A stretch of 64,000 nt of DNA, taken from Comamonadaceae bacterium. Its GTDB lineage: Bacteria > Pseudomonadota > Gammaproteobacteria > Burkholderiales > Burkholderiaceae_C. Positions 1 to 64,000 of the stretch are shown one piece after another. The notes beneath the pieces were generated by a model. The model saw only the letters and a program-made list of their open reading frames with translations, did no database searches and had not been told where the DNA came from. Position 1 is the first letter of the stretch. Every line of letters starts with the position of its first letter. The stretch covers positions 1 through 64,000 of the forward strand of contig CANFWH010000006.1 in the NCBI GenBank assembly GCA_947450645.1. The letters run 5' to 3'. Both the position numbers and the translations under genes were made by a program.

Positions 1-996
1 AAGCCTTGCTGCAACTGGCACGGGCACATCCTCTGTTCCGCGCCAAGCCAGTTTTTGCGATTCGTCTTTTGAATCGCTTTTGGCAGTGTCGGCAATTTCC
101 ACCAGCCGCTCGCCAGCATCCGGTCTGCGATTGAGCACCACATCTTCCACGCGCTCGCGCAGGGTAGGCTCTAGGTCGTCATATACGCCCACCATGCCCG
201 CATTCACAATGCCCATGTCCATACCAGCCTTAATGGCGTGGTACAAAAACACCGTGTGAATCGCCTCGCGCACGGGGTCGTTGCCGCGGAACGAAAAGCT
301 CACATTCGACACGCCACCCGACACCTTTGCGCCGGGCAGATTTTCTTTTATCCAGAGCGTAGCATTAATGAAATCCACCGCGTAGTTGTTGTGCTCTTCA
401 ATGCCTGTGGCAATGGCAAAAATGTTGGGGTCAAAAATAATGTCTTCGGGTGGAAAATCCACCGTATCAACAAGCAGGCGATACGCCCGCTCGCAAATTT
501 CAATCTTGCGCTCGTAAGTGTCGGCTTGCCCCTTCTCGTCAAACGCCATCACCACAGCCGCTGCGCCGTAGCGACGTAGCAGCTTGGCTTGGTGCAAAAA
601 CTGCGCCTCGCCTTCCTTCATGCTGATCGAGTTCACAATGCCCTTGCCCTGCACGCAGCGCAGCCCCGCTTCAATCACGCTCCATTTAGACGAGTCAATC
701 ATGATTGGCACGCGCGAAATATCGGGCTCAGAGGCAATCAGATTAAGGAATCGCACCATCGCGGCTTGGCTATCCAGCATCGCCTCATCCATATTGATGT
801 CAATCACCTGCGCGCCGTTTTCCACCTGCTGACGCGCCACGGAGAGCGCGGCCTCAAACTCACCATTCAAAATCATGCGCGCAAAAGCCTTAGAGCCCGT
901 CACGTTCGTGCGCTCGCCAATGTTGACAAACAGCGACCCCTCGCCAACGCTAAATGGCTCAAGACCTGACAGTTTCATGGGTTGTGGTTTAGACAT
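1..996 (-). CDS. metH: Methionine synthase, pterin/cobalamin half (split MetH), 3' end cut off by the window
   Basis: Cobalamin-dependent methionine synthase moves a methyl group from methyl-tetrahydrofolate through B12 to homocysteine in the cytosol. Translating the minus strand from the ATG at 996 gives [20 protein letters not shown], then [15 protein letters not shown] and [18 protein letters not shown]-type pterin-binding motifs. These match E. coli MetH from about residue 340 onward. The homocysteine-binding first third is missing, so this is the second half of a split enzyme, as is common in Burkholderiales. The cobalamin and reactivation domains should lie beyond position 1. The ribosome-binding sequence AAGG is 6 bases before the ATG and lies in a hairpin. 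The partner half is not adjacent; an unrelated GTPase gene lies upstream. Confidence 0.93.
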
Positions 997-999
997 TCC

Positions 1000-1024
1000 T
1001 CACCTTGTATCTTCAAAAAGGTGA
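1000..1024 (-). promoter_or_regulatory. Hairpin covering the metH ribosome-binding site
   Basis: Read on the minus strand, TCACCTT and AAGGTGA form a perfect 7-bp stem with an 11-base loop. The 3' arm contains the AAGG(TGAGG) ribosome-binding sequence and ends 3 bases before the metH ATG at 996. Folding would hide the ribosome-binding site. It could be translational control or chance; no known riboswitch consensus is visible. Confidence 0.45.
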
Positions 1025-1042
1025 GCGTGGTTGCTGTGGATG

Positions 1043-1094
1043 ACTTCCCAAGCCTAACAACTGTGGATAGCTGCTGCAACGCTCCTTGGGAAGT
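1043..1094. repeat. 10-bp perfect inverted repeat at the 3' end of the GTPase gene
   Basis: ACTTCCCAAG at 1043-1052 and CTTGGGAAGT at 1085-1094 are exact reverse complements separated by 32 bases. The right arm abuts the TAA stop of the GTPase gene. There is no T-run, so it is not a classic intrinsic terminator. It may be an mRNA-end structure or an insertion boundary of the accessory gene. Confidence 0.5.
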
Positions 1095-3397
1095 TAGATT
1101 TTAACGCGGCGAGCTATGGTTAGTTTTTTGGGTGGTGGTTTATCCTCGTTATGCAATGATATTTTTTGTATTTGTTGTTCAATTGCGCTTATTGAATCAT
1201 TAACAACTGTTTTCACTTCGTTTAAAAACTCATGTGCCAAGCGGTCTCCACGTGCATCTGGGATTGGTACTCCTCGTTCATAGATTCCCTCAATACGCAT
1301 CTTTCGCTCAGATGCACTGCCATTACCTCGAAACGAGTAAGCCTCATGCCATATAGGTTGCGGTTGTTCTCGAAGGCGGCGAGAACTTAGTTTAGGCAGT
1401 TGCTGAGTCACGGCGGCTTTTATTTGGTCGATCGTGTCGCGTTTTTGCTCTTCCGTTGGCTTGCCAATCCACCCAATTGGTGTTTCTAAAAAACGTGAAA
1501 TTGCACTAGAAAGAGATGCAATTAGATTAGATGTTGGGCGAAGCCAGAAACCATCATTCCAACCTTCCGCATATCGGCGAGCTAGAGCTTTTTGTGACTG
1601 CCAAGATACAGGTTTGAAGTGCGGCTGAGGGATGATATTTAAATATCCTTGCCATTGCCTTCTAAAGTCTCGCGCAGCCTCCTGAATAGCCAATACGAGA
1701 TTGTCTTGACTATATTCTGGGAATGCAACAGGCTCAAATAGTGGAGGTTGTGCCGATGCTAAATGGGCAAGTAGTTTATTTAACTCAGGTACAGCAGGTT
1801 TAGGATCGGCTTCATCGATTCGTCCAACGTAGAAAGTACTTGTGCGTAGGTGATCTAGAAGATAGCGAGCAGCTTCTATTGAAACGTTTTTGGCTAATTG
1901 ATTTTCAATGCTGTTACGCAGCCCACCAAAGACATGATCAAGCTTAGCTTGGCCCTTTAAGTTATCGCCTTTCACGACATCCATGTGCGTGAACACGACT
2001 GCTAGTTTTCGCGTGTTTCCCGTATTAACAATAGCTTCTAAGGCTTTGCCTGCTGTAAATTTTTCGCCATTTTTTGCACTATCCACGAGTAAAGCAATAT
2101 CAGCGTCGTGCAGCAAGGCCAAGACTTGCTCGGGCATATCGGCTGTTGCATCGGCTTTGTGTCCTAGCCCTTCTGTATCAATCAAAACAAGGCGTGCTGT
2201 TTGATCTGCCCACGCGGGTTTAAATGGGCCGATCACGCGTAGACCATTCACAAGGGGAGTTAAAAGCTTGCCCCATGCTTGATGGGAAATACCAGAGAAA
2301 AACTTAATGACGGTCAGAAAGTGAGCACGTTCACTTGACTTGACTTTGATGCGCCAAGCGTTTGGCCAGCCTGTTGTTGTTTTTTCAAATTGCCCACTAC
2401 GCACATATGCGAATTTTGTTCTTAACTCATCTAAGATGTCGGAGACGAGCTCAAGAAATTCATCTGATGCTACTGCTTGTTCCTCAATGGTATCTAGTGC
2501 GGCGCTTCGATCCGCCGGGGTCATCTCTTCGATTTGATCGGGGCCTGTTGCTTCAACTTCAACTTTGAGTCGCTTTGCTAGCATGACCACGCGGGCGATG
2601 CAGTCATTTAGAAATTTTCGACTTAGCGCCTTTTCATCAGCACTAAGGCTCGATTCAGCATCTGTGTTTTCATCCTCATCAGTCTCATCATCATATGGAT
2701 CAACTTCTGTAATGCCATCTTGGGTAAAGTCCCCTAGCAGATACTTTAATCTGAAGCGCATGTCGCTTTTTTCTAGCATTGAAAGTGCTACTTTTTTTGA
2801 ATCACCGCTCACTGCTTCAAGAATGGCGGATGAAAGTGATTCTTCAATTTCAAATCGAGCCTCATGTTCTGACATAAATGTAACGACAGCTTCATAGTGG
2901 TCGCCACTATTTGTTGCAATTTCAGTCGGAAAAGTTGTAGTTCGATTGACAGAAGTGGAGGGAAACCTTTCAGTTTCAGGATGAGTTCCAATTAGTTGAC
3001 GCAGAAGTGTTGTTTTTCCAGCGCCTGGCACACCAATCAATGCGACCCGTGCATATCCGTCATGGCGTGATGGTAGCGGCAATAATTTGTCGCGCAGTGC
3101 TAGCGGCATGCCAATGCGAGGAGCAATCTCGCCATAGAAAATTTCGATAACCTTATCGTCGTAACGCTTGCCAGCTTCGTTCGTGGAGCTCACAGACCAG
3201 AGTGATGGGTCGGCAAGTAATTGATTAAGTTGCTCGACTAGGCGGAGTGCCTCTGTTTGATCTTCTGTGCCTAAGCCTTTACGTATTTTCCTGCCTGGCT
3301 TGTTGCTGGCATCATTTCGTAAGGGATGTCGAAACTCAACCAGCCATGACTTCCTACCTGGATTCTGTTTCGCGGCTGCTTTATATGTTTGCACCAT
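1094..3397 (-). CDS. Large P-loop GTPase-like protein with an integrase-arm-like N-terminal domain, function unknown
   Basis: About 767 aa; I do not recognise a named family. The start at 3397 (MVQTYK) is chosen because AAGGAG lies 7 bases upstream. Residues about 17-65 (a SWLVEF strand, a GRKIRKGLGT turn, then a TEALRLVEQL helix) resemble the small DNA-binding arm domain of tyrosine integrases. Then come a Walker A/G1 motif GVPGAGKT (122-129), a possible switch I Thr-rich stretch (147-157), an acidic insert (232-246), G3 DTEGLGH (407-413) and a G4-like THMD (470-473). About 280 residues separate G1 and G3, far more than in Ras-like proteins, as in large regulatory or dynamin-like GTPases. 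The gene looks more AT-rich than its neighbours (about 43% GC in one sampled line) and separates metH from dut, which suggests transfer. A defence role is possible but unproven. Confidence 0.75.
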   Translation of the reverse strand: MVQTYKAAAKQNPGRKSWLVEFRHPLRNDASNKPGRKIRKGLGTEDQTEALRLVEQLNQLLADPSLWSVSSTNEAGKRYDDKVIEIFYGEIAPRIGMPLALRDKLLPLPSRHDGYARVALIGVPGAGKTTLLRQLIGTHPETERFPSTSVNRTTTFPTEIATNSGDHYEAVVTFMSEHEARFEIEESLSSAILEAVSGDSKKVALSMLEKSDMRFRLKYLLGDFTQDGITEVDPYDDETDEDENTDAESSLSADEKALSRKFLNDCIARVVMLAKRLKVEVEATGPDQIEEMTPADRSAALDTIEEQAVASDEFLELVSDILDELRTKFAYVRSGQFEKTTTGWPNAWRIKVKSSERAHFLTVIKFFSGISHQAWGKLLTPLVNGLRVIGPFKPAWADQTARLVLIDTEGLGHKADATADMPEQVLALLHDADIALLVDSAKNGEKFTAGKALEAIVNTGNTRKLAVVFTHMDVVKGDNLKGQAKLDHVFGGLRNSIENQLAKNVSIEAARYLLDHLRTSTFYVGRIDEADPKPAVPELNKLLAHLASAQPPLFEPVAFPEYSQDNLVLAIQEAARDFRRQWQGYLNIIPQPHFKPVSWQSQKALARRYAEGWNDGFWLRPTSNLIASLSSAISRFLETPIGWIGKPTEEQKRDTIDQIKAAVTQQLPKLSSRRLREQPQPIWHEAYSFRGNGSASERKMRIEGIYERGVPIPDARGDRLAHEFLNEVKTVVNDSISAIEQQIQKISLHNEDKPPPKKLTIARRVKI

Positions 3398-3410
3398 TTC
3401 ATTTCTCCTT

Positions 3411-3484
3411 TGATGTTCCAAGATGTGCCAATAATAGCACATTTAATTTCGAAGTGAAATTTATTGGAACATCTTGGAACATCA
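3411..3484 (-). promoter_or_regulatory. Inverted and tandem repeat operator-like promoter of the GTPase gene
   Basis: TGATGTTCCAAGATG at 3411-3425 and its exact reverse complement ending at 3484 form long arms; the match extends to 24 bp with one mismatch. Each arm is itself a tandem repeat of GATGTTCCAA (one copy in the left arm has GATGTGCCAA). Between the arms lies AATTTC-GAAGT-GAAATT. On the minus strand an extended -10 (TGCTATTAT, hexamer 3431-3436) sits at the inner edge of the downstream arm, so the arms bracket the core promoter. This arrangement fits a repressor operator. The GTPase ribosome-binding site (3405-3410) follows directly. Confidence 0.6.
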
Positions 3485-3592
3485 AAATAATGTAAATGCA
3501 TATCGACCTGGATTGCACCAGGAGGTAAAGCTTGGCTAAGTTGGGTCTTTCCTCCCAACTGAAACCCTCATCGCATACACAGCAGATACGAC

Positions 3593-4039
3593 CTATTTCT
3601 TTCCCGTAGACCCATACCCACCTTCGCCGCGCTCAGAAGCTGGAAACTCGCTCACCACATTAAACGTAGCCTGCACCACAGGCACGATCACGAGTTGCGC
3701 GAGGCGCTCCATGGGCTCGATGGTGAAGGCTGTATCGCTGCGGTTCCATGCGCTCACCATCAGTTGGCCTTGGTAGTCGGAGTCGATGAGGCCGACCAAG
3801 TTGCCCAGCACGATGCCGTGTTTGTGCCCCAGCCCCGAGCGCGGCAGGATGAGCGCAGCGTAGTTGGGATCTTTTAAATACATCGCCATGCCCGTGGGTA
3901 CCAACTGCCATGCGTTGGGCGCAAGCGTGAGCGGCTCAGTCAGGCATGCCCGCAAGTCAAGCCCCGCGCTACCTGGCGTGGCATAGGCGGGCATTTGGCT
4001 ATTGAGTCGTTCGTCTAGGATTTTGATGTCGATGTTCAT
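3593..4039 (-). CDS. dut: dUTP diphosphatase (dUTPase)
   Basis: Hydrolyses dUTP to dUMP and pyrophosphate, which keeps uracil out of DNA and supplies dUMP for thymidylate synthesis; the family is a cytosolic homotrimer. The 148-aa protein carries the motifs in order: [38 protein letters not shown] and the C-terminal arm [11 protein letters not shown] that closes over the active site. The length is normal and the frame is intact. It lies 25 bp downstream of coaBC on the same strand, a conserved bacterial pairing, so the two are probably co-transcribed. Confidence 0.97.
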
Positions 4040-4064
4040 TCTTGATTTTTGAGCTTTAAGTTTT

Positions 4065-5315
4065 TTATTTGAGTCGTTTTGCGATTTCGATCACCAGCTC
4101 GCGTGCTAGGTGTGTCTTCGATGCCCTTGGCAATTCTTTTGTACCGTTTGCATCCACCAAAAGCAGGGCGTTGTCGTCCATGCCAAAAGTGGCGGGGCCG
4201 ATATTTCCCACCAAGAGAGGCACGTTTTTGCGTTCGCGTTTGGCTTTGGCGTGGGCTTCTAGATTTTCACTTTCGGCTGCAAAGCCAATACAGTAAAGGC
4301 TTCCCGCTAGGGCGCGTTTGGATGCGGCAACCGTCGCAAGGATATCGGTGTTCTCCACAAAGCTCATCGTTGGGGTATCACCCGAGCCATCCTTTTTGAT
4401 TTTTTGGCTCGCCGCGTTCGCTGGTCGCCAATCCGCGACTGCTGCTGTGGCGACAAAGATGTCTGCGCTATCAATGTTGGCTTGCACCGCTGCCAGCATA
4501 TCGCTCGCAGACAGCACGGAGATGTTTTTAGACCCCCTCGGGAAGCCAAGCGCTGTGCGGCCTGCCACGAGGGTGACCTCGCAGCCCGCATCCAGCATGG
4601 CCTGCGCGAGTGCGAATCCCATCTTTCCGCTGGATAAATTAGTGATGCCGCGCACAGGGTCAATCGCTTCGTAGGTCGGGCCAGCGGTTATCAGGGCGCG
4701 TTTGCCCGCTAAGGCTTTTGGTGTGAAGTGCGCCACTAAGTCAGCCAAGATTTCGTCGGCCTCCAGCATCCGACCGTCGCCTACTTCGCCGCAGGCTTGG
4801 TCGCCATTGCCAACGTCCAAGACGAATGCTCCGTCGGTTTTGAGTTGCGCCATATTGCGCTGGGTAGCAGGGTGCGCCCACATCTCGCGGTTCATGGCGG
4901 GAGCCAATATCAGCGGGACTTCAGCGGGTTTTGCAAGGCACATAAGACTCAGTAAATCATCGGCTCTGCCATGTAGCAATTTGGCCATAAAGTCGGCGCT
5001 GGCAGGGGCGATTAGCACGGCGTCAGCGCCACGCGTGAGGTTGATATGCGCCATGTTGTTGGAAATCGCGTTGCCAGAGCCATCAGTCGCCGCCTTGCTA
5101 TCCCACTGCGACGTAAACACTTCGCGGCTAGACAGCGCTTGCATGGTCACGGGGGTCATAAATTGCGTCGCCGCCTCGGTCATGACCACTTGTACCGTGG
5201 CACCTGCTTTGACGATGGCGCGGCAGAGTTCGGCGGCTTTGTACGCAGCGATGCCGCCCGTCATACCTAGGATGATGTGCTTACCTGCAAGGATGTTATT
5301 TTTTAACTGTTCCAT
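4065..5315 (-). CDS. coaBC: Bifunctional phosphopantothenoylcysteine decarboxylase / phosphopantothenate-cysteine ligase
   Basis: Catalyses two consecutive steps of coenzyme A synthesis: joining cysteine to 4'-phosphopantothenate (CoaB), then decarboxylation to 4'-phosphopantetheine (CoaC). The 416-aa protein has the N-terminal flavoprotein domain with [10 protein letters not shown] (17-26), catalytic His90 in [12 protein letters not shown] (139-142) and Cys175 in [10 protein letters not shown]. The CoaB domain follows from about 190, with [14 protein letters not shown] and the KMG nucleotide-binding segment. It forms a transcription unit with dut. Its start codon is only 11 bp from the divergent TAXI gene, so its promoter must lie inside that gene. 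Confidence 0.97.
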
Positions 5316-5326
5316 AATGGACGCCT

Positions 5327-6676
5327 ATGCCTCTAATTAGTCAATACTTTATCCAATACCGCACTCGACTTTATGCGACTTTCGGGCGCAGCATGGTGAT
5401 TGCTTTTTTAGCAATTATCGTGACTACAAGCGTGCTCGTATCGTCCTTGATGTTCTTTTTTGGCAGCGCCCCACCAACGTCTATTTCCATGGCCAGCGGA
5501 CCTAAAGAGAGTTCGTACTATAGAACAGCGCAACGTTACAAAGATCTTTTAGCCAAACAAGGCGTCAAAGTAAACATCATTGAGACCGATGGCTCAATCG
5601 ACAACTTGCAAAGGTTGCTCGCGCCGAACAGCAAGATTGATGTCGGCTTTGTACAAAGCAATTTGCCACCGAATACGGATGTATCGAAACTGATGTCGCT
5701 GGGCAGTATTTCTAATCAGCCGTTATTTATCTTTTACCGTGGCAAGCGTAAAACATTCTTGACTGAGTTTGCCAATCAACGCATGTGGCTTGGTCCAGAT
5801 GGAAGCGGCAACTTATTTTTATCGGAATCCTTGCTTAACATTGCGGGCGTTAAAAACGTAGAAAACCCTGCTATCAAAGCGCTTGATACCGCAGAACAAG
5901 CGGCTGATGCGTTGCTCAAGGATGAGATTGATGCAATATTCATTATGAGCGAATCGACACCTTCTGGACTAATCAAAAAACTATATAGCAGACCTGATAT
6001 TCATTTATTTAGCTTCGATCAAGCTGATGCCTATATTCGCAATTCAAAATACTTGAGCAAATTAACTGTGCCAGAAGGCTTGTTTGACCTCAAACTTAAT
6101 GTACCCGTGCAAGATACCGTGCTGCTTGCACCTTCGTTAGAGCTCATCGCTCACCCCACGCTGCATCCTGCTATTTCCGATTTGTTATTGGATGCCGCTA
6201 AAACGATTCACGGTCGTGCGGGGCGGCTGCGTAATGCAGGCGAGTTCCCCTCTCTGCAAGAACATGCTTTCGAAATCAGTCCAGAGGCGACGCGTTATTT
6301 CCAATCTGGCAAGGGCTATCTCTATGCCACTTTCCCGTTTTGGTTGGCTAGTTGGATGAGTCGTTTGCTAGCGGTGATTCTTCCTGTTTTACTACTTCTC
6401 ATTCCTGCCCTCAAAATGATTCCGTCTCTCTACCGCTGGCGTATTGAGTTCCGTATTAACCGTTGGTATGGTTTGCTGCAACCGCTAGAGCGCGATATCT
6501 TTCAGCAGCCTATCAGCTCGGACAAGCGGATAGAGCTATTGGAGCACTTAAATCAAATGGAGGCGGGCATTAACAACATCAAAGTGCCCACGGCATATGC
6601 CAGTCAGCTTTATGGCCTGCGAGAACATATTAGTTTTGTGCGGCAGCATTTGATGGGGCGAACTTTGGCTTTGTAG
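5327..6676 (+). CDS. TAXI-family TRAP solute-binding protein, membrane anchored
   Basis: A 449-aa protein with a transmembrane segment near residues 23-45, then a periplasmic TAXI domain (MASGPKESSYYRTAQRYKDL, LGPDGSGNLFLSESLL). A second hydrophobic segment (about 335-360, LAVILPVLLLLIPALKM) precedes a basic cytosolic tail. TAXI proteins normally bind small carboxylates for TRAP transporters. No TRAP membrane subunits (DctQ/DctM type) are nearby, so this is an orphan, and the double membrane anchoring may mean a sensory or scaffold role. The first ATG was taken as the start; no strong ribosome-binding site is visible. Confidence 0.8.
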   Translation: MPLISQYFIQYRTRLYATFGRSMVIAFLAIIVTTSVLVSSLMFFFGSAPPTSISMASGPKESSYYRTAQRYKDLLAKQGVKVNIIETDGSIDNLQRLLAPNSKIDVGFVQSNLPPNTDVSKLMSLGSISNQPLFIFYRGKRKTFLTEFANQRMWLGPDGSGNLFLSESLLNIAGVKNVENPAIKALDTAEQAADALLKDEIDAIFIMSESTPSGLIKKLYSRPDIHLFSFDQADAYIRNSKYLSKLTVPEGLFDLKLNVPVQDTVLLAPSLELIAHPTLHPAISDLLLDAAKTIHGRAGRLRNAGEFPSLQEHAFEISPEATRYFQSGKGYLYATFPFWLASWMSRLLAVILPVLLLLIPALKMIPSLYRWRIEFRINRWYGLLQPLERDIFQQPISSDKRIELLEHLNQMEAGINNIKVPTAYASQLYGLREHISFVRQHLMGRTLAL

Positions 6677-6711
6677 TGTTGGGTGGTGCCGGCGTCTTTT
6701 GGCTTGCCTTC

Positions 6712-9316
<2,605 letters not shown>

Positions 9317-9326
9317 TTATTTTTGA

Positions 9327-10622
<1,296 letters not shown>

Positions 10623-10664
10623 TCAAGATCGTTAAAAACAGCACTGCTACAAGCCTTATCCAGT

Positions 10665-10940
10665 ATGGCCTCCCGACTAGCTACCTACCTTTTGCTCGGA
10701 CTGCTCCTTGCGCTACAAGGGCAGCTTTGGATCGGTCGCGGCAGTGTCTTTCATGTGCGGGAGATGCAGCAAAAGCTGACGGCGCAAGAGCAAAAAAATG
10801 CGCGCGCAAAAATTGAAAACGAGCAATTGCTTGCCGATATCCGCGATCTTAAAAATGGCATGACGCTTGTCGAAGATCGCGCAAGATCTGAGCTTGGCAT
10901 GATCAAGCCCAATGAAATCTTCGTGCAATATGCCAAGTGA
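10665..10940 (+). CDS. ftsB: Cell division protein FtsB
   Basis: Small bitopic divisome protein that forms the FtsQLB complex and signals activation of septal peptidoglycan synthesis. The 91-aa protein has a short cytosolic N-terminus, one transmembrane helix (about 6-22, LATYLLLGLLLALQGQLW), a periplasmic coiled coil (about 30-65, rich in Gln, Glu and Lys) and the conserved GMTLVEDRARSELGMIKPNE segment before the end. It follows eno by 42 bp in the conserved pyrG-kdsA-eno-ftsB order. About 110 bp of convergent spacer separates it from hslO. Confidence 0.94.
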   Translation: MASRLATYLLLGLLLALQGQLWIGRGSVFHVREMQQKLTAQEQKNARAKIENEQLLADIRDLKNGMTLVEDRARSELGMIKPNEIFVQYAK

Positions 10941-11051
10941 AGAGGTAGCAACGCAACCAAAGCATTCACTGTGGAATTGCGTTTGCGATTTATGCGATGA
11001 CCCCGCTAGCGAGCGGCGCTTATTTCAAGCCCTAAAAACTAAAACTACGGC

Positions 11052-12053
11052 TCAGCCTTTTGGCGGAACTACAGACGATGCAGGCATAAACAACATGGCT
11101 GCATCAATCACGTCAAAACTATACGACTGACCACAAAAATCGCAATTGACTTGAATGCCATCGCGCTCTTCAATCATGCGCTCGGCTTCAGACTGGCCTA
11201 GGCTTCGGATGGTATTGGCGACGCGCTCCCTAGAGCAAGTGCACTGAAAGCGCGGTGCTGGGTTGGCGGGTTCGTAACGCGCAATGGGTTCCTGCCAAAA
11301 CAAGCGATGCAAAATGTCATCAATCGAAAGTGTGAGTAACTCTTCGTTCTTAATCGAAGCGGTCAAAGTTGCGATGCGATTGAAGTCTTCGTTTTTACCA
11401 ATCGCGTCTTCGTTCTCGGTACTCGTGAATGCGCCCGCTAGGTTGTTTTCACCTTTGATCGGCATCCGTTGAATCAAAATGCCAACCGCCATGTCAGCGT
11501 TTGCGGCCAATACCAGCTTGGTGTCCAGCTGTTCCGATTGCAGCATGTAGTGCTCAAGCACAGATGCAAAAGACTCTAACGGTGCGCCGTCATCGCCATA
11601 GAGTGGCACGATGCTTTGATAAGGCTGCTGGCCTTGAAATTTAACTTCGGGATCCAGCGTAATGGCACAGCGGGCTTGGTTGCCAGCATTGATGAGCTGG
11701 CTAAACGACTCGTTGCCAGATACCGCATGCACGACTTTAGCCGTGGTGCGAAACGTGAGATCAGATTTGACCTCGACCACAGCCAACTTGACGGGGCTCA
11801 TGTCCTTTTTTTCGCCGCCCATGACTTGCAAAATCAGCGAGCCATTGAACTTGATATTGCCTTGCATCAGCACCGCCGCTGCTGTCATCTTGCCCAGCAA
11901 GTTTTGGACAATTTCAGGATACTTACCTGAGCCCACCGCATCGCCGGCATGGAGTTCGCGGCGACTGAGTATTTCTTGCCACGAATCAGTGAGACGGACA
12001 ATCGCGCCGCGAACGGGCAAGCCTTCAAAAATAAATTTATGCAGTTCTGACAT
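11052..12053 (-). CDS. hslO: Redox-regulated chaperone Hsp33
   Basis: Cytosolic holdase activated by oxidative stress. Zinc release and disulfide formation at four C-terminal cysteines unfold a linker and expose substrate-binding surface. The 333-aa protein shows the redox switch as CTC (in RFQCTCSRERV) and CDFC (in VNCDFCGQSY), the CxC...CxxC pattern of the family. The N-terminal domain begins MSELHKFIFEGLPVRGAIVRL. The length is slightly above the usual 290-300 aa. It is 5 bp downstream of the carbonic anhydrase-like gene, so probably co-transcribed. Confidence 0.95.
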   Translation of the reverse strand: MSELHKFIFEGLPVRGAIVRLTDSWQEILSRRELHAGDAVGSGKYPEIVQNLLGKMTAAAVLMQGNIKFNGSLILQVMGGEKKDMSPVKLAVVEVKSDLTFRTTAKVVHAVSGNESFSQLINAGNQARCAITLDPEVKFQGQQPYQSIVPLYGDDGAPLESFASVLEHYMLQSEQLDTKLVLAANADMAVGILIQRMPIKGENNLAGAFTSTENEDAIGKNEDFNRIATLTASIKNEELLTLSIDDILHRLFWQEPIARYEPANPAPRFQCTCSRERVANTIRSLGQSEAERMIEERDGIQVNCDFCGQSYSFDVIDAAMLFMPASSVVPPKG

Positions 12054-12058
12054 CTTGT

Positions 12059-12586
12059 TTAATCTTTGAGCTTCTTGAGCCCTTTGGCAAAGCGCGGGCC
12101 GTTGACTTGGTAGTGCCTTGCAGCACCGTGTAGCTTGGCAATTTGCTCATCGGTCATGGTGCGCACCACACGGGCAGGGCTGCCCACGATGAGCGAGTTA
12201 TCGGGGAACTCTTTGCCTTCAGTCACCACCGAACCCGCGCCGACTAAGCAATTTTTACCAATCTTGGCATTGTTTAAGACAACGGCTTGAATGCCAATGA
12301 GCGAGCCGTCGCCAATCGTGCAACCGTGCAGCATGACTTGGTGTCCAATCGTTACGTTCTCGCCAATGGTCAGCGGTACGCCTTCATCTGCGTGCAGCAT
12401 GGCAAGGTCTTGCACATTCGAGCCCTTGCCGATGCGGATGGTGTCGGAGTCGCCGCGAATCACCACGCCAAACCATACCGATGATCCCTCGGCTAAGTGC
12501 ACATCGCCAATCACCTCGGCGCTACTTGCCACGTAGACGGATTCGTGAATTTGCGGGACGAGATCGTCCAATTGATAGATGGCCAT
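12059..12586 (-). CDS. Gamma-type carbonic anhydrase-like hexapeptide-repeat protein
   Basis: A 175-aa left-handed beta-helix protein of the YrdA/PaaY/CaiE group of gamma carbonic anhydrases. The start at 12586 is preferred because AAGGA is 7 bases upstream; longer forms run into the divergent gene. Hexapeptide repeats run through about residues 15-130 (VIGDVHLAEGSSVWFGV, TIRIGKGSNVQDLAML). Putative zinc histidines lie in AMLHADEG and TIGHQVMLHGCTIGD. The C-terminal helix (TDEQIAKLHGAARHY) is typical. Whether it hydrates CO2 cannot be told from sequence. Its start is 14 bp from the divergent DUF455 gene. Confidence 0.85.
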   Translation of the reverse strand: MAIYQLDDLVPQIHESVYVASSAEVIGDVHLAEGSSVWFGVVIRGDSDTIRIGKGSNVQDLAMLHADEGVPLTIGENVTIGHQVMLHGCTIGDGSLIGIQAVVLNNAKIGKNCLVGAGSVVTEGKEFPDNSLIVGSPARVVRTMTDEQIAKLHGAARHYQVNGPRFAKGLKKLKD

Positions 12587-12600
12587 GTAAAAATCCTTGT

Positions 12601-13362
12601 ATGTCCAGTGAAATTTCAAATACAGATAAAGATCATAACAACGCGAATGTTTTGGCGCTTCGCGAGGCTGCCAAAGCAAGAACAGCCACGAATGCCGCCC
12701 GCCCGCATCAACCGCAGCTTGTGACGCATCTCGAAGTCCCCAAGCGCTCCATCCATACGCTGCTTGGGTTTGCGGCGATGGTGCATTCGATTGCGCATAT
12801 TGAGTGGAATGCCATTCGCTTGGCGCTGGACGCTGTTTGGCGTTTTGAGGGTATGCCTGCCAATTACTACACAGACTGGATGCGTGTGGCAGACGAGGAA
12901 ACCAAACATTTCAATTTGCTGGAAGCACTGCTGCAAGATTTGGGCTACACCTACGGCGACTTCACCGCGCACGATGGCTTGTGGCACATGTGCGAAGTCA
13001 CCAAGGGCGACATCGTGGCGCGCATGGCACTCGTCCCGCGAACCCTTGAGGCGCGTGGCTTGGACGCCACGCCACTGGTGCAGGCAAAGCTCAAACGCAT
13101 GAAGTTGGCGGGCTTGGATGCGGCGCTGTTAAATGATGCAAAGCGAATGGACGCTATTTTGGACATCATCTTGTTCGAGGAAATCGGCCACGTGGCTGTT
13201 GGCAACCATTGGTATCGCTGGCTGTGCGAGCGTGACGGGTTTGACGCGATTGCACATTACAAAAAACTGGCACTTGAGTTTGATGCGCCGCGCCTGAAGC
13301 CTCCGCTCAATATGGCGGCGCGTTTGCAAGCAGGATTTGTGGCTGAGGAGCTGGTGGTCTGA
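12601..13362 (+). CDS. DUF455 ferritin-like protein
   Basis: A 253-aa cytosolic protein of the DUF455 family (PF04305), a ferritin-like fold with a probable dinuclear metal site. Candidate ligands are the His and Glu residues in HSIAHIEWNAIRLALD, DEETKHFNLL and ILFEEIGHVAVGNHW, the E/ExxH pattern of diiron proteins. The biochemical role is unknown; distant resemblance to MiaE-type hydroxylases has been noted for the fold. I use the ATG at 12601; the preceding stretch overlaps the divergent carbonic anhydrase-like gene. No clear ribosome-binding site is visible. Confidence 0.85.
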   Translation: MSSEISNTDKDHNNANVLALREAAKARTATNAARPHQPQLVTHLEVPKRSIHTLLGFAAMVHSIAHIEWNAIRLALDAVWRFEGMPANYYTDWMRVADEETKHFNLLEALLQDLGYTYGDFTAHDGLWHMCEVTKGDIVARMALVPRTLEARGLDATPLVQAKLKRMKLAGLDAALLNDAKRMDAILDIILFEEIGHVAVGNHWYRWLCERDGFDAIAHYKKLALEFDAPRLKPPLNMAARLQAGFVAEELVV

Positions 13363-13375
13363 GGGAAGTCGCAAC

Positions 13376-13876
13376 TCAGCGATTACGTGACTTCATCGCC
13401 CGTTCGACCTCGCGCTTGCCTTCACGGTCTTTGATGACGTCGCGCTTGTCGTGTTCTGCTTTGCCTTTGGCTAAGCCAATCTCGCACTTAATCTTGCCGT
13501 TTTTCCAGTGCATGTTGAGCGCGACGAGGGTGTAGCCTTTTTGCTCGGTCTTGCCAATCAGCTTTTTAATTTCCTCTTTTTTAAGTAGTAGCTTTTTGCT
13601 GCGCAGCGTGCTGGGATTGACATGTGTGGACGCTGTATGCAGCGGATTGATCTGGCAGCCCATCATGAACAGTTCGCCATTACGGATTAAAACGAAGCCG
13701 TCCGTGATCTGCACTTTACCCATACGCGCGGCTTTGACTTCCCAGCCTTCCAGCACCATACCCGCCTCAAAGCGTTCTTCAATAAAATAGTTGAAGATTG
13801 CTTTTTTGTTGTCGGCAATTTTGCCAAGTGGAGTAGCTTTTTTAACTGCGGAATCTGCTGATTTTTTTGTTGTCAT
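13376..13876 (-). CDS. smpB: SsrA-binding protein SmpB
   Basis: Binds tmRNA and delivers it to stalled ribosomes for trans-translation. The 166-aa protein starts at [10 protein letters not shown] and shows the core motifs [39 protein letters not shown], and the basic C-terminal tail [20 protein letters not shown] that reaches into the decoding centre. The N-terminus is about 15 residues longer than in E. coli and lysine-rich. It is divergent from ratA with 27 bp between the starts, the arrangement conserved in proteobacteria. Confidence 0.97.
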
Positions 13877-13903
13877 TTGCGTTGATTCTATTTCTTTGAT
13901 TCT

Positions 13904-14368
13904 ATGAAATCTCTCCATAAGTCCGTGCTTATTTGGTATAGCCCGCAGCAAATGTTTGATGTGGTGACCGACGTGTCGCGGTATCACGAATTTTTGCCAT
14001 GGTGTCACGAGTCGCAGGTCATCGAGCAAACGATAGCAGGCATGAAAGCCAGTATCGGGATGCAGCTGGCAGGCTTTAAACAAGCGTTCACCACACGCAA
14101 CGTGCATATTCAAAAAGAGGATGGCAGTCTAGTTGTGCAAATGGAATTGTTAGACGGTCCGTTTTCAAAATTAGCGGGCACGTGGTCGTTTGATCCCATC
14201 GCGGGGAGTAGCACACCTTCTTGCAAAGTGACATTGGATTTGACTTATGAGATGAAGAGCGCCTTATTGCAAATGGCGATTGGCAATGCATTCGACAAAA
14301 TTGCTAATTCGCTGGTCGATGCGTTTGTAGATCGTGCCAAGAAAATTTATACCCTCACGCCAATATGA
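13904..14368 (+). CDS. ratA: Ribosome association toxin RatA / coenzyme Q-binding START-like protein
   Basis: A 154-aa START/polyketide-cyclase-fold protein. Family members were described in E. coli as an inhibitor of 70S assembly (RatA) and elsewhere as coenzyme Q-binding Coq10-like proteins; sequence does not separate the two roles. Seen motifs: [23 protein letters not shown] near the N-terminus and [14 protein letters not shown] in the middle, with a C-terminal amphipathic helix. It overlaps the downstream ratB-like gene by 4 bp and is divergent from smpB. Confidence 0.92.
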
Positions 14369-14682
14369 ACATTGACATTTATTACTCACCAGCCCAGCGT
14401 CAGACTCAATGCGTGTCGGTAGACGTTTTAGAAGGCATGTTGCTCGCTAAGGCTCTTCCAGAAAGCCTCGCAGAGGCAATGCTCTCGCAAGGCTTAGCCT
14501 GTGCGGTCTGGGGGCGAGTGGTTGGTTTGGACTATGCGCTGCAAGCTGGCGACCGTGTGGAGTTGGTGCGCGAGCTGCGCGTGGATCCCATGACCGCAAG
14601 GCGAGAGCGCTTTAACAAACAAGGCATTAAAAAAGCAGGGCTTTTTAAAACCAAGCGCGAAGGCGCGAAAGCAGGCTACTAA
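14365..14682 (+). CDS. RnfH/RatB family ubiquitin-like protein
   Basis: A 105-aa small beta-grasp protein of the RnfH (formerly RatB/YfjF) family. It starts [20 protein letters not shown] and carries the conserved VWGRVVGLDYALQAGDRVELVREL-type segment, given here in two overlapping parts (VWGRVVGLDYALQAGD; GDRVELVREL), ending in a basic tail with ARRERFNKQG. Its role is unknown. Position after ratA with an ATGA overlap is conserved. A TAATG junction couples it to the next gene. Confidence 0.9.
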   Translation: MNIDIYYSPAQRQTQCVSVDVLEGMLLAKALPESLAEAMLSQGLACAVWGRVVGLDYALQAGDRVELVRELRVDPMTARRERFNKQGIKKAGLFKTKREGAKAGY

Positions 14683-15368
14683 TGCAAAGTATCACATCAC
14701 GCAAATATGACTTGATCGTCTTTGATTGGGATGGCACGCTGTTTGATTCCACCGCCATTATCACGCGGTGTATCCAAGCAGCAGTGCAAGACGTGGGCGG
14801 CAAGCGTCCTAGCAACGAGCAAGCCTCGCACGTGATTGGTCTGAACCTGATGGAAGCCTTAGCCCATGCGGCTCCCGACGTACCTAAGGAAAAATACCCA
14901 CAGCTTGGCGAGCGCTATCGCTATCACTTTTTTGCCGAGCAAGAAGAGATCAGTTTGTTTGATGGCGTGATTGAGTTGCTCTTAGATCTGAAACGACAAC
15001 ACTACTGGGTGGCCGTGGGTACGGGCAAATCACGCAAGGGGTTGGATGTAACGCTGGAGCGTGATGTCCGAGTGGCGGGCAACATGGTGAAGCTTGCAAC
15101 GCTGTTTGATGGCACGCGCACGGCGGATCAAACGCAGGGCAAACCTAATCCGCAAATGCTTCATGAGCTGATGCGCGAGTTTGGCGCTGACGTATCTCGC
15201 ACTTTGATGGTGGGCGATACCACGCACGATTTGCAAATGGCCATCAACGCAGGTGTGGATGCCGTTGGTGTGAGCTATGGCGCGCACGAGGCTGATTTTT
15301 TGCAAACTTGCAAACCAATCGCAATTGTGCATTCGGTAGCTGAGCTGCGTGCTTGGCTGCTGGGATAA
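14682..15368 (+). CDS. HAD-superfamily phosphatase, Gph-like
   Basis: A 228-aa cytosolic hydrolase of the haloacid dehalogenase superfamily. Motif I is DWDGTLFDS (about 15-23, Asp nucleophile plus acid/base Asp), motif II the GTGKSRKGLD region, motif III the KPNPQM lysine and motif IV VGDTTHDLQMA. The cap is the helical class C1 type, as in phosphoglycolate phosphatase and pyrophosphatase PpaX. The substrate is not assignable from sequence. It is translationally coupled to the rnfH-like gene (TAATG) and precedes the TPR gene by 11 bp. Confidence 0.9.
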   Translation: MQSITSRKYDLIVFDWDGTLFDSTAIITRCIQAAVQDVGGKRPSNEQASHVIGLNLMEALAHAAPDVPKEKYPQLGERYRYHFFAEQEEISLFDGVIELLLDLKRQHYWVAVGTGKSRKGLDVTLERDVRVAGNMVKLATLFDGTRTADQTQGKPNPQMLHELMREFGADVSRTLMVGDTTHDLQMAINAGVDAVGVSYGAHEADFLQTCKPIAIVHSVAELRAWLLG

Positions 15369-15379
15369 ACGGGTTATTT

Positions 15380-16740
15380 ATGGCAGAGCAATGGTTGATT
15401 GATTACGCAGAATTACTGGATGCTGGCATAGCCTTGACCGACCAAGGCTTGGACGAAGAGGCCATTAAAAAATACGATGCAGCGATTGCGCAAACACCCA
15501 GCTTGAGTCCAGCCTATATCAATCGAGGATTGGCGCGAAGTCGGCTCAAACGCTATGCAGAAGCTTTGGCTGATTTGAACTTGGCTATTGAGTTGCAGCC
15601 CACGCTGGCTATGGCTTACAACAATCGCGGTGCGGTCAATCGCTCGATGGGTCAATCAACCGCAGCCGCACAAGATTATTTAAAAGCCATCGAGCTGGCG
15701 GGCGATGCGGCTGTTGATGCGCACGGCAATTTGGCGACATATTATTTTGAAACTAAGCAATTTGAGCTGGCGTGCGCATCGTATGAAAAAGCGATTGCTC
15801 TACAACCCGATTACGCATTGACGCATTGGAATTTCGGCATGTGTTTGCTGCTCTTGGGTGATTTCGGTCGTGGTTGGTGCGAATACCATTGGCGCTGGCA
15901 AGTGCCGTCCTATAAGGCGGCGCACCGTATTTGCTCTGCGCCGTTATGGTTGGGCGAAGAGTCGTTGGCGGGTAAAACCATCTTGCTACAAGCTGAACAA
16001 GGTTTTGGCGACATGATTCAGTTTTGTCGTTATGTCCCGCTGTTAGTTTCACAGGGCGCGCGGGTGATGCTAGAAGTTCATCTAGGTTTGGTTGAACTAT
16101 GCAAAAGTTTGGTGGGTGTATCTGAGGTCTTTGCCGTCGACGACCCACTGCCGAGCTTCGATTGCTATTGCCCGATGATGAGTTTGCCTTTGGCATTTAA
16201 AACAACACTAGAGACCATTCCTGCACCCAAGCAATATCTATTAAGCAATCCCACTAAAGTGCAAACTTGGCAAGTTAAATTAGGCGCTAAAACTAAACCA
16301 CGTATTGGTATTGTGTGGAGTACGGATCCTCAGCATCAAAGTAGCGGAAGTCGAAGCATCCCTTTGGATGCTTTTGCGAAGGCACTTTCAAATGAATATG
16401 AGTTTGTGAGCCTGCAACAGATGACTTGGCCGCGCGATATGCCGGCGATGGCGTTACTGGACATCCGTAGGTTTGAGGTTGACTTGCTGGATTTTTCTGA
16501 GACCGCAGCCTTGTGCGAATGCATGGATTTGGTGGTGAGTGTGGACACCTCTGTGGCGCATTTAGCTGGCGCACTTGGCAAACCCGTTAGCGTCTTGCTC
16601 CACGGGCACAGTGATTGGCGCTGGTTATTAGATCGCAGCGATAGCGTGTGGTATCCCACGGCGAAGCTCTATCGGCAAAAAGTGAATGGCTGGGAGGACG
16701 TGATCGCAGAAGTCAAAGCCGACTTCGCGATGCGGGTTTT

Positions 16741-16744
<4 letters not shown>
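15380..16744 (+). CDS. TPR protein with a heptosyltransferase-like (GT9/GT-B) C-terminal domain
   Basis: A 454-aa protein. Tetratricopeptide repeats fill about residues 8-160 ([51 protein letters not shown]). A second part resembles the C-terminal half of ADP-heptose:LPS heptosyltransferases, with KPRIGIVWS and [20 protein letters not shown]. Such proteins are common in Burkholderiales and are thought to glycosylate surface or flagellar substrates; the acceptor is unknown. The start at 15380 (MAEQW) avoids overlap with the HAD gene. The stop shares TTAA with the convergent proB stop. Confidence 0.85.
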
Positions 16745-18997
<2,253 letters not shown>

Positions 18998-19002
18998 CTA
19001 AC

Positions 19003-19039
19003 TATAAATAAAAAAAGCCCCGTCATATTAACGGGGCTT
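19003..19039 (-). terminator. Intrinsic terminator after rpmA
   Basis: AAGCCCCGT (19015-19023) and ACGGGGCTT (19031-19039) form a perfect 9-bp GC-rich stem with a 7-base loop. On the minus strand the stem is followed by a run of seven T (TTTTTTTATTTAT). It ends the rplU-rpmA transcript 24 bp or so before the obgE start. Confidence 0.92.
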
Positions 19040-19064
19040 CTTGAGTAGCGCTAGCTAAAGAAGC

Positions 19065-19328
19065 TTAAGCGGCCACTGGTGTGATATCAACCATGTGCTT
19101 GTTTAAAGCACCGCGGTGTGCAAAGCTGACTGTGCCTGCAGCGAGTGCAAACAAAGTGTGGTCTTTGCCAATACCGACATTGTTACCTGGGTGGAACTTA
19201 GTGCCACGTTGGCGAACGATGATGGCGCCGCCATCAACCAACTCGCCGCCGAAGCGCTTAACACCTAGCATTTTTGGCTGGGAATCCCGTCCGTTTCGCG
19301 TCGAGCCGCCGCCTTTTTTCTGTGCCAT
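19065..19328 (-). CDS. rpmA: 50S ribosomal protein L27 (bL27)
   Basis: Structural protein of the large ribosomal subunit near the peptidyl-transferase centre. The 87-aa protein begins [19 protein letters not shown], the typical N-terminal extension reaching the P-site tRNA, and includes [20 protein letters not shown]-type conserved sequence ([11 protein letters not shown]). It lies 15 bp after rplU and just before a strong terminator. Confidence 0.98.
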
Positions 19329-19343
19329 GACCTAGCTCCTTGC

Positions 19344-19655
19344 TTAAACGTTCACAGAGTCGATAGACAACTCGGTGTAATTTTGACGATGCCCTTGGCG
19401 CTTTTGATAGTGCTTACGGCGGCGCATTTTGAAGATGCGAACCTTGTCGTGACGACCGTGAGAGATCACGGTGACTTTGACCGTCGCGCCGCTTACCAAG
19501 GGGGTGCCTACTTTGAGAGAATCGCCAGAACCAACTGCCAACACTTCAGTAATCACAACCTCTTGGCCAACGTCAGCAGCGATCTGTTCTACTTTAATTT
19601 TTTCACCAACAGCAACTTTATATTGTTTGCCGCCAGTTTTTATGACTGCGTACAT
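19344..19655 (-). CDS. rplU: 50S ribosomal protein L21 (bL21)
   Basis: Large-subunit protein that binds 23S rRNA. The 103-aa protein begins [20 protein letters not shown] and has the basic [19 protein letters not shown] segment that carries the family signature. It heads the rplU-rpmA unit and is divergent from ispB, a conserved order in betaproteobacteria. Confidence 0.98.
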
Positions 19656-19708
19656 ATGAACCTTAGAGAATTAAGAATCTTCCCTGAACCATTCAGGCGA
19701 AGCCCAGC

Positions 19709-19714
19709 ATTATA
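19709..19714 (-). promoter_or_regulatory. Candidate -10 box of the rplU promoter
   Basis: On the minus strand a perfect TATAAT lies at 19714-19709, about 55 bases before the rplU ATG at 19655. No good -35 hexamer is seen at 16-18 bases spacing. The 83-bp gap also has to carry the divergent ispB start. Confidence 0.5.
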
Positions 19715-19738
19715 ACCCGCAAGCTAGAATCTACTGCT

Positions 19739-20719
19739 ATGCCCATTTCCCCTCCAATCCCCCTCTACCAATCCCTCGTGGAGGCTGACATGCTGGCTGT
19801 GGATGAGGTGATCTCTCAAAGACTCGCCTCCGATGTCCCCTTGGTGGGGCAAGTGTCACAATACATCATTGCAGCAGGTGGCAAACGTTTGCGTCCTGTA
19901 CTCCTGCTTTTGATGTGCGGCGCTTTAGGCTACAAGGGGCAAAATAGACTCACCATGGCTGCGGTGGTGGAGTTCATCCATACAGCAACGCTTTTGCACG
20001 ACGATGTGGTGGATGCGTCCACGTTACGCCGTGGTCGCCCGACAGCTAACGAATCATTTGGTAATCCAGCCAGCGTTTTAGTCGGCGATTTTTTGTACTC
20101 ACGCGCTTTTCAGATGATGGTGGAGACGAATAATATGCGCGTTCTCGCTACGCTTGCCGAGGCAACCAATGTGATTGCTGAAGGCGAGGTCATGCAGCTG
20201 ATGAATATGCACAATGCATCTTTAAGCCCAGAGGCGTATTTGCACGTGATCGAATCTAAAACAGCCAAGTTGTTTGAGGCCAGCAGCCGTTTGGCGGCAA
20301 TTTTGAATGATGCAGATGCGGGGACCGAACAAGCTTGCGCAACGTATGGCGCGGCTTTAGGCACAGCATTTCAATTGATTGACGATGTGCTTGATTACGC
20401 AGGCGATGTGGCCACAATGGGTAAGAATTTGGGTGACGATTTGCGCGAAGGTAAAACGACCTTGCCATTGATTTTTGCCATGCAACGTGCCAACGCTGAT
20501 GATGCGGCATTGATTCGAGACGCGATTGAAGCAGGCGACGTGACGCAGTTAGATGCCATTAGCCGTATCGTGAAAGCAAGCGGTGCATTGGATGCCAGCA
20601 TGGACTTTGCGAAAGCGCAGGCCGAGCGTGCCGTACGTGCCTTGCAGCCCATACCAGACGGGGCTTACAAGGCAGCGTTGCTAGAGTTACCGATGCTTTC
20701 TTTGACGCGTAAAAACTAA
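19739..20719 (+). CDS. ispB: Octaprenyl diphosphate synthase-type polyprenyl synthase
   Basis: Elongates farnesyl diphosphate with isopentenyl diphosphate units to make the side chain of ubiquinone. The 326-aa protein has GGKRLRP (47-53), the first Asp-rich motif DDVVD (88-92) followed by RRGRPTANE, and the second Asp motif in QLIDDVLDYAG, then GKNLGDDLREGKTTLP. The chain length of the product is inferred from family and position beside rplU/rpmA/obgE. pilD follows 7 bp downstream on the same strand. Confidence 0.93.
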   Translation: MPISPPIPLYQSLVEADMLAVDEVISQRLASDVPLVGQVSQYIIAAGGKRLRPVLLLLMCGALGYKGQNRLTMAAVVEFIHTATLLHDDVVDASTLRRGRPTANESFGNPASVLVGDFLYSRAFQMMVETNNMRVLATLAEATNVIAEGEVMQLMNMHNASLSPEAYLHVIESKTAKLFEASSRLAAILNDADAGTEQACATYGAALGTAFQLIDDVLDYAGDVATMGKNLGDDLREGKTTLPLIFAMQRANADDAALIRDAIEAGDVTQLDAISRIVKASGALDASMDFAKAQAERAVRALQPIPDGAYKAALLELPMLSLTRKN

Positions 20720-20726
20720 GCCATAC

Positions 20727-21542
20727 ATGGGACTCATCTACATCACCCCTGCCTTTGCGATGACGGCTTTTTCGCTTTTTGGCCTATGTATCGGCAGCTT
20801 TTTGAACGTCGTGATTTATCGGCTTCCCAAAATCTTAGAGGCGCAGTTTGAAGAAACACCTCAATCATCAGCCAAGCCAGCGCTTTCACTGAGCAACCCG
20901 CCGTCTACATGCGGACATTGCGGTCACCGCATCCGTTGGTTTGAAAATATCCCTGTGCTTAGTTTTATATTTTTGCGTGGTCGCTGCTCGGCATGTCATG
21001 CCCTGATTAGCCTGCGTTATCCGATCATTGAGCTTGCGACCAGCGCGATCTTTGCGTATGCCGCATGGCGTTGGCATTTCACGTTGACCGCTGCCGTGCA
21101 TGCCTTATTCGGCGCGGCTTTGCTGGCACTCGCCATGATTGATTGGGACACCACCTATTTGCCTGACGACCTCACCGTTCCACTCACATGGACGGGTTTG
21201 ATTGGGGCAGGATTAGGACTGCTACCCAGCGTGGCGTTGAATCAATCCTTGGCGGGAGCGGTAGCAGGTTATTTATCGCTGTGGTTGGTTTTTTGGGCAT
21301 TCAAGTTGGTGACGGGCCGTGATGGCATGGGTTATGGCGACTTCAAACTTTTCGCAGCGATTGGCGCATGGCTTGGTTGGCAATCTTTGATTCCTGTAAT
21401 TTTGGTGGCCGCGACCCTAGGCTCGGTGGTCGGTATTGCCATGAAATTACGCAAGCAAGAGCGCGAGGGTGGCTATGTGCCTTTTGGCCCTTTTCTTGCG
21501 TTTGGTGCCATGCTTGAACTGGCAACAGGATGGCAATTGTGA
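20727..21542 (+). CDS. pilD: Prepilin peptidase / N-methyltransferase PilD
   Basis: Inner-membrane aspartic protease that cleaves leader peptides of type IV pilins and type II secretion pseudopilins and methylates the new N-terminus. The 271-aa polytopic protein has GSFLNVVIYRLP, a four-cysteine cytosolic domain (Cys62, 65, 87, 90 in CGHC and CSAC), and the catalytic Asp motifs IDWDTTYLPDDLT (about 138-150) and GMGYGDFKLFAAIGAW. pilB and pilC, usually next to pilD in Burkholderiales, are absent here. It overlaps coaE by 13 bp. Confidence 0.95.
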   Translation: MGLIYITPAFAMTAFSLFGLCIGSFLNVVIYRLPKILEAQFEETPQSSAKPALSLSNPPSTCGHCGHRIRWFENIPVLSFIFLRGRCSACHALISLRYPIIELATSAIFAYAAWRWHFTLTAAVHALFGAALLALAMIDWDTTYLPDDLTVPLTWTGLIGAGLGLLPSVALNQSLAGAVAGYLSLWLVFWAFKLVTGRDGMGYGDFKLFAAIGAWLGWQSLIPVILVAATLGSVVGIAMKLRKQEREGGYVPFGPFLAFGAMLELATGWQL

Positions 21543-22132
21543 AGCTGTTCGGCCTGACGGGTGGAATTGGCAGCGGGAAAAGCACTGTCGCAACGATGCT
21601 GAGTGACTTGGGGGCAACGGTGGTGGATGCGGATGCGATTTCACGCAGCACAACGGCAGCAGGGGGGGGGGCGATGACCGCTATTCGCACGGCGTTTGGC
21701 AATGCGTTTATAGACAGCACAGGCGCACTCGATCGCGCAAAAATGCGCGAGCTGGTGTTTAGCGATAACCGTGCCAAACACAAATTGGAGGCCATCACAC
21801 ATCCGCTAATCCAGCGCCTCATGCAAGAGCAAATTGCTGCCGCCATTACGCCGTGGGTGGTGCTTGATTTGCCTCTGCTGGCCGAGCGCACAGGCTTTGC
21901 TGGCTGGAAACCCTTGCTAGACGTGGTCTGCGTGGTCGATTGCGAAGAGGCTACGCAAATCAAACGCGTCATGGCGCGCAGCCAAATGACTGAGCCCGCT
22001 GTGCGTGCCGTCATTGCCAATCAAGCAAGTCGCCAAGCGCGATTGGCAATTGCCGATGTGGTTATTACGAATGATGCGCTAACGCTTGATGCCCTTAAAC
22101 TTGCTGTCAGTGCCCTGTGGCTAAAGCTGTAA
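21530..22132 (+). CDS. coaE: Dephospho-CoA kinase
   Basis: Phosphorylates dephospho-CoA at the 3' hydroxyl of ribose, the last step of CoA synthesis. The 200-aa protein has the P-loop GLTGGIGSGKST, VVDADAISR, the lid-region NRAKHKLEAITHPLI and LDLPLLAE. The ATG at 21530 overlaps the pilD end by 13 bp, so translation is probably coupled. The stretch TTAAGGGAMTAI is encoded by a run of ten G but keeps the family length and frame. Confidence 0.96.
   Translation: MAIVKLFGLTGGIGSGKSTVATMLSDLGATVVDADAISRSTTAAGGGAMTAIRTAFGNAFIDSTGALDRAKMRELVFSDNRAKHKLEAITHPLIQRLMQEQIAAAITPWVVLDLPLLAERTGFAGWKPLLDVVCVVDCEEATQIKRVMARSQMTEPAVRAVIANQASRQARLAIADVVITNDALTLDALKLAVSALWLKL
21662..21671 (+). repeat. G10 homopolymer inside coaE
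   Basis: Ten consecutive G encode three glycines and the first base of an alanine codon (GGG GGG GGG GCG) in coaE. The frame is intact and the alignment length matches the usual APGGAAM-type segment. Such tracts are slippage-prone. Confidence 0.9.
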
Positions 22133-22142
22133 TAATCGACCC

Positions 22143-22901
22143 GTGGTTTTTTACGAACATCCTTTTAACGAACGCATCCGAACGTATTTACGTTTGGAAC
22201 ATTTGTATGCACGTATGAATGCACTCGTAAGCCGCGAGACGCCCATCGATCACCATTACGCAATCTCGACTTTGTTTGAAATCATGGATATTGCAGGCCG
22301 TGCCGAACTCAAGACCGATGTGCTGAAAGATTTAGACAAACAAAAGAACGCGCTACTGCCGTATCGCGGCAATCCTGCTATTGATGAGGCAACACTCAAT
22401 CATGTGATCGGTGAGCTCGATCAGGCCTTTGCTGCTCTCAGCCAAACACCAGGTCGTGTGGGTGGTACGCTTGGCGAAAATGATTGGTTGATGTCGGTCC
22501 GCAGTCGCGCCAGTATTCCTGGCGGCACTTGCTCGTTTGATTTGCCCGCTTACTATGCATGGCAGCATTTGCCGAGCAGTGCACGCCAAGAAGATTTAAA
22601 GCCGTGGTTAGAGGCTGTGCAGCCTATGCACACCGCCGTGCTGCTGTTAATGCGTTTGGTTCGGGACTCTGGCAGCGCACAAAAAATGGTGGCAACAGCT
22701 GGACACTTTCAGCAGTACGTGCAGCAGCAGCCCAAGCCCTATCAACTGGTACGTGTGCAACTGGATGAAGGCCTTGGCGTGGTGCCTGAAATGTCGGTCA
22801 ATCGATTGTTAGTTACGGCAAGATTTGTGAAGTTTTCAGTCATGGAGCGTGCACTGCAAACGTCCAATGACGTGTCGTTTGAACTCACACTTTGTCAGTG
22901 A
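22143..22901 (+). CDS. zapD: Cell division protein ZapD
   Basis: Cytosolic FtsZ-binding protein that crosslinks and bundles FtsZ protofilaments at the division site. The 252-aa protein starts with a GTG codon (VVFYEHPFNERIRTYLRLEH in direct reading) and contains HHYAISTLFEIMDIAGRAELK and the central LLMRLVRDSG region. The length is normal. It follows coaE by 10 bp; yacG, often next in this cluster, is missing. Its stop overlaps the convergent mutT gene by 17 bp. Confidence 0.95.
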   Translation: MVFYEHPFNERIRTYLRLEHLYARMNALVSRETPIDHHYAISTLFEIMDIAGRAELKTDVLKDLDKQKNALLPYRGNPAIDEATLNHVIGELDQAFAALSQTPGRVGGTLGENDWLMSVRSRASIPGGTCSFDLPAYYAWQHLPSSARQEDLKPWLEAVQPMHTAVLLLMRLVRDSGSAQKMVATAGHFQQYVQQQPKPYQLVRVQLDEGLGVVPEMSVNRLLVTARFVKFSVMERALQTSNDVSFELTLCQ

Positions 22902-23349
22902 TTTTTGAATCGTCTTCGACTAGCCAGCCCAGTACGGGTAAGGCTCCTGGTAGGATTGGCATCACGTTTGGCGGCAATGTGAGCCACTCAAAAATTTGAC
23001 CTTCATGCATAGTAAGTTCACCACTCCATTTGGTTACTTTGCAAAAATGAAGCCTCACCAAAGCATGCGGATAGTCCACCATTTGCTCGCGCCAAACGGT
23101 CGCGTGCGCCATGCTAATCGTGATGCCAATCTCTTCAATTAGCTCACGGCGTAAGGCTTGCACTACCGTCTCAGTAGCTTCTAATTTACCGCCAGGAAAT
23201 TCCCAGTAACCCGCATAGACTTTCCCCACGGGGCGAGTCGTCATCAAATAGAGACCTGCTGTATTCACCAAAATACCGACAGCAACCTCTGTGATTTTTC
23301 GGTCACCTACACGAGCTAGGTCGCCATCAGCAGTCAAAATATCCGTCAT
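22885..23349 (-). CDS. mutT: MutT-type Nudix hydrolase (8-oxo-dGTP diphosphatase family)
   Basis: Probably hydrolyses 8-oxo-dGTP to the monophosphate and so prevents A:T to C:G mutation. The 154-aa protein has a complete Nudix box, GGKLEATET...RRELIEEIGI, around residues 50-72. The start is taken at MTDILTADGD (23349), one base past the stop of the upstream ATPase gene, implying coupled translation. No thiamine phosphate synthase-like domain is attached, unlike in some relatives. Position beside the DUF815 ATPase and argJ is conserved in Burkholderiales. Confidence 0.9.
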   Translation of the reverse strand: MTDILTADGDLARVGDRKITEVAVGILVNTAGLYLMTTRPVGKVYAGYWEFPGGKLEATETVVQALRRELIEEIGITISMAHATVWREQMVDYPHALVRLHFCKVTKWSGELTMHEGQIFEWLTLPPNVMPILPGALPVLGWLVEDDSKITDKV

Positions 23350-23350
23350 G

Positions 23351-24235
23351 CTATTTGCGGGCGTGATTGCCGACATAGTCTTTGGCAAACTGATACGCTA
23401 CGCGGCCTGAACGCGAGCCGCGCTCTAGCGCCCACACCAGCGCGTGTGGCCGTGCTGCGGCGAATTCGCTGGCTGGAATGCCAAGCGATGACAGCCATTG
23501 ATTCGCAATCGTGAGGTACTCGTCCTGCGTGAATGGATAAAAGCTCACCCACAAGCCAAAGCGTTCGGAGAGCGAAATTTTTTCTTCAACGCCTTCGCCA
23601 GGATGCACTTCGCCATCGTCCGTGTGCGTGTACGTAAGGTTTTCTTTCATGTACTCGGGTAGCAAATGACGGCGGTTGCTGGTGGCGTAAATCAGCACAT
23701 TGGGGCTGCTCGCACTGACCGAACCATCGAGCACGGACTTGAGTGCTTTGTAGCTCGACTCGCCATCTTCAAAACTCAAATCATCGCAAAACACGATAAA
23801 TCTTTCTGGGCGACCTGCCACCACATCAACGATATCCGAGAGATCAACAAGGTCAGCTTTATCCACTTCAATCAGTCGCAAACCCTTATGCGTATTGGCG
23901 TTCAAGCAAGCCTTGATAAGCGAGGACTTGCCTGTGCCGCGTGCGCCCGTCAGCAGCACATTGTTCGCTGGCAGCCCATTTACGAAGTGCTCGGTGTTAC
24001 GCGCGATCTTTTCTTTTTGAACGTCGATTTCTTTGAGGTCATCGAGTTTGAGATTCGACACGTGCTGAACAGGCTCCAAAGAGCCATGTCCCGATGCCCT
24101 CTTGCGATAGCGCCAAGCCACCGCAGCGCTCCAGTCGGGTGCTTGCAGCGGTTGTGGCAGGGCGTGCGATAGCTTTTCGGTTAGCGTTTCAATGCTGAGG
24201 ACTAAGCGTTCGATAAGCTGTTCAGTGTTGTTCAT
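23351..24235 (-). CDS. DUF815-type AAA ATPase
   Basis: A 294-aa cytosolic ATPase of the DUF815 family. Walker A is GARGTGKSS and Walker B IVFCDDLSFE; the ERFGLWVSFYPF stretch and the sensor-like LIYATSNRRHLLP are typical. The function is not established. The start is taken at MNNTEQLIER, 11 bp after argJ. The gene sits between argJ and mutT as in many Burkholderiales, but no shared pathway is known. Confidence 0.88.
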   Translation of the reverse strand: MNNTEQLIERLVLSIETLTEKLSHALPQPLQAPDWSAAVAWRYRKRASGHGSLEPVQHVSNLKLDDLKEIDVQKEKIARNTEHFVNGLPANNVLLTGARGTGKSSLIKACLNANTHKGLRLIEVDKADLVDLSDIVDVVAGRPERFIVFCDDLSFEDGESSYKALKSVLDGSVSASSPNVLIYATSNRRHLLPEYMKENLTYTHTDDGEVHPGEGVEEKISLSERFGLWVSFYPFTQDEYLTIANQWLSSLGIPASEFAAARPHALVWALERGSRSGRVAYQFAKDYVGNHARK

Positions 24236-24246
24236 AGATATTTGAA

Positions 24247-25479
24247 TTAAGAGCGGTAGTCCGCGTTGATCGTCACGTACTCGTGTGACAAATCGCAAGT
24301 CCATACGGTATCTGCTGCCGTGCCACGTCCAAGTTCCACGCGCACCGTAATTTCCGATTGCTTCATCACACGCTGACCGTCGCTCTCTTGGTAGTTAGGA
24401 TTGCGTCCACCGTTTTTAGCCACGCACACATCGTCCAAATACAAATCGATTTTGTTTTGATCGAGGTCTGCAATACCAGCGTAACCCACAGCCGCCAAGA
24501 TGCGCCCAAGGTTGGGATCGCTGGCAAAGAACGCAGTTTTAACTAATGGCGAGTGCGCAATCGCGTAGCCCACTTTTAAGCATTCCTCCGTTGTTTTTCC
24601 GCCCTCGATCGTCACTGTGATGAACTTGGTTGCACCTTCACCATCCCGCACGATGCTGTGTGCCAAATACTGAGCGACTTCCAAAAGCGCCCTTGTGAAA
24701 GCCACGGCGGACGTGGCCTGCAGGCTGGTGATGCGTGGCATAGGGCTTGCGCAGCTGGCCATTACCATGAAGGAATCATTGGTCGATGTGTCGCCGTCTA
24801 CGCTGATGCGATTGAAGGATGCGTCGGCAATTTCCGAGGTTATCGCTTGCAGCACATCCGCGTCGATGTTCGCGTCGGTGGCGATGTAGCCCAGCATCGT
24901 CGCCATGTTGGGGCGAATCATGCCAGCGCCTTTGCTGATGCCCGTGATGGTGACTACATGACCGTCAATGGTCGCTTGTACGCTCTTGGCCTTGGCCTGC
25001 GTGTCCGTGGTCATGATGGCGTGCGCAGCGCGGTACCAATTGTTTTCATTCGCGTTTTCAATCGCGGCGGGCATGCCTGCCATCACGCGGCTCGCAGGCA
25101 ACGGCTCCATGATGACACCTGTGGAGAAGGGCAGTACCTGCGAGGCGTGCAGGCCAAGATGCTCAGCAAGCCTTGTGCAGCAAGCCTTCGCGTTAGCCAT
25201 GCCCTCTAGACCCGTGCCCGCATTGGCGTTGCCCGTATTGATGACGAGGGCGCGAACGCCGCTTCGCGCGCTGGCTAAAACTTCTTGGCAAATCTGCACA
25301 GGTGCAGCGCAAAAACGGTTCGTGGTGAACACACCTGCAACCGATGCGCCAACGGGCAGCAGCATCACGGTCAAGTCGTCACGGTTCGCTTTGCGAACGC
25401 CTGCTTGCGCGATACCGACGCGGATGCCGCTGACGGGTTTTAAATCTTGGGCTTGAATGAGTGGGAGATTGACGGCCAT
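24247..25479 (-). CDS. argJ: Bifunctional glutamate N-acetyltransferase / ornithine acetyltransferase
   Basis: Recycles the acetyl group from N-acetylornithine to glutamate (and can use acetyl-CoA) in arginine synthesis. The 410-aa precursor has the autocleavage motif [14 protein letters not shown], where cleavage before the Thr creates the catalytic beta-subunit N-terminus. It also shows NTGNANAGTG and DGDTSTND. Downstream genes are the DUF815 ATPase and mutT. secA, often upstream of argJ, is absent; a divergent nuclease gene lies 26 bp away. Confidence 0.97.
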
Positions 25480-25505
25480 AGTCTGTGAATCTTTAGAATG
25501 AGCGA

Positions 25506-26024
25506 ATGATAAAAAAACTGATGCTGATTATCGCCGCGCTCTTATGGATGCAAGGCGTGGCGCAGGCTTGGACGCATCACGCCAGCAAGCGCACAGCCTC
25601 TAAAGCCTTTGCTGCGGTTGTGACGCACGTGACCGATGGCGATACGATTTGGGTGCGGGTCGCAAGCGAAGAGCAGGCCATCGATGTGCGTATTCAGGGG
25701 ATTGATGCACCAGAAATTTGCCAAGACTATGGCAAAACTGCACAAGCGGCTCTCGCACGCAAAGTGTTGCATCAGACGGTGAGTGTGAGCAGTAAAGCCC
25801 GTGACAAATATGGCCGCATGGTCGCTAAGGTCACGATTGGTGGCGAAGATGTAGGCGCGTGGTTAGTCGAAAACGGACACGCGTGGTCGAACCACTACCA
25901 TCAGTCCCTTGGCACTTACGGCGTACAAGAAACGACCGCAAGGCAAGCAGTACGTGGCCTCTGGGCTAGTAGTTCGCCGATGGAGCCCAAGATTTTCCGC
26001 AAAAAAACCAAGTGTCACAAATAA
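25506..26024 (+). CDS. Secreted thermonuclease-family (SNase-like) nuclease
   Basis: A 172-aa exported protein: signal peptide 1-21 (hydrophobic [17 protein letters not shown], cleavage after AQA) and a staphylococcal nuclease OB-fold. Active-site motifs are [18 protein letters not shown] and KYGRMVAKV, with Asp, Arg and Glu in the expected order. It probably degrades extracellular or periplasmic DNA/RNA. The C-terminus is lysine-rich. Its stop is 3 bp from the convergent maeB stop. Confidence 0.92.
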
Positions 26025-26027
26025 GGC

Positions 26028-28328
26028 TTAACGCCCTGCATTAGCATCCGCCACTGTCAGCGCCGTCATATTGACGATACGACGAACCGTGGTGCTGGAT
26101 GTGAGAATGTGCACGGGCTTGGCTGCGCCAAGAAGCACAGGTCCTACAGCAATGTTGCCACCAGCCGCTGTTTTGAGTAGGTTGTAAGCAATGTTGGCAG
26201 CATCAATGTTTGGCATCACCAATAAGTTAGCTTCACCCGTGAGGGTGTTGTTTGGCATGATGACTTTGCGCGCGGCTTCGTCTAGTGCCACGTCTCCGTG
26301 CATCTCGCCATCCACTTCAAGCCAAGGCGCTTGCATGCGGAGCAACGCCAACGTGTCACGCATTTTGATAGCGCTTGCGTTTTGACTAGAGCCAAAGTTG
26401 CTGTGCGAAAGCAAGGCAGCTTTAGGCTTAACGCCAAAGCGCTGCATCTCATGCGCGGCCATGATGGTGATCTCTGCCAATTGCTCGGCGGTGGGGTCGT
26501 AGTTGACATGGGTGTCCACCAAAAAGACTTGACGGTCTGGCAGCATCAGACCATTCATGCAAGCGTAGGTGCTGACACCAACACGCTTACCGATTACTTG
26601 GTCGATGTAGGACAGGTGATGTGCGGTGGTTGCCCACGTGCCACAAATCATGCCGTCCACGTAGCCTTTGCTGAGCATCATGGCGGAGATGAGCGTCAAG
26701 CGACGGCGCATTTCAATTTTGGCGAGTTGCTCCGTCACGCCTTTGCGCTCGGTGAGCTTGTGATACGTCTGCCAGAAGTCGCGGTAGCGCTCATCGTGCT
26801 CAACGTTGACGACGTCGTAATCTTGCCCTTGCTTGAGGCGCAGACCAAACTTTTCAACACGTTCGGCAATGACGGATGGGCGACCCACCAAGGTTGGATG
26901 CGCGAGGCCCTCATCGACCACAATTTGAATCGCTCTGAGGATGCGCTCTTCTTCGCCCTCGGCATAGACGACGCGCTTCTTGTTGGCCTTTTTTGCAGCC
27001 GCATAAATCGGCTTCATCGTCGTGCCCGAGGCGTAGACAAAGCTTTGCAGCTGTTCGCGGTACGCAACCATGTCTTTAATCGGGCGTGTCGCTACGCCAG
27101 AGTCCATGGCGGCTTGCGCCACGGCAGGTGCAATCATCACCATGAGACGCGGATCGAACGGCTTAGGAATCAAATACTGCGGGCCAAAGGCGAGTTGCTC
27201 GCCTGCGTAGGCAGCGGCAACGACTTCGCTTTGCTCGGCTTGCGCCAGTTCAGCAATCGCGCGAACAGCGGCGATTTCCATCTCGTCGGTAATCGTGGAG
27301 GCGCCTGCATCCAAAGCACCGCGGAAGATGTACGGGAAGCACAAAACGTTATTGACTTGGTTCGGGTAGTCGGTGCGGCCTGTTGCCACAATCGCGTCAT
27401 CACGCACGGCGTGTACGTCGTCGGGGTTTATCTCTGGATTGGGATTGGCCAGCGCCAAAATGACAGGTTTTGCTGCCATCGACTTGACCATGTCTTGCTT
27501 GAGTACGCCGCCAGCCGATAGTCCCAAAAAGATGTCTGCACCCTTAATGACTTCGGCCAAAGTGCGCGCATCCGTCTTTTGTACGAACTGGATCTTGTCT
27601 TCGTCCATCAGCTCGGTGCGTCCCTCGTAGACCACGCCGGCCAAGTCGGTCACGTAAATGTTTTTACGTGGGATACCTAGCTTCAAAAGCAAACCCAAAC
27701 AGGCCAAGGCCGCAGCGCCCGCACCGCTGGTGACAAGCTTAACTTTGGTGATGTCTTTTCCTGTGACTTTGATGCCGTTCAAAACCGCAGCGCCCACCAC
27801 AATCGCCGTGCCGTGCTGGTCGTCGTGGAAGACGGGAATCTTCATGCGTTCACGCAGTTTGCGTTCGACATAAAAGCAGTCTGGCGCTTTGATGTCTTCT
27901 AAGTTGATGCCGCCAAAAGTGGGCTCTAAGGAGGCAATGATGTCGACCAATTTATCTAAGTTGTCGCGCTCGTCAATTTCGATATCGAATACATCGATGC
28001 CAGCAAATTTTTTGAACAAAACGGCTTTGCCTTCCATCACGGGTTTGGCGGCGAGTGGGCCAATGTTGCCAAGTCCTAATACCGCCGTGCCGTTGGTAAT
28101 GACGGCGACCAAATTGCCGCGAGCCGTGTATTTAAAGGCGTTGGTCGGGTCTTTCACAATTTCTTCGCAAGGCGCGGCCACGCCAGGCGAGTAAGCCAGT
28201 GCGAGATCTCGTTGGTTGATTAGTTGCTTGGTGGCGGCAATTTGAATCTTGCCAGGGACGGGAAACTCGTGATAGTCGAGGGCAGCCGCGCGGAGTTCGG
28301 TGGCTTTATTTTGGTTGTCAGTTGTCAT
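26028..28328 (-). CDS. maeB: NADP-dependent malic enzyme with phosphotransacetylase-like domain
   Basis: Oxidatively decarboxylates malate to pyruvate, giving NADPH. The 766-aa protein has an N-terminal malic enzyme half (about 1-425; [24 protein letters not shown](P)-fold [16 protein letters not shown]) and a C-terminal phosphotransacetylase-like half (about 440-766; [13 protein letters not shown]), which regulates the enzyme by acetyl-CoA in relatives. The start at [10 protein letters not shown] gives the usual length. It is a stand-alone gene with its own upstream region, divergent from the EamA exporter. Confidence 0.95.
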
Positions 28329-28393
28329 GTTGGAGGACGGAACGTCGCAGTGAAGACCGTCAGTTTTTGTAAGAGTGTTAAATTCTAGCCCCA

Positions 28394-29359
28394 ATGAACC
28401 CTCAATCTCCACGTACAAACCCCTATTCTGAAAGTTCTCAAGCGTTGCCTCAGGCGTTACCTATCTCGCTGCTTTCGTGGGTACTTATTTTTGCAACCCC
28501 CGCTTTTTGGAGCGTCAACTATTTGATTGCCCGAAAAGCCCCCGCTTTGATCGCGCCCCATGCGCTAGCCTTTGCTAGGTGGGGCTTGGCGGCCATTTTG
28601 CTTGGCATTTTCGCTTGGCCCGAACTCAAAGCCAAGCGTCATTTGATTTGGCAAGAGCGCTGGCATTGCCTCGTGCTAGGGATGCTCGGGATGTGGATGT
28701 GCGGTGCTTGGGTCTACATCGGAGCGCGCACCACATCCGCCGCCAACATTGCGCTCATCTATGCGCTATCGCCCGTGTTTATTGCCTTGGCGGCGGCTTT
28801 ATTTTTAAAAGAGCATTTACGAAAACGCCAATGGCTGGGCGTGACGTTAGCACTCGTTGGGCTTGTTCACGTCGTCATTCAAGGCCATTGGCGCGCAATT
28901 GCGCAAACAGAATTTGTCGCGGGCGATGCTTGGATTGTGGGCTGCGCCATTGCTTGGGCGGTGTATTCGATCTTGCTCAAGCGTTGGCCTAGTGCCTTTA
29001 GTCCGCTCGCTCGCTTGGTGCTCATTGCCATTGCAGGAGCGCTCTTTACATTACCATTGGCACTCGTGGAAGCCATGTCTGGCATGGCTTACAGCCACAC
29101 GGTGTGGGGCTGGTCTACAGCGCTTCTTGTACTTGGCGCAGCAGTGTTTCCTAGTTCGGGCGCGTACCTCGCATACTCAACTTTGCAAAAAAGAATAGGG
29201 GCATCGCGCACGGCACTGGTGCTCTATCTCGGGCCCTTGTACGCAGCGGCGCTAGCGTGTTTTGCACTTGGTGAGCCGCTACACAGCTATCACGCGATTG
29301 GCGCGGCCATCATCTTGCCCGGGATATTTTTGGCGTCGCAAACGAAACAGCCAACCTAA
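28394..29359 (+). CDS. EamA/DMT-superfamily exporter
   Basis: A 321-aa inner-membrane protein with about ten hydrophobic segments forming two EamA repeats (NYLIARKAPALIAPHALAFARWG in the first, AWAVYSILLKRW in the second). The family includes exporters of amino acids and other metabolites; the substrate is unknown. The N-terminal 25 residues are polar and cytosolic. The stop overlaps the stop of the convergent rubredoxin reductase gene by 4 bp (CTAA). Confidence 0.87.
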   Translation: MNPQSPRTNPYSESSQALPQALPISLLSWVLIFATPAFWSVNYLIARKAPALIAPHALAFARWGLAAILLGIFAWPELKAKRHLIWQERWHCLVLGMLGMWMCGAWVYIGARTTSAANIALIYALSPVFIALAAALFLKEHLRKRQWLGVTLALVGLVHVVIQGHWRAIAQTEFVAGDAWIVGCAIAWAVYSILLKRWPSAFSPLARLVLIAIAGALFTLPLALVEAMSGMAYSHTVWGWSTALLVLGAAVFPSSGAYLAYSTLQKRIGASRTALVLYLGPLYAAALACFALGEPLHSYHAIGAAIILPGIFLASQTKQPT

Positions 29360-30381
29360 ACAGGCGAGGCCACCGTAATCGGATGTGCTGGCGTTTTGAC
29401 GCGCACAGGCATCGCTGGAAACCGCACGGGCTGTGGCTTGCCAAGCAGCGTGCTCGCCAAGGCACGACTGGCATGCATCACAGGCATGACGTAGGGCAGC
29501 ACTTGGATTTTGCCGCTCACGAAGCCGTATTGCGCGCAATCACCCAGTGCAAAAATGTGCTCGTTGGATGTTTGCAAAAGTTCGTTCACCACAATGCCGC
29601 GATCGGTTGTCAGCCCCGCATCTTTTGCCAGTTGAACATTGGGACGCAAACCTATGGCGCTGAGTACCACATCGGCATCAAAGATTTTGCCGTTTGTCAG
29701 CGTGACAGATATGCCCTGCAAGCCTTGCTGCGCTTGGCTTACGGCAGTGCCAAAATGCCAAGTCACACCAAGCGGTGCAAGCTTTGCTTGTAACTCTAGG
29801 CTGGTGCCCTCGTCAATCAACGCGGCCAACGCCCTCGGTGCAGGATCAACCACGCTGGCGGTATGTCCGCCCAGCACGAGATCGTTGGCAAATTCGCAAC
29901 CAATCAAACCAGCGCCCATGATGGCGACGTGCTTGGGCGAACCTTCCAGCTTGGCATGAAAAATCGCAAAGTCGGTCAGAGAGTTGACGGACAAAATTCT
30001 GTCACTGGCATCCCCATCAACGGGTACACGGATCGGACTTGCTCCTAGCGCCAACACCAAACGGTCGTAGCTGAAATCGCCTTTATCGGTCTGCACCACT
30101 CGCGCCGCCGCATTAATCTTGTGGATGCTAGTGTTTGCCACGAGTGTGACGTTTTGCGTCTCAGCCATCTTTGCTGCTGGTGTGGTGACCAATTGCGCGG
30201 GCGTGCGCTTTTGTGCCAAAGCGTTTGATAGCGTGGGCTTGGCGTAAAAGTCGCCGTTGTCCGCGCAGATCAAAGTGATCGGCTGCAAGGCCATACTGGA
30301 TAAGGCTTCTAGCTTACGCAGCTCGCGCACGGTGCTCCAGGCCGCAAGGCCTGAACCGATGATGACGATGGGTGCAGTCAT
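29356..30381 (-). CDS. Rubredoxin-NAD(+) reductase-like FAD protein
   Basis: A 341-aa flavoprotein of the pyridine nucleotide-disulfide oxidoreductase family without the redox disulfide. The FAD-binding fold begins IVIIGSGLAAWSTVREL. An NAD-binding motif lies at AIMGAGLIGCEFANDLVLGG, and the second FAD motif at IFALGDCAQY. It lies 23 bp after the rubredoxin gene on the same strand and most likely passes electrons from NAD(P)H to rubredoxin, which reduces the adjacent rubrerythrin. Confidence 0.87.
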   Translation of the reverse strand: MTAPIVIIGSGLAAWSTVRELRKLEALSSMALQPITLICADNGDFYAKPTLSNALAQKRTPAQLVTTPAAKMAETQNVTLVANTSIHKINAAARVVQTDKGDFSYDRLVLALGASPIRVPVDGDASDRILSVNSLTDFAIFHAKLEGSPKHVAIMGAGLIGCEFANDLVLGGHTASVVDPAPRALAALIDEGTSLELQAKLAPLGVTWHFGTAVSQAQQGLQGISVTLTNGKIFDADVVLSAIGLRPNVQLAKDAGLTTDRGIVVNELLQTSNEHIFALGDCAQYGFVSGKIQVLPYVMPVMHASRALASTLLGKPQPVRFPAMPVRVKTPAHPITVASPV

Positions 30382-30404
30382 AAGAAATTTGATCTTGGCG
30401 TGGC

Positions 30405-30569
30405 TTAAATTTCAACCACTTCAAAGTCGGCCTTGGCCACGCCGCAATCAGGGCAAGCCCAAGATTCAGGAATATCGGCAAACTTGGTTCCAGCGGCAAT
30501 GCCGTCTTCAACTCGGCCAACAGCCTCGTCATAAACAAAACCGCAAACGATACAAACATAGGTCTTCAT
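30405..30569 (-). CDS. Rubredoxin
   Basis: A 54-aa mononuclear iron electron carrier. The two CxxCG knuckles that bind iron are visible: [10 protein letters not shown] at the start and CPDCGVAK near the end. The start MKTYVCIV gives the usual length. The neighbours (reductase downstream, rubrerythrin 72 bp upstream) suggest a three-part peroxide-reducing chain in the cytosol. Confidence 0.95.
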
Positions 30570-30641
30570 GGTGATTCTTTCAAAAATATAAACGGATAGA
30601 AATAGGTCGTGCAACTAGTGAAAAACTTACGCTGTCACAAA

Positions 30642-31127
30642 TTAAGCAGTCACTTTTGCAAGCTGCGCCTTGTAGTGATTGGCGTGACGCTCTTCAACGC
30701 GTGCAAGCGCTGCAAAACGCTTTTGCGCTTTCTCTAGTGTTGCCTTAAATTGTGCAGCATGAACTTTTGACTCTTCAATCTGCTCGTCCATCTCAGCCAC
30801 GGCGGCGGCGTTGCCCTCAGCTTCCGCCGTTTTGCGGAACGTTGGGTACATCTCGGTGTATTCGTAAGTCTCGCCGTCAATGGCGATTTCCAAAGCCTTG
30901 GCGGGTGTCATGGTGGCGGCGGGATAGAGCAAATCAAGATGGCCAAAGGCGTGCATCACTTCTTGGTCGGCAGTCGCCTCAAAGGTCTTAGCGGTTTCCT
31001 CGTCACCCGCAGCACGCGCGAGTTTGGCGAAATAGCGGTACTTGATGTGCGCCATGCTCTCGCCCGCAAACGCGGACTCTAAGTTGGCAAAGGTTTTGAT
31101 GTCGGGACGCTGGCTGGCTTGGCTCAT
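30642..31127 (-). CDS. Rubrerythrin-like diiron peroxidase (no rubredoxin domain)
   Basis: A 161-aa four-helix diiron protein. Ligand motifs are the Glu in NLESAFAGESMAHIKY, ExxH in ATADQEVMHAFGH, the Glu pair in YTEMYPTFRKTAEAEG and EERHANHY. The C-terminal rubredoxin domain of classic rubrerythrin is missing; the separate rubredoxin gene downstream may supply it. It probably reduces hydrogen peroxide with electrons from rubredoxin. AGGAGT is just upstream of the start. Its upstream region holds a 24-bp palindrome. Confidence 0.9.
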   Translation of the reverse strand: MSQASQRPDIKTFANLESAFAGESMAHIKYRYFAKLARAAGDEETAKTFEATADQEVMHAFGHLDLLYPAATMTPAKALEIAIDGETYEYTEMYPTFRKTAEAEGNAAAVAEMDEQIEESKVHAAQFKATLEKAQKRFAALARVEERHANHYKAQLAKVTA

Positions 31128-31202
31128 GGTTCTACTCCTGATTAAAAATTAACAAAATATATCAACACAGGACGAATGGTAGTGATTGACTATAGTTTAG
31201 TC

Positions 31203-31226
31203 CAATTGAAAATAGCTAATCAATTG
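31203..31226. promoter_or_regulatory. 24-bp near-palindrome upstream of rubrerythrin
   Basis: CAATTG arms at 31203-31208 and 31221-31226 flank a near-symmetrical centre ATAGCTAAT. It lies about 75-100 bp upstream of the rubrerythrin ATG and about 55 bp before the amidohydrolase fragment on the other strand. The symmetry fits a transcription factor operator, possibly redox-responsive. It does not match the spacing of the OxyR consensus. Confidence 0.4.
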
Positions 31227-31282
31227 ATAGGGGCTATTAGATTGGCGGGCGATAACATCGCAAAATATCAAGGAGATGCAAG

Positions 31283-31438
31283 ATGAAAAATGCGCTTTTA
31301 GGATGTTTGCTATTTCTCGGCGGCGTCGCCAGTGCTGCCGATTACACGGGTCCGATTTTTGACGCGCATCTTCACTTGCTCGAGCCTTGGAAGATGTGCG
31401 CCGAGTACTCGGATCTTCATTTTGCGATGCCTAACGTC
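31283..31438 (+). pseudogene. Truncated amidohydrolase gene, N-terminus only
   Basis: After AGGAG at 31271-31275, the ATG at 31283 opens a frame with a signal peptide (MKNALLGCLLFLGGVASAA) and the metal-binding start DYTGPIFDAHLHL, the HxH motif of amidohydrolases. The homology seems to end near residue 35 (position about 31390); the frame then runs through unrelated sequence to a TGA at 31436-31438 inside the attC site. The opposite strand just beyond the break reads MKIRVLGAH, which resembles the start of a metallo-hydrolase. So two gene starts appear fused head to head. Confidence 0.7.
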
Positions 31439-31488
31439 TGACTTAAGCGGCCTACCGTAGGCAGGTCCGCTTGAAGGAAGGGTTAGGC
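31429..31488 (-). mobile_element. attC: Integron attC recombination site (59-base element)
   Basis: Exactly 60 bp, read on the minus strand: R'' GCCTAAC, 5-base spacer, L'' CTTCAAGCGG, 16-base loop with its own CCTAC-G-GTAGG stem, L' CCGCTTAAG, 6-base spacer, R' GTTAGGC. L'' pairs with L' except for one extra C, the unpaired base that sets orientation in attC sites. That polarity places the cassette gene on the minus strand, and the upstream gene is indeed there, its TAA stop lying inside R''. Confidence 0.88.
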
Positions 31489-32245
31489 GGCTCGGGTCGC
31501 GACATAACATGCGGTGACAACCGCTCCCGCTATTGTTAGGCCAGCCCCGAAATGTGTGGTGTATCGGGCAAGGCGGAAACTAAAGATGCTGCACCAAGTG
31601 TCGTGCAAGCACTCATAGGCCATGAACTCGTCGGATCGTTCCATTTTCGTCTCTTCGCCGACCGCACCCTTTTTCCTTCTAGCGAAGGCAGTGCCTGCCG
31701 CGGCTCGAAACCTAGCCAACAGGATGAAGTTTCTACACAGTGGCAGATCAAAGAAGTCTTCGAGAACGGTTGGTAGTGCTATCCGAATTACGTGCGTCCC
31801 TACATCGAGTGGCACCTCAGGGTTGCACAGTGTGCCAATGTGAACTGAATCATCAAGGAGGCGTCGCTTCCCTGAGCGAAGCAGAAATGGCCAACGGCGC
31901 CAAGGGGTTTCTTGTCGAAGTATGTCTTTGTAGAGAATGTCAATGTTCAGTCTTACGCGCTCCAATAGATCGCGTTCCCAGACTGACCCCAGTGTTGAGA
32001 TGGCCGAACCGAATGTGGCGAAGATGGCACCAGTTGACAGAAGTGAGATCAAGTCCTTTTGAGCTTCGGGGAGCCGCAGAACCACGATTGCCGTAACGCT
32101 CGCGATTGTATATAGAGCGACCACCCCAAGTCTGTGGACGAAGAGTGAGTTGAATCTGCCGAAGCTTGATTCCGCCGCCGCGCGGTTCGATGATGGTTCG
32201 TCATGCATACTTTGTGCTGCGTTCGTAGTCTCTTTAGACGCCTAA
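31435..32245 (-). mobile_element. Single integron gene cassette
   Basis: About 811 bp bounded by two GTTAGGC core sites on the minus strand (32246-32240 and 31435-31429). It has the classic layout: short 5' leader of about 37 bp, one gene filling the element, then attC at its 3' end. No integron integrase gene is in the window, so this is either a lone cassette at a secondary site or the edge of an attC cluster without integrase. Confidence 0.75.
31483..32208 (-). CDS. Cassette-borne membrane protein of unknown function
   Basis: A 241-aa protein I do not recognise. Hydrophobic segments lie at about 27-45 (LGVVALYTIASVTAIVVL), 53-76 (LISLLSTGAIFATFGSAIS) and 218-238 (GAGLTIAGAVVTACYVAT). The middle 140 residues are soluble, with several Arg-rich and Asp-rich stretches. 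No catalytic motif is obvious. The TAA stop lies in the R'' core of the attC site. The start is the ATG at 32208; an overlapping ATG in another frame is 4 bases further on. Confidence 0.75.
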   Translation of the reverse strand: MHDEPSSNRAAAESSFGRFNSLFVHRLGVVALYTIASVTAIVVLRLPEAQKDLISLLSTGAIFATFGSAISTLGSVWERDLLERVRLNIDILYKDILRQETPWRRWPFLLRSGKRRLLDDSVHIGTLCNPEVPLDVGTHVIRIALPTVLEDFFDLPLCRNFILLARFRAAAGTAFARRKKGAVGEETKMERSDEFMAYECLHDTWCSIFSFRLARYTTHFGAGLTIAGAVVTACYVATRAA

Positions 32246-32302
32246 CTTGCAATATGCGGCAAAAATTTCGTATATTTAAATTGAATTTGTCGCATGTCGG
32301 TA
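32240..32302 (-). mobile_element. Cassette 5' boundary core site, possibly a decayed attC or attI
   Basis: The minus strand has GTTAGGC at 32246-32240, the expected cassette insertion core. Beyond it, ATGCGGCAAA and TTTGTCGCAT form an imperfect inverted repeat, and GTCGGTA (32296-32302) occupies the place of the opposite core. Spacers are asymmetric and the second core is poor, so it is at best a degenerate attC; an attI site is an alternative. Confidence 0.35.
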
Positions 32303-32370
32303 TTTCCTTTTTGACCTAAGTATTCAAATATTAATGCTTACAAAGTTTTAAGCAGACCATTCTAAAAATC

Positions 32371-32400
32371 AAAAAAGACAAATGAAGCGATGTCTTTTTT
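32371..32400 (-). terminator. Intrinsic terminator after pepP (bidirectional)
   Basis: AAAAAAGACA (32371-32380) and TGTCTTTTTT (32391-32400) form a perfect 10-bp stem with a 10-base loop and T-runs on both strands. It lies 20 bp past the pepP stop. The AT-rich interval 32303-32370 holds no other feature I can support. Confidence 0.85.
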
Positions 32401-32419
32401 AAACTTAGTTTGCAAATTG

Positions 32420-33796
32420 TCATCTCATTATGGCTTCAATGGCGTCTGCATCCACTGGCACACCACGACTAAGTAACTCGCAGCCCGTGCTCGTCACCAG
32501 CGCATCATCCTCAATCCGAATACCAATGTTGTGATACCGCTCGGGCACGCCTGCCGCTGGTCTTACGTAGATGCCTGGCTCTAGGGTCAGCACCATGCCT
32601 TCTCGCAGAATTCGGCTGGGGCGCACCTGCACGGTTTGCTTGGTGACGGGGTCGATTTTTTCGGTGACGATGTGCGCCTCGGACGGCTCGATGTAGCTGC
32701 CGCAGTCGTGTACATCCATGCCCAACCAATGACTGGTGCGGTGCATATAAAACGGACTGTAGGCGCGCTGCTCGATCACGTCTTGCAGACTCCCCACTTT
32801 GTTTTTGTCCAGCAAACCCACGTCCAGCATGCCTTGCGAGAGGACGGCTAGTGCTGCATCGTGCGGATCGTTAAAGCGATTGCCGGGTTTGGTGGCAGCC
32901 GCTGCCGCCTCCTGGCTGGCTAGCACGATGTCGTACAGCTCGCGTTGTGCGGGGCTAAATTTTCCGTTTGCGGGGAAGGTGCGCGTGATGTCGGATGCGT
33001 AGCCATGCAACTCGCAGCCTGCGTCAATCAGCACCAAATCGCCATTCAAAATGGGCGCAGCGTCGGCGCGGTAATGCAGCACGCAAGCGTTTGCGCCGCC
33101 CGCCACGATGGAGCTGTACGCGGGGTATTCGGAGCCTTGCAAGCGGAACTCGTGCAATAGTTCGGCATCCAAATGGAATTCACGGGTATCCAAACCTTGG
33201 CGCAACCTCTGCGCAGAGAGCTTCATGGCACGGATATGCGCTCCTGCACTAATCTGCGCGGCGCGGCGCATGGTGGCGATTTCGGATGCGTCTTTGATGA
33301 GCCGCATTTCATCTAACAGCACGCATAGATCACGCTGCTCAGCCGGACAAGTGATGCCTTGGCGAGCCTTAGCCCGCACGGCTTCCAGCCAATGCGTGAT
33401 TTGACCATCTAAGCCGTGGTGCGTAGCAAAGGGGAAGTAAACCACGGACGTGTTTTCTAGCAAAACGGGTAGATGTGCATCTAACTCCGTGATTGCAAAA
33501 GCAGTCTGCAAGCCAAGCTGGGCGGGGGCTGCAGCAGGGCCAAGGCGGATGCCATCCCAAATTTCGCGTGCTTCGTCTTTGGGTTGGCAAAACAAAATCG
33601 AGTGACCATTGGCAAGCAAGACCAGCGTAGCGTTGGGTTCGGTAAAGCCCGTCAGGTAATGGAAATAGCTATCGAAGCGAAACAAAAAATCGCTATCGCG
33701 GTTGCGGCGCTGCTCGGGTGCGGTCGGGATGATGGCGATTCCGCCAGTGGCAAGTTGGGCGGCGAGGGCGGTGCGGCGTTTGGCGTAGATGTTCAT
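32420..33796 (-). CDS. pepP: Xaa-Pro aminopeptidase (aminopeptidase P)
   Basis: Removes N-terminal residues that precede proline; a dinuclear Mn metallopeptidase of family M24B. The 458-aa protein has the aminopeptidase P N-terminal domain (RRNRDSDFLFRFDSYFHYLTG) and the pita-bread domain with metal ligands in VLIDAGCELHGYASDITRTFP (Asp, Asp), HRTSHWLGMDVHD (His), LTLEPGIYV (Glu) and GIRIEDD (Glu). It starts at 33796 with a 4-bp ATGA overlap with the upstream MetE-like gene, so the two are coupled. Confidence 0.95.
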   Translation of the reverse strand: MNIYAKRRTALAAQLATGGIAIIPTAPEQRRNRDSDFLFRFDSYFHYLTGFTEPNATLVLLANGHSILFCQPKDEAREIWDGIRLGPAAAPAQLGLQTAFAITELDAHLPVLLENTSVVYFPFATHHGLDGQITHWLEAVRAKARQGITCPAEQRDLCVLLDEMRLIKDASEIATMRRAAQISAGAHIRAMKLSAQRLRQGLDTREFHLDAELLHEFRLQGSEYPAYSSIVAGGANACVLHYRADAAPILNGDLVLIDAGCELHGYASDITRTFPANGKFSPAQRELYDIVLASQEAAAAATKPGNRFNDPHDAALAVLSQGMLDVGLLDKNKVGSLQDVIEQRAYSPFYMHRTSHWLGMDVHDCGSYIEPSEAHIVTEKIDPVTKQTVQVRPSRILREGMVLTLEPGIYVRPAAGVPERYHNIGIRIEDDALVTSTGCELLSRGVPVDADAIEAIMR

Positions 33797-34935
33797 CCCC
33801 AAACTTTCTGCGCGACGTGGGCAATAAGCGCCAATTTTTTCCATTGATCGTCCATGGTGATGATGTTGCCTTCCACTGTACTTGCAAAGCCGCACTGCGG
33901 GCTAAGCGCTAAATTTTTAAGGGGCACAAATTTAGACGCGGCATCAATACGGCGTAGCAGATCATCTTGATTTTCGAGTTGACCTGATTTCGTTGTGACG
34001 AGTCCCAGCACCACACGCTGCCCATTGGGAATGTGGCGCAGTGGCTCAAAATCGCCCGAGCGCTCATCGTCGTACTCCAGCAGTAAATGATCGCACTTCA
34101 GACCGCCAAACACCGCTTCTGCAATGCGGGCATAGCCGCCTTCCGATATCCAACCACTGCGCGAATTGCCTCGGCAAACATGGATACCAATGGCGGTGTC
34201 ACTCCTTCGCTTGGCGATGCAGTCGTTGGTTAGTTGGATATAGCGTGCGAGGCGTGCGTCAGGGTCTTCGCCCGCAGCCGTGACCTCGGCGCGCAGGCGG
34301 TCGCTAATGAAGTAGGTCAGCAGCGGATCGTCGATTTGGATGTAGCGGCAGCCCGCCACTTCTAGCGCCGCAATCTCTTGTTGATACACGCGCACCACAT
34401 CGGCAAAGAAGTCTTCAATGTCGGGATAGGCGGCAAGCGATACCGCCGCTCTGCCACCATGAAAATGCAGCCGCGTGGGCGAGGGAATGGTGATCTTCGC
34501 CGTGCGTTTAGTTGTCGATTGCAAATAGGAAAAGTCAGCGGCATTGCTGCTGCTCTCAAGCGAAATGCGATCATGCACAAACACATTTTTAGGAACGTAT
34601 TCCCATGAGTGATCGTGCCCGCAGGCCACAGCCTGCTTGGCCTGCGCTAGTGCTGCATCACGTTCAAATCCAGCGCTTTTGCCGTCTTGAATCTCTACGC
34701 CACGCAGTGACCGCGCGAAATCAATCCACCAGTTTTCGCGTCTAAATTCGCCGTCTACGACAACTTGAAAACCAAGATCTTCTTGCCGCTTAGCAATTGC
34801 AGTAATTGCCGCATCTTCCGCTTGGTGAAGTTGAGTCGCCGTGATTTCGTGCCGTTCAAATTGAGTACGTGCATCCAGCAAACTCTCTGGGCGCAACAAA
34901 CTGCCCACTTGATCGGCACGAAAAAATGGTTTCAT
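33793..34935 (-). CDS. Core MetE-like cobalamin-independent methionine synthase II family protein
   Basis: A 380-aa protein matching the C-terminal catalytic barrel of MetE but lacking its N-terminal barrel. The start FRADQVGSLLRP is typical. Zinc ligands are visible as His and Cys in GIHVCRGN and Cys in SPQCGFAS; YIQIDDP is also conserved. Relatives are YxjG-type proteins and archaeal core MetE, which use other methyl donors or simpler folates. The substrate is uncertain. It lies 12 bp after the binding-protein gene and overlaps pepP. Confidence 0.85.
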   Translation of the reverse strand: MKPFFRADQVGSLLRPESLLDARTQFERHEITATQLHQAEDAAITAIAKRQEDLGFQVVVDGEFRRENWWIDFARSLRGVEIQDGKSAGFERDAALAQAKQAVACGHDHSWEYVPKNVFVHDRISLESSSNAADFSYLQSTTKRTAKITIPSPTRLHFHGGRAAVSLAAYPDIEDFFADVVRVYQQEIAALEVAGCRYIQIDDPLLTYFISDRLRAEVTAAGEDPDARLARYIQLTNDCIAKRRSDTAIGIHVCRGNSRSGWISEGGYARIAEAVFGGLKCDHLLLEYDDERSGDFEPLRHIPNGQRVVLGLVTTKSGQLENQDDLLRRIDAASKFVPLKNLALSPQCGFASTVEGNIITMDDQWKKLALIAHVAQKVWG

Positions 34936-34947
34936 AAACGAGCTTTT

Positions 34948-36120
34948 TTATTTTGCTCTTGGCGGATCACGCACATCTTTGAACTCTTGAAACTCCATGT
35001 TGTAGAGCTCGCCGTTTTGGCGTTCCACCTTGCGGATGAAGACGCTTTGCACAATGTCGCGCGTATTGGCATCAATAAAAATTTGTCCACGCGGGCTTTC
35101 AAAAATTTGTCCCTTCATGCCTGCCAAGAGTGCATCGCCGCCGCCCTTGCCTTGCGTTTTTGCCAACGCTTGATAAATCACACGCATACCGTCATAGGCA
35201 TACACGGCAATGGCGTTCGGTCGCAAATCTTTGTTGGCAGCTTTAAACGCGGCAACAAACTTTTTGTTGGTCGCCGATGGATGCGATGCCGAGTACGGAT
35301 ATGAGCTCACCACGCCTAAAGCTACGTCACCCATGCCATTGACGATGTCGTCGTCCACCACATCACCCGTGCCAATCAGCTTGATGCCTGCTTTGCCAAG
35401 GCCGCGTTCTTCAAACTGCTTCATCACCGCAGCGCCAATGCCCGAGGGCACAAACACGAAGAGCGCATCGGGCGCGAGGTCGCGCACTTTTTGCAAAAAC
35501 GGCGCAAAGTCTGGATTGCGCACAGGCACGCGGATGGTGTCCAAAATCTGTCCACCGTTAAAAATAAAGCGGTCTTTAAACGTGCGCTCGGCATCAATGC
35601 CTGGGCCGTAATCGGACACCAAGGTCACGACTTTTTTGATTTTATTTTTGGGTGCCCAGTCCGCAATCCCCAGCGTCACTTGCGGCAGTGTCATCGAGAC
35701 CCGCACCATGTAGGGCGAGGAATCAATCACGGACGAAGTGGCAGCCAGCATATTGACCATCGGTGTTTTGGACTGCGTGCCTAGCGGCGCGGTGGCAAAG
35801 GCCAAAGGTGTGAGGCCAAAGCCAGCCAGCACATCGACCTTGTCGTTGACGAGTAGCTCTTGTGCGATGCGTTTGGTTTGATCGGGCGTGCCGCCATCGT
35901 CTTTCAAAATGAGTTCAATTTTGCGGCCAGCTATTGTTGTGCCGTTTTGTGCCATGAAGAGGCGAGCCCCCGCTTCCATTTGCTTGCCCGTGGAGGCAAA
36001 AGGCCCTGTCATTGGCGTAATGAGCCCAATTTTGAAAGGCGCTTGTTGTGCTAATGCTTGCAAGCCTGCGCCAGTAATCGGCAGTGCCGCAATAGCTTTG
36101 ATGAGTGAGCGTTTGTCCAT
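34948..36120 (-). CDS. Periplasmic binding protein, branched-chain amino acid/amide type (LivK-like)
   Basis: A 390-aa type I periplasmic binding protein with a signal peptide (MDKRSLIKAIAALPITGAGLQALA). The mature part begins FKIGLITPMTGPFASTG and has LILKDDGGTPDQTKRIAQEL and the DYGPGIDAERTFKD hinge region. Many Burkholderiales relatives serve HAAT-family ABC importers, but no permease or ATPase genes are adjacent. Its ligand is unknown. It may share a transcript with the MetE-like gene 12 bp downstream. Confidence 0.87.
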   Translation of the reverse strand: MDKRSLIKAIAALPITGAGLQALAQQAPFKIGLITPMTGPFASTGKQMEAGARLFMAQNGTTIAGRKIELILKDDGGTPDQTKRIAQELLVNDKVDVLAGFGLTPLAFATAPLGTQSKTPMVNMLAATSSVIDSSPYMVRVSMTLPQVTLGIADWAPKNKIKKVVTLVSDYGPGIDAERTFKDRFIFNGGQILDTIRVPVRNPDFAPFLQKVRDLAPDALFVFVPSGIGAAVMKQFEERGLGKAGIKLIGTGDVVDDDIVNGMGDVALGVVSSYPYSASHPSATNKKFVAAFKAANKDLRPNAIAVYAYDGMRVIYQALAKTQGKGGGDALLAGMKGQIFESPRGQIFIDANTRDIVQSVFIRKVERQNGELYNMEFQEFKDVRDPPRAK

Positions 36121-36149
36121 GGGTTATCTCCTAGTAGTAAAAAATGAAT

Positions 36150-36884
36150 TCATAAGTTCAATTCTCTCAGTCTTTCGGGCGTGCCAACATCCGTCCAATC
36201 GCCCGTGTAAATTTCGGCGGTGACCAAGCCTTTACCCATCGCAGATCGCAAAAGCGGTGCTAGTGCAGCCCTTATTCCATAAGGGTTTCCAGCGGGTATG
36301 CTGGTTAGCATCTCATCAAAAAATGATTTTTTATAAAGCCCAATAGTGGAGTACGTCCATTTGGGTTCAATGGAATTTTTGGGTAGATTGAGCGCCAATC
36401 CTTCGTGCGACAAACCGAAATCGCCGTTTGGGTTGTGCGCGGGATTGGGAACGAGCCACAGTTGGGCTTGCATGCTGGACGTGGCAAATGCGTCGTAAGC
36501 GGCTTTAGAAAACTCAAACTGCGGCGCGAACACATCGCCTGCCACGATCCAAAACGTATCCGCCAGCATGGGTAGGGCGCGGATGATGCCGCCTGCGGTC
36601 TCTAGTGCTACCCCAAAGTCGATACCTTCGTGAGAATATTGAATACGCGTATTAAATCGAGCTCCGTCTTGTAGGCCTTGTTCTATCTGGCTTCCCAGCC
36701 ATGCTGCGTTGACAAGCATATCTGTATTGCCCTCGCGGGCAAGCGCCTTTACGTGCCATTCGATCAGCGGCTTACCGCGCACTACCAGCATGGGTTTGGG
36801 GCAAGTGTCGGTGAGCGGACGCATGCGCTCGCCGCGTCCTGCGGCCAAAATCATGGCGGTGGCTTTGTGCGTTGTGGCAGTCAT
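36150..36884 (-). CDS. MurNAc-1-phosphate uridylyltransferase-like nucleotidyltransferase (MurU-like)
   Basis: A 244-aa sugar-phosphate nucleotidyltransferase. The N-terminal motif AMILAAGRGERMRPLTDTCP with KPMLVVRGKPLIEWH is the nucleotide-binding and Lys signature of the family. GGIIRALPML and VAGDVFAP follow. In pseudomonads and Burkholderiales such short forms act in the MurU peptidoglycan-recycling route; its usual partner kinase AmgK is not in this window. The start at 36884 has GGGAG very close to the ATG, so an alternative start ten codons in is possible. Confidence 0.82.
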   Translation of the reverse strand: MTATTHKATAMILAAGRGERMRPLTDTCPKPMLVVRGKPLIEWHVKALAREGNTDMLVNAAWLGSQIEQGLQDGARFNTRIQYSHEGIDFGVALETAGGIIRALPMLADTFWIVAGDVFAPQFEFSKAAYDAFATSSMQAQLWLVPNPAHNPNGDFGLSHEGLALNLPKNSIEPKWTYSTIGLYKKSFFDEMLTSIPAGNPYGIRAALAPLLRSAMGKGLVTAEIYTGDWTDVGTPERLRELNL

Positions 36885-36961
36885 AGCTCCCAAGTTTATG
36901 AGCTTAGTAAAATATAGGGTTTTCCAGCCCCTCACTCCATTTCTTCACCTAGACGCATCCC

Positions 36962-39004
36962 ATGGCCACAAACTCCGCTCCTAATCAAAAACAACAAATG
37001 GCCAATTGCATTCGTGCGCTGGCAATGGATGCGGTTCAAGCTGCCAATTCGGGGCATCCAGGCGCGCCTATGGGTATGGCGGACATGGCGGTGGCGCTGT
37101 GGCATGAGCATCTCCATCACAACCCAGCGAATCCACATTGGGCGAACCGCGACCGCTTTGTGCTCTCTAACGGTCACGGCTCAATGCTGATTTATGCGCT
37201 CTTGCATCTCACGGGCTACGACTTGCCGATGAGCGAGCTGAAGAACTTTCGCAAACTGCATAGCAAAACCGCAGGTCACCCTGAAGTGGGCGTGACACCT
37301 GGCGTGGAGACGACGACGGGTCCACTCGGGCAGGGCATCACCAATGCCGTGGGCATGGCACTGGCTGAGAAGCTATTGGCAGCAGAGTTCAACAAACCTG
37401 ATCACACCATCGTCGACCACCACACCTATGTTTTCTTGGGCGATGGCTGCTTGATGGAGGGCATCAGTCATGAAGCGGCTGCGCTGGCGGGCGCTTGGAA
37501 ACTCAACAAACTGATTGCGCTTTACGACGACAACGGCATCAGCATTGACGGACAAGTCGCCCCTTGGTTTATCGATAACACGCCGAAGCGTTTTGAGGCC
37601 TACGGCTGGAACGTGATTGCCAATGTGGACGGTCAAGATGCAAGCGCTGTGAGCGCTGCCATTAGCGCCGCCAAAATCAACCCAGAAAAGCCAACGCTGA
37701 TTTGCTGCAAAACCGCCATCGGCATGGGCTCACCAAATCGCGCGGGCACGGCCAAGGCGCATGGCGAGCCGCTGGGAGCAGAAGAAATCGCGCTGACTCG
37801 TGCAGCGCTTGGCTGGACTTCGGCTCCGTTTGAAATACCTGATGCCCTGCAAGCCGCATGGGATGGCGTCTCCAAAGGCAATAAGCTGGAAGCCCAGTGG
37901 AATAAAGCCTTCGCAGCCTATAGCAAAAAATATCCTGAATTAGCCAGCGAATTTACGCGCCGTATGGCGGGCGACTTGCCGAAAAACTTTGCGCAAACCG
38001 CATTCGATACCGTCGTTGCGGCTCACACCAAGGCCGAGACTGTGGCATCGCGCAAAGCCAGTCAAATCGCGCTGGAAGCCTTTACGGCAGCGCTACCCGA
38101 GATGCTGGGCGGTAGTGCGGACTTGACGGGATCGAACCTCACCAACACCAAATCCACGCCTAATTTGCGTTTTGATTTGGCGGGCAACGTCGTCAAGAAC
38201 GAGCAAGGCCAAGGCGGTCGCCACATCAACTACGGCGTGCGCGAATTTGGCATGGCTGCGATCATGAACGGTGTGACGTTGCACGGCGGCTTCATTCCTT
38301 ACGGCGGCACATTCCTCACGTTTAGCGACTACTCACGCAATGCCATTCGTATGGCAGCGCTGATGAAGGCTCGTGTGATTCACGTCTTCACGCACGACTC
38401 CATTGGTCTTGGCGAAGACGGTCCAACGCACCAGTCGATTGAGCACGCTGCCAGCTTGCGTTTGATTCCCAACTTGGACGTGTGGCGTCCAGGCGATACG
38501 GCTGAAACAGCGGTGGCGTGGGCGGTAGCTTTGCAAAATAAAACCAAGCCGACAGCGCTGCTCTTGTCGCGTCAAAATATCTTATACGCACCTAAGCATG
38601 AGCTGGCGGACATCAGCAAAGGCGCGTATGTGCTGGCTGAACCGTCCGAAGTGGGTATGAAGAAAAAGGCACAAGCCGTCATCATCGCCACGGGTTCGGA
38701 AGTGCAACTCGCACTCAAAACGCAATCGTTGTTGGCAACCATGAATGTCGCTGTGCGCGTGGTCTCCATGCCCAGCACCACAACGTTTGACAAGCAAACT
38801 GTCGCCTACAAAAACGCCGTGCTGCCAAAAGGCTTGCCACGTATTGCGGTGGAAATGGGATCGACTGACGGCTGGTGGAAATACGGCTGCGCGGCCGTGG
38901 TGGGCATTGACACGTATGGCGAATCCGCGCCAGCACCCGTGCTGTTCGAACACTTTGGCTTTACGCCAGAGAACGTAGCGGCAGCGGTGGTCAAGGCTTT
39001 GTAA
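36962..39004 (+). CDS. tkt: Transketolase
   Basis: Transfers two-carbon units between sugar phosphates in the pentose phosphate pathway (and in the Calvin cycle where present) with thiamine diphosphate. The 680-aa protein has [45 protein letters not shown], the ThDP motif GDGCLMEG...NG, and [16 protein letters not shown] in the pyrimidine-binding domain. The length is complete. gap follows 62 bp downstream, an order seen in Burkholderiales, though other cbb genes are absent. Confidence 0.97.
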
Positions 39005-39054
39005 GCAGGGCGCTTTAAGCTTGATTGTTAGATTATTTTTTACTTTTACCCTAG

Positions 39055-40062
<1,008 letters not shown>

Positions 40063-40116
40063 TGGCGCACAGAAGTGAGCATCTTCATCTTCAATTGACA
40101 AAAAAATGATAGAAAG

Positions 40117-40147
40117 AGCGACATGAAGTTTTTATGTCGCTTTTTTT
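40117..40147 (+). terminator. Intrinsic terminator of gap, overlapping the subtilisin start codon
   Basis: AGCGACAT (40117-40124) and ATGTCGCT (40134-40141) form an 8-bp stem with a 9-base loop, followed by a run of seven T (40141-40147). It lies about 55 bp after the gap stop. The ATG of the following gene (40123-40125) is inside the 5' arm and loop. Confidence 0.85.
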
Positions 40148-41931
40148 ATGTGTGCGCACTTATCGCTAGTGTGTTGCTGTGCGCGTGCGGTGGCGGTGGC
40201 AGCACGAGTAGCCCAGCAGTCGCAGTCGATACGGGCTGCTATCCGCTCACGCAAACAGCGGGTGCAGATCCGCTGCAAAACTACCAGTGGCATCTTAAGA
40301 ATAATGGCTCGACCTATTACTTTGCATCCAACTTGCCAGCATCAGGCGCCAGCAATAATTTCGATTTGAATTTACCCGCAGCGTGGTCTAGTACATCAGG
40401 TCAAAACATCAATGTCACCGTGGTGGATACAGGCATGGAAGTTAAGCACGAGGACTTGGCGAATAACGTGGTTTGTAGTGGCTCGTACAACTTCATCACC
40501 AGCACGAATAACCCCACCAATACCACGACCACGGGTGATCACGGCACTTCGGTGGCAGGTTTGATTGCGGGTGTAGCCAATAACAGCGTAGGAATTTCTG
40601 GCATTGCGCCTAAAGCAAATTTGCGAGCCTATAACGTTTTGCAATCACAAAGCTATACCAATTACGCCATTTCATTTGGCTCTAGCAGTGCCTATGGCGG
40701 AGCACCCACATCGGATGTTTTTAATTTCAGTGCGGGCACGGATAGCTTGTCGCTTTCTTCCCCTGATACAACGTATGACGCAGCATTTAACAATACGATT
40801 ACGCTGCGCTCGGGCAAGGGGGCGTTGCTGGTGAAGTCGGCGGGAAATGGTTTTTCAGGTATGAGTCTTTCCTCGGAGAGTGATACCACTTGCCGTGCAT
40901 CAGGCGTGACTTGTCAAAACGTCAATCAAGATACGGATAACACCCTATACAGCACATTGGTCGTGGCGGCGGTAGACGCAGATAGCAAAAGTAGTTCGTA
41001 CTCATCGGCAGGCAGCGCAATTTGGGTATCGGGTTTTGGGGGTGAGTTTGGTTACGACACATCAGTCAATGCGACTTATACGGCATCCTCGGTGAACAAT
41101 AAACCCGCGCTTGTCACAACAGATCAAAGCGGCTGTTCGGCAGGTTATGTACGCTCTGCGGCAACCAGTAAAAACTTGCTAGACAAAGGTGATGGCTCAT
41201 CCACACTCAATGCCAATTGCAACTACATGGCTTCTTTTAATGGAACATCGTCCGCAGCGCCGACCGTGACGGGCGTGATTGCTCTGATGTTGCAAACCAA
41301 TTCCAGCTTGACTTGGCGCGATGTGAGGCACATTTTGGCTAGCACGGCCAGGAAGGTTCAGCCGACGCAGCCTGTCATCACAACAACGTCGTATTTTGGA
41401 GGTTCAAGCTTTACGCTTGAGCAAGGATGGACCACGAATAGTGCAGGATTTAATTTTCACAATTATTACGGCTTTGGCTTAGTGGATGCATCGGCGGCCG
41501 TTACGGCAGCAGGCAGTTACGTGGCAGGCAGTTTGGGAACTTTCGCTTCAATTACGCAAACCTTAACGCCTGGTAATACGGCTGCTATGACGATTCCAGC
41601 TGCCAGCACAACTGGTTTGCCGCTCTCGTTTTCTATGACGGGAATGACAACGGTGGAGCAGGCTGAATTCACGCTTTATGTAGGTAGCGGCTATTTGCCC
41701 TATTGCAATCAAGTGGAGTTGACGTCGCCAGGGGGAACAAAGTCTATTTTGTTCAATATGAACTCTGCGCATACCTCGGCTTCGACAGCGGGAATTCGCT
41801 TGCTCTCGAATGCTTTTTACGGCGAGACCGCAGCAGGGACTTGGACGCTAAAAGTCATTAACCGATGCAGCAGTCCCGCTCAAATACTATCGACAACATT
41901 GGGACAAAAATTGGTTTTACGTGGTCATTAA
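40123..41931 (+). CDS. Subtilisin-like (S8) lipoprotein protease with a C-terminal P-like domain
   Basis: A 602-aa exported serine protease. A lipoprotein signal peptide ends at LCAC (Cys22), followed by a Gly/Ser-rich linker. The catalytic triad is Asp102 (VVDTGMEVKHED), His140 (GDHGTSVAG) and Ser376 (NGTSSAAPTVTG), with oxyanion Asn242 (SAGNG). Residues from about 465 form a beta-rich domain like the P/homoB domain of kexins. No classical I9 propeptide is visible. The only good in-frame ATG lies in the gap terminator hairpin. A small secreted protein gene follows, probably co-transcribed. Confidence 0.88.
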   Translation: MKFLCRFFYVCALIASVLLCACGGGGSTSSPAVAVDTGCYPLTQTAGADPLQNYQWHLKNNGSTYYFASNLPASGASNNFDLNLPAAWSSTSGQNINVTVVDTGMEVKHEDLANNVVCSGSYNFITSTNNPTNTTTTGDHGTSVAGLIAGVANNSVGISGIAPKANLRAYNVLQSQSYTNYAISFGSSSAYGGAPTSDVFNFSAGTDSLSLSSPDTTYDAAFNNTITLRSGKGALLVKSAGNGFSGMSLSSESDTTCRASGVTCQNVNQDTDNTLYSTLVVAAVDADSKSSSYSSAGSAIWVSGFGGEFGYDTSVNATYTASSVNNKPALVTTDQSGCSAGYVRSAATSKNLLDKGDGSSTLNANCNYMASFNGTSSAAPTVTGVIALMLQTNSSLTWRDVRHILASTARKVQPTQPVITTTSYFGGSSFTLEQGWTTNSAGFNFHNYYGFGLVDASAAVTAAGSYVAGSLGTFASITQTLTPGNTAAMTIPAASTTGLPLSFSMTGMTTVEQAEFTLYVGSGYLPYCNQVELTSPGGTKSILFNMNSAHTSASTAGIRLLSNAFYGETAAGTWTLKVINRCSSPAQILSTTLGQKLVLRGH

Positions 41932-41952
41932 TTGCAGATAGAAGGAATGTTT

Positions 41953-42501
41953 ATGCGGTACATCAATTTGATATTTATCTTGGGGCTTTGCGCGGCATGC
42001 GGCGCACAAACGTCCGTCGCGCAAGGCTCGGGTATTCGTCCTCATAACGCAGAGCAAGAGCTACAAGCACGTGAGCTGCAAGGCGGCGATCTGCAAATGG
42101 GGCCACGTCGCATCACGGTGCTATCTAATGTGCAGATCACGCCTTCGGATGGGGTGATCACAGATGCGCAAACCATTGCACATGTGGCAGGGCACACTAT
42201 TCGCCGCCAAGCGGGCGGCGTAGCGTCTGCACAAAGTACCTATGTGGGCGCTGCATATCAATACGATACGCAAGACGTAGGTTTGATTTCTAAAGAAATT
42301 TCCATTCACTTTCAAGGTAAGGGTGTGCCGCTGACGTATCAGAAGTGGGAACTTAAAGAGCTCATTCCAGGATCGGGCATTTATATTTTGAATGTCACCG
42401 ATTTGAGGCAATGGAGTCGCGTAATGCGTCAGTTGTTATCGGATTCGCAAGTGCAGTCTGCACAGGCGCGTATCGTCACGACCGAGCGCCAAGCCAAGTA
42501 A
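41953..42501 (+). CDS. Small secreted protein, possible partner of the upstream protease
   Basis: A 182-aa exported protein with signal peptide MRYINLIFILGLCAACGAQ, perhaps a lipoprotein (LCAAC). The start at 41953 has GAAGGA 6 bases upstream. The mature part has a Gln/Leu-rich beginning, then a region ending in TDLRQWSRVMRQLLSDSQVQ, a helix and strand arrangement somewhat like the end of I9-type protease propeptides. I do not recognise the family. Position 21 bp after the subtilisin gene suggests a chaperone, inhibitor or substrate. Confidence 0.7.
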   Translation: MRYINLIFILGLCAACGAQTSVAQGSGIRPHNAEQELQARELQGGDLQMGPRRITVLSNVQITPSDGVITDAQTIAHVAGHTIRRQAGGVASAQSTYVGAAYQYDTQDVGLISKEISIHFQGKGVPLTYQKWELKELIPGSGIYILNVTDLRQWSRVMRQLLSDSQVQSAQARIVTTERQAK

Positions 42502-42512
42502 AGCAAGGCTTC

Positions 42513-43001
42513 TCAAGGTTTTTCGCAGGGCGCATCCATTGTTGCCCATAGCATGACCGTCGCTGTTTTAACCCCTTTGTCGTTAAACTTTTTGAGCGCA
42601 GCACGTGCGGCGTTTTCTGATTCAAACTGTCCCAAAGACAGTCCCAGCTTGAGTGTGGGTTTAGAGATTTCGCTACTCACAACGCCAAGCTGTTTAAGCT
42701 CCGCACGCTTTTTGTTATTGGCGGCAGTCGTCGCATAGGGTCCCATATAGATCACCCATTGTTCATGTAGAACGGTACAAGCCTCAGCGGTCGACGTTGT
42801 CGTTATCGGCGGGGTGGCGATGTTGGCTAGGGCGGGCAAAGGTGTGACGAGTACAGCCTCTGCATTGATTTGTTTGGCGATACGCTCTGGCTCTCGCTGC
42901 GAAGCATCATCGCCTAAAAGTGATTGAAACCAAGTTTGGTTATACGTAAAGTAGCCTACGTTGGCAATGAGCAGAGCCAGTACGAATTTTTTTAAAGACA
43001 C
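42513..43001 (-). CDS. SPOR-domain protein
   Basis: A 162-aa protein with one N-terminal transmembrane helix (FVLALLIANVGYFTYNQ) and a C-terminal SPOR domain (about 85-155: WVIYMGPYATTAANNKKRAEL, LSLGQFESENAARAALKKF). SPOR domains bind denuded peptidoglycan at division septa. It overlaps the end of birA by 10 bp, so translation is coupled. In related genomes a coaX gene usually lies between these two; it is missing here. Confidence 0.88.
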   Translation of the reverse strand: MSLKKFVLALLIANVGYFTYNQTWFQSLLGDDASQREPERIAKQINAEAVLVTPLPALANIATPPITTTSTAEACTVLHEQWVIYMGPYATTAANNKKRAELKQLGVVSSEISKPTLKLGLSLGQFESENAARAALKKFNDKGVKTATVMLWATMDAPCEKP

Positions 43002-43708
43002 ACGGATACCTCGTGACTAATGATAGTTTGCAAGCGGGTGTCCGTTTGTAGCATCAGTGCGCCCACATCACTAATACCCGCATACTTTCCTGCCATGCCG
43101 CTGGAGAGCTTGATGGATAAGCCTTGCAGGGCATCCCGCTTGGCAAAGCTTGCTGCATAAGGCTTCCAGCCATACTGCTCGAAATTTTTGATGCTATCCA
43201 CAAGTGGTTGGAGCATACGCTGTAGCGTGGCTTCGCGTGTGATGTGGGGAATCAGCTCGCGCAGGCCAATGGGTGCGGCCTTAGTATCTAATGCAGCTTG
43301 CGTACGCGCAGCAGCAGGCGCTTCTAAATTGATGCCAACGCCAATGACGGCGTAGCGCTCGCCGACTGGCGCGTCTTTGATAGCCGTGGTCTCAATCAAA
43401 ATGCCTGCAAGCTTTTGGCCATCCACCCATAAATCATTTGGCCATTTGATTTGAATGCGAGGGTGCAGACTCTCAGCGATGCTCACACCGACAGCGAGTG
43501 AGAGACCTGACCAATCAGTGGGTGTCAAGGGCAAGCCAAGACTAAATATAAGCGAGTGCTCATCCGAAAGCCATGCGCGTCCCAAACGTCCACGTCCAGC
43601 CGTTTGATCCTTTGCAACCAAGCAGACCGCGCTGTAGTCGCCAGTAGCCGCGCGGCGCATCAGCTCGCTGTTGGTGGAATCGATAGATTGAACGAATTCA
43701 ATGTTCAT
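42992..43708 (-). CDS. birA: Biotin-[acetyl-CoA-carboxylase] ligase
   Basis: Attaches biotin to carboxyl carrier proteins using ATP. The 238-aa protein has the catalytic signature AGRGRLGRAWLSD, QIKWPNDLWVDGQKLAGILIE (in two parts, IKWPNDLW and KLAGILIE) and GVGINLE. There is no N-terminal helix-turn-helix, so it is a monofunctional ligase and not a biotin repressor. It overlaps the SET gene by 4 bp upstream and the SPOR gene by 10 bp downstream. Confidence 0.94.
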   Translation of the reverse strand: MNIEFVQSIDSTNSELMRRAATGDYSAVCLVAKDQTAGRGRLGRAWLSDEHSLIFSLGLPLTPTDWSGLSLAVGVSIAESLHPRIQIKWPNDLWVDGQKLAGILIETTAIKDAPVGERYAVIGVGINLEAPAAARTQAALDTKAAPIGLRELIPHITREATLQRMLQPLVDSIKNFEQYGWKPYAASFAKRDALQGLSIKLSSGMAGKYAGISDVGALMLQTDTRLQTIISHEVSVCL

Positions 43709-44151
43709 CGCTTGGGTGCCAGCATCGTGCCTCGGCAGAGCTTGCTACCGCAGTAACAGGCAAATTCCTTTTTTAGCCTTGGCGTGTAGCGCTCATCAAT
43801 CGTGAGGCCGTAGTCGTAGTTCAGCTCTTCGCCTGCTTTGATATTGCGCAGTGCTTTGATATAGATTCGGTCGTCGTCGGGATCGCTTTCGCAATTGGGC
43901 TCGCAAGAGTGATTGATCCATTTAGCCGAGTTACCCTTTACACGGCCATCAATCACGCAAAGATCGTCAATGTGAAAATAGAAAGTATGGTTGGGCTGCT
44001 TGGGGTCGTGTGGGTGGCGATCAAGCGCTTCGTTCCAGCTGATAAGCTCGCCCTTGTATTCGATCACGCGCTCGCCTTTTTTGATGGGTTTAACGGCAAA
44101 AACACCACGTCCATGAACAGCTGAAGAACGGGCTTGAATTTTTCTAGACAT
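43705..44151 (-). CDS. SET-domain lysine methyltransferase-like protein
   Basis: A 148-aa minimal SET domain protein. Motifs in order: SAVHGRGVFAVKPIKKGERVIEY, KWINHSCEPNCE (the pseudoknot NHS core), ELNYDYG (catalytic Tyr) and a post-SET zinc motif CYCGSKLCRG. Bacterial members are widespread in proteobacteria and their protein substrates are mostly unknown. The start at 44151 (MSRKIQARSS) is divergent from topB with 86 bp between starts. Confidence 0.9.
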   Translation of the reverse strand: MSRKIQARSSAVHGRGVFAVKPIKKGERVIEYKGELISWNEALDRHPHDPKQPNHTFYFHIDDLCVIDGRVKGNSAKWINHSCEPNCESDPDDDRIYIKALRNIKAGEELNYDYGLTIDERYTPRLKKEFACYCGSKLCRGTMLAPKR

Positions 44152-44237
44152 AATGCGCGGGAAATGAATCGGGATTAATTGCAAATAATGGATCCCTATT
44201 TTAGAAGCCTATTTTGTTTAGTTATGAGAGTCCATCC

Positions 44238-46976
44238 ATGAGCGAAACCATTGCCAAAACCCTTGTGATTGCTGAGAAGCCGTCGGTTGCTGCCGATATT
44301 GTGAAAGCGCTCACACCATCATCTGGCAAGTTTGAAAAAAGTACAGAGTATTTTGAAAACGATGCCTATGTGGTCACCAGCGCCGTGGGTCATTTATTAG
44401 AAATTCAAGCACCCGAAGAGTTTGATGTGAAGCGCGGCAAGTGGAGTTTTGCGAACTTACCCGTGATTCCGCCGCACTTCGATTTAAAACCGATTGATAA
44501 AACAAAAACTCGTCTTGCCGCTGTCATGCGTTTAGTCAAGCGCAAAGACATTGGCTCCTTGATTAATGCCTGCGACGCGGGGCGCGAGGGTGAGCTGATC
44601 TTCCGCTTGATTCAGCAACACGCTAAATCGAAGCACGCGGTCAAGCGCCTGTGGTTGCAGTCGATGACACCGCAAGCGATTCGAGATGGTTTTGCCAATT
44701 TGCGCACCGACAAGCAAATGCAGCCACTAGCCGACGCGGCGCGTTGCCGCTCTGAGGCCGATTGGCTGGTGGGCATTAACGGCACGCGCGCCATGACGGC
44801 GTTCAATTCGCGTGATGGCGGATTCTTTTTAACAACAGTAGGCCGCGTGCAAACGCCCACGCTGTCGGTGGTGGTGGAGCGCGAAGAACAGATTCGTAAA
44901 TTTATCTCGCGCGACTATTGGGAAGTGCACGCTAGCTTTGATGTGGCGGCGGGTTCGTATCCAGCCAAGTGGATTGATACCGCGTGGAAAAAGAGCGAGG
45001 ATGAGCATGCCAGAGCGGATCGTGTTTGGAACGCGCCAGATGCCAAAGCCATAGCGGATGCGGTGCGCGGGCAAACGGGCACGGTCTCCGAGCAATCAAA
45101 ACCCACCACGCAGGCGAGTCCTTTGTTGTTTGATTTGACAAGTCTCCAGCGCGAAGCCAATGGTCGCTTCGGCTTTAGCGCCAAGACCACGCTCTCGATT
45201 GCGCAGTCTTTATATGAGCGCCATAAAGCACTGACGTATCCGCGAACCGATTCACGTGCGTTGCCCGAGGACTATGTACCCGTGGTCAAGCAAACGTTTG
45301 AAATGCTAGCGGACAGCGGGATGCGTCATCTCGCGCCGCACGCCAAGGTCGCGCTCAGTAAGGGCTATATCAAGCCGACTAAGCGTGTGTTTGATAACGC
45401 CAAAGTCAGCGATCACTTTGCGATCATCCCGACGCTGGAAGCGCCAAGTGGTCTCTCCGAAGCGGAGCAAAAGGTGTATGACTTGGTCGTGCGCCGCTTC
45501 ATGGCAGTGTTTTATCCAAGCGCCGAATACTTGGTGACGACACGCCTGACGGTTGTCAAAAATCACACGTTTCAATCGAACGGAAAAGTGCTGGTCAACC
45601 CAGGCTGGCTCGCCATCTTTGGTAAAGAGGCGCAGGATGAAAACACTGAAGGCGGTCAAAATTTAGTCGCCGTTACGGATGGTGAAAAGCCGCTTTGCGC
45701 TGAGATTGAAAGCAAGGGGCTCAAGACGCGTCCACCCGCTCGCTATTCAGAAGCCACGCTGCTAGGCGCGATGGAAGGTGCAGGCAAGCTGGTAGAAGAC
45801 GACGATATGCGCGAAGCCATGCAGGAAAAGGGTCTCGGCACACCTGCCACGCGCTCCAGCATCATCGAGGGTTTGATTGCCGAGAAGTACATGCTGCGCG
45901 AAGGGCGCGAACTCATCGCGACTGCCAAGGCTTTTCAACTCATGACCTTGCTGCGCGGTTTGGATGTGGAAGAACTCACCAAGCCAGCGCTCACGGGTGA
46001 GTGGGAATACAAGCTCTCCGAGATGGAGCACGGACGGATGTCGCGCGACGCCTTCATGGGCGAGATTGCCGCGATGACGCAAAGCATGGTGCAAAAGGCC
46101 AAGTCATTTGATCGTGACACCATACCTGGCGACTATTCCACTTTGACGCAAGCCTGTCCTAATTGCGGTGGCGTGGTTAAAGAAAACTATCGTCGTTATG
46201 GCTGTGTTGGCAAGGCGGGAAGCGAAGAAGGTTGTGGTTTTTCATTCACTAAAACCCCCGCAGGTCGCACATTTGAATTAGCCGAAGCAGATCAATTTTT
46301 GCGCGATCAAAAAATTGGCCCACTGGAGGGTTTCCGCTCCAAAGCGGGCTGGCCTTTCGTGGCTGAGTTGGCTCTTGTTCGCGACGAAGAGACCAATAAT
46401 TTTAAACTCGAATTTGACTTCGGCGATGCCGCCAAAGAAGCAGCCGAGAGCGGCGAGCTGCAAGATTTAAGCGAAAAAACTAGCTTGGGCGTTTGTCCCA
46501 AATGCGGCTCGGGTGTGTATGAGCTGGGTTCTAGTTACTACTGCGAAAAAACCATCCCAACCATGGCTCAGGCCACGCCGACTTGTGATTTCAAAAGCGG
46601 GCGCATCATTTTGCAACAGCCCGTTGAGCCTGAGCAAATGGCGAAATTGCTCGCGACAGGCAAGACTGATTTGCTGGATAAATTTGTTTCGATGCGCACT
46701 CGGCGCGGCTTTAAGGCTTTTCTCGCTTGGAGCAAAGAAGAGAACAAAGTCATTTTTGAGTTTGAACCAAGGCCTGAGGGCGCACGCAAATTTCCACCGC
46801 GCAAAACAGCGGCAGCTAAGACGGCAGCCACTAAAACGGCACTCGTGCAAGCCACGATTGGCGCGGCTTCCCAGCCAGTTGCTAAAAAAGTGCCAGCCAA
46901 GAAGGTAGCCACGAAGAAAACGGCGGCCAAAAAAGCACCCACCAAGAAAGTTACGACTAAGAAAGTACCGAAGTAA
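44238..46976 (+). CDS. topB: DNA topoisomerase III-like type IA topoisomerase
   Basis: Single-strand passing topoisomerase that unlinks DNA intermediates. The 912-aa protein has the TOPRIM domain (VIAEKPSVAADI, NACDAGREGELIFR), the catalytic Tyr in ALTYPRTDSRALPEDY, and C-terminal zinc ribbons (CPNCGG...GCVGKAGSEEGCGF; CPKCGSGVYE). It ends in a Lys/Ala-rich tail with repeated KKxxxKK units that likely binds DNA non-specifically. The start at 44238 (MSETIAKTL) matches the family. It is longer than E. coli TopB (about 650 aa), as in other Burkholderiales. Confidence 0.94.
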   Translation: MSETIAKTLVIAEKPSVAADIVKALTPSSGKFEKSTEYFENDAYVVTSAVGHLLEIQAPEEFDVKRGKWSFANLPVIPPHFDLKPIDKTKTRLAAVMRLVKRKDIGSLINACDAGREGELIFRLIQQHAKSKHAVKRLWLQSMTPQAIRDGFANLRTDKQMQPLADAARCRSEADWLVGINGTRAMTAFNSRDGGFFLTTVGRVQTPTLSVVVEREEQIRKFISRDYWEVHASFDVAAGSYPAKWIDTAWKKSEDEHARADRVWNAPDAKAIADAVRGQTGTVSEQSKPTTQASPLLFDLTSLQREANGRFGFSAKTTLSIAQSLYERHKALTYPRTDSRALPEDYVPVVKQTFEMLADSGMRHLAPHAKVALSKGYIKPTKRVFDNAKVSDHFAIIPTLEAPSGLSEAEQKVYDLVVRRFMAVFYPSAEYLVTTRLTVVKNHTFQSNGKVLVNPGWLAIFGKEAQDENTEGGQNLVAVTDGEKPLCAEIESKGLKTRPPARYSEATLLGAMEGAGKLVEDDDMREAMQEKGLGTPATRSSIIEGLIAEKYMLREGRELIATAKAFQLMTLLRGLDVEELTKPALTGEWEYKLSEMEHGRMSRDAFMGEIAAMTQSMVQKAKSFDRDTIPGDYSTLTQACPNCGGVVKENYRRYGCVGKAGSEEGCGFSFTKTPAGRTFELAEADQFLRDQKIGPLEGFRSKAGWPFVAELALVRDEETNNFKLEFDFGDAAKEAAESGELQDLSEKTSLGVCPKCGSGVYELGSSYYCEKTIPTMAQATPTCDFKSGRIILQQPVEPEQMAKLLATGKTDLLDKFVSMRTRRGFKAFLAWSKEENKVIFEFEPRPEGARKFPPRKTAAAKTAATKTALVQATIGAASQPVAKKVPAKKVATKKTAAKKAPTKKVTTKKVPK

Positions 46977-46981
46977 TTTTT

Positions 46982-47659
46982 ATGAAATTCAAACTCTATT
47001 TCGCACCAGGCGCTTGCTCATTTGTTCCTCACGCCATGCTGCAAATCGCGGGGGCAGATTTCGAGCCTGTGATGGTGAAGCTGCATAAGGGTGAGCAAAA
47101 CTCGCCTGAGTACCACGCCATCAATCCGCGTGGACAAGTGCCCGTGCTGGTTGTGAATCCTGAGTCTGAATCACCCGTGGCGCTCACGCAAATCGTGGCA
47201 ATCATCAGCTACTTAAATGATGTGTTTCCAAGCGCGCAGTTTTTACCAATCGAGCCGCTTGCCAAGGCGCGTGCGATGTCTACTTTGGCGTGGATGAACA
47301 ACACCGTACACCCCACTTTCACGCACATTTTTATGCCGCAAAAGTTTACCGATAACGCTACTATTCATGGCGATTTGGGTGCGTTCAATCGCAAACTTTA
47401 TGCCGCGCAGTTAGCAGAGTTAAACGCCATGGTCGAAGCAAAGAATGCGCGAGAGGCCTTGTATTTATTGGGCTCGAAGCTAAGTCCGATTGATTTGTAT
47501 TGCCTCACGCTCACCCGTTGGGGTGGCATGGCGGGCGTTGATCCAACCACGCACAATGCCGCGCTGTGGGGGCATATTCAAATGGTCGCAGCGCATCCTG
47601 CGGTGGCAGAAGTTGTTGCGCGTGAACGCTTGCAGCTGAACGTTTATCAGCCCAGTTAG
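46982..47659 (+). CDS. Glutathione S-transferase (beta-like)
   Basis: A 225-aa cytosolic thioredoxin-fold protein. The N-terminus FKLYFAPGACSFVPHAML has the Cys10-type residue of beta-class bacterial GSTs, NPRGQVPVL provides the cis-Pro glutathione site, and QIVAIISYL follows. The C-terminal all-helical domain carries SPIDLYCLTLTRW. It starts 5 bp after topB and ends sharing TTAG with the convergent psiE gene. The substrate is unknown. Confidence 0.88.
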   Translation: MKFKLYFAPGACSFVPHAMLQIAGADFEPVMVKLHKGEQNSPEYHAINPRGQVPVLVVNPESESPVALTQIVAIISYLNDVFPSAQFLPIEPLAKARAMSTLAWMNNTVHPTFTHIFMPQKFTDNATIHGDLGAFNRKLYAAQLAELNAMVEAKNAREALYLLGSKLSPIDLYCLTLTRWGGMAGVDPTTHNAALWGHIQMVAAHPAVAEVVARERLQLNVYQPS

Positions 47660-48090
47660 TCGCTCGTCAGCTCGCTCGCGCTGGAGCCTTTGTATGGATA
47701 GCGCACATGACCATAGCGCACGATGAGCACCGCAATGGACAAGAGCACAATCGTGACGGCAATCGCAATCAAGTGCCAGTTATCAAACGTTTTGGCTTCC
47801 ACAATGAGCACCCTTGCGAGTGCAACGATGGCAATGTAGATCGGGTAGCGCACTTGAATTTGTCCCGTCTTGAAATACTGCCCAACCATCGCCAAAATTT
47901 CAAGATATAAAAATAGCAAGAGTAAGTCGGAGAGATCGACTTTGCTTGTAGTGACCATGCTCCATGTCTCTTGTCCAATCGCAAAGGTTGTCGCAAAGCC
48001 AATGATGCACAGCCCGATGACCTCCACCACATTAAGTCCCGCATAAAAATAAGAGTTGCGGTGAAGTCCGAAGCGTTCGTCGATGCCCAT
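47656..48090 (-). CDS. psiE: PsiE-family phosphate-starvation-inducible membrane protein
   Basis: A 144-aa inner-membrane protein with four predicted helices (about 15-35, 50-70, 80-98, 107-127). The segment LLLLFLYLEILAMVGQYF and the conserved QVRYPIYIAIVALARVLI are typical of PsiE. The function is unknown; E. coli psiE responds to phosphate and cAMP. It lies 11 bp downstream of the sensor kinase gene on the same strand. Confidence 0.85.
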   Translation of the reverse strand: MGIDERFGLHRNSYFYAGLNVVEVIGLCIIGFATTFAIGQETWSMVTTSKVDLSDLLLLFLYLEILAMVGQYFKTGQIQVRYPIYIAIVALARVLIVEAKTFDNWHLIAIAVTIVLLSIAVLIVRYGHVRYPYKGSSASELTSD

Positions 48091-48101
48091 GATGCGTCCT
48101 T

Positions 48102-49556
48102 TTAAGTTGTTGAGTTTTCGAACCGTACTGTAAACCGCGTACCAGGCGGCGTGTGCAGTCGTCTTGCGTCTTCCACGAGCAGCGTGGCGTGATGTTGTCT
48201 CGCAATGGCTTGGACAATGGCTAAACCAAGCCCAGAGCCATCTACGCGGTTACTGAGGCTGTCATTCATGCGGTAGAACGGCTGTAAGACGCGCTCACGC
48301 TCAGCAGCTGGAATGCCAGGCCCAGTGTCTTCCACTTGCAGGGACAGAGTGCCGCCGTCGCGGTCTTGCAGCACCCGTGCCGTAATCACACCGCGGCCTG
48401 GCGTATAGTTGATGGCGTTTTCTAATAAATTACGAACCAACTCTTTGAGCAGAACGGCATTCCCAAGCATAGTGCTGTCGCGCACCCCAGACGTATCGTC
48501 ATAGCCTAAATCCATGCGTTTGTCCAAAGCCTGCGGGAGTGCACCCTTTACCGCGTCAATGACGATACGCTCCAAATTTACTTGTGTTTTCGCAACCGTA
48601 CTACCAGTGGCTTCAGCGCGTGCTAATGCCAAGAGTTGATTGACCGTACGCGTCGCGCGAACACTAGAACGTCCTACTTGCTTCAGTGAGTGCTTCAAAT
48701 CCTCAGTGCTCACGCCCTCGCGCAACGCTAAATCGGCTTGCATGCGAAGTCCTGCAAGCGGCGTTTTTAGCTGATGTGCGGCATCCGCTAAAAAACGCTT
48801 TTGAATCATCATGGAGTCATTAAGCCGTGCTAACAAGTCGTTAATCGATGCAATCAGCGGCGAAATTTCGCGCGGTACATCGGTGAGATCAAGTGGACTC
48901 ACATCATCGCTTTTACGTTGACGAATGCGGTGCTCCAGCTCTTTAATCGGCTCCGTGCCGCGTATCAGCGCCAACCAAATGAGGAGCACCACCAAAGGCA
49001 ACATCAGTAATTGCGGCAACATAACGCCTTTAATAATTTCGGTGGCTAACTTGGAGCGTTTCTCCAAGGTTTCAGCGACCTGAACGAGTACGGGCTTATC
49101 ACCAGGTTTTCGATCAGAGACGTTTTGCAAATCGACCCACATATAAGCGACCCGAATGTCGCGTCCTTGATATTCGTCAGCGCGGATGTGGACAACGCCG
49201 ATGCTGGGCTTGTCTTCAAATAATGGCTGTGATAGCTCGCGCTCACCCGCAACGTATTCTCCCCACACGCCTAGCACCTGGTAGTAAACAATATCAGCGT
49301 CATCCGCCCGCAAAATTTCACGTGCAGGTGATGGTAAATTAAGTTGGGTCTGATTTTGTTTCACCCGCACTAGCTGCGATAGAGCTTGAACGTTGTACTC
49401 TAAGGCGCGGTCAAAAGGTCTGCCTGCTGTGTTTTGTGCGACTAGCCAAGTTAGCACAAGGCTCAGCGGCCAAATCAGCATCAGCGGAATGAGCATCCAA
49501 TCCAGAATTTCGCCAAACAAACTACGCTTGCCGCGCTGGAAAAAATTGTATGCCAT
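48102..49556 (-). CDS. Sensor histidine kinase, TctE/QseC-like
   Basis: A 484-aa membrane kinase: TM1 about 20-38, a periplasmic 2CSK-type sensor domain of about 140 residues, TM2 about 178-196, HAMP, then a HisKA domain with phospho-accepting His in FLADAAHQLKTPLAG, and an HATPase_c domain (NLLENAINYTP, EDTGPGIP, GSGLGLAIV). It pairs with the response regulator 14 bp upstream. TctE relatives sense tricarboxylates, but tctCBA is not here; a Bug/TctC-like gene at 55245 is on the other strand. Confidence 0.92.
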   Translation of the reverse strand: MAYNFFQRGKRSLFGEILDWMLIPLMLIWPLSLVLTWLVAQNTAGRPFDRALEYNVQALSQLVRVKQNQTQLNLPSPAREILRADDADIVYYQVLGVWGEYVAGERELSQPLFEDKPSIGVVHIRADEYQGRDIRVAYMWVDLQNVSDRKPGDKPVLVQVAETLEKRSKLATEIIKGVMLPQLLMLPLVVLLIWLALIRGTEPIKELEHRIRQRKSDDVSPLDLTDVPREISPLIASINDLLARLNDSMMIQKRFLADAAHQLKTPLAGLRMQADLALREGVSTEDLKHSLKQVGRSSVRATRTVNQLLALARAEATGSTVAKTQVNLERIVIDAVKGALPQALDKRMDLGYDDTSGVRDSTMLGNAVLLKELVRNLLENAINYTPGRGVITARVLQDRDGGTLSLQVEDTGPGIPAAERERVLQPFYRMNDSLSNRVDGSGLGLAIVQAIARQHHATLLVEDARRLHTPPGTRFTVRFENSTT

Positions 49557-49570
49557 ACCCCAGTAATGGA

Positions 49571-50242
49571 TTAGTTAATTTTTTCTAGGCAATAACCCAG
49601 GCCACGCACGGTGGCTATGCGAACCGTACCTTTTTCAATCTTTTTGCGTAGGCGATGGATGTACACCTCAATCGCATTGGTGCTAACCTCTTCGCCCCAC
49701 TCACACAGCCGCTCTACCAATTGGTCCTTACTCACCAAGCGTCCAGTGCGTTGCAAAAGCACCTCTAAAAGCCCCAACTCACGCGCTGACAAATCCACCA
49801 TCTTGCCTTCGAGCGTCGCCACGCGTCCTGCTTGGTCGTATTGCAGTGGACCATGGTTGATCACGCTTGACGAGACGTTCGAGCCGCGCCGCGTGAGCGC
49901 ACGCACACGCGCTTCTAACTCTTGTAGCGAAAAGGGTTTGGCCATGTAATCGTCCGCACCGAGGTCAAGTCCTTTGACGCGATCCTCTATGCTGTCCGAC
50001 GCGGTGAGGATGAGCACGGGAATCTTTGCGCTGCGTGAGCGCAAGCGCCTTAGCACGTCCAGTCCGTGCATCTTAGGCAAGTCCAAATCGAGAATGAGCA
50101 AGTCAAACTCGCTGTGCGTCATCAAAGCAGCATCGGCTTGGTTGCCGTCAGCCACATGATCGACCGCCGCGCCGCTTTGGCGCAATGTGCGCAGCAAGCC
50201 ATCGGCTAGCACTTGGTCGTCTTCAGCAATCAAAATTCGCAT
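49571..50242 (-). CDS. OmpR-family response regulator, TctD-like
   Basis: A 223-aa regulator: receiver domain 1-115 with the acidic pair in IAEDDQ, phospho-acceptor Asp in LLILDLDLPKMHG, switch Thr in LILTASD and Lys in DDYMAKPF. The C-terminal winged helix has the recognition region STNAIEVYIHRLRKKIE. It precedes its cognate kinase in the same unit. The target genes cannot be told from sequence. Confidence 0.93.
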   Translation of the reverse strand: MRILIAEDDQVLADGLLRTLRQSGAAVDHVADGNQADAALMTHSEFDLLILDLDLPKMHGLDVLRRLRSRSAKIPVLILTASDSIEDRVKGLDLGADDYMAKPFSLQELEARVRALTRRGSNVSSSVINHGPLQYDQAGRVATLEGKMVDLSARELGLLEVLLQRTGRLVSKDQLVERLCEWGEEVSTNAIEVYIHRLRKKIEKGTVRIATVRGLGYCLEKIN

Positions 50243-50278
50243 AGCAATTCCTAATGGTGAAAGTGTGTTGACGTCATT

Positions 50279-50797
50279 CTAATAACCGTGAGCATAAGCT
50301 TCGAGTCCAAGGCGCACCACAGTTGCCACGTCTTCACCCACATCAAAGCGAAACTCTTGCTCTGCCTTGCGCACGGCATCCACAAAGGCATTAAGCCAAA
50401 GTTGCCCCACCTGCGTGTAGCTTACCCACTTGGCGCGCGCGTCCAGCGGGTCAGTTTGGCGCTCGATTAAACCCCATGCCTCGCATTGATCCAGCACATC
50501 GCTCATAGCTTGTTTGCTAATGCCGGCGCTGATGGAGAGTGTAGATGCGCGTGCCCCGTTGGCTGGCAGATGGCGCGTGAGGTGAATATGTGCGGCGCTA
50601 ATTTGGTCACGCGCGGCAAGATTGGACAGCGCCAATGGCAGATCAGGATGCGCTGCCATCAGCTGCAAAACGCGAGCATCAAAATGCCGCAGTGCATCGC
50701 CCAGCAGATGTCCAAGGTGACGCGGATTGCCGCTGCTGCCTGTTGCGTGCACACCCATTTCGGCGGCTTTCGGTGTGGATTTGAGACCTATTTTCAC
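50279..50797 (-). CDS. MarR-like winged-helix regulator
   Basis: A 172-aa probable dimeric transcription regulator. The helix-turn-helix lies around STLSISAGISKQAMSDVLDQ and the wing follows as RQTDPLDARAKWVSYT, the DxRxK pattern of MarR proteins. The N-terminal 30 residues are less conserved. It lies 7 bp after the aldo-keto reductase gene, so it probably regulates that operon; the ligand is unknown. Confidence 0.82.
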   Translation of the reverse strand: MKIGLKSTPKAAEMGVHATGSSGNPRHLGHLLGDALRHFDARVLQLMAAHPDLPLALSNLAARDQISAAHIHLTRHLPANGARASTLSISAGISKQAMSDVLDQCEAWGLIERQTDPLDARAKWVSYTQVGQLWLNAFVDAVRKAEQEFRFDVGEDVATVVRLGLEAYAHGY

Positions 50798-50804
50798 GCG
50801 AGAC

Positions 50805-51806
50805 TCAAACGTCTTCTTCCGTATCCACTTCGCTACGCCCCTGCGCGTTGTAGCGATGGCCTTTAACCCGTGCCTTATCTAGTAAGGCTTCCACGGCAGC
50901 AATGCTTCGCGCATCAAGCTGGATATGACCCGCAGTGAAGTTGTCTTGCATGTGAGCCACTTGTGTCGTGCCTGGAATCGTGATGAGGTCAGGATGCTTG
51001 CTCAGCATCCAAGCCAGTGCGAGCTGCGCTCCCGTGCAGCCTAGGCTTTTGGCGAACGCCAAATAGCTAGAGAGCAGCTTCAAGTTTTCAGGGTAATTTT
51101 CAGGTGAAAAACGCGGCATAGAGCGACGGATGTCTTTGGCATCAAGCGTCGCAACATCGGTGAGGTTGCCACATAAAAATCCGCGCGCCACGGGGCTAAA
51201 GGCGACGAAAGTTACGCCTAATTCTTTGCATGCATCTAGCACGGCGATCTCTGGGTTACGCGTCCACAGCGAGTATTCAGTTTGCAGCGCAGCGATAGGT
51301 GCTTCGCGGTAAGCCTTACGCAGCGTGGCTGCGCCAACTTCGGATAGGCCAATGCTTTGGATTTTTCCAGCACGTTGCAAGTCGGCCAACGCACCCACGG
51401 ACTCTTCAATCGGTACACGTTTGTCCCAGCGATGCAAATAATAAAGATCGATCACGTCAGTTTTGAGACGCTTGAGACTAGTTTCGCACTGGGCACGGAT
51501 TTTGGCGGGGGAGCCATCAATCACGCGGGTCATTTTCCCATCGACTAACTCGCCGCCCATGCCGCATTTGCTCGCGAGCACAAAGCGCTTTCGATACGTG
51601 GATAGCACCTCTCCAACCAGTGTTTCATTTGCGCCAAAGCCATACAGCGTGGCAGTGTCGAAGAAGTCGTAGCCCTCGTCCAGCGCTCCGAGTAGTACGC
51701 GTTCGGCATGATCAGGGCTTGGTGGCACGCCATAAGCGTGGCTGAGGTTCATACAACCAAGGCCGACGGGGTTAATGTTGAAGTGGGCAAGTTTTCGTTT
51801 TTGCAT
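50805..51806 (-). CDS. Aldo/keto reductase
   Basis: A 333-aa NADP-dependent oxidoreductase of the AKR superfamily (AKR13-like). The catalytic tetrad is visible as Asp and Tyr in DFFDTATLYGFG, Lys in LASKCG and His in LYYLHRWD. The cofactor loop IPGTTQVAHMQDN is near the C-terminus. It reduces an unknown carbonyl compound. It leads the operon with the MarR-like gene and is divergent from the DUF1080 gene. Confidence 0.92.
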   Translation of the reverse strand: MQKRKLAHFNINPVGLGCMNLSHAYGVPPSPDHAERVLLGALDEGYDFFDTATLYGFGANETLVGEVLSTYRKRFVLASKCGMGGELVDGKMTRVIDGSPAKIRAQCETSLKRLKTDVIDLYYLHRWDKRVPIEESVGALADLQRAGKIQSIGLSEVGAATLRKAYREAPIAALQTEYSLWTRNPEIAVLDACKELGVTFVAFSPVARGFLCGNLTDVATLDAKDIRRSMPRFSPENYPENLKLLSSYLAFAKSLGCTGAQLALAWMLSKHPDLITIPGTTQVAHMQDNFTAGHIQLDARSIAAVEALLDKARVKGHRYNAQGRSEVDTEEDV

Positions 51807-51897
51807 GGATGACAGTCTTAGGGAAAAACTCTATAGGAGTGAAGCGATAACCGCAGTATAAAACCGCTTAGTTCATATTTTTAACTAGGAGTACCCA

Positions 51898-52524
51898 ATG
51901 AGAAAAATCTCTAATTTGATGATCACTTTCGCTATCGCCTTACTGGCTGTGGTTTTGCAAGGGTGTTCTTATATGCCTGTCTCGATCACGAGTTGGATTG
52001 ACGCCCCATCAAAAGACACAGGCTGGGTCGTTCTGTTTGACGGCACAAGCCTCAACAGCTGGACGAGCATTGGTAATGCCAATTGGCGGCTCTACGACGG
52101 CGCTGTGCAAGCCGAAATTGGCTCGGGCTTTTTGGTCTCTAAGCAGTCCTATAAAGACTTTCAAATCAAGGCCGAATTTTGGGCGGACGAAGAGGCCAAT
52201 AGTGGCATTTTTTTGCGTCTGTCCGATCCAAAGAACGTGACTTCGGACAATGCGTATGAGGTCAATATTTTTGACAAACGACCCGATCCAACTTATGGAA
52301 CAGGCGCAATTGTTGATGTTGCTAAAGCGCCCAATCCCATGCCATTAGCTGCTGGTAAGTGGAATACCTACGAGATCACGGCTAAGGGGTCACAGCTGAC
52401 TGTGACGCTCAACGGCGTGGTGACGGCAGATGTATCAAACAGCAAGTTTACCAGTGGCCCTATCGCGCTGCAATCAGCGGGTGGCGTGATTAAGTTTCGC
52501 CGCGTCTGGATTAAGCCAGTATGA
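51898..52524 (+). CDS. DUF1080 lipoprotein (3-keto-disaccharide hydrolase-like)
   Basis: A 208-aa exported lipoprotein: signal peptide with lipobox LQGC (Cys23). The mature domain is a concanavalin-like jelly roll (PF06439) with VLFDGTSLNSW and NSGIFLRLSDPKN, found in glycan- and keto-sugar-acting proteins. Whether it is catalytic is unclear. AGGAG is 7 bases before the ATG. It overlaps the next gene by 4 bp and begins a four-gene export and membrane operon. Confidence 0.87.
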   Translation: MRKISNLMITFAIALLAVVLQGCSYMPVSITSWIDAPSKDTGWVVLFDGTSLNSWTSIGNANWRLYDGAVQAEIGSGFLVSKQSYKDFQIKAEFWADEEANSGIFLRLSDPKNVTSDNAYEVNIFDKRPDPTYGTGAIVDVAKAPNPMPLAAGKWNTYEITAKGSQLTVTLNGVVTADVSNSKFTSGPIALQSAGGVIKFRRVWIKPV

Positions 52525-53972
52525 ACGCCCGTGCTGCCCTGAGTTTTATTTTTCTCAGTGCGGCGCTATGCCACGCCAGTTATGGCTTGGCACAGGATAA
52601 AGCCGAATCCAAAAACATGGCTTTAATGGGCTATAGCGATTTACAAGGACGCACGGCCTATCAACCCACGATTCAAAAACAAGGCGATCGTTGGATTGCC
52701 TATGTGGGGCATCACGGTGATAAAAAGCTCAATCCACTGAACGGAAAAATCGAGAACAACGGCACGTCGATCATTGACGTGACGGATGTCCAGCACCCCA
52801 AGTATCTGTTCCACATTCCAGGCGAAGAGGGCATGGCGGAGCAGGGCGGTAGCCAGATGGTTCGCGTGTGCGCGGGCGCAACTTTGCCCAAGGCGGACAA
52901 GAGTAAGTTTTATATGCTGCGCGTGTTTGGCAATCAAGCGCACGAGATTTGGGATGTGACAAAACCCGAAGCTCCGACGCTGCTTTCAACGGTGGTGAAG
53001 GGCTTGAAGGGCACGCATAAAAACTTTTGGGAATGCGACACGGGCATTGCGTATTTGGTATCAGGCAATCCGCAATGGCGCACCAATCGCATGACACAGG
53101 TGTATGACCTGTCAAACCCCGCCAAGCCTGTGTTTATAAGGGATTTCGGCCTAGTCGGGCAACAACCTGGCGCGGACGGTACTGTGCCCACCCAGCTGCA
53201 CGGCGTGATGTCCACGGGCCCCAAAGGTAACCGCGTCTATTTTGGTTATGGCACGAATAGCGAAGGCATTATTCAGATCGTTGATCGAGATAAATTGCTG
53301 AATGGCTCGAAAGACCCAACGCCAGAAAATCTGCTGTACCCACAAGTCGCGCGGCTGGATATGCCCGCCATGCACGGTGCACACACGACCTTCCCGATGC
53401 TCCATCACACCGTGCCTGAGTTTGATAAAAATCTGCTTGGCAAAGTGCGTGATTTTGTTGTGGTGACCGATGAAGCCATTCAAAAAGAATGCTTGGAAGG
53501 CAGGCAAATGGTGTGGGTGCTGGACGTGACGAACGAGAAAAAACCGTTTGGTGTGTCGAGTTGGACGGTGCCAGAAAAGAGCGGGAATTTTTGCTCACGT
53601 GGCGGTCGTTTCGGTACGCACTCCAGCAACGAAAGCATGACGGAGGTGTACTTTGGCAAGGTCATGTTCTTTTCGCATTTCAATGCAGGCGTACGCGCAC
53701 TTGATGTGCGCGATCCATTTAATTTGAAAGAAATCGCTTACTACATTCCAGCTATGACCAAGGACACGGTGGTGCTGCAAACGCCAGCTGGGCAGGCTAA
53801 AAATCCAAACGCCACGGCGGCATCAGACAAGCGCGTGATTCAAACCAACAACGTCGAAGTGGACGAGCGCGGCTACATCTACATCGTGGACCGAGCCAAT
53901 ACGGGTATGCATATTTTGTCGCTCACAGGTGCGGCTCGCGATATCGCCAATTGGAATGCAGCTAGTCGCTAA
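52521..53972 (+). CDS. Secreted LVIVD-repeat beta-propeller protein
   Basis: A 483-aa exported protein with signal peptide ending GLAQ (about residue 24). The body carries LVIVD-type repeats such as GTSIIDVTDVQHPKYL, HEIWDVTKPEAPTLLS and TQVYDLSNPAKPVFIRDF, and predicts a beta-propeller. Paired cysteines occur (ECDTG, CSRGG). The function of such proteins is unknown; some resemble the selenium-binding/methanethiol oxidase fold. It is coupled to the DUF1080 gene by ATGA and overlaps the next gene by 17 bp. Confidence 0.85.
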   Translation: MNARAALSFIFLSAALCHASYGLAQDKAESKNMALMGYSDLQGRTAYQPTIQKQGDRWIAYVGHHGDKKLNPLNGKIENNGTSIIDVTDVQHPKYLFHIPGEEGMAEQGGSQMVRVCAGATLPKADKSKFYMLRVFGNQAHEIWDVTKPEAPTLLSTVVKGLKGTHKNFWECDTGIAYLVSGNPQWRTNRMTQVYDLSNPAKPVFIRDFGLVGQQPGADGTVPTQLHGVMSTGPKGNRVYFGYGTNSEGIIQIVDRDKLLNGSKDPTPENLLYPQVARLDMPAMHGAHTTFPMLHHTVPEFDKNLLGKVRDFVVVTDEAIQKECLEGRQMVWVLDVTNEKKPFGVSSWTVPEKSGNFCSRGGRFGTHSSNESMTEVYFGKVMFFSHFNAGVRALDVRDPFNLKEIAYYIPAMTKDTVVLQTPAGQAKNPNATAASDKRVIQTNNVEVDERGYIYIVDRANTGMHILSLTGAARDIANWNAASR

Positions 53973-55236
53973 GCCACGTCCTGCTTGGTTTGCCGCAGGG
54001 CTACTTTCGGCGACTGCCACTTTGCCAGCCTCCGCACACAGCTTTTACGAGCGCTACGATTTGCCGATTCCGTTGTCCTATTTTTTGTGGGGTGCGGGAT
54101 TAGTCGTGGCGCTCACCTTCGTATTGGTTGTCTTTCAAACCCTTAAGCCGCTGATTCGTTTTGCCGCTTCGCTGCTGTTTTTCCTCACGATAGCCGCGGC
54201 GCTTTTTGGCACTGCCAATCCTTTGATGAACCTAGCCCCCAGCTTGGTGTGGGTCACGTGGTGGGTCGGTCTCTCGTTAGTGATCGCGGCGTTTGGCGAT
54301 GTGTGGCCGTTGCTAGATCCATGGCGCACGCTGTGGGATGTGCTTGCGAGGTTGGGCTTGAGGCCGCTCATGCGTACATGGCCTGTTGTGTGGGGGATGT
54401 ACCCAGCGGTGCTTTGCTTGCTGGCATGGAGTTGGCTAGAGGTGGTTTTCCCCATCGCTGTCGTGCCACGCGATCTGGGGTTTTTGGCGTTGGCGTGGAC
54501 GGCCATCAGCTTGACTGGCATGTGGATGTTTGGCGCAGAAGTGTGGCAAACACGTACAGATTTTGTTGCCATTTATTTCCGCTTGATTGCCAAAATCGGC
54601 CTGCAGGCCACGTCCGATAAGGCTTCCACGAGTGCTATTTCCGAGGCAAGGGGCTATGTCGGCTTCATATTGGCGATGCTCGCAACCGTGCTGTTCGATG
54701 GTCTTCACGGTCACCCTGCTTGGCTTTCTATTAGGGACGCTGTGTTCACTCTCTTGCCCAATTGGCTGATACATGTGCGATATTTTTCTGGTACGTTTGG
54801 CTTGATTGCAGTGTGGCTGATTTTTATGGCGAGCTACAAACTCGTCACAAAGCAGCACGCCAAAGACTTTGCGCCAAGCCTGATTCCGATTGCAGTGGCG
54901 TATGTGGTGGCGCACAATTTTTCTAACCTCGTCATCCAAGGTCAGAACGTTGTCTTCTTGCTGTCCGATCCGTTTGGCTCGGGCTGGAATTTGTTAGGTA
55001 CAGCCGACTTTAGACCCAGCAGCGATTTCATCAATGCCAAGTTCGTGTGGTATTTGGCCGTGTCTTCCATCGTGCTGGGGCACGTGGTCGCTGTGGTGGT
55101 GGCGCACCGCACCGCGCTTCGCCTTTGCGCCAATACCAAGCAAGCAAGCTGGCTGGCTTTGCCCTTTACGGCGCTAATGATTGCCTACACCTTGCTCAGT
55201 TTGCTCATCATCGCCGAGCCGATTGTGGGCGTTTAA
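53956..55236 (+). CDS. Polytopic membrane protein of the fenitrothion-hydrolase (FedB)-like family
   Basis: A 426-aa protein with a signal-like N-terminus ending PASAHSF, then the conserved YDLPIPLSYFLWGAG and about ten transmembrane helices. From memory, this family is named after a Burkholderia fenitrothion hydrolase; most members have no tested function, so hydrolase activity here is only a possibility. Conserved His residues occur in the HGHPAWL and AHNFSN loops. The start at 53956 (MQLVAKPRPAW) overlaps the propeller gene. Confidence 0.7.
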   Translation: MQLVAKPRPAWFAAGLLSATATLPASAHSFYERYDLPIPLSYFLWGAGLVVALTFVLVVFQTLKPLIRFAASLLFFLTIAAALFGTANPLMNLAPSLVWVTWWVGLSLVIAAFGDVWPLLDPWRTLWDVLARLGLRPLMRTWPVVWGMYPAVLCLLAWSWLEVVFPIAVVPRDLGFLALAWTAISLTGMWMFGAEVWQTRTDFVAIYFRLIAKIGLQATSDKASTSAISEARGYVGFILAMLATVLFDGLHGHPAWLSIRDAVFTLLPNWLIHVRYFSGTFGLIAVWLIFMASYKLVTKQHAKDFAPSLIPIAVAYVVAHNFSNLVIQGQNVVFLLSDPFGSGWNLLGTADFRPSSDFINAKFVWYLAVSSIVLGHVVAVVVAHRTALRLCANTKQASWLALPFTALMIAYTLLSLLIIAEPIVGV

Positions 55237-55244
55237 TTCATATC

Positions 55245-56216
55245 ATGTTCAATATTTTTATTTCATTGATCGCCGCGCTAAGCTTTATTCCATATGCCTT
55301 GGCGCAAAGCGGTGACTTCCCCAATAAGCCCATCACGATCATCGTAGCGTATGGCCCTGGTGGGCAGGGGGATACGTTTGCACGTATCGTGGGCGAGCGA
55401 CTCACGAGCAGCTACAAGCAATCGGTAGTGATTGATAACAGGCCTGGCGTAGCGGGCATGATTGGCACGCGCATCGTGGCCAAAAGTAAAAACGATGGCT
55501 ACACTTTGCTGCTGGGGCAAACGGGCGAAATCGCCGTGAACCGCGTCATCATTAAAGGTATGGATTACGACCCGCTCAAAGATTTAATGCCCGTGGTCTT
55601 GATCGGCAATGCGCCGCTCGTGCTCCTTGCGCCGGCAGACGCGTCCTACAACAGCTTGGCTGACTTCATCAAACAGGCCAAAGCATCCAAGGGTGGATTT
55701 AGCTTTGGCTCGGTTGGTGCAGGTACGCCAGGTCATCTATCAGCCGTGGCGCTGGCTTTGGCCGCAGGTTTAGAGATGACGCATGTGCCCTACAAAAGCG
55801 TGGGACCACTCTTTGCTGATTTGATGGCGGCACGTCTGCAATTGTTTATCAGCAGCGCGTCCGCCGCCATCCCGCAAATCAAAGGCGGAAAGTTGAAAGC
55901 GATTGCGGTGACGACGCCCGTGCGCATGAGTTCGCTGCCGCAAGTGCCCACGGTACAAGAGGTGATTGGTCAGCCGTTTAGCTACACACTGTGGGGTGGA
56001 CTCTTTGCGCCAGCAGGCACGCCGCCAGCGGTGATTCAAAGTCTGAATAAAGAGGTCAATAGCATCCTCGCGCAAAGCGAGATTCGCGCCAAATTTGAAG
56101 CTGATAATTTAAATGTGCCAGCCAATTCACCGCTTGACTTTTCCAAGTACGTGCAGACCGAAGTTATAAAGTTTGAACGATTGGTGCGCGATGCAAATTT
56201 AAAAATTGAGCCTTAG
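55245..56216 (+). CDS. Bug/TctC-family periplasmic binding protein
   Basis: A 323-aa exported protein: signal peptide ending ALA (about residue 20), then the Bug signature FPNKPITIIVAYGPGGQGD, DNRPGVAGMIGTR and THVPYKSVGP. The family is greatly expanded in Burkholderiales and binds small carboxylates or amides. No TctA/TctB membrane subunits are nearby. The start at 55245 is 8 bp after the upstream stop. The stop shares TTAG with the convergent FrnE-like gene. Confidence 0.92.
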   Translation: MFNIFISLIAALSFIPYALAQSGDFPNKPITIIVAYGPGGQGDTFARIVGERLTSSYKQSVVIDNRPGVAGMIGTRIVAKSKNDGYTLLLGQTGEIAVNRVIIKGMDYDPLKDLMPVVLIGNAPLVLLAPADASYNSLADFIKQAKASKGGFSFGSVGAGTPGHLSAVALALAAGLEMTHVPYKSVGPLFADLMAARLQLFISSASAAIPQIKGGKLKAIAVTTPVRMSSLPQVPTVQEVIGQPFSYTLWGGLFAPAGTPPAVIQSLNKEVNSILAQSEIRAKFEADNLNVPANSPLDFSKYVQTEVIKFERLVRDANLKIEP

Positions 56217-56902
56217 TCAGCAGAGCTTGCCGCTATCTGCCGCAGCGCATTTTCAAACACGCTGGCGGGCTGTCCACCTGAAATGAGATGCCTATCGTTA
56301 ATGATGACCGCAGGTACAGCGTGAATCTCTTGCGAGTGATAAAAACGCTGCCGCGCACGCACTTGTGCGGTGTACTCGTCACTATCCAATATCGCTGTAG
56401 CCCTTGCTGTGTCTAGTCCCAAGCGATTGACCACGTCTAAAAGCGCGGCGCGCTCCGCAGGATTTTTGCCTTCAGTGAAGTACGATTTCAGCATCTCTTT
56501 TTTCATTTTGTGCTGGATGCTCACTCCGCTCGCGTCATTGCCCAATTCACTTGCCCAGTGCAAGAGTCGATGACAGTCAAACGTATTCCAAGTACGACCA
56601 CGCCCGCCAAGCCTAAACTCAAATCCCACTTCCGAACCGCGTGCCCGAATCATCTCGTAAGTCTTGGCTTGTTGCTCCGCCGTTGAGCCATATTTTTGCG
56701 ACAAGTGCTCGGTGATATCTTGTCCTTCGGGCGGCATATCGGGGTTCAATTGAAACGGCTGAAAGTGAATCTCGGTTTTAATGTCGCTACCTAAATTGGC
56801 AATGGCTTTCTCTAGTGAGCCAAGCCCCACGGCGCACCACGGGCAAGCCACGTCGGAGACGAAATCGATTTTTAGCGTAGGTGTATGGGATTGAGTATTC
56901 AT
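56213..56902 (-). CDS. DsbA-family oxidoreductase, FrnE-like
   Basis: A 229-aa cytosolic thioredoxin-fold protein with an inserted helical domain. The redox motif CPWC lies in SDVACPWCAVGLGSLEKAI. HLLSGGQP-like sequence (HLISGGQP) and VPAVIINDRH near the C-terminus give the cis-Pro loop. There is no signal peptide. FrnE relatives are linked to oxidative-stress tolerance and polyketide biosynthesis; the substrate is unknown. It follows the dehydrogenase gene by 28 bp. Confidence 0.9.
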   Translation of the reverse strand: MNTQSHTPTLKIDFVSDVACPWCAVGLGSLEKAIANLGSDIKTEIHFQPFQLNPDMPPEGQDITEHLSQKYGSTAEQQAKTYEMIRARGSEVGFEFRLGGRGRTWNTFDCHRLLHWASELGNDASGVSIQHKMKKEMLKSYFTEGKNPAERAALLDVVNRLGLDTARATAILDSDEYTAQVRARQRFYHSQEIHAVPAVIINDRHLISGGQPASVFENALRQIAASSAD

Positions 56903-56930
56903 GGTTAGATTATCTAGGTGGAATGCCTTG

Positions 56931-58004
56931 TCAGTCCTCTATCGTTGCGCCCAGCAATCTTGCCGAAAATGCAGTCCCCGTCTGGGCTGTGCTTAGCGTG
57001 CCACCTACGTCGCGCGTGACTTCACCAGAGAGTATGGCAGCGGCGGCAGCGTCTTCAATTGCACGGCTGGCCGCAAGGAATGCGGGCAGCTGTTTACGCT
57101 GCCCATGCCAGTTGAGCAGCATCGCAGCAGACAAAATTAAAGAAAAAGGATTGGCAATGTTTTGTCCCGCGATATCGGGCGCGGAGCCATGCGCTGCTTG
57201 ACCCATCGCATAATCACGCCCCGCGTTGAGTGAACCACCAAGACCAAGGCTGCCCGAGAGTTCGGCGGTTAAATCGGACAAGATATCACCAAACATATTG
57301 GTGGTGACGATGACGTTAAATTTGTGCGGCGCACGCACCACGTGCGCCATCATGGCGTCCACAATGAAGTCGTCCACGCGCACCTCGGGGAACTCTTTGG
57401 CAACCGCATGGCACATCTCTAAAAATAGACCATCACCCATTTGCAGCACATTTGCTTTGTGTACCAAGGTCACATGTTTGCTACGCGTCATGGCCAGCTC
57501 AAACGCAGAGCGTGCAATGCGCTCGCAGCAGTGGCGCGTGATGCGGCGCAGCGAAATCACCACGTCAGGCGTAATGCGCATTTCGCTCGACCCTGATTCG
57601 ATATTGCGGTCGGCGTAAAAGCCCTCGGTGTTTTCGCGAACCACAACTAAATCGAAAGCGCCAAGTGCGTGCGTCATGCCCGCATAGGTGCGCGAAGGGC
57701 GGATATTGGCGTACAAATCGAGACTCTTGCGGAAGAACTTGGATGGATTAATTTCGCCCTTGGACTCGTCTTTAAAGTCGTAAGTGGACATAGGACCCAG
57801 CATTAAGCCATCTGCCGCTTTCACTTTAGCAAGCAGGGCGGGCGTGACTGTTGCACCGTGCTGCTTGAGGCTATCGTGCCCCGCGATGTCGAAATCCAAA
57901 TGAAGGCCAAGTTTAAAAGTTTGCGATGCTGCACGCAGTACTTCGGCCGTGGCGGCCATGGTCTCTGGGCCAATGCCGTCGCCTGGCAGAACAATGATTT
58001 TCAT
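56931..58004 (-). CDS. Isocitrate/isopropylmalate-type beta-decarboxylating dehydrogenase
   Basis: A 357-aa NAD(P)- and metal-dependent dehydrogenase. Motifs: LPGDGIGPE at the start, VVRENTEGFYADRN, the catalytic Lys in LVHKANVLQMGDGLF, metal-binding Asp in DAMMAHVVRAP and NMFGDILSDLTAELSGSLG. HGSAPDIAGQNIANP binds the cofactor. It fits neither LeuB nor Icd closely; tartrate, 3-isopropylmalate or homoisocitrate-type substrates are all possible. A 125-bp divergent region separates it from dppB. Confidence 0.85.
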   Translation of the reverse strand: MKIIVLPGDGIGPETMAATAEVLRAASQTFKLGLHLDFDIAGHDSLKQHGATVTPALLAKVKAADGLMLGPMSTYDFKDESKGEINPSKFFRKSLDLYANIRPSRTYAGMTHALGAFDLVVVRENTEGFYADRNIESGSSEMRITPDVVISLRRITRHCCERIARSAFELAMTRSKHVTLVHKANVLQMGDGLFLEMCHAVAKEFPEVRVDDFIVDAMMAHVVRAPHKFNVIVTTNMFGDILSDLTAELSGSLGLGGSLNAGRDYAMGQAAHGSAPDIAGQNIANPFSLILSAAMLLNWHGQRKQLPAFLAASRAIEDAAAAAILSGEVTRDVGGTLSTAQTGTAFSARLLGATIED

Positions 58005-58009
58005 GTGTA

Positions 58010-58115
58010 GGGCTTAAAAATTTAAGAAGCCCAGTATAGGAAATTTTGATTTCTTCTCCTACAGTCATGTGCCTCCTAAGGGTATATCCTTATCTACTGT
58101 GTACCAAAAAGTACA
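58010..58115. promoter_or_regulatory. Divergent control region with two inverted repeats
   Basis: GGGCTT (58010-58015) and AAGCCC (58027-58032) form one dyad just upstream of the dehydrogenase start; CTTAAA-AA-TTTAAG is nested within. A second dyad, TGTAC-CAAAAA-GTACA (58100-58115), lies 15 bases before the dppB start. These may be operators for the divergent units. No strong promoter hexamers stand out. Confidence 0.4.
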
Positions 58116-58129
58116 TAAACTTTATATCC

Positions 58130-59068
58130 ATGCTAAAACTGATTTTTCATCGCCTGCTGCTGTCGATCCCGCTGCTCTTTGCGGTGACGTTTTTGACGTT
58201 CTTTTTAAGCAGTTTTGCGCCCACCGATATGGCGCGTAACGTGCTTGGTGTGAATGGGACGCAGGCTGAGTATCTAGAGCTGCGCGCGCAAATGGGTCTT
58301 GACCAACCGCTGCTTGTTCAATATCAACATTGGGCCACTAAGGTCTTGCAGGGTGATCTGGGTGTCTCGTATTTCACCAACGAATCTGTCTCTGGTTTAC
58401 TGAACGAGCGTATCGGAGTCACGCTATCCATCATGCTGGGCGTGTTGGTTGTGATTGTGCTGGCGGGCGTCAGTCTGGGTGTCCTATCAGCCACGCGCGG
58501 CGGAAGGTTTGGCAAGCTGCTTGATGCCGTCTCGCTCCTTGGTTTAGTGTTCCCTTCGTTTGTGGTGGCGTTGGTGTACATCGTCGTATTTGCGGTGTGG
58601 CTACGGTGGTTTCCTGCAACGGGTTACACGCCGCTCAATCAAGGTTTTGCACCTTGGGCAATGGGTTTAGTTCTGCCTATTTTTGCGGTCGCCACTTACT
58701 TCACCAGTATTGTGGCTAAGCAAACGCGCGAGGCGATGAATGATGTGATGAAGCGAGATTTCATTAGGGCGCTGCGAGCGAGCGGCCTGTCCGAGTGGCG
58801 CGTGGTGCTACTGCATGGTCTGCGCAACGCGGCCTTGCCTGTGGTGACCAATCTCGGGCTCATCATGGTGGTGGCGATGTCGAGCAGCGTATTTGTCGAA
58901 CGAGCGTTTGTGCTGCCGGGTCTCGGCAGTTTGGCTGTGGGCGCTGCCGATCAAGCCGATGTGCAATTGATGTTGGGCTGTACGCTGTACTTCGCGCTGC
59001 TCTCCGTCGCTATTAATTTGATGGTGGACTTGAGTTACGGCTGGCTCAATCCCAAGGTGCGAGCTTGA
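58130..59068 (+). CDS. Dipeptide/oligopeptide ABC transporter permease, DppB-like
   Basis: A 313-aa inner-membrane protein with six predicted helices. The start at 58130 (MLKLIFHRLLLSIP) is followed by TM1. The permease-ATPase coupling motif is seen as EAMNDVMKRDFIRALRASGL. FVERAFVLPGLGSL is also typical. It imports peptides or similar solutes together with the fused permease/ATPase, the second ATPase and the binding protein encoded next. A TGA stop lies 2 bp before the next ATG. Confidence 0.92.
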   Translation: MLKLIFHRLLLSIPLLFAVTFLTFFLSSFAPTDMARNVLGVNGTQAEYLELRAQMGLDQPLLVQYQHWATKVLQGDLGVSYFTNESVSGLLNERIGVTLSIMLGVLVVIVLAGVSLGVLSATRGGRFGKLLDAVSLLGLVFPSFVVALVYIVVFAVWLRWFPATGYTPLNQGFAPWAMGLVLPIFAVATYFTSIVAKQTREAMNDVMKRDFIRALRASGLSEWRVVLLHGLRNAALPVVTNLGLIMVVAMSSSVFVERAFVLPGLGSLAVGAADQADVQLMLGCTLYFALLSVAINLMVDLSYGWLNPKVRA

Positions 59069-59070
59069 AT

Positions 59071-60813
59071 ATGAACGCATCCTTTTTATCAAGACTGCTT
59101 AAAAAGCCCTTGGCCTTGGTGGCGATTTTGTGGCTACTGTTTGTGGTGCTTTGTGCGATTGCGCCGACACTGATTTCGCATCTCGATCCACTGGATCAAG
59201 ACCTGCTGGCGGTGAAGCAATGGCCAAGCAGTGAGCACGGGCTGGGAACCGATCTGCTGGGTCGCGACATCGTCGCCCGCTTGGCGCATGGCTCGCTGCC
59301 CACACTGCTGGGTACGCTGCAAGCCTTGCTGGTAGCGGCTTTGCTCAGTATCACGCTCGGTGTCAGTGCGGGTTACTTTCGCGGCGCTTGGGATAAATGG
59401 GTGACGCAATATGTCAACCTCATGATGTCGATGCCCTTCATCGTGACGGCGCTTGCGGTGCTGATGGTGTTTGGCCGCTCCATGATGTCGGCGATGGTGA
59501 CCTTTGGTGTACTTGCATCCGCAGGCTCGATCCGCATGGTGCGCAGCGTCACGCTGGGCGTGCGCGAAGAGCTTTACATTGAGGCGGCGCGAATTAGCGG
59601 CCTGTCCGACTTTGCCATCATGACGCGTCATGTGTTGCCGCGTATTGTGGGACCCGTGGTTGTGTCGCTCTCGCTCTTTGCCGCAGCTTCTGTGACTACG
59701 CAAACAGGCATTGCATTTTTGGGCTTGGGCGTTGTGCCACCAGCGCCCACATGGGGTGGCATGATTTACGACGCTGCCGCCAGCATTAACGATTTCCCTT
59801 GGATGCTCGTGCCCTCTGGCATGGCTGTGGCGTTCACGATTTTGGCGTTTGGCCTCTTGGGCGATGCGTTGTCAGATACCGCGGTCGAGACTTGGACACG
59901 CGGTGGAGCAAAAAAGATGGCTACGAACACTGCCTTGGAAGCCAATACCAGCAAGGCTTCCAGCAGTGCCGTTTTGGCCATGCACCATGTGACGATTCAA
60001 ACGACGGGACTTGAACCCAAGGTGTTGGTCAACAACATCAGCTTCGAGTTACGAGCAGGCGAGACGCTCGGCATCGTGGGCGAATCGGGTAGCGGCAAAA
60101 CGCTGACTTCGCTCTCGCTGCTCGGACTATTACCTAGCGGCGTGGAGATGACTCGCGGAGAAGCAACCGTCATGCTCAATGGCACACAGCAACGCATCGC
60201 ACTGACCGATACGCCGCAGCTGGCAAGGCTTCGCGGCAAAACCGTAGGCATGATTTTTCAAGAGCCGATGGCGGCGCTTGATCCATGCTTTACGGTCGGA
60301 CATCACCTCACCGAAGTGATCCGCGCCCACAGCAAAGTGAGCAGCAGCGAAGCCAAGGCGCAAGCGCTGGCGCTCTTGGCGCAAGTGCATATTTTGGACG
60401 TGGAAGATATTTACAAACGCTATCCGCACCAGATATCGGGTGGTATGGCACAGCGCGTGGGCATCGCCAGAGCCTTGGCCTTGAAGCCCGCGATTCTATT
60501 GGCCGACGAGCCAACGACCGCGCTGGATGTGACGGTGCAAGCGGAGATTTTGGAGCTCATTCGCGAACTCTCCAAATCGCACAATATGGCGGTGGTGCTA
60601 GTGACGCACGACTGGGGCGTCGTGGCCGATATTTGCGACCGTGCGCTCGTGCTCTACAAAGGCGACAAGATGGAAGAGGCCAGCGTGATCGATTTGTTTG
60701 AACGTCCACAAACGGCGTACACCCAAGCGCTACTCAAAGCCAATCCGCATAACGTGAAAGCAGGTGATCGCTTGCCGACCATTGCGGATGTGATGAAGGA
60801 AGTGTTGACATGA
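59071..60813 (+). CDS. Fused ABC permease (DppC-like) and ATPase (DppD-like)
   Basis: A 580-aa protein. Residues 1-280 are a DppC-type permease with N-terminal TM and EAA motif (EAARISGLSDFAIMTRHVLP). A Lys/Ala/Ser-rich linker (about 279-300) leads to an ATPase with Walker A GESGSGKT, Q-loop FQEPMAALDP, signature SGGMAQR and Walker B ILLADEP. The C-terminal peptide-transporter extension seen in DppD/OppD (with an iron-sulfur motif in some) appears shortened. The joint holds a slippery A AAA AAG and an internal ribosome-binding site, so separate products are possible. Confidence 0.9.
   Translation: MNASFLSRLLKKPLALVAILWLLFVVLCAIAPTLISHLDPLDQDLLAVKQWPSSEHGLGTDLLGRDIVARLAHGSLPTLLGTLQALLVAALLSITLGVSAGYFRGAWDKWVTQYVNLMMSMPFIVTALAVLMVFGRSMMSAMVTFGVLASAGSIRMVRSVTLGVREELYIEAARISGLSDFAIMTRHVLPRIVGPVVVSLSLFAAASVTTQTGIAFLGLGVVPPAPTWGGMIYDAAASINDFPWMLVPSGMAVAFTILAFGLLGDALSDTAVETWTRGGAKKMATNTALEANTSKASSSAVLAMHHVTIQTTGLEPKVLVNNISFELRAGETLGIVGESGSGKTLTSLSLLGLLPSGVEMTRGEATVMLNGTQQRIALTDTPQLARLRGKTVGMIFQEPMAALDPCFTVGHHLTEVIRAHSKVSSSEAKAQALALLAQVHILDVEDIYKRYPHQISGGMAQRVGIARALALKPAILLADEPTTALDVTVQAEILELIRELSKSHNMAVVLVTHDWGVVADICDRALVLYKGDKMEEASVIDLFERPQTAYTQALLKANPHNVKAGDRLPTIADVMKEVLT
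59902..59919 (+). promoter_or_regulatory. Possible recoding/internal start signal at the permease-ATPase joint
   Basis: GGTGGAG (59902-59908) is followed by the heptamer A AAA AAG (59910-59916) in the correct frame (GCA AAA AAG), the same slippery motif as E. coli dnaX, then an in-frame ATG at 59917. A -1 shift would end after about 33 codons at a TGA at 60012-60014, giving a permease-only product. Internal initiation at 59917 would give the ATPase alone. Confidence 0.4.
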
Positions 60814-61628
60814 ACACGCCTCTCCTCCAAGTCGAAGACCTGCGCGTCACCTTCAAATCAGGCAATAAAGAATTTCATGCACTAAAAGGCGTGAGCCTAG
60901 ATATTCACGCGGGTGAAACGCTGGGCTTAGTGGGCGAATCAGGCTCAGGCAAAACCACCATTGGTAAAGTCATCTTGGGTCAAATCCCCGCAACATCTGG
61001 CAAGATTATTTTTGACGGCGAAGACATTACGCAGGCCACGCGCGCTCGTCGCCGCGAGTTAGGGCGCGATATCCAAGTCGTGTTTCAAGATCCGTATGGT
61101 TCGCTCAACCCTGTGCGGACGATTGGCGACACACTGGCCGAGCCGCTGCTGATGCAAAGCACACTCACGCGGCAAGATCGAGAGCGAAAAGTCGCGGAAG
61201 TACTAGATCAAGTCGGTATGCCGCAAGACACCGCCAGTCGCTATCCCGCGCAATTTTCGGGTGGACAAAGGCAGCGTATCGCCATTGCTAGAGCGGTGAT
61301 TGGTCGTCCGCGTTTAGTGGTCTGCGATGAACCTGTGAGTGGTCTCGATTTATCGGTGCAAGCGCAGGTTTTAAATTTGCTGAATGACTTGCAAAAAAGC
61401 ATGGGCTTGACCTTGCTCTTTATTTCGCACGACTTGACTGTGGTGCGTCATGTCTCGCATCGCACTGCCGTTTTGTTTAGAGGCGATATCGTAGAAATGG
61501 GCGATGCGGCGCAAGTGCATGACGACCCTCAGCATGCCTATACCAAGGCGCTCTTGTCGGCTGCGCCTGTACCTAATCCGATTGTGCAAAAGCAAAGGCG
61601 TGAGGCTTGGCGCGCCGCTAAAGTTTAA
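60810..61628 (+). CDS. Peptide ABC transporter ATPase, DppF/OppF-like
   Basis: A 272-aa cytosolic ATPase. Walker A is GESGSGKTTIGK, Q-loop FQDPYGSLNP, signature SGGQRQR, Walker B LVVCDEPVSGLD and switch His in LFISHDLT. The terminal oligopeptide-transporter extension (HAYTKALLSAAPVPNP) is present. It overlaps the fused gene by 4 bp (ATGA) and pairs with its ATPase domain as the second nucleotide-binding subunit. Confidence 0.94.
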   Translation: MNTPLLQVEDLRVTFKSGNKEFHALKGVSLDIHAGETLGLVGESGSGKTTIGKVILGQIPATSGKIIFDGEDITQATRARRRELGRDIQVVFQDPYGSLNPVRTIGDTLAEPLLMQSTLTRQDRERKVAEVLDQVGMPQDTASRYPAQFSGGQRQRIAIARAVIGRPRLVVCDEPVSGLDLSVQAQVLNLLNDLQKSMGLTLLFISHDLTVVRHVSHRTAVLFRGDIVEMGDAAQVHDDPQHAYTKALLSAAPVPNPIVQKQRREAWRAAKV

Positions 61629-61648
61629 TTTTTTTAAAGGAGTTAGTC

Positions 61649-63178
61649 ATGAAATTACAAAGACGGTTTTTGTTGGGAATCGCAGCCCTCGCGGCATCGC
61701 TCTCGTTCGGTCTTGCGCCCGCCATGGCGCAAGGCAAGGTGTTGACCATCGGTACGCCGATTGCGCCGTTCACACTGGACCCTTCGTTGTCAGGCAATGG
61801 CCGAGCAGGCACTGCTTTGATGCCAGCCTATGAGCCCTTGGTTCGCGAGCGTGCGGATGGCTCATACGAACCCGCTTTGGCAGCGTCTTGGAAGGTCGCG
61901 CCTGACTTTAAAGAAGTCACGTTCACGCTGCGCGATGCTAAATTTAGCGACGGCGAACCCGTCACTGCAGCCGCTGTTAAAAAATCCTTTGAATACTGGC
62001 GCAGCAAAAAAGGTCCGTTCACGGTCAACTTTTTATCGGTCACAGCAGTCGATGCCACCGACGTGCATCACCTGACCGTCAAGCTAAACGAAGCTCAGCC
62101 TTCCATCGTGGGCTTGTTCAACGGCTATTGGAATGCGGCCGCCATCATCAGCCCCAAAGCCATCGATACGCCTTCCGTGCTGGGCACACAAACCTTTGGC
62201 GCTGGCCCTTACAAGTTAGACCCTGCCGCGACCATTTCGCGCAAGTCCTACACCTACGTGAAAAACGAGCACTACTACGATAAGAAACGCCAGATTTGGG
62301 ACAAGATTGTGATTACCGTTTTTGAAGATCAAAACTCGGGCATTCAATCCATGAAGTCGGGGCAAACACAGGTGCTCATTAGCGACCCGATCACCGCGCA
62401 GGCCAATGCGGCATCGCTACCCAAAGACATTCGCTTGGTTAGCGAACCCGTTGGCTGGATTGGCATGATATTTTTAGACCGCGATGGCAAAGTCAATCCT
62501 GTCTTGAAGGATGTTCGTGTGCGCAGAGCGATCAATATGGCGCTGAATCGTCCCTTGATTGGCCGTGCGCTGTTTGGCAACTACATCGAGCCTTCCGTGC
62601 AAATGCAGGGCAAGGGCTTTATGGGTTACGACGCTGCGAACGAAGACAAACTGCCGTACAGCTTAGACAAAGCCAAGGCTTTGTTGGCAGAAGCAGGCTA
62701 CCCCAATGGCATCAGCTTCACACTTAGCTATGTCAATAGCTCGCTCAATGCGACGCTGAACCAAGCCATCGTGGCGCAGCTCAAGCGTGCGGGCATTACG
62801 GTTAAGACCCTCGAGTACCAAGGCTTTGGCCCCATGATTGGTGCGTTTGCCAAAAAAGAAGCCGATGTCTTGCTGTTCTCTAGCAACTTTGGTCCACCTA
62901 ACGTGGCGCGTTTTCAAACCTTGATGCCCAAGGGCAGCTTGAATCCTTATGGCAGTGAAGACCCAGAGATGCTAAAGCTCATTGCTGAGGCGACCAAATT
63001 GCCCGTGGCCAAATCTGAAGCGACTTGGAAAAAGGTCTACGCCCGTGTGGTCGATCAAGCGTGGTTTGCACCGATTGGCGCTGCGCACGGCGTGTACTTC
63101 GTCTCCGACAAAATCAAGATGCCAAAAATGGGCGCGTCGTTAGTGGTGGACATCATCAACATGGAGCCAGCCAAGTAA
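61649..63178 (+). CDS. Family 5 extracellular solute-binding protein (peptide/nickel type)
   Basis: A 509-aa periplasmic binding protein with a signal peptide ending AMAQG (about residue 28). Motifs typical of SBP family 5 include YEPLVRERADGSYEPALAASW and DVRVRRAINMALNRPLI. AAAGGAGTT lies 10 bases before the ATG. It delivers substrate to the permease complex encoded upstream. The ligand could be a peptide, an opine or another small molecule. A TAATG junction links it to the esterase gene. Confidence 0.93.
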   Translation: MKLQRRFLLGIAALAASLSFGLAPAMAQGKVLTIGTPIAPFTLDPSLSGNGRAGTALMPAYEPLVRERADGSYEPALAASWKVAPDFKEVTFTLRDAKFSDGEPVTAAAVKKSFEYWRSKKGPFTVNFLSVTAVDATDVHHLTVKLNEAQPSIVGLFNGYWNAAAIISPKAIDTPSVLGTQTFGAGPYKLDPAATISRKSYTYVKNEHYYDKKRQIWDKIVITVFEDQNSGIQSMKSGQTQVLISDPITAQANAASLPKDIRLVSEPVGWIGMIFLDRDGKVNPVLKDVRVRRAINMALNRPLIGRALFGNYIEPSVQMQGKGFMGYDAANEDKLPYSLDKAKALLAEAGYPNGISFTLSYVNSSLNATLNQAIVAQLKRAGITVKTLEYQGFGPMIGAFAKKEADVLLFSSNFGPPNVARFQTLMPKGSLNPYGSEDPEMLKLIAEATKLPVAKSEATWKKVYARVVDQAWFAPIGAAHGVYFVSDKIKMPKMGASLVVDIINMEPAK

Positions 63179-64000
63179 TGAGTACATCCCTCACAGGGGG
63201 CGTCAGTGCCCCCCTAGACCCCGTTATTGCGGACATCGGACGGCGTTGGAAGGAGATGGGCATCCCTGATCTTTACGAAGGTTGCTTAGACATGCCATCT
63301 GGCGGCGAGGTCAGTCGTGAGCGTGGGCGCAATGTGCGAGCGTTTTTCTATCCAAAACCTAAGCTACCGACGGGCAAGATGGAGAACCTCACTATCGACG
63401 GGAATGAGTTTGGCGTGAATGCACAAATCCCTGTCCGCGTGATTTGGCCGCATGAGTCGATGTGTGCCAAGCCCACTTCGACTTTTGTGTTTTTCCATGG
63501 TGGCGGTTGGGTCGTGGGCGATATGGATTCACATGAAGCGCACTGCATTCGTCATGCCAACGAGGCCGAGTGTGTGGTGGTGACGGTGGACTATCGCCTT
63601 GCACCAGAACACAAATTTCCTGCTGCGTACAACGACAGTTTGGCGGCGACAAAGTGGGCGCATCAAAACATCGCGCGTTTGGGCGGCAATGCCAAACGCC
63701 TTGCCGTGGGCGGTGATAGTGCAGGCGGTAATCTCGCTGCGGCTGTGGCCGTGGCTTGCCGTGATGCAGGTATTGCGCTTGCTGCGCAGTTTTTGGTTTA
63801 TCCCGCCACTAACCTCGGACAGCTCAAAGGTGCGCCAGAAAAAGCTTATTTAGGCGAAGACGTTGATGTGCTGGCCAAAGACCCGCGCGTCTCGCCGTAC
63901 CATGCGCCAAGCCACGCTGGGCTTGCCCCCGCAATCATTGGTGTGGGGCCGCACGACTTTTTGTACAAAGACAATGTGGCCTATGCCGAGGTGTTGCGAA
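63178..64000 (+). CDS. Alpha/beta hydrolase of the HSL (family IV) esterase group, 3' end cut off
   Basis: At least 274 residues are encoded before the window ends. The oxyanion motif HGGGWVVGD and the nucleophile elbow GGDSAGGNLAA are those of hormone-sensitive-lipase-like esterases; DYRLAPEHKFPAA is also conserved. The acid of the triad is probably the Asp in GPHDFLYKD, with the catalytic His beyond the window. Coupling to a peptide-type ABC operon suggests it processes the imported compound, perhaps an ester or amide. Confidence 0.9.
   Translation, partial: MSTSLTGGVSAPLDPVIADIGRRWKEMGIPDLYEGCLDMPSGGEVSRERGRNVRAFFYPKPKLPTGKMENLTIDGNEFGVNAQIPVRVIWPHESMCAKPTSTFVFFHGGGWVVGDMDSHEAHCIRHANEAECVVVTVDYRLAPEHKFPAAYNDSLAATKWAHQNIARLGGNAKRLAVGGDSAGGNLAAAVAVACRDAGIALAAQFLVYPATNLGQLKGAPEKAYLGEDVDVLAKDPRVSPYHAPSHAGLAPAIIGVGPHDFLYKDNVAYAEVLR
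63195..63215 (+). promoter_or_regulatory. GC-only hairpin at the start of the esterase gene
   Basis: GGGGGC and GCCCCC around a GTCAGT loop form a 6-bp all-GC stem within codons 7-12 of the esterase, right after the binding-protein stop. There is no T-run. Such structures can stabilise the upstream binding-protein mRNA or dampen downstream translation. Confidence 0.4.

Follow-up and report, generated by a model that had tools for sequence, protein, structure and literature searches.

The feature described here is probably a single integron cassette that occupies an orphan attI, one of several such platforms dispersed in the genome, where it was recombined by an integrase that is encoded elsewhere or has since been lost. 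It lies within the 64,000-nucleotide stretch of DNA that was analysed (the window). Read along the minus strand, the order is pepP, attI, an 811-bp cassette with a gene for 241 amino acids, attC and a 52-bp stub; an amidohydrolase-like stub on the plus strand follows. The attI site occupies positions 32240–32312 (minus strand), and its 5' core site, GTTAGGC at 32240–32246 (minus strand), is both the place where homology with the congener begins and, by analogy, the place of the G|TT crossover. The integrated cassette (31435–32245, minus strand) extends between two such G|TT points, and its attC is found at 31429–31488 (minus strand). The first-pass annotation had read this region as a lone integron cassette with no integrase nearby, and the data presented below support that reading. 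In the proposed mechanism, the cassette would be acted on by an integron integrase whose gene lies at another place in the genome or is no longer present in the species, and its folded attC would have recombined with the attI of the window at G|TT. The genus as a whole would have several dispersed orphan attI platforms whose positions are shared and whose cassettes are species-specific.

The upstream neighbour of the attI is an ORF for pepP (Xaa-Pro aminopeptidase; 32420–33895, minus strand; Pfam Peptidase_M24 and AMP_N), which reads towards attI and is common to the congeners, with DNA identities of 84–87% to G001–G004 over the matched stretch. The cassette gene (31483–32208, minus strand) encodes a protein of 241 amino acids with hydrophobic stretches near both ends (by eye) and belongs to no known family. 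The protein has no match in Pfam, PADLOC, NCBIfam or PHROG, and beyond the window's own sequence no homologue was detected in plasmids, 199 genomes, or IMG/VR and GTDB contigs (both limited to close relatives); a single-sequence AlphaFold2 model has a mean pLDDT of 38.8 and was set aside. Past the attC, the 52-bp stub (31377–31428, minus strand) carries a truncated start resembling that of a cassette gene (ATG at 31420). It is absent from the congener G002 and, beyond the window's own copy, gives matches of 18–24 bases only among the relatives' loci compared. The adjoining 5' stub of a gene for an amidohydrolase-like secreted protein (named by eye; 31283–31376, plus strand) retains the first 31 codons here, and the gene is intact in G002 at 290 amino acids. 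Positions 31283–31428 hold a 31-codon amidohydrolase-like stub fused to 52 bp that resemble the start of a second cassette gene, and a deletion beside the attC is likely.

The genus set consists of five genomes, G000 (that of the window) to G004. The attC model found sites in four of these; tracing them, together with the matches of the attI profile, led to units of attI and cassette that lack intI. Sites resembling the attI of the window are termed type A, and sites with another motif type B. At the pepP locus, G002 has the same pepP–attI junction as the window (82% identity over 110 bp), followed by a different cassette with a 141-aa gene and an attC of 29.2 bits; the amidohydrolase-like gene past this cassette is intact. 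A comparison with relatives, as the first-pass annotation had proposed, thus yields a congener with the same junction and a different cassette. In G003 and G004, katG (by eye) is located between rubrerythrin and pepP, and the type-A profile matches no attI at the locus. The matches to pepP and to rubrerythrin in G001 each stop at a contig end. G002 also contains a second short match to the pepP 3' region (L038, 2877–2932) beside a cytosine methyltransferase-like gene (by eye), which suggests an insertion near the pepP locus in this genome. The genus looks like a member of Burkholderiales, a placement based on MaeB, for which replicons of Caballeronia and Paraburkholderia from the plasmid collection show 71% identity; JASGCK010000002.1 (L217), a contig of G002, was deposited as a Cytophagales MAG and is probably mislabelled.

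The second shared locus is flanked by a GST gene (named by eye). Here G000, G002 and G003 have a type-B attI followed by three different cassettes, and homology resumes at a core after the cassette, which is GTTAACACGTCTCA in G000 and G002 and CGTAACACATCTCA in G003 (end set by eye). The attC model (R1) detects no attC for the G003 cassette at this locus. Neither attI nor cassette is present there in G001, and G004 diverges. The third, locus D, carries three different cassettes in G000, G001 and G003, with an attC that is weak in G001 (20.9 bits) and undetected by R1 in G000. Two further orphan sites occur in G002 (C14 and C19); in the other four genomes of the genus, the gene flanking the C19 position directly adjoins the next gene. 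The sites G003:C135 and G001:C192 are weaker, degenerate cases. In the former (L142), a degenerate type-B attI and a cassette-like gene are followed by a second, truncated attI-like copy (by eye). Elsewhere in G002 (L110, C17), two attC are located near a contig end, one of them preceded by a PIN toxin-like gene (by eye) that may belong to the main array.

Homology breaks at the core sites of all three shared loci (pepP, GST and D). Pairwise likeness is 0.65–0.93 over the 110 bp up to the core and 0.43–0.54 over the first 110 bp of the cassette, the former being the higher in seven of seven comparisons, which are not independent of one another. At locus D, likeness up to the core is only 65–71%. 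Shuffled sequences reach maxima of 0.48–0.52 for cassette likeness, and the pair from locus D of G000 and G001 exceeds its own (0.54 versus a shuffled maximum of 0.50). In a blastn comparison among eight cassettes, matches were found in attC regions only. Three of nine other cassette proteins scanned from platforms of the genus match defence models, namely G002-C19 (TIR-TM, 1e-59), G002-C14 (TIR effector, 6e-10) and G002-GST (Mrr_cat/PDC-M36A), and the remaining six match nothing at E ≤ 0.01. The TIR-TM-like, TIR-effector-like and Mrr-like proteins of these solo cassettes in G002 (L107, L109 and L111) are possible anti-phage cargo at orphan attI sites.

The first-pass annotation had seen no integrase in the 64 kb, and this absence extends to the whole assembly: a TIGR02249 search of G000 (2.47 Mb, 76 contigs, 94% complete) returned no integron integrase over the cut-off. 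Three matches in two places fall below the cut-off; such matches are also given by all 14 control genomes and presumably represent Xer recombinases. An integrase over the cut-off is present in 44 of 100 genomes (that of the window being counted among the hundred), including the congeners G001 and G002, and in G002 it is encoded on a contig other than that of the pepP site. G000, G003 (78% complete) and G004, all incomplete assemblies, yield none over the cut-off, and the cassette of the window may therefore be frozen. A tblastn search with seven IntI proteins (E ≤ 1e-3) detected no relic of intI at the window locus or at the loci of the other orphan sites in the genus.

Outside the genus the two attI types differ in distribution. 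In a search of 60 genomes, the type-A profile (R2, built with the site of the window included) gives matches confined to the genus with one marginal exception (G009, E 0.04). The type-B profile (R3), built solely from seven orphan sites, gives 58 matches at E ≤ 0.05, spread over 26 of 100 genomes; seven of these are the training sites. Examination covered 37 of the other 51 places, in 36 family loci, comprising all 28 with E < 0.001 and nine hand-picked from the 23 weaker ones. Four of the matches are located beside an intact intI, in G006, G007 and G038 (E < 0.001) and in G014 (E 0.01). A profile made from orphan sites thus recovers intI-linked attI and is independently validated, its reach being just four of the 44 genomes in which an integrase exceeds the cut-off. 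The other 33 matches are orphan. Nine of them lie downstream of a truncated intI (eight loci in other genera, as two matches share one relic), and for the remaining 24 no intI could be detected within the examined stretch.

An attC is found downstream of all four intact intI-linked matches and of 16 of the 33 orphan matches (two share one attC, three are at E 0.015–0.024, and one is cut by a contig end). The 17 orphan matches outside the genus with no detectable attC downstream include some near contig ends. Every attC found (37 of 37, 22 of them in loci without an intact intI) is on the same strand as an attI and downstream of it; since the examined stretches are mostly longer downstream than upstream, strand is the fairer control. 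Two orphan sites have several attC downstream, four at G045 (C2) and three at G050. Four loci of G045 (L176, L184, L185 and L188) have in common a unit of 256–285 bp, consisting of an intI N-terminal relic and attI, that is 85–92% identical among them. Alignment of the left ends of these units for the boundary of a mobile unit shows that they differ by ~30 bp, with no core site visible. The occurrence of this unit at four loci makes it possible that copies were made of truncated platforms.

Recombination in trans is argued chiefly from the pepP locus (G000 and G002) and the GST locus (G000, G002 and G003), where the integrase-less junction is itself common to the species. Because this junction is shared, intI was probably absent before the cassettes changed. 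As judged from these alignments, the change of cassettes at both loci probably followed the loss of the integrase, and such a change would imply recombination in trans. The argument applies equally to insertion and to differential excision. A frozen remnant, in which a local integron gained the cassette in cis and was later stripped of intI and its other cassettes with no recombination in trans, is an unlikely alternative, although there are points in its favour: at the eight loci in other genera an orphan attI is preceded by an intI relic, G000 has no integrase over the cut-off, and CALINs are viewed as degraded integrons in PMC9024848. It would require repeated losses of intI at one and the same junction, given that the congeners share the intI-less junction at pepP and GST and differ in their cassettes, and the sites of the genus show no relic at the tblastn threshold given above.

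We assign a similarly low probability to differential loss, by which several cassettes were present at the ancestral site and all but one, not the same one in each species, were removed by attC × attC excision or RecA-dependent deletion. This process predicts the same core-precise breakpoints, and the orphan sites of G045 (C2) and G050 that retain four and three attC are consistent with it. However, long ancestral arrays would be needed at three loci, each of them cut to one different cassette per species, and excision mediated by an integrase would itself act in trans. Docking in an orphan attI by an integrase that acts from elsewhere in the genome, or that the species has since lost, is preferred, and the platforms may be active at present or may have been so in the past.

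The identity of the docking site is supported by comparison with intact integrons of the genus. The attI of the window matches the attI beside the intact intI of G001 in blastn (75% over 56 bp, E 2e-6) and more weakly the intI-linked attI of G002 (71% over 55 bp, E 0.007). Two other relatives that bear intI, G010 and G029, have integron loci with no match to it. On the basis of this homology the far boundary of the cassette is an attI site, and the divergent intI of a complete integron is lacking at the locus and, over the cut-off, in the assembly. When four attI sites of the genus are aligned, which is possible without gaps, 33 of 73 columns are invariant. The motif TATGCGAC occurs in G001 and in the pepP site of G002 as two copies 22 bp apart followed by an inverted copy, the second copy being ~28 bp away from the core. 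The attI of the window has the same arrangement (two direct copies 22 bp apart, one inverted, and 28 bp from the second copy to the G of the core) with partly degenerate repeats. In a scan for this layout, with a chance rate of 0.8 per Mb, the copies in G001 and the pepP site of G002 score, and two degenerate sites, the window attI and the attI linked to intI in G002, fall below the threshold. The intI-linked attI of L051 and L053 show the same repeat layout with another motif (spacing of 22 and 23). A promoter scan, using the consensus only, gave no minus-strand match for Pc.

The first-pass annotation had offered two origins for the cassette, insertion at a secondary site or survival from an attC cluster. 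Insertion in a secondary chromosomal site of the attG type, merely containing GTT, is very improbable. Such insertions are known (Loot et al. 2024, as cited in PMC12444791 and PMC12901181), older plasmid cases are cited and attI-like sites are described as frequent across genomes in the relevant part of PMC10127599. However, the target in the window can be aligned over its length with attI sites from intact integrons of congeners, carries a leader ORF like theirs and is attI-like, whereas attG sites are described in the available text of PMC12444791 as neither attC nor attI. The idea of an attC-cluster remnant comes closer and is incomplete, in that the attI platform is preserved and the same locus in a congener holds another cassette.

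The attI of the window contains a leader ORF of 17 codons, MRQIQFKYTKFLPHIAS (32242–32295, minus strand), which is preceded by a Shine-Dalgarno-like AAAGGA and has its stop, TAG, inside the core site. With the same requirements applied to the sites and to the background (ATG, 15–21 codons without a stop, and a Shine-Dalgarno sequence), a leader is present at 13 of 15 attI-like sites (14 from the genus and one from G006) and at two of 169 background GTTA[GT] sites; one of the two remaining attI-like sites has the frame only, and the other has none. Type-A leaders have 17 codons and occur at six of seven sites, the site without one being G001-C192. Type-B leaders of the genus have 19–20 codons and also occur at six of seven sites, the frame at locus D of G000 having no Shine-Dalgarno match. 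The intI-linked attI of G006 has a leader as well. In ten of the 13 the stop is a TAG within the core GTTAG; the other three (G000-GST, G001-D and G003-C135) have an altered core, through which the frame continues. Such leaders are not general, as 20 other intI loci provide two candidates (GTG or TTG start), the core not being located in three of the 20.

Divergence at the first, second and third codon positions of the leader is 0.32, 0.36 and 0.26 in type A (n = 6) and 0.36, 0.39 and 0.32 in type B (n = 16 hand-chosen sites). That the three positions diverge equally suggests that being translated, rather than the peptide, is what matters, and the peptide is under no visible selection. Transcripts entering attI would be translated from the leader, terminating in the core, and ribosomes could then re-initiate on the cassette gene in the manner of ORF-11 in attI1. 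ORF-11 is likewise a short ORF with a Shine-Dalgarno sequence within attI and a TAG stop in the GTTRRRY core, the sequence of its peptide being described in the relevant part of PMC8876359 as barely important. The leaders described here differ in having 17–20 codons and in occurring in two attI sequence types; by analogy, they may couple translation in the same way.

The attC itself has the complete architecture that the first-pass annotation had outlined. The cores GTTAGGC and GCCTAAC are present at 31429–31435, 31482–31488 and 32240–32246; the hairpin consists of R'' (GCCTAAC), L'' and L' arms with one extrahelical base, and R' (GTTAGGC); and the cassette gene faces the attC with its stop, TAA at 31483–31485, inside R''. 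The extrahelical base is at position 3 of L'', a placement shared by most of the attC-like sites that the same arm-matching scan found in relatives. The proposed covariance check was made with our own model (R1), derived from 24 attC of relatives with the site of the window left out, and not with IntegronFinder itself. The site scores 77.8 bits (E 1e-17), and at E ≤ 1 there is no second match in the 64-kb window. The attC strand folds with –15.3 kcal/mol (z –4.5), a value equalled by none of 200 shuffles. A site that combines perfect R and L arms with a single extrahelical base occurs once in the window and not at all in 40 first-order Markov windows of 64 kb. The heptamer GTTAGGC alone is at chance frequency (five seen, 5.4 expected), and a mismatch-tolerant scan for attC-like patterns, which expects ~19 per Mb in shuffled sequence, gives one further match in the window, a poor one at 1055–1129. 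A scan on energy alone was too noisy and was replaced by the arm-matching scan and the covariance model.

In the first sample of relatives, the closest attC belongs to a G045 array, with 93% identity over 58 bp; the remaining attC of that sample are 74–90% identical over most of the site, and several are within cassette arrays. An origin of the hairpin and the boundary in some unrelated family of repeats, rather than in an integron, can be dismissed, as the independent covariance score refutes it, similar attC sit in the cassette arrays of relatives, and an Rfam search returned no match at the attC or the boundary.

More broadly, a distributed integron in many Burkholderiales genomes, made up of several solitary attI platforms that are scattered over the chromosome, each have their own leader and usually one or a few cassettes, and are served in trans by an integrase from another locus, with cassettes (some of them defence-like) swapped at fixed expression sites instead of in one array, has in our view about an even chance of being correct. 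The usual view of an attI is that it is paired with an intI next to it. If orphan attI work as docking platforms, cassettes outside arrays would not be products of decay or chance insertion alone, integrase-less cassette clusters at conserved loci would have a mechanism, and several cassettes at once would obtain the position that is expressed first. No description of orphan or dispersed attI platforms was found in a literature search in which few subscription papers were represented. According to the accessible part of PMC9024848, detection of attI by IntegronFinder 2.0 is confined to class 1, so such sites could be overlooked. The dispersed integrase-less platforms, with putative activity, are therefore best regarded as a novel form of the integron and CALIN organisation.

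Several known systems resemble this arrangement in part. A sedentary chromosomal integron has the same attI, attC, cassette orientation and G|TT geometry; here, in contrast, no intI is present at the locus (and none over the cut-off in the assembly), and one cassette takes the place of an array. Insertions at attG or other secondary sites likewise put a cassette outside the intI-linked array, and attI-like secondary sites are reported to be frequent (PMC10127599, in part), whereas the target here aligns over its length with the intI-linked attI of the genus. In Xanthomonas, CALINs are found away from intI at conserved loci in several species, are said to be mobilizable in trans and are contrasted with scattered attG insertion (PMC12444791); they differ in that the available text of that source reports no attI at those loci. 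In current terms, a single attC lacking an integron-integrase is a SALIN (as defined in the accessible part of PMC12690207), and with our covariance model the feature of the window is of this class; it has one attC, and a CALIN has at least two clustered attC without intI. SALINs and CALINs share with it an attC-bearing cassette with no integrase nearby. Unlike these, the feature described here keeps an attI with a leader ORF, and it belongs to a set of several platforms per genome at shared positions, whose cassettes differ by species.
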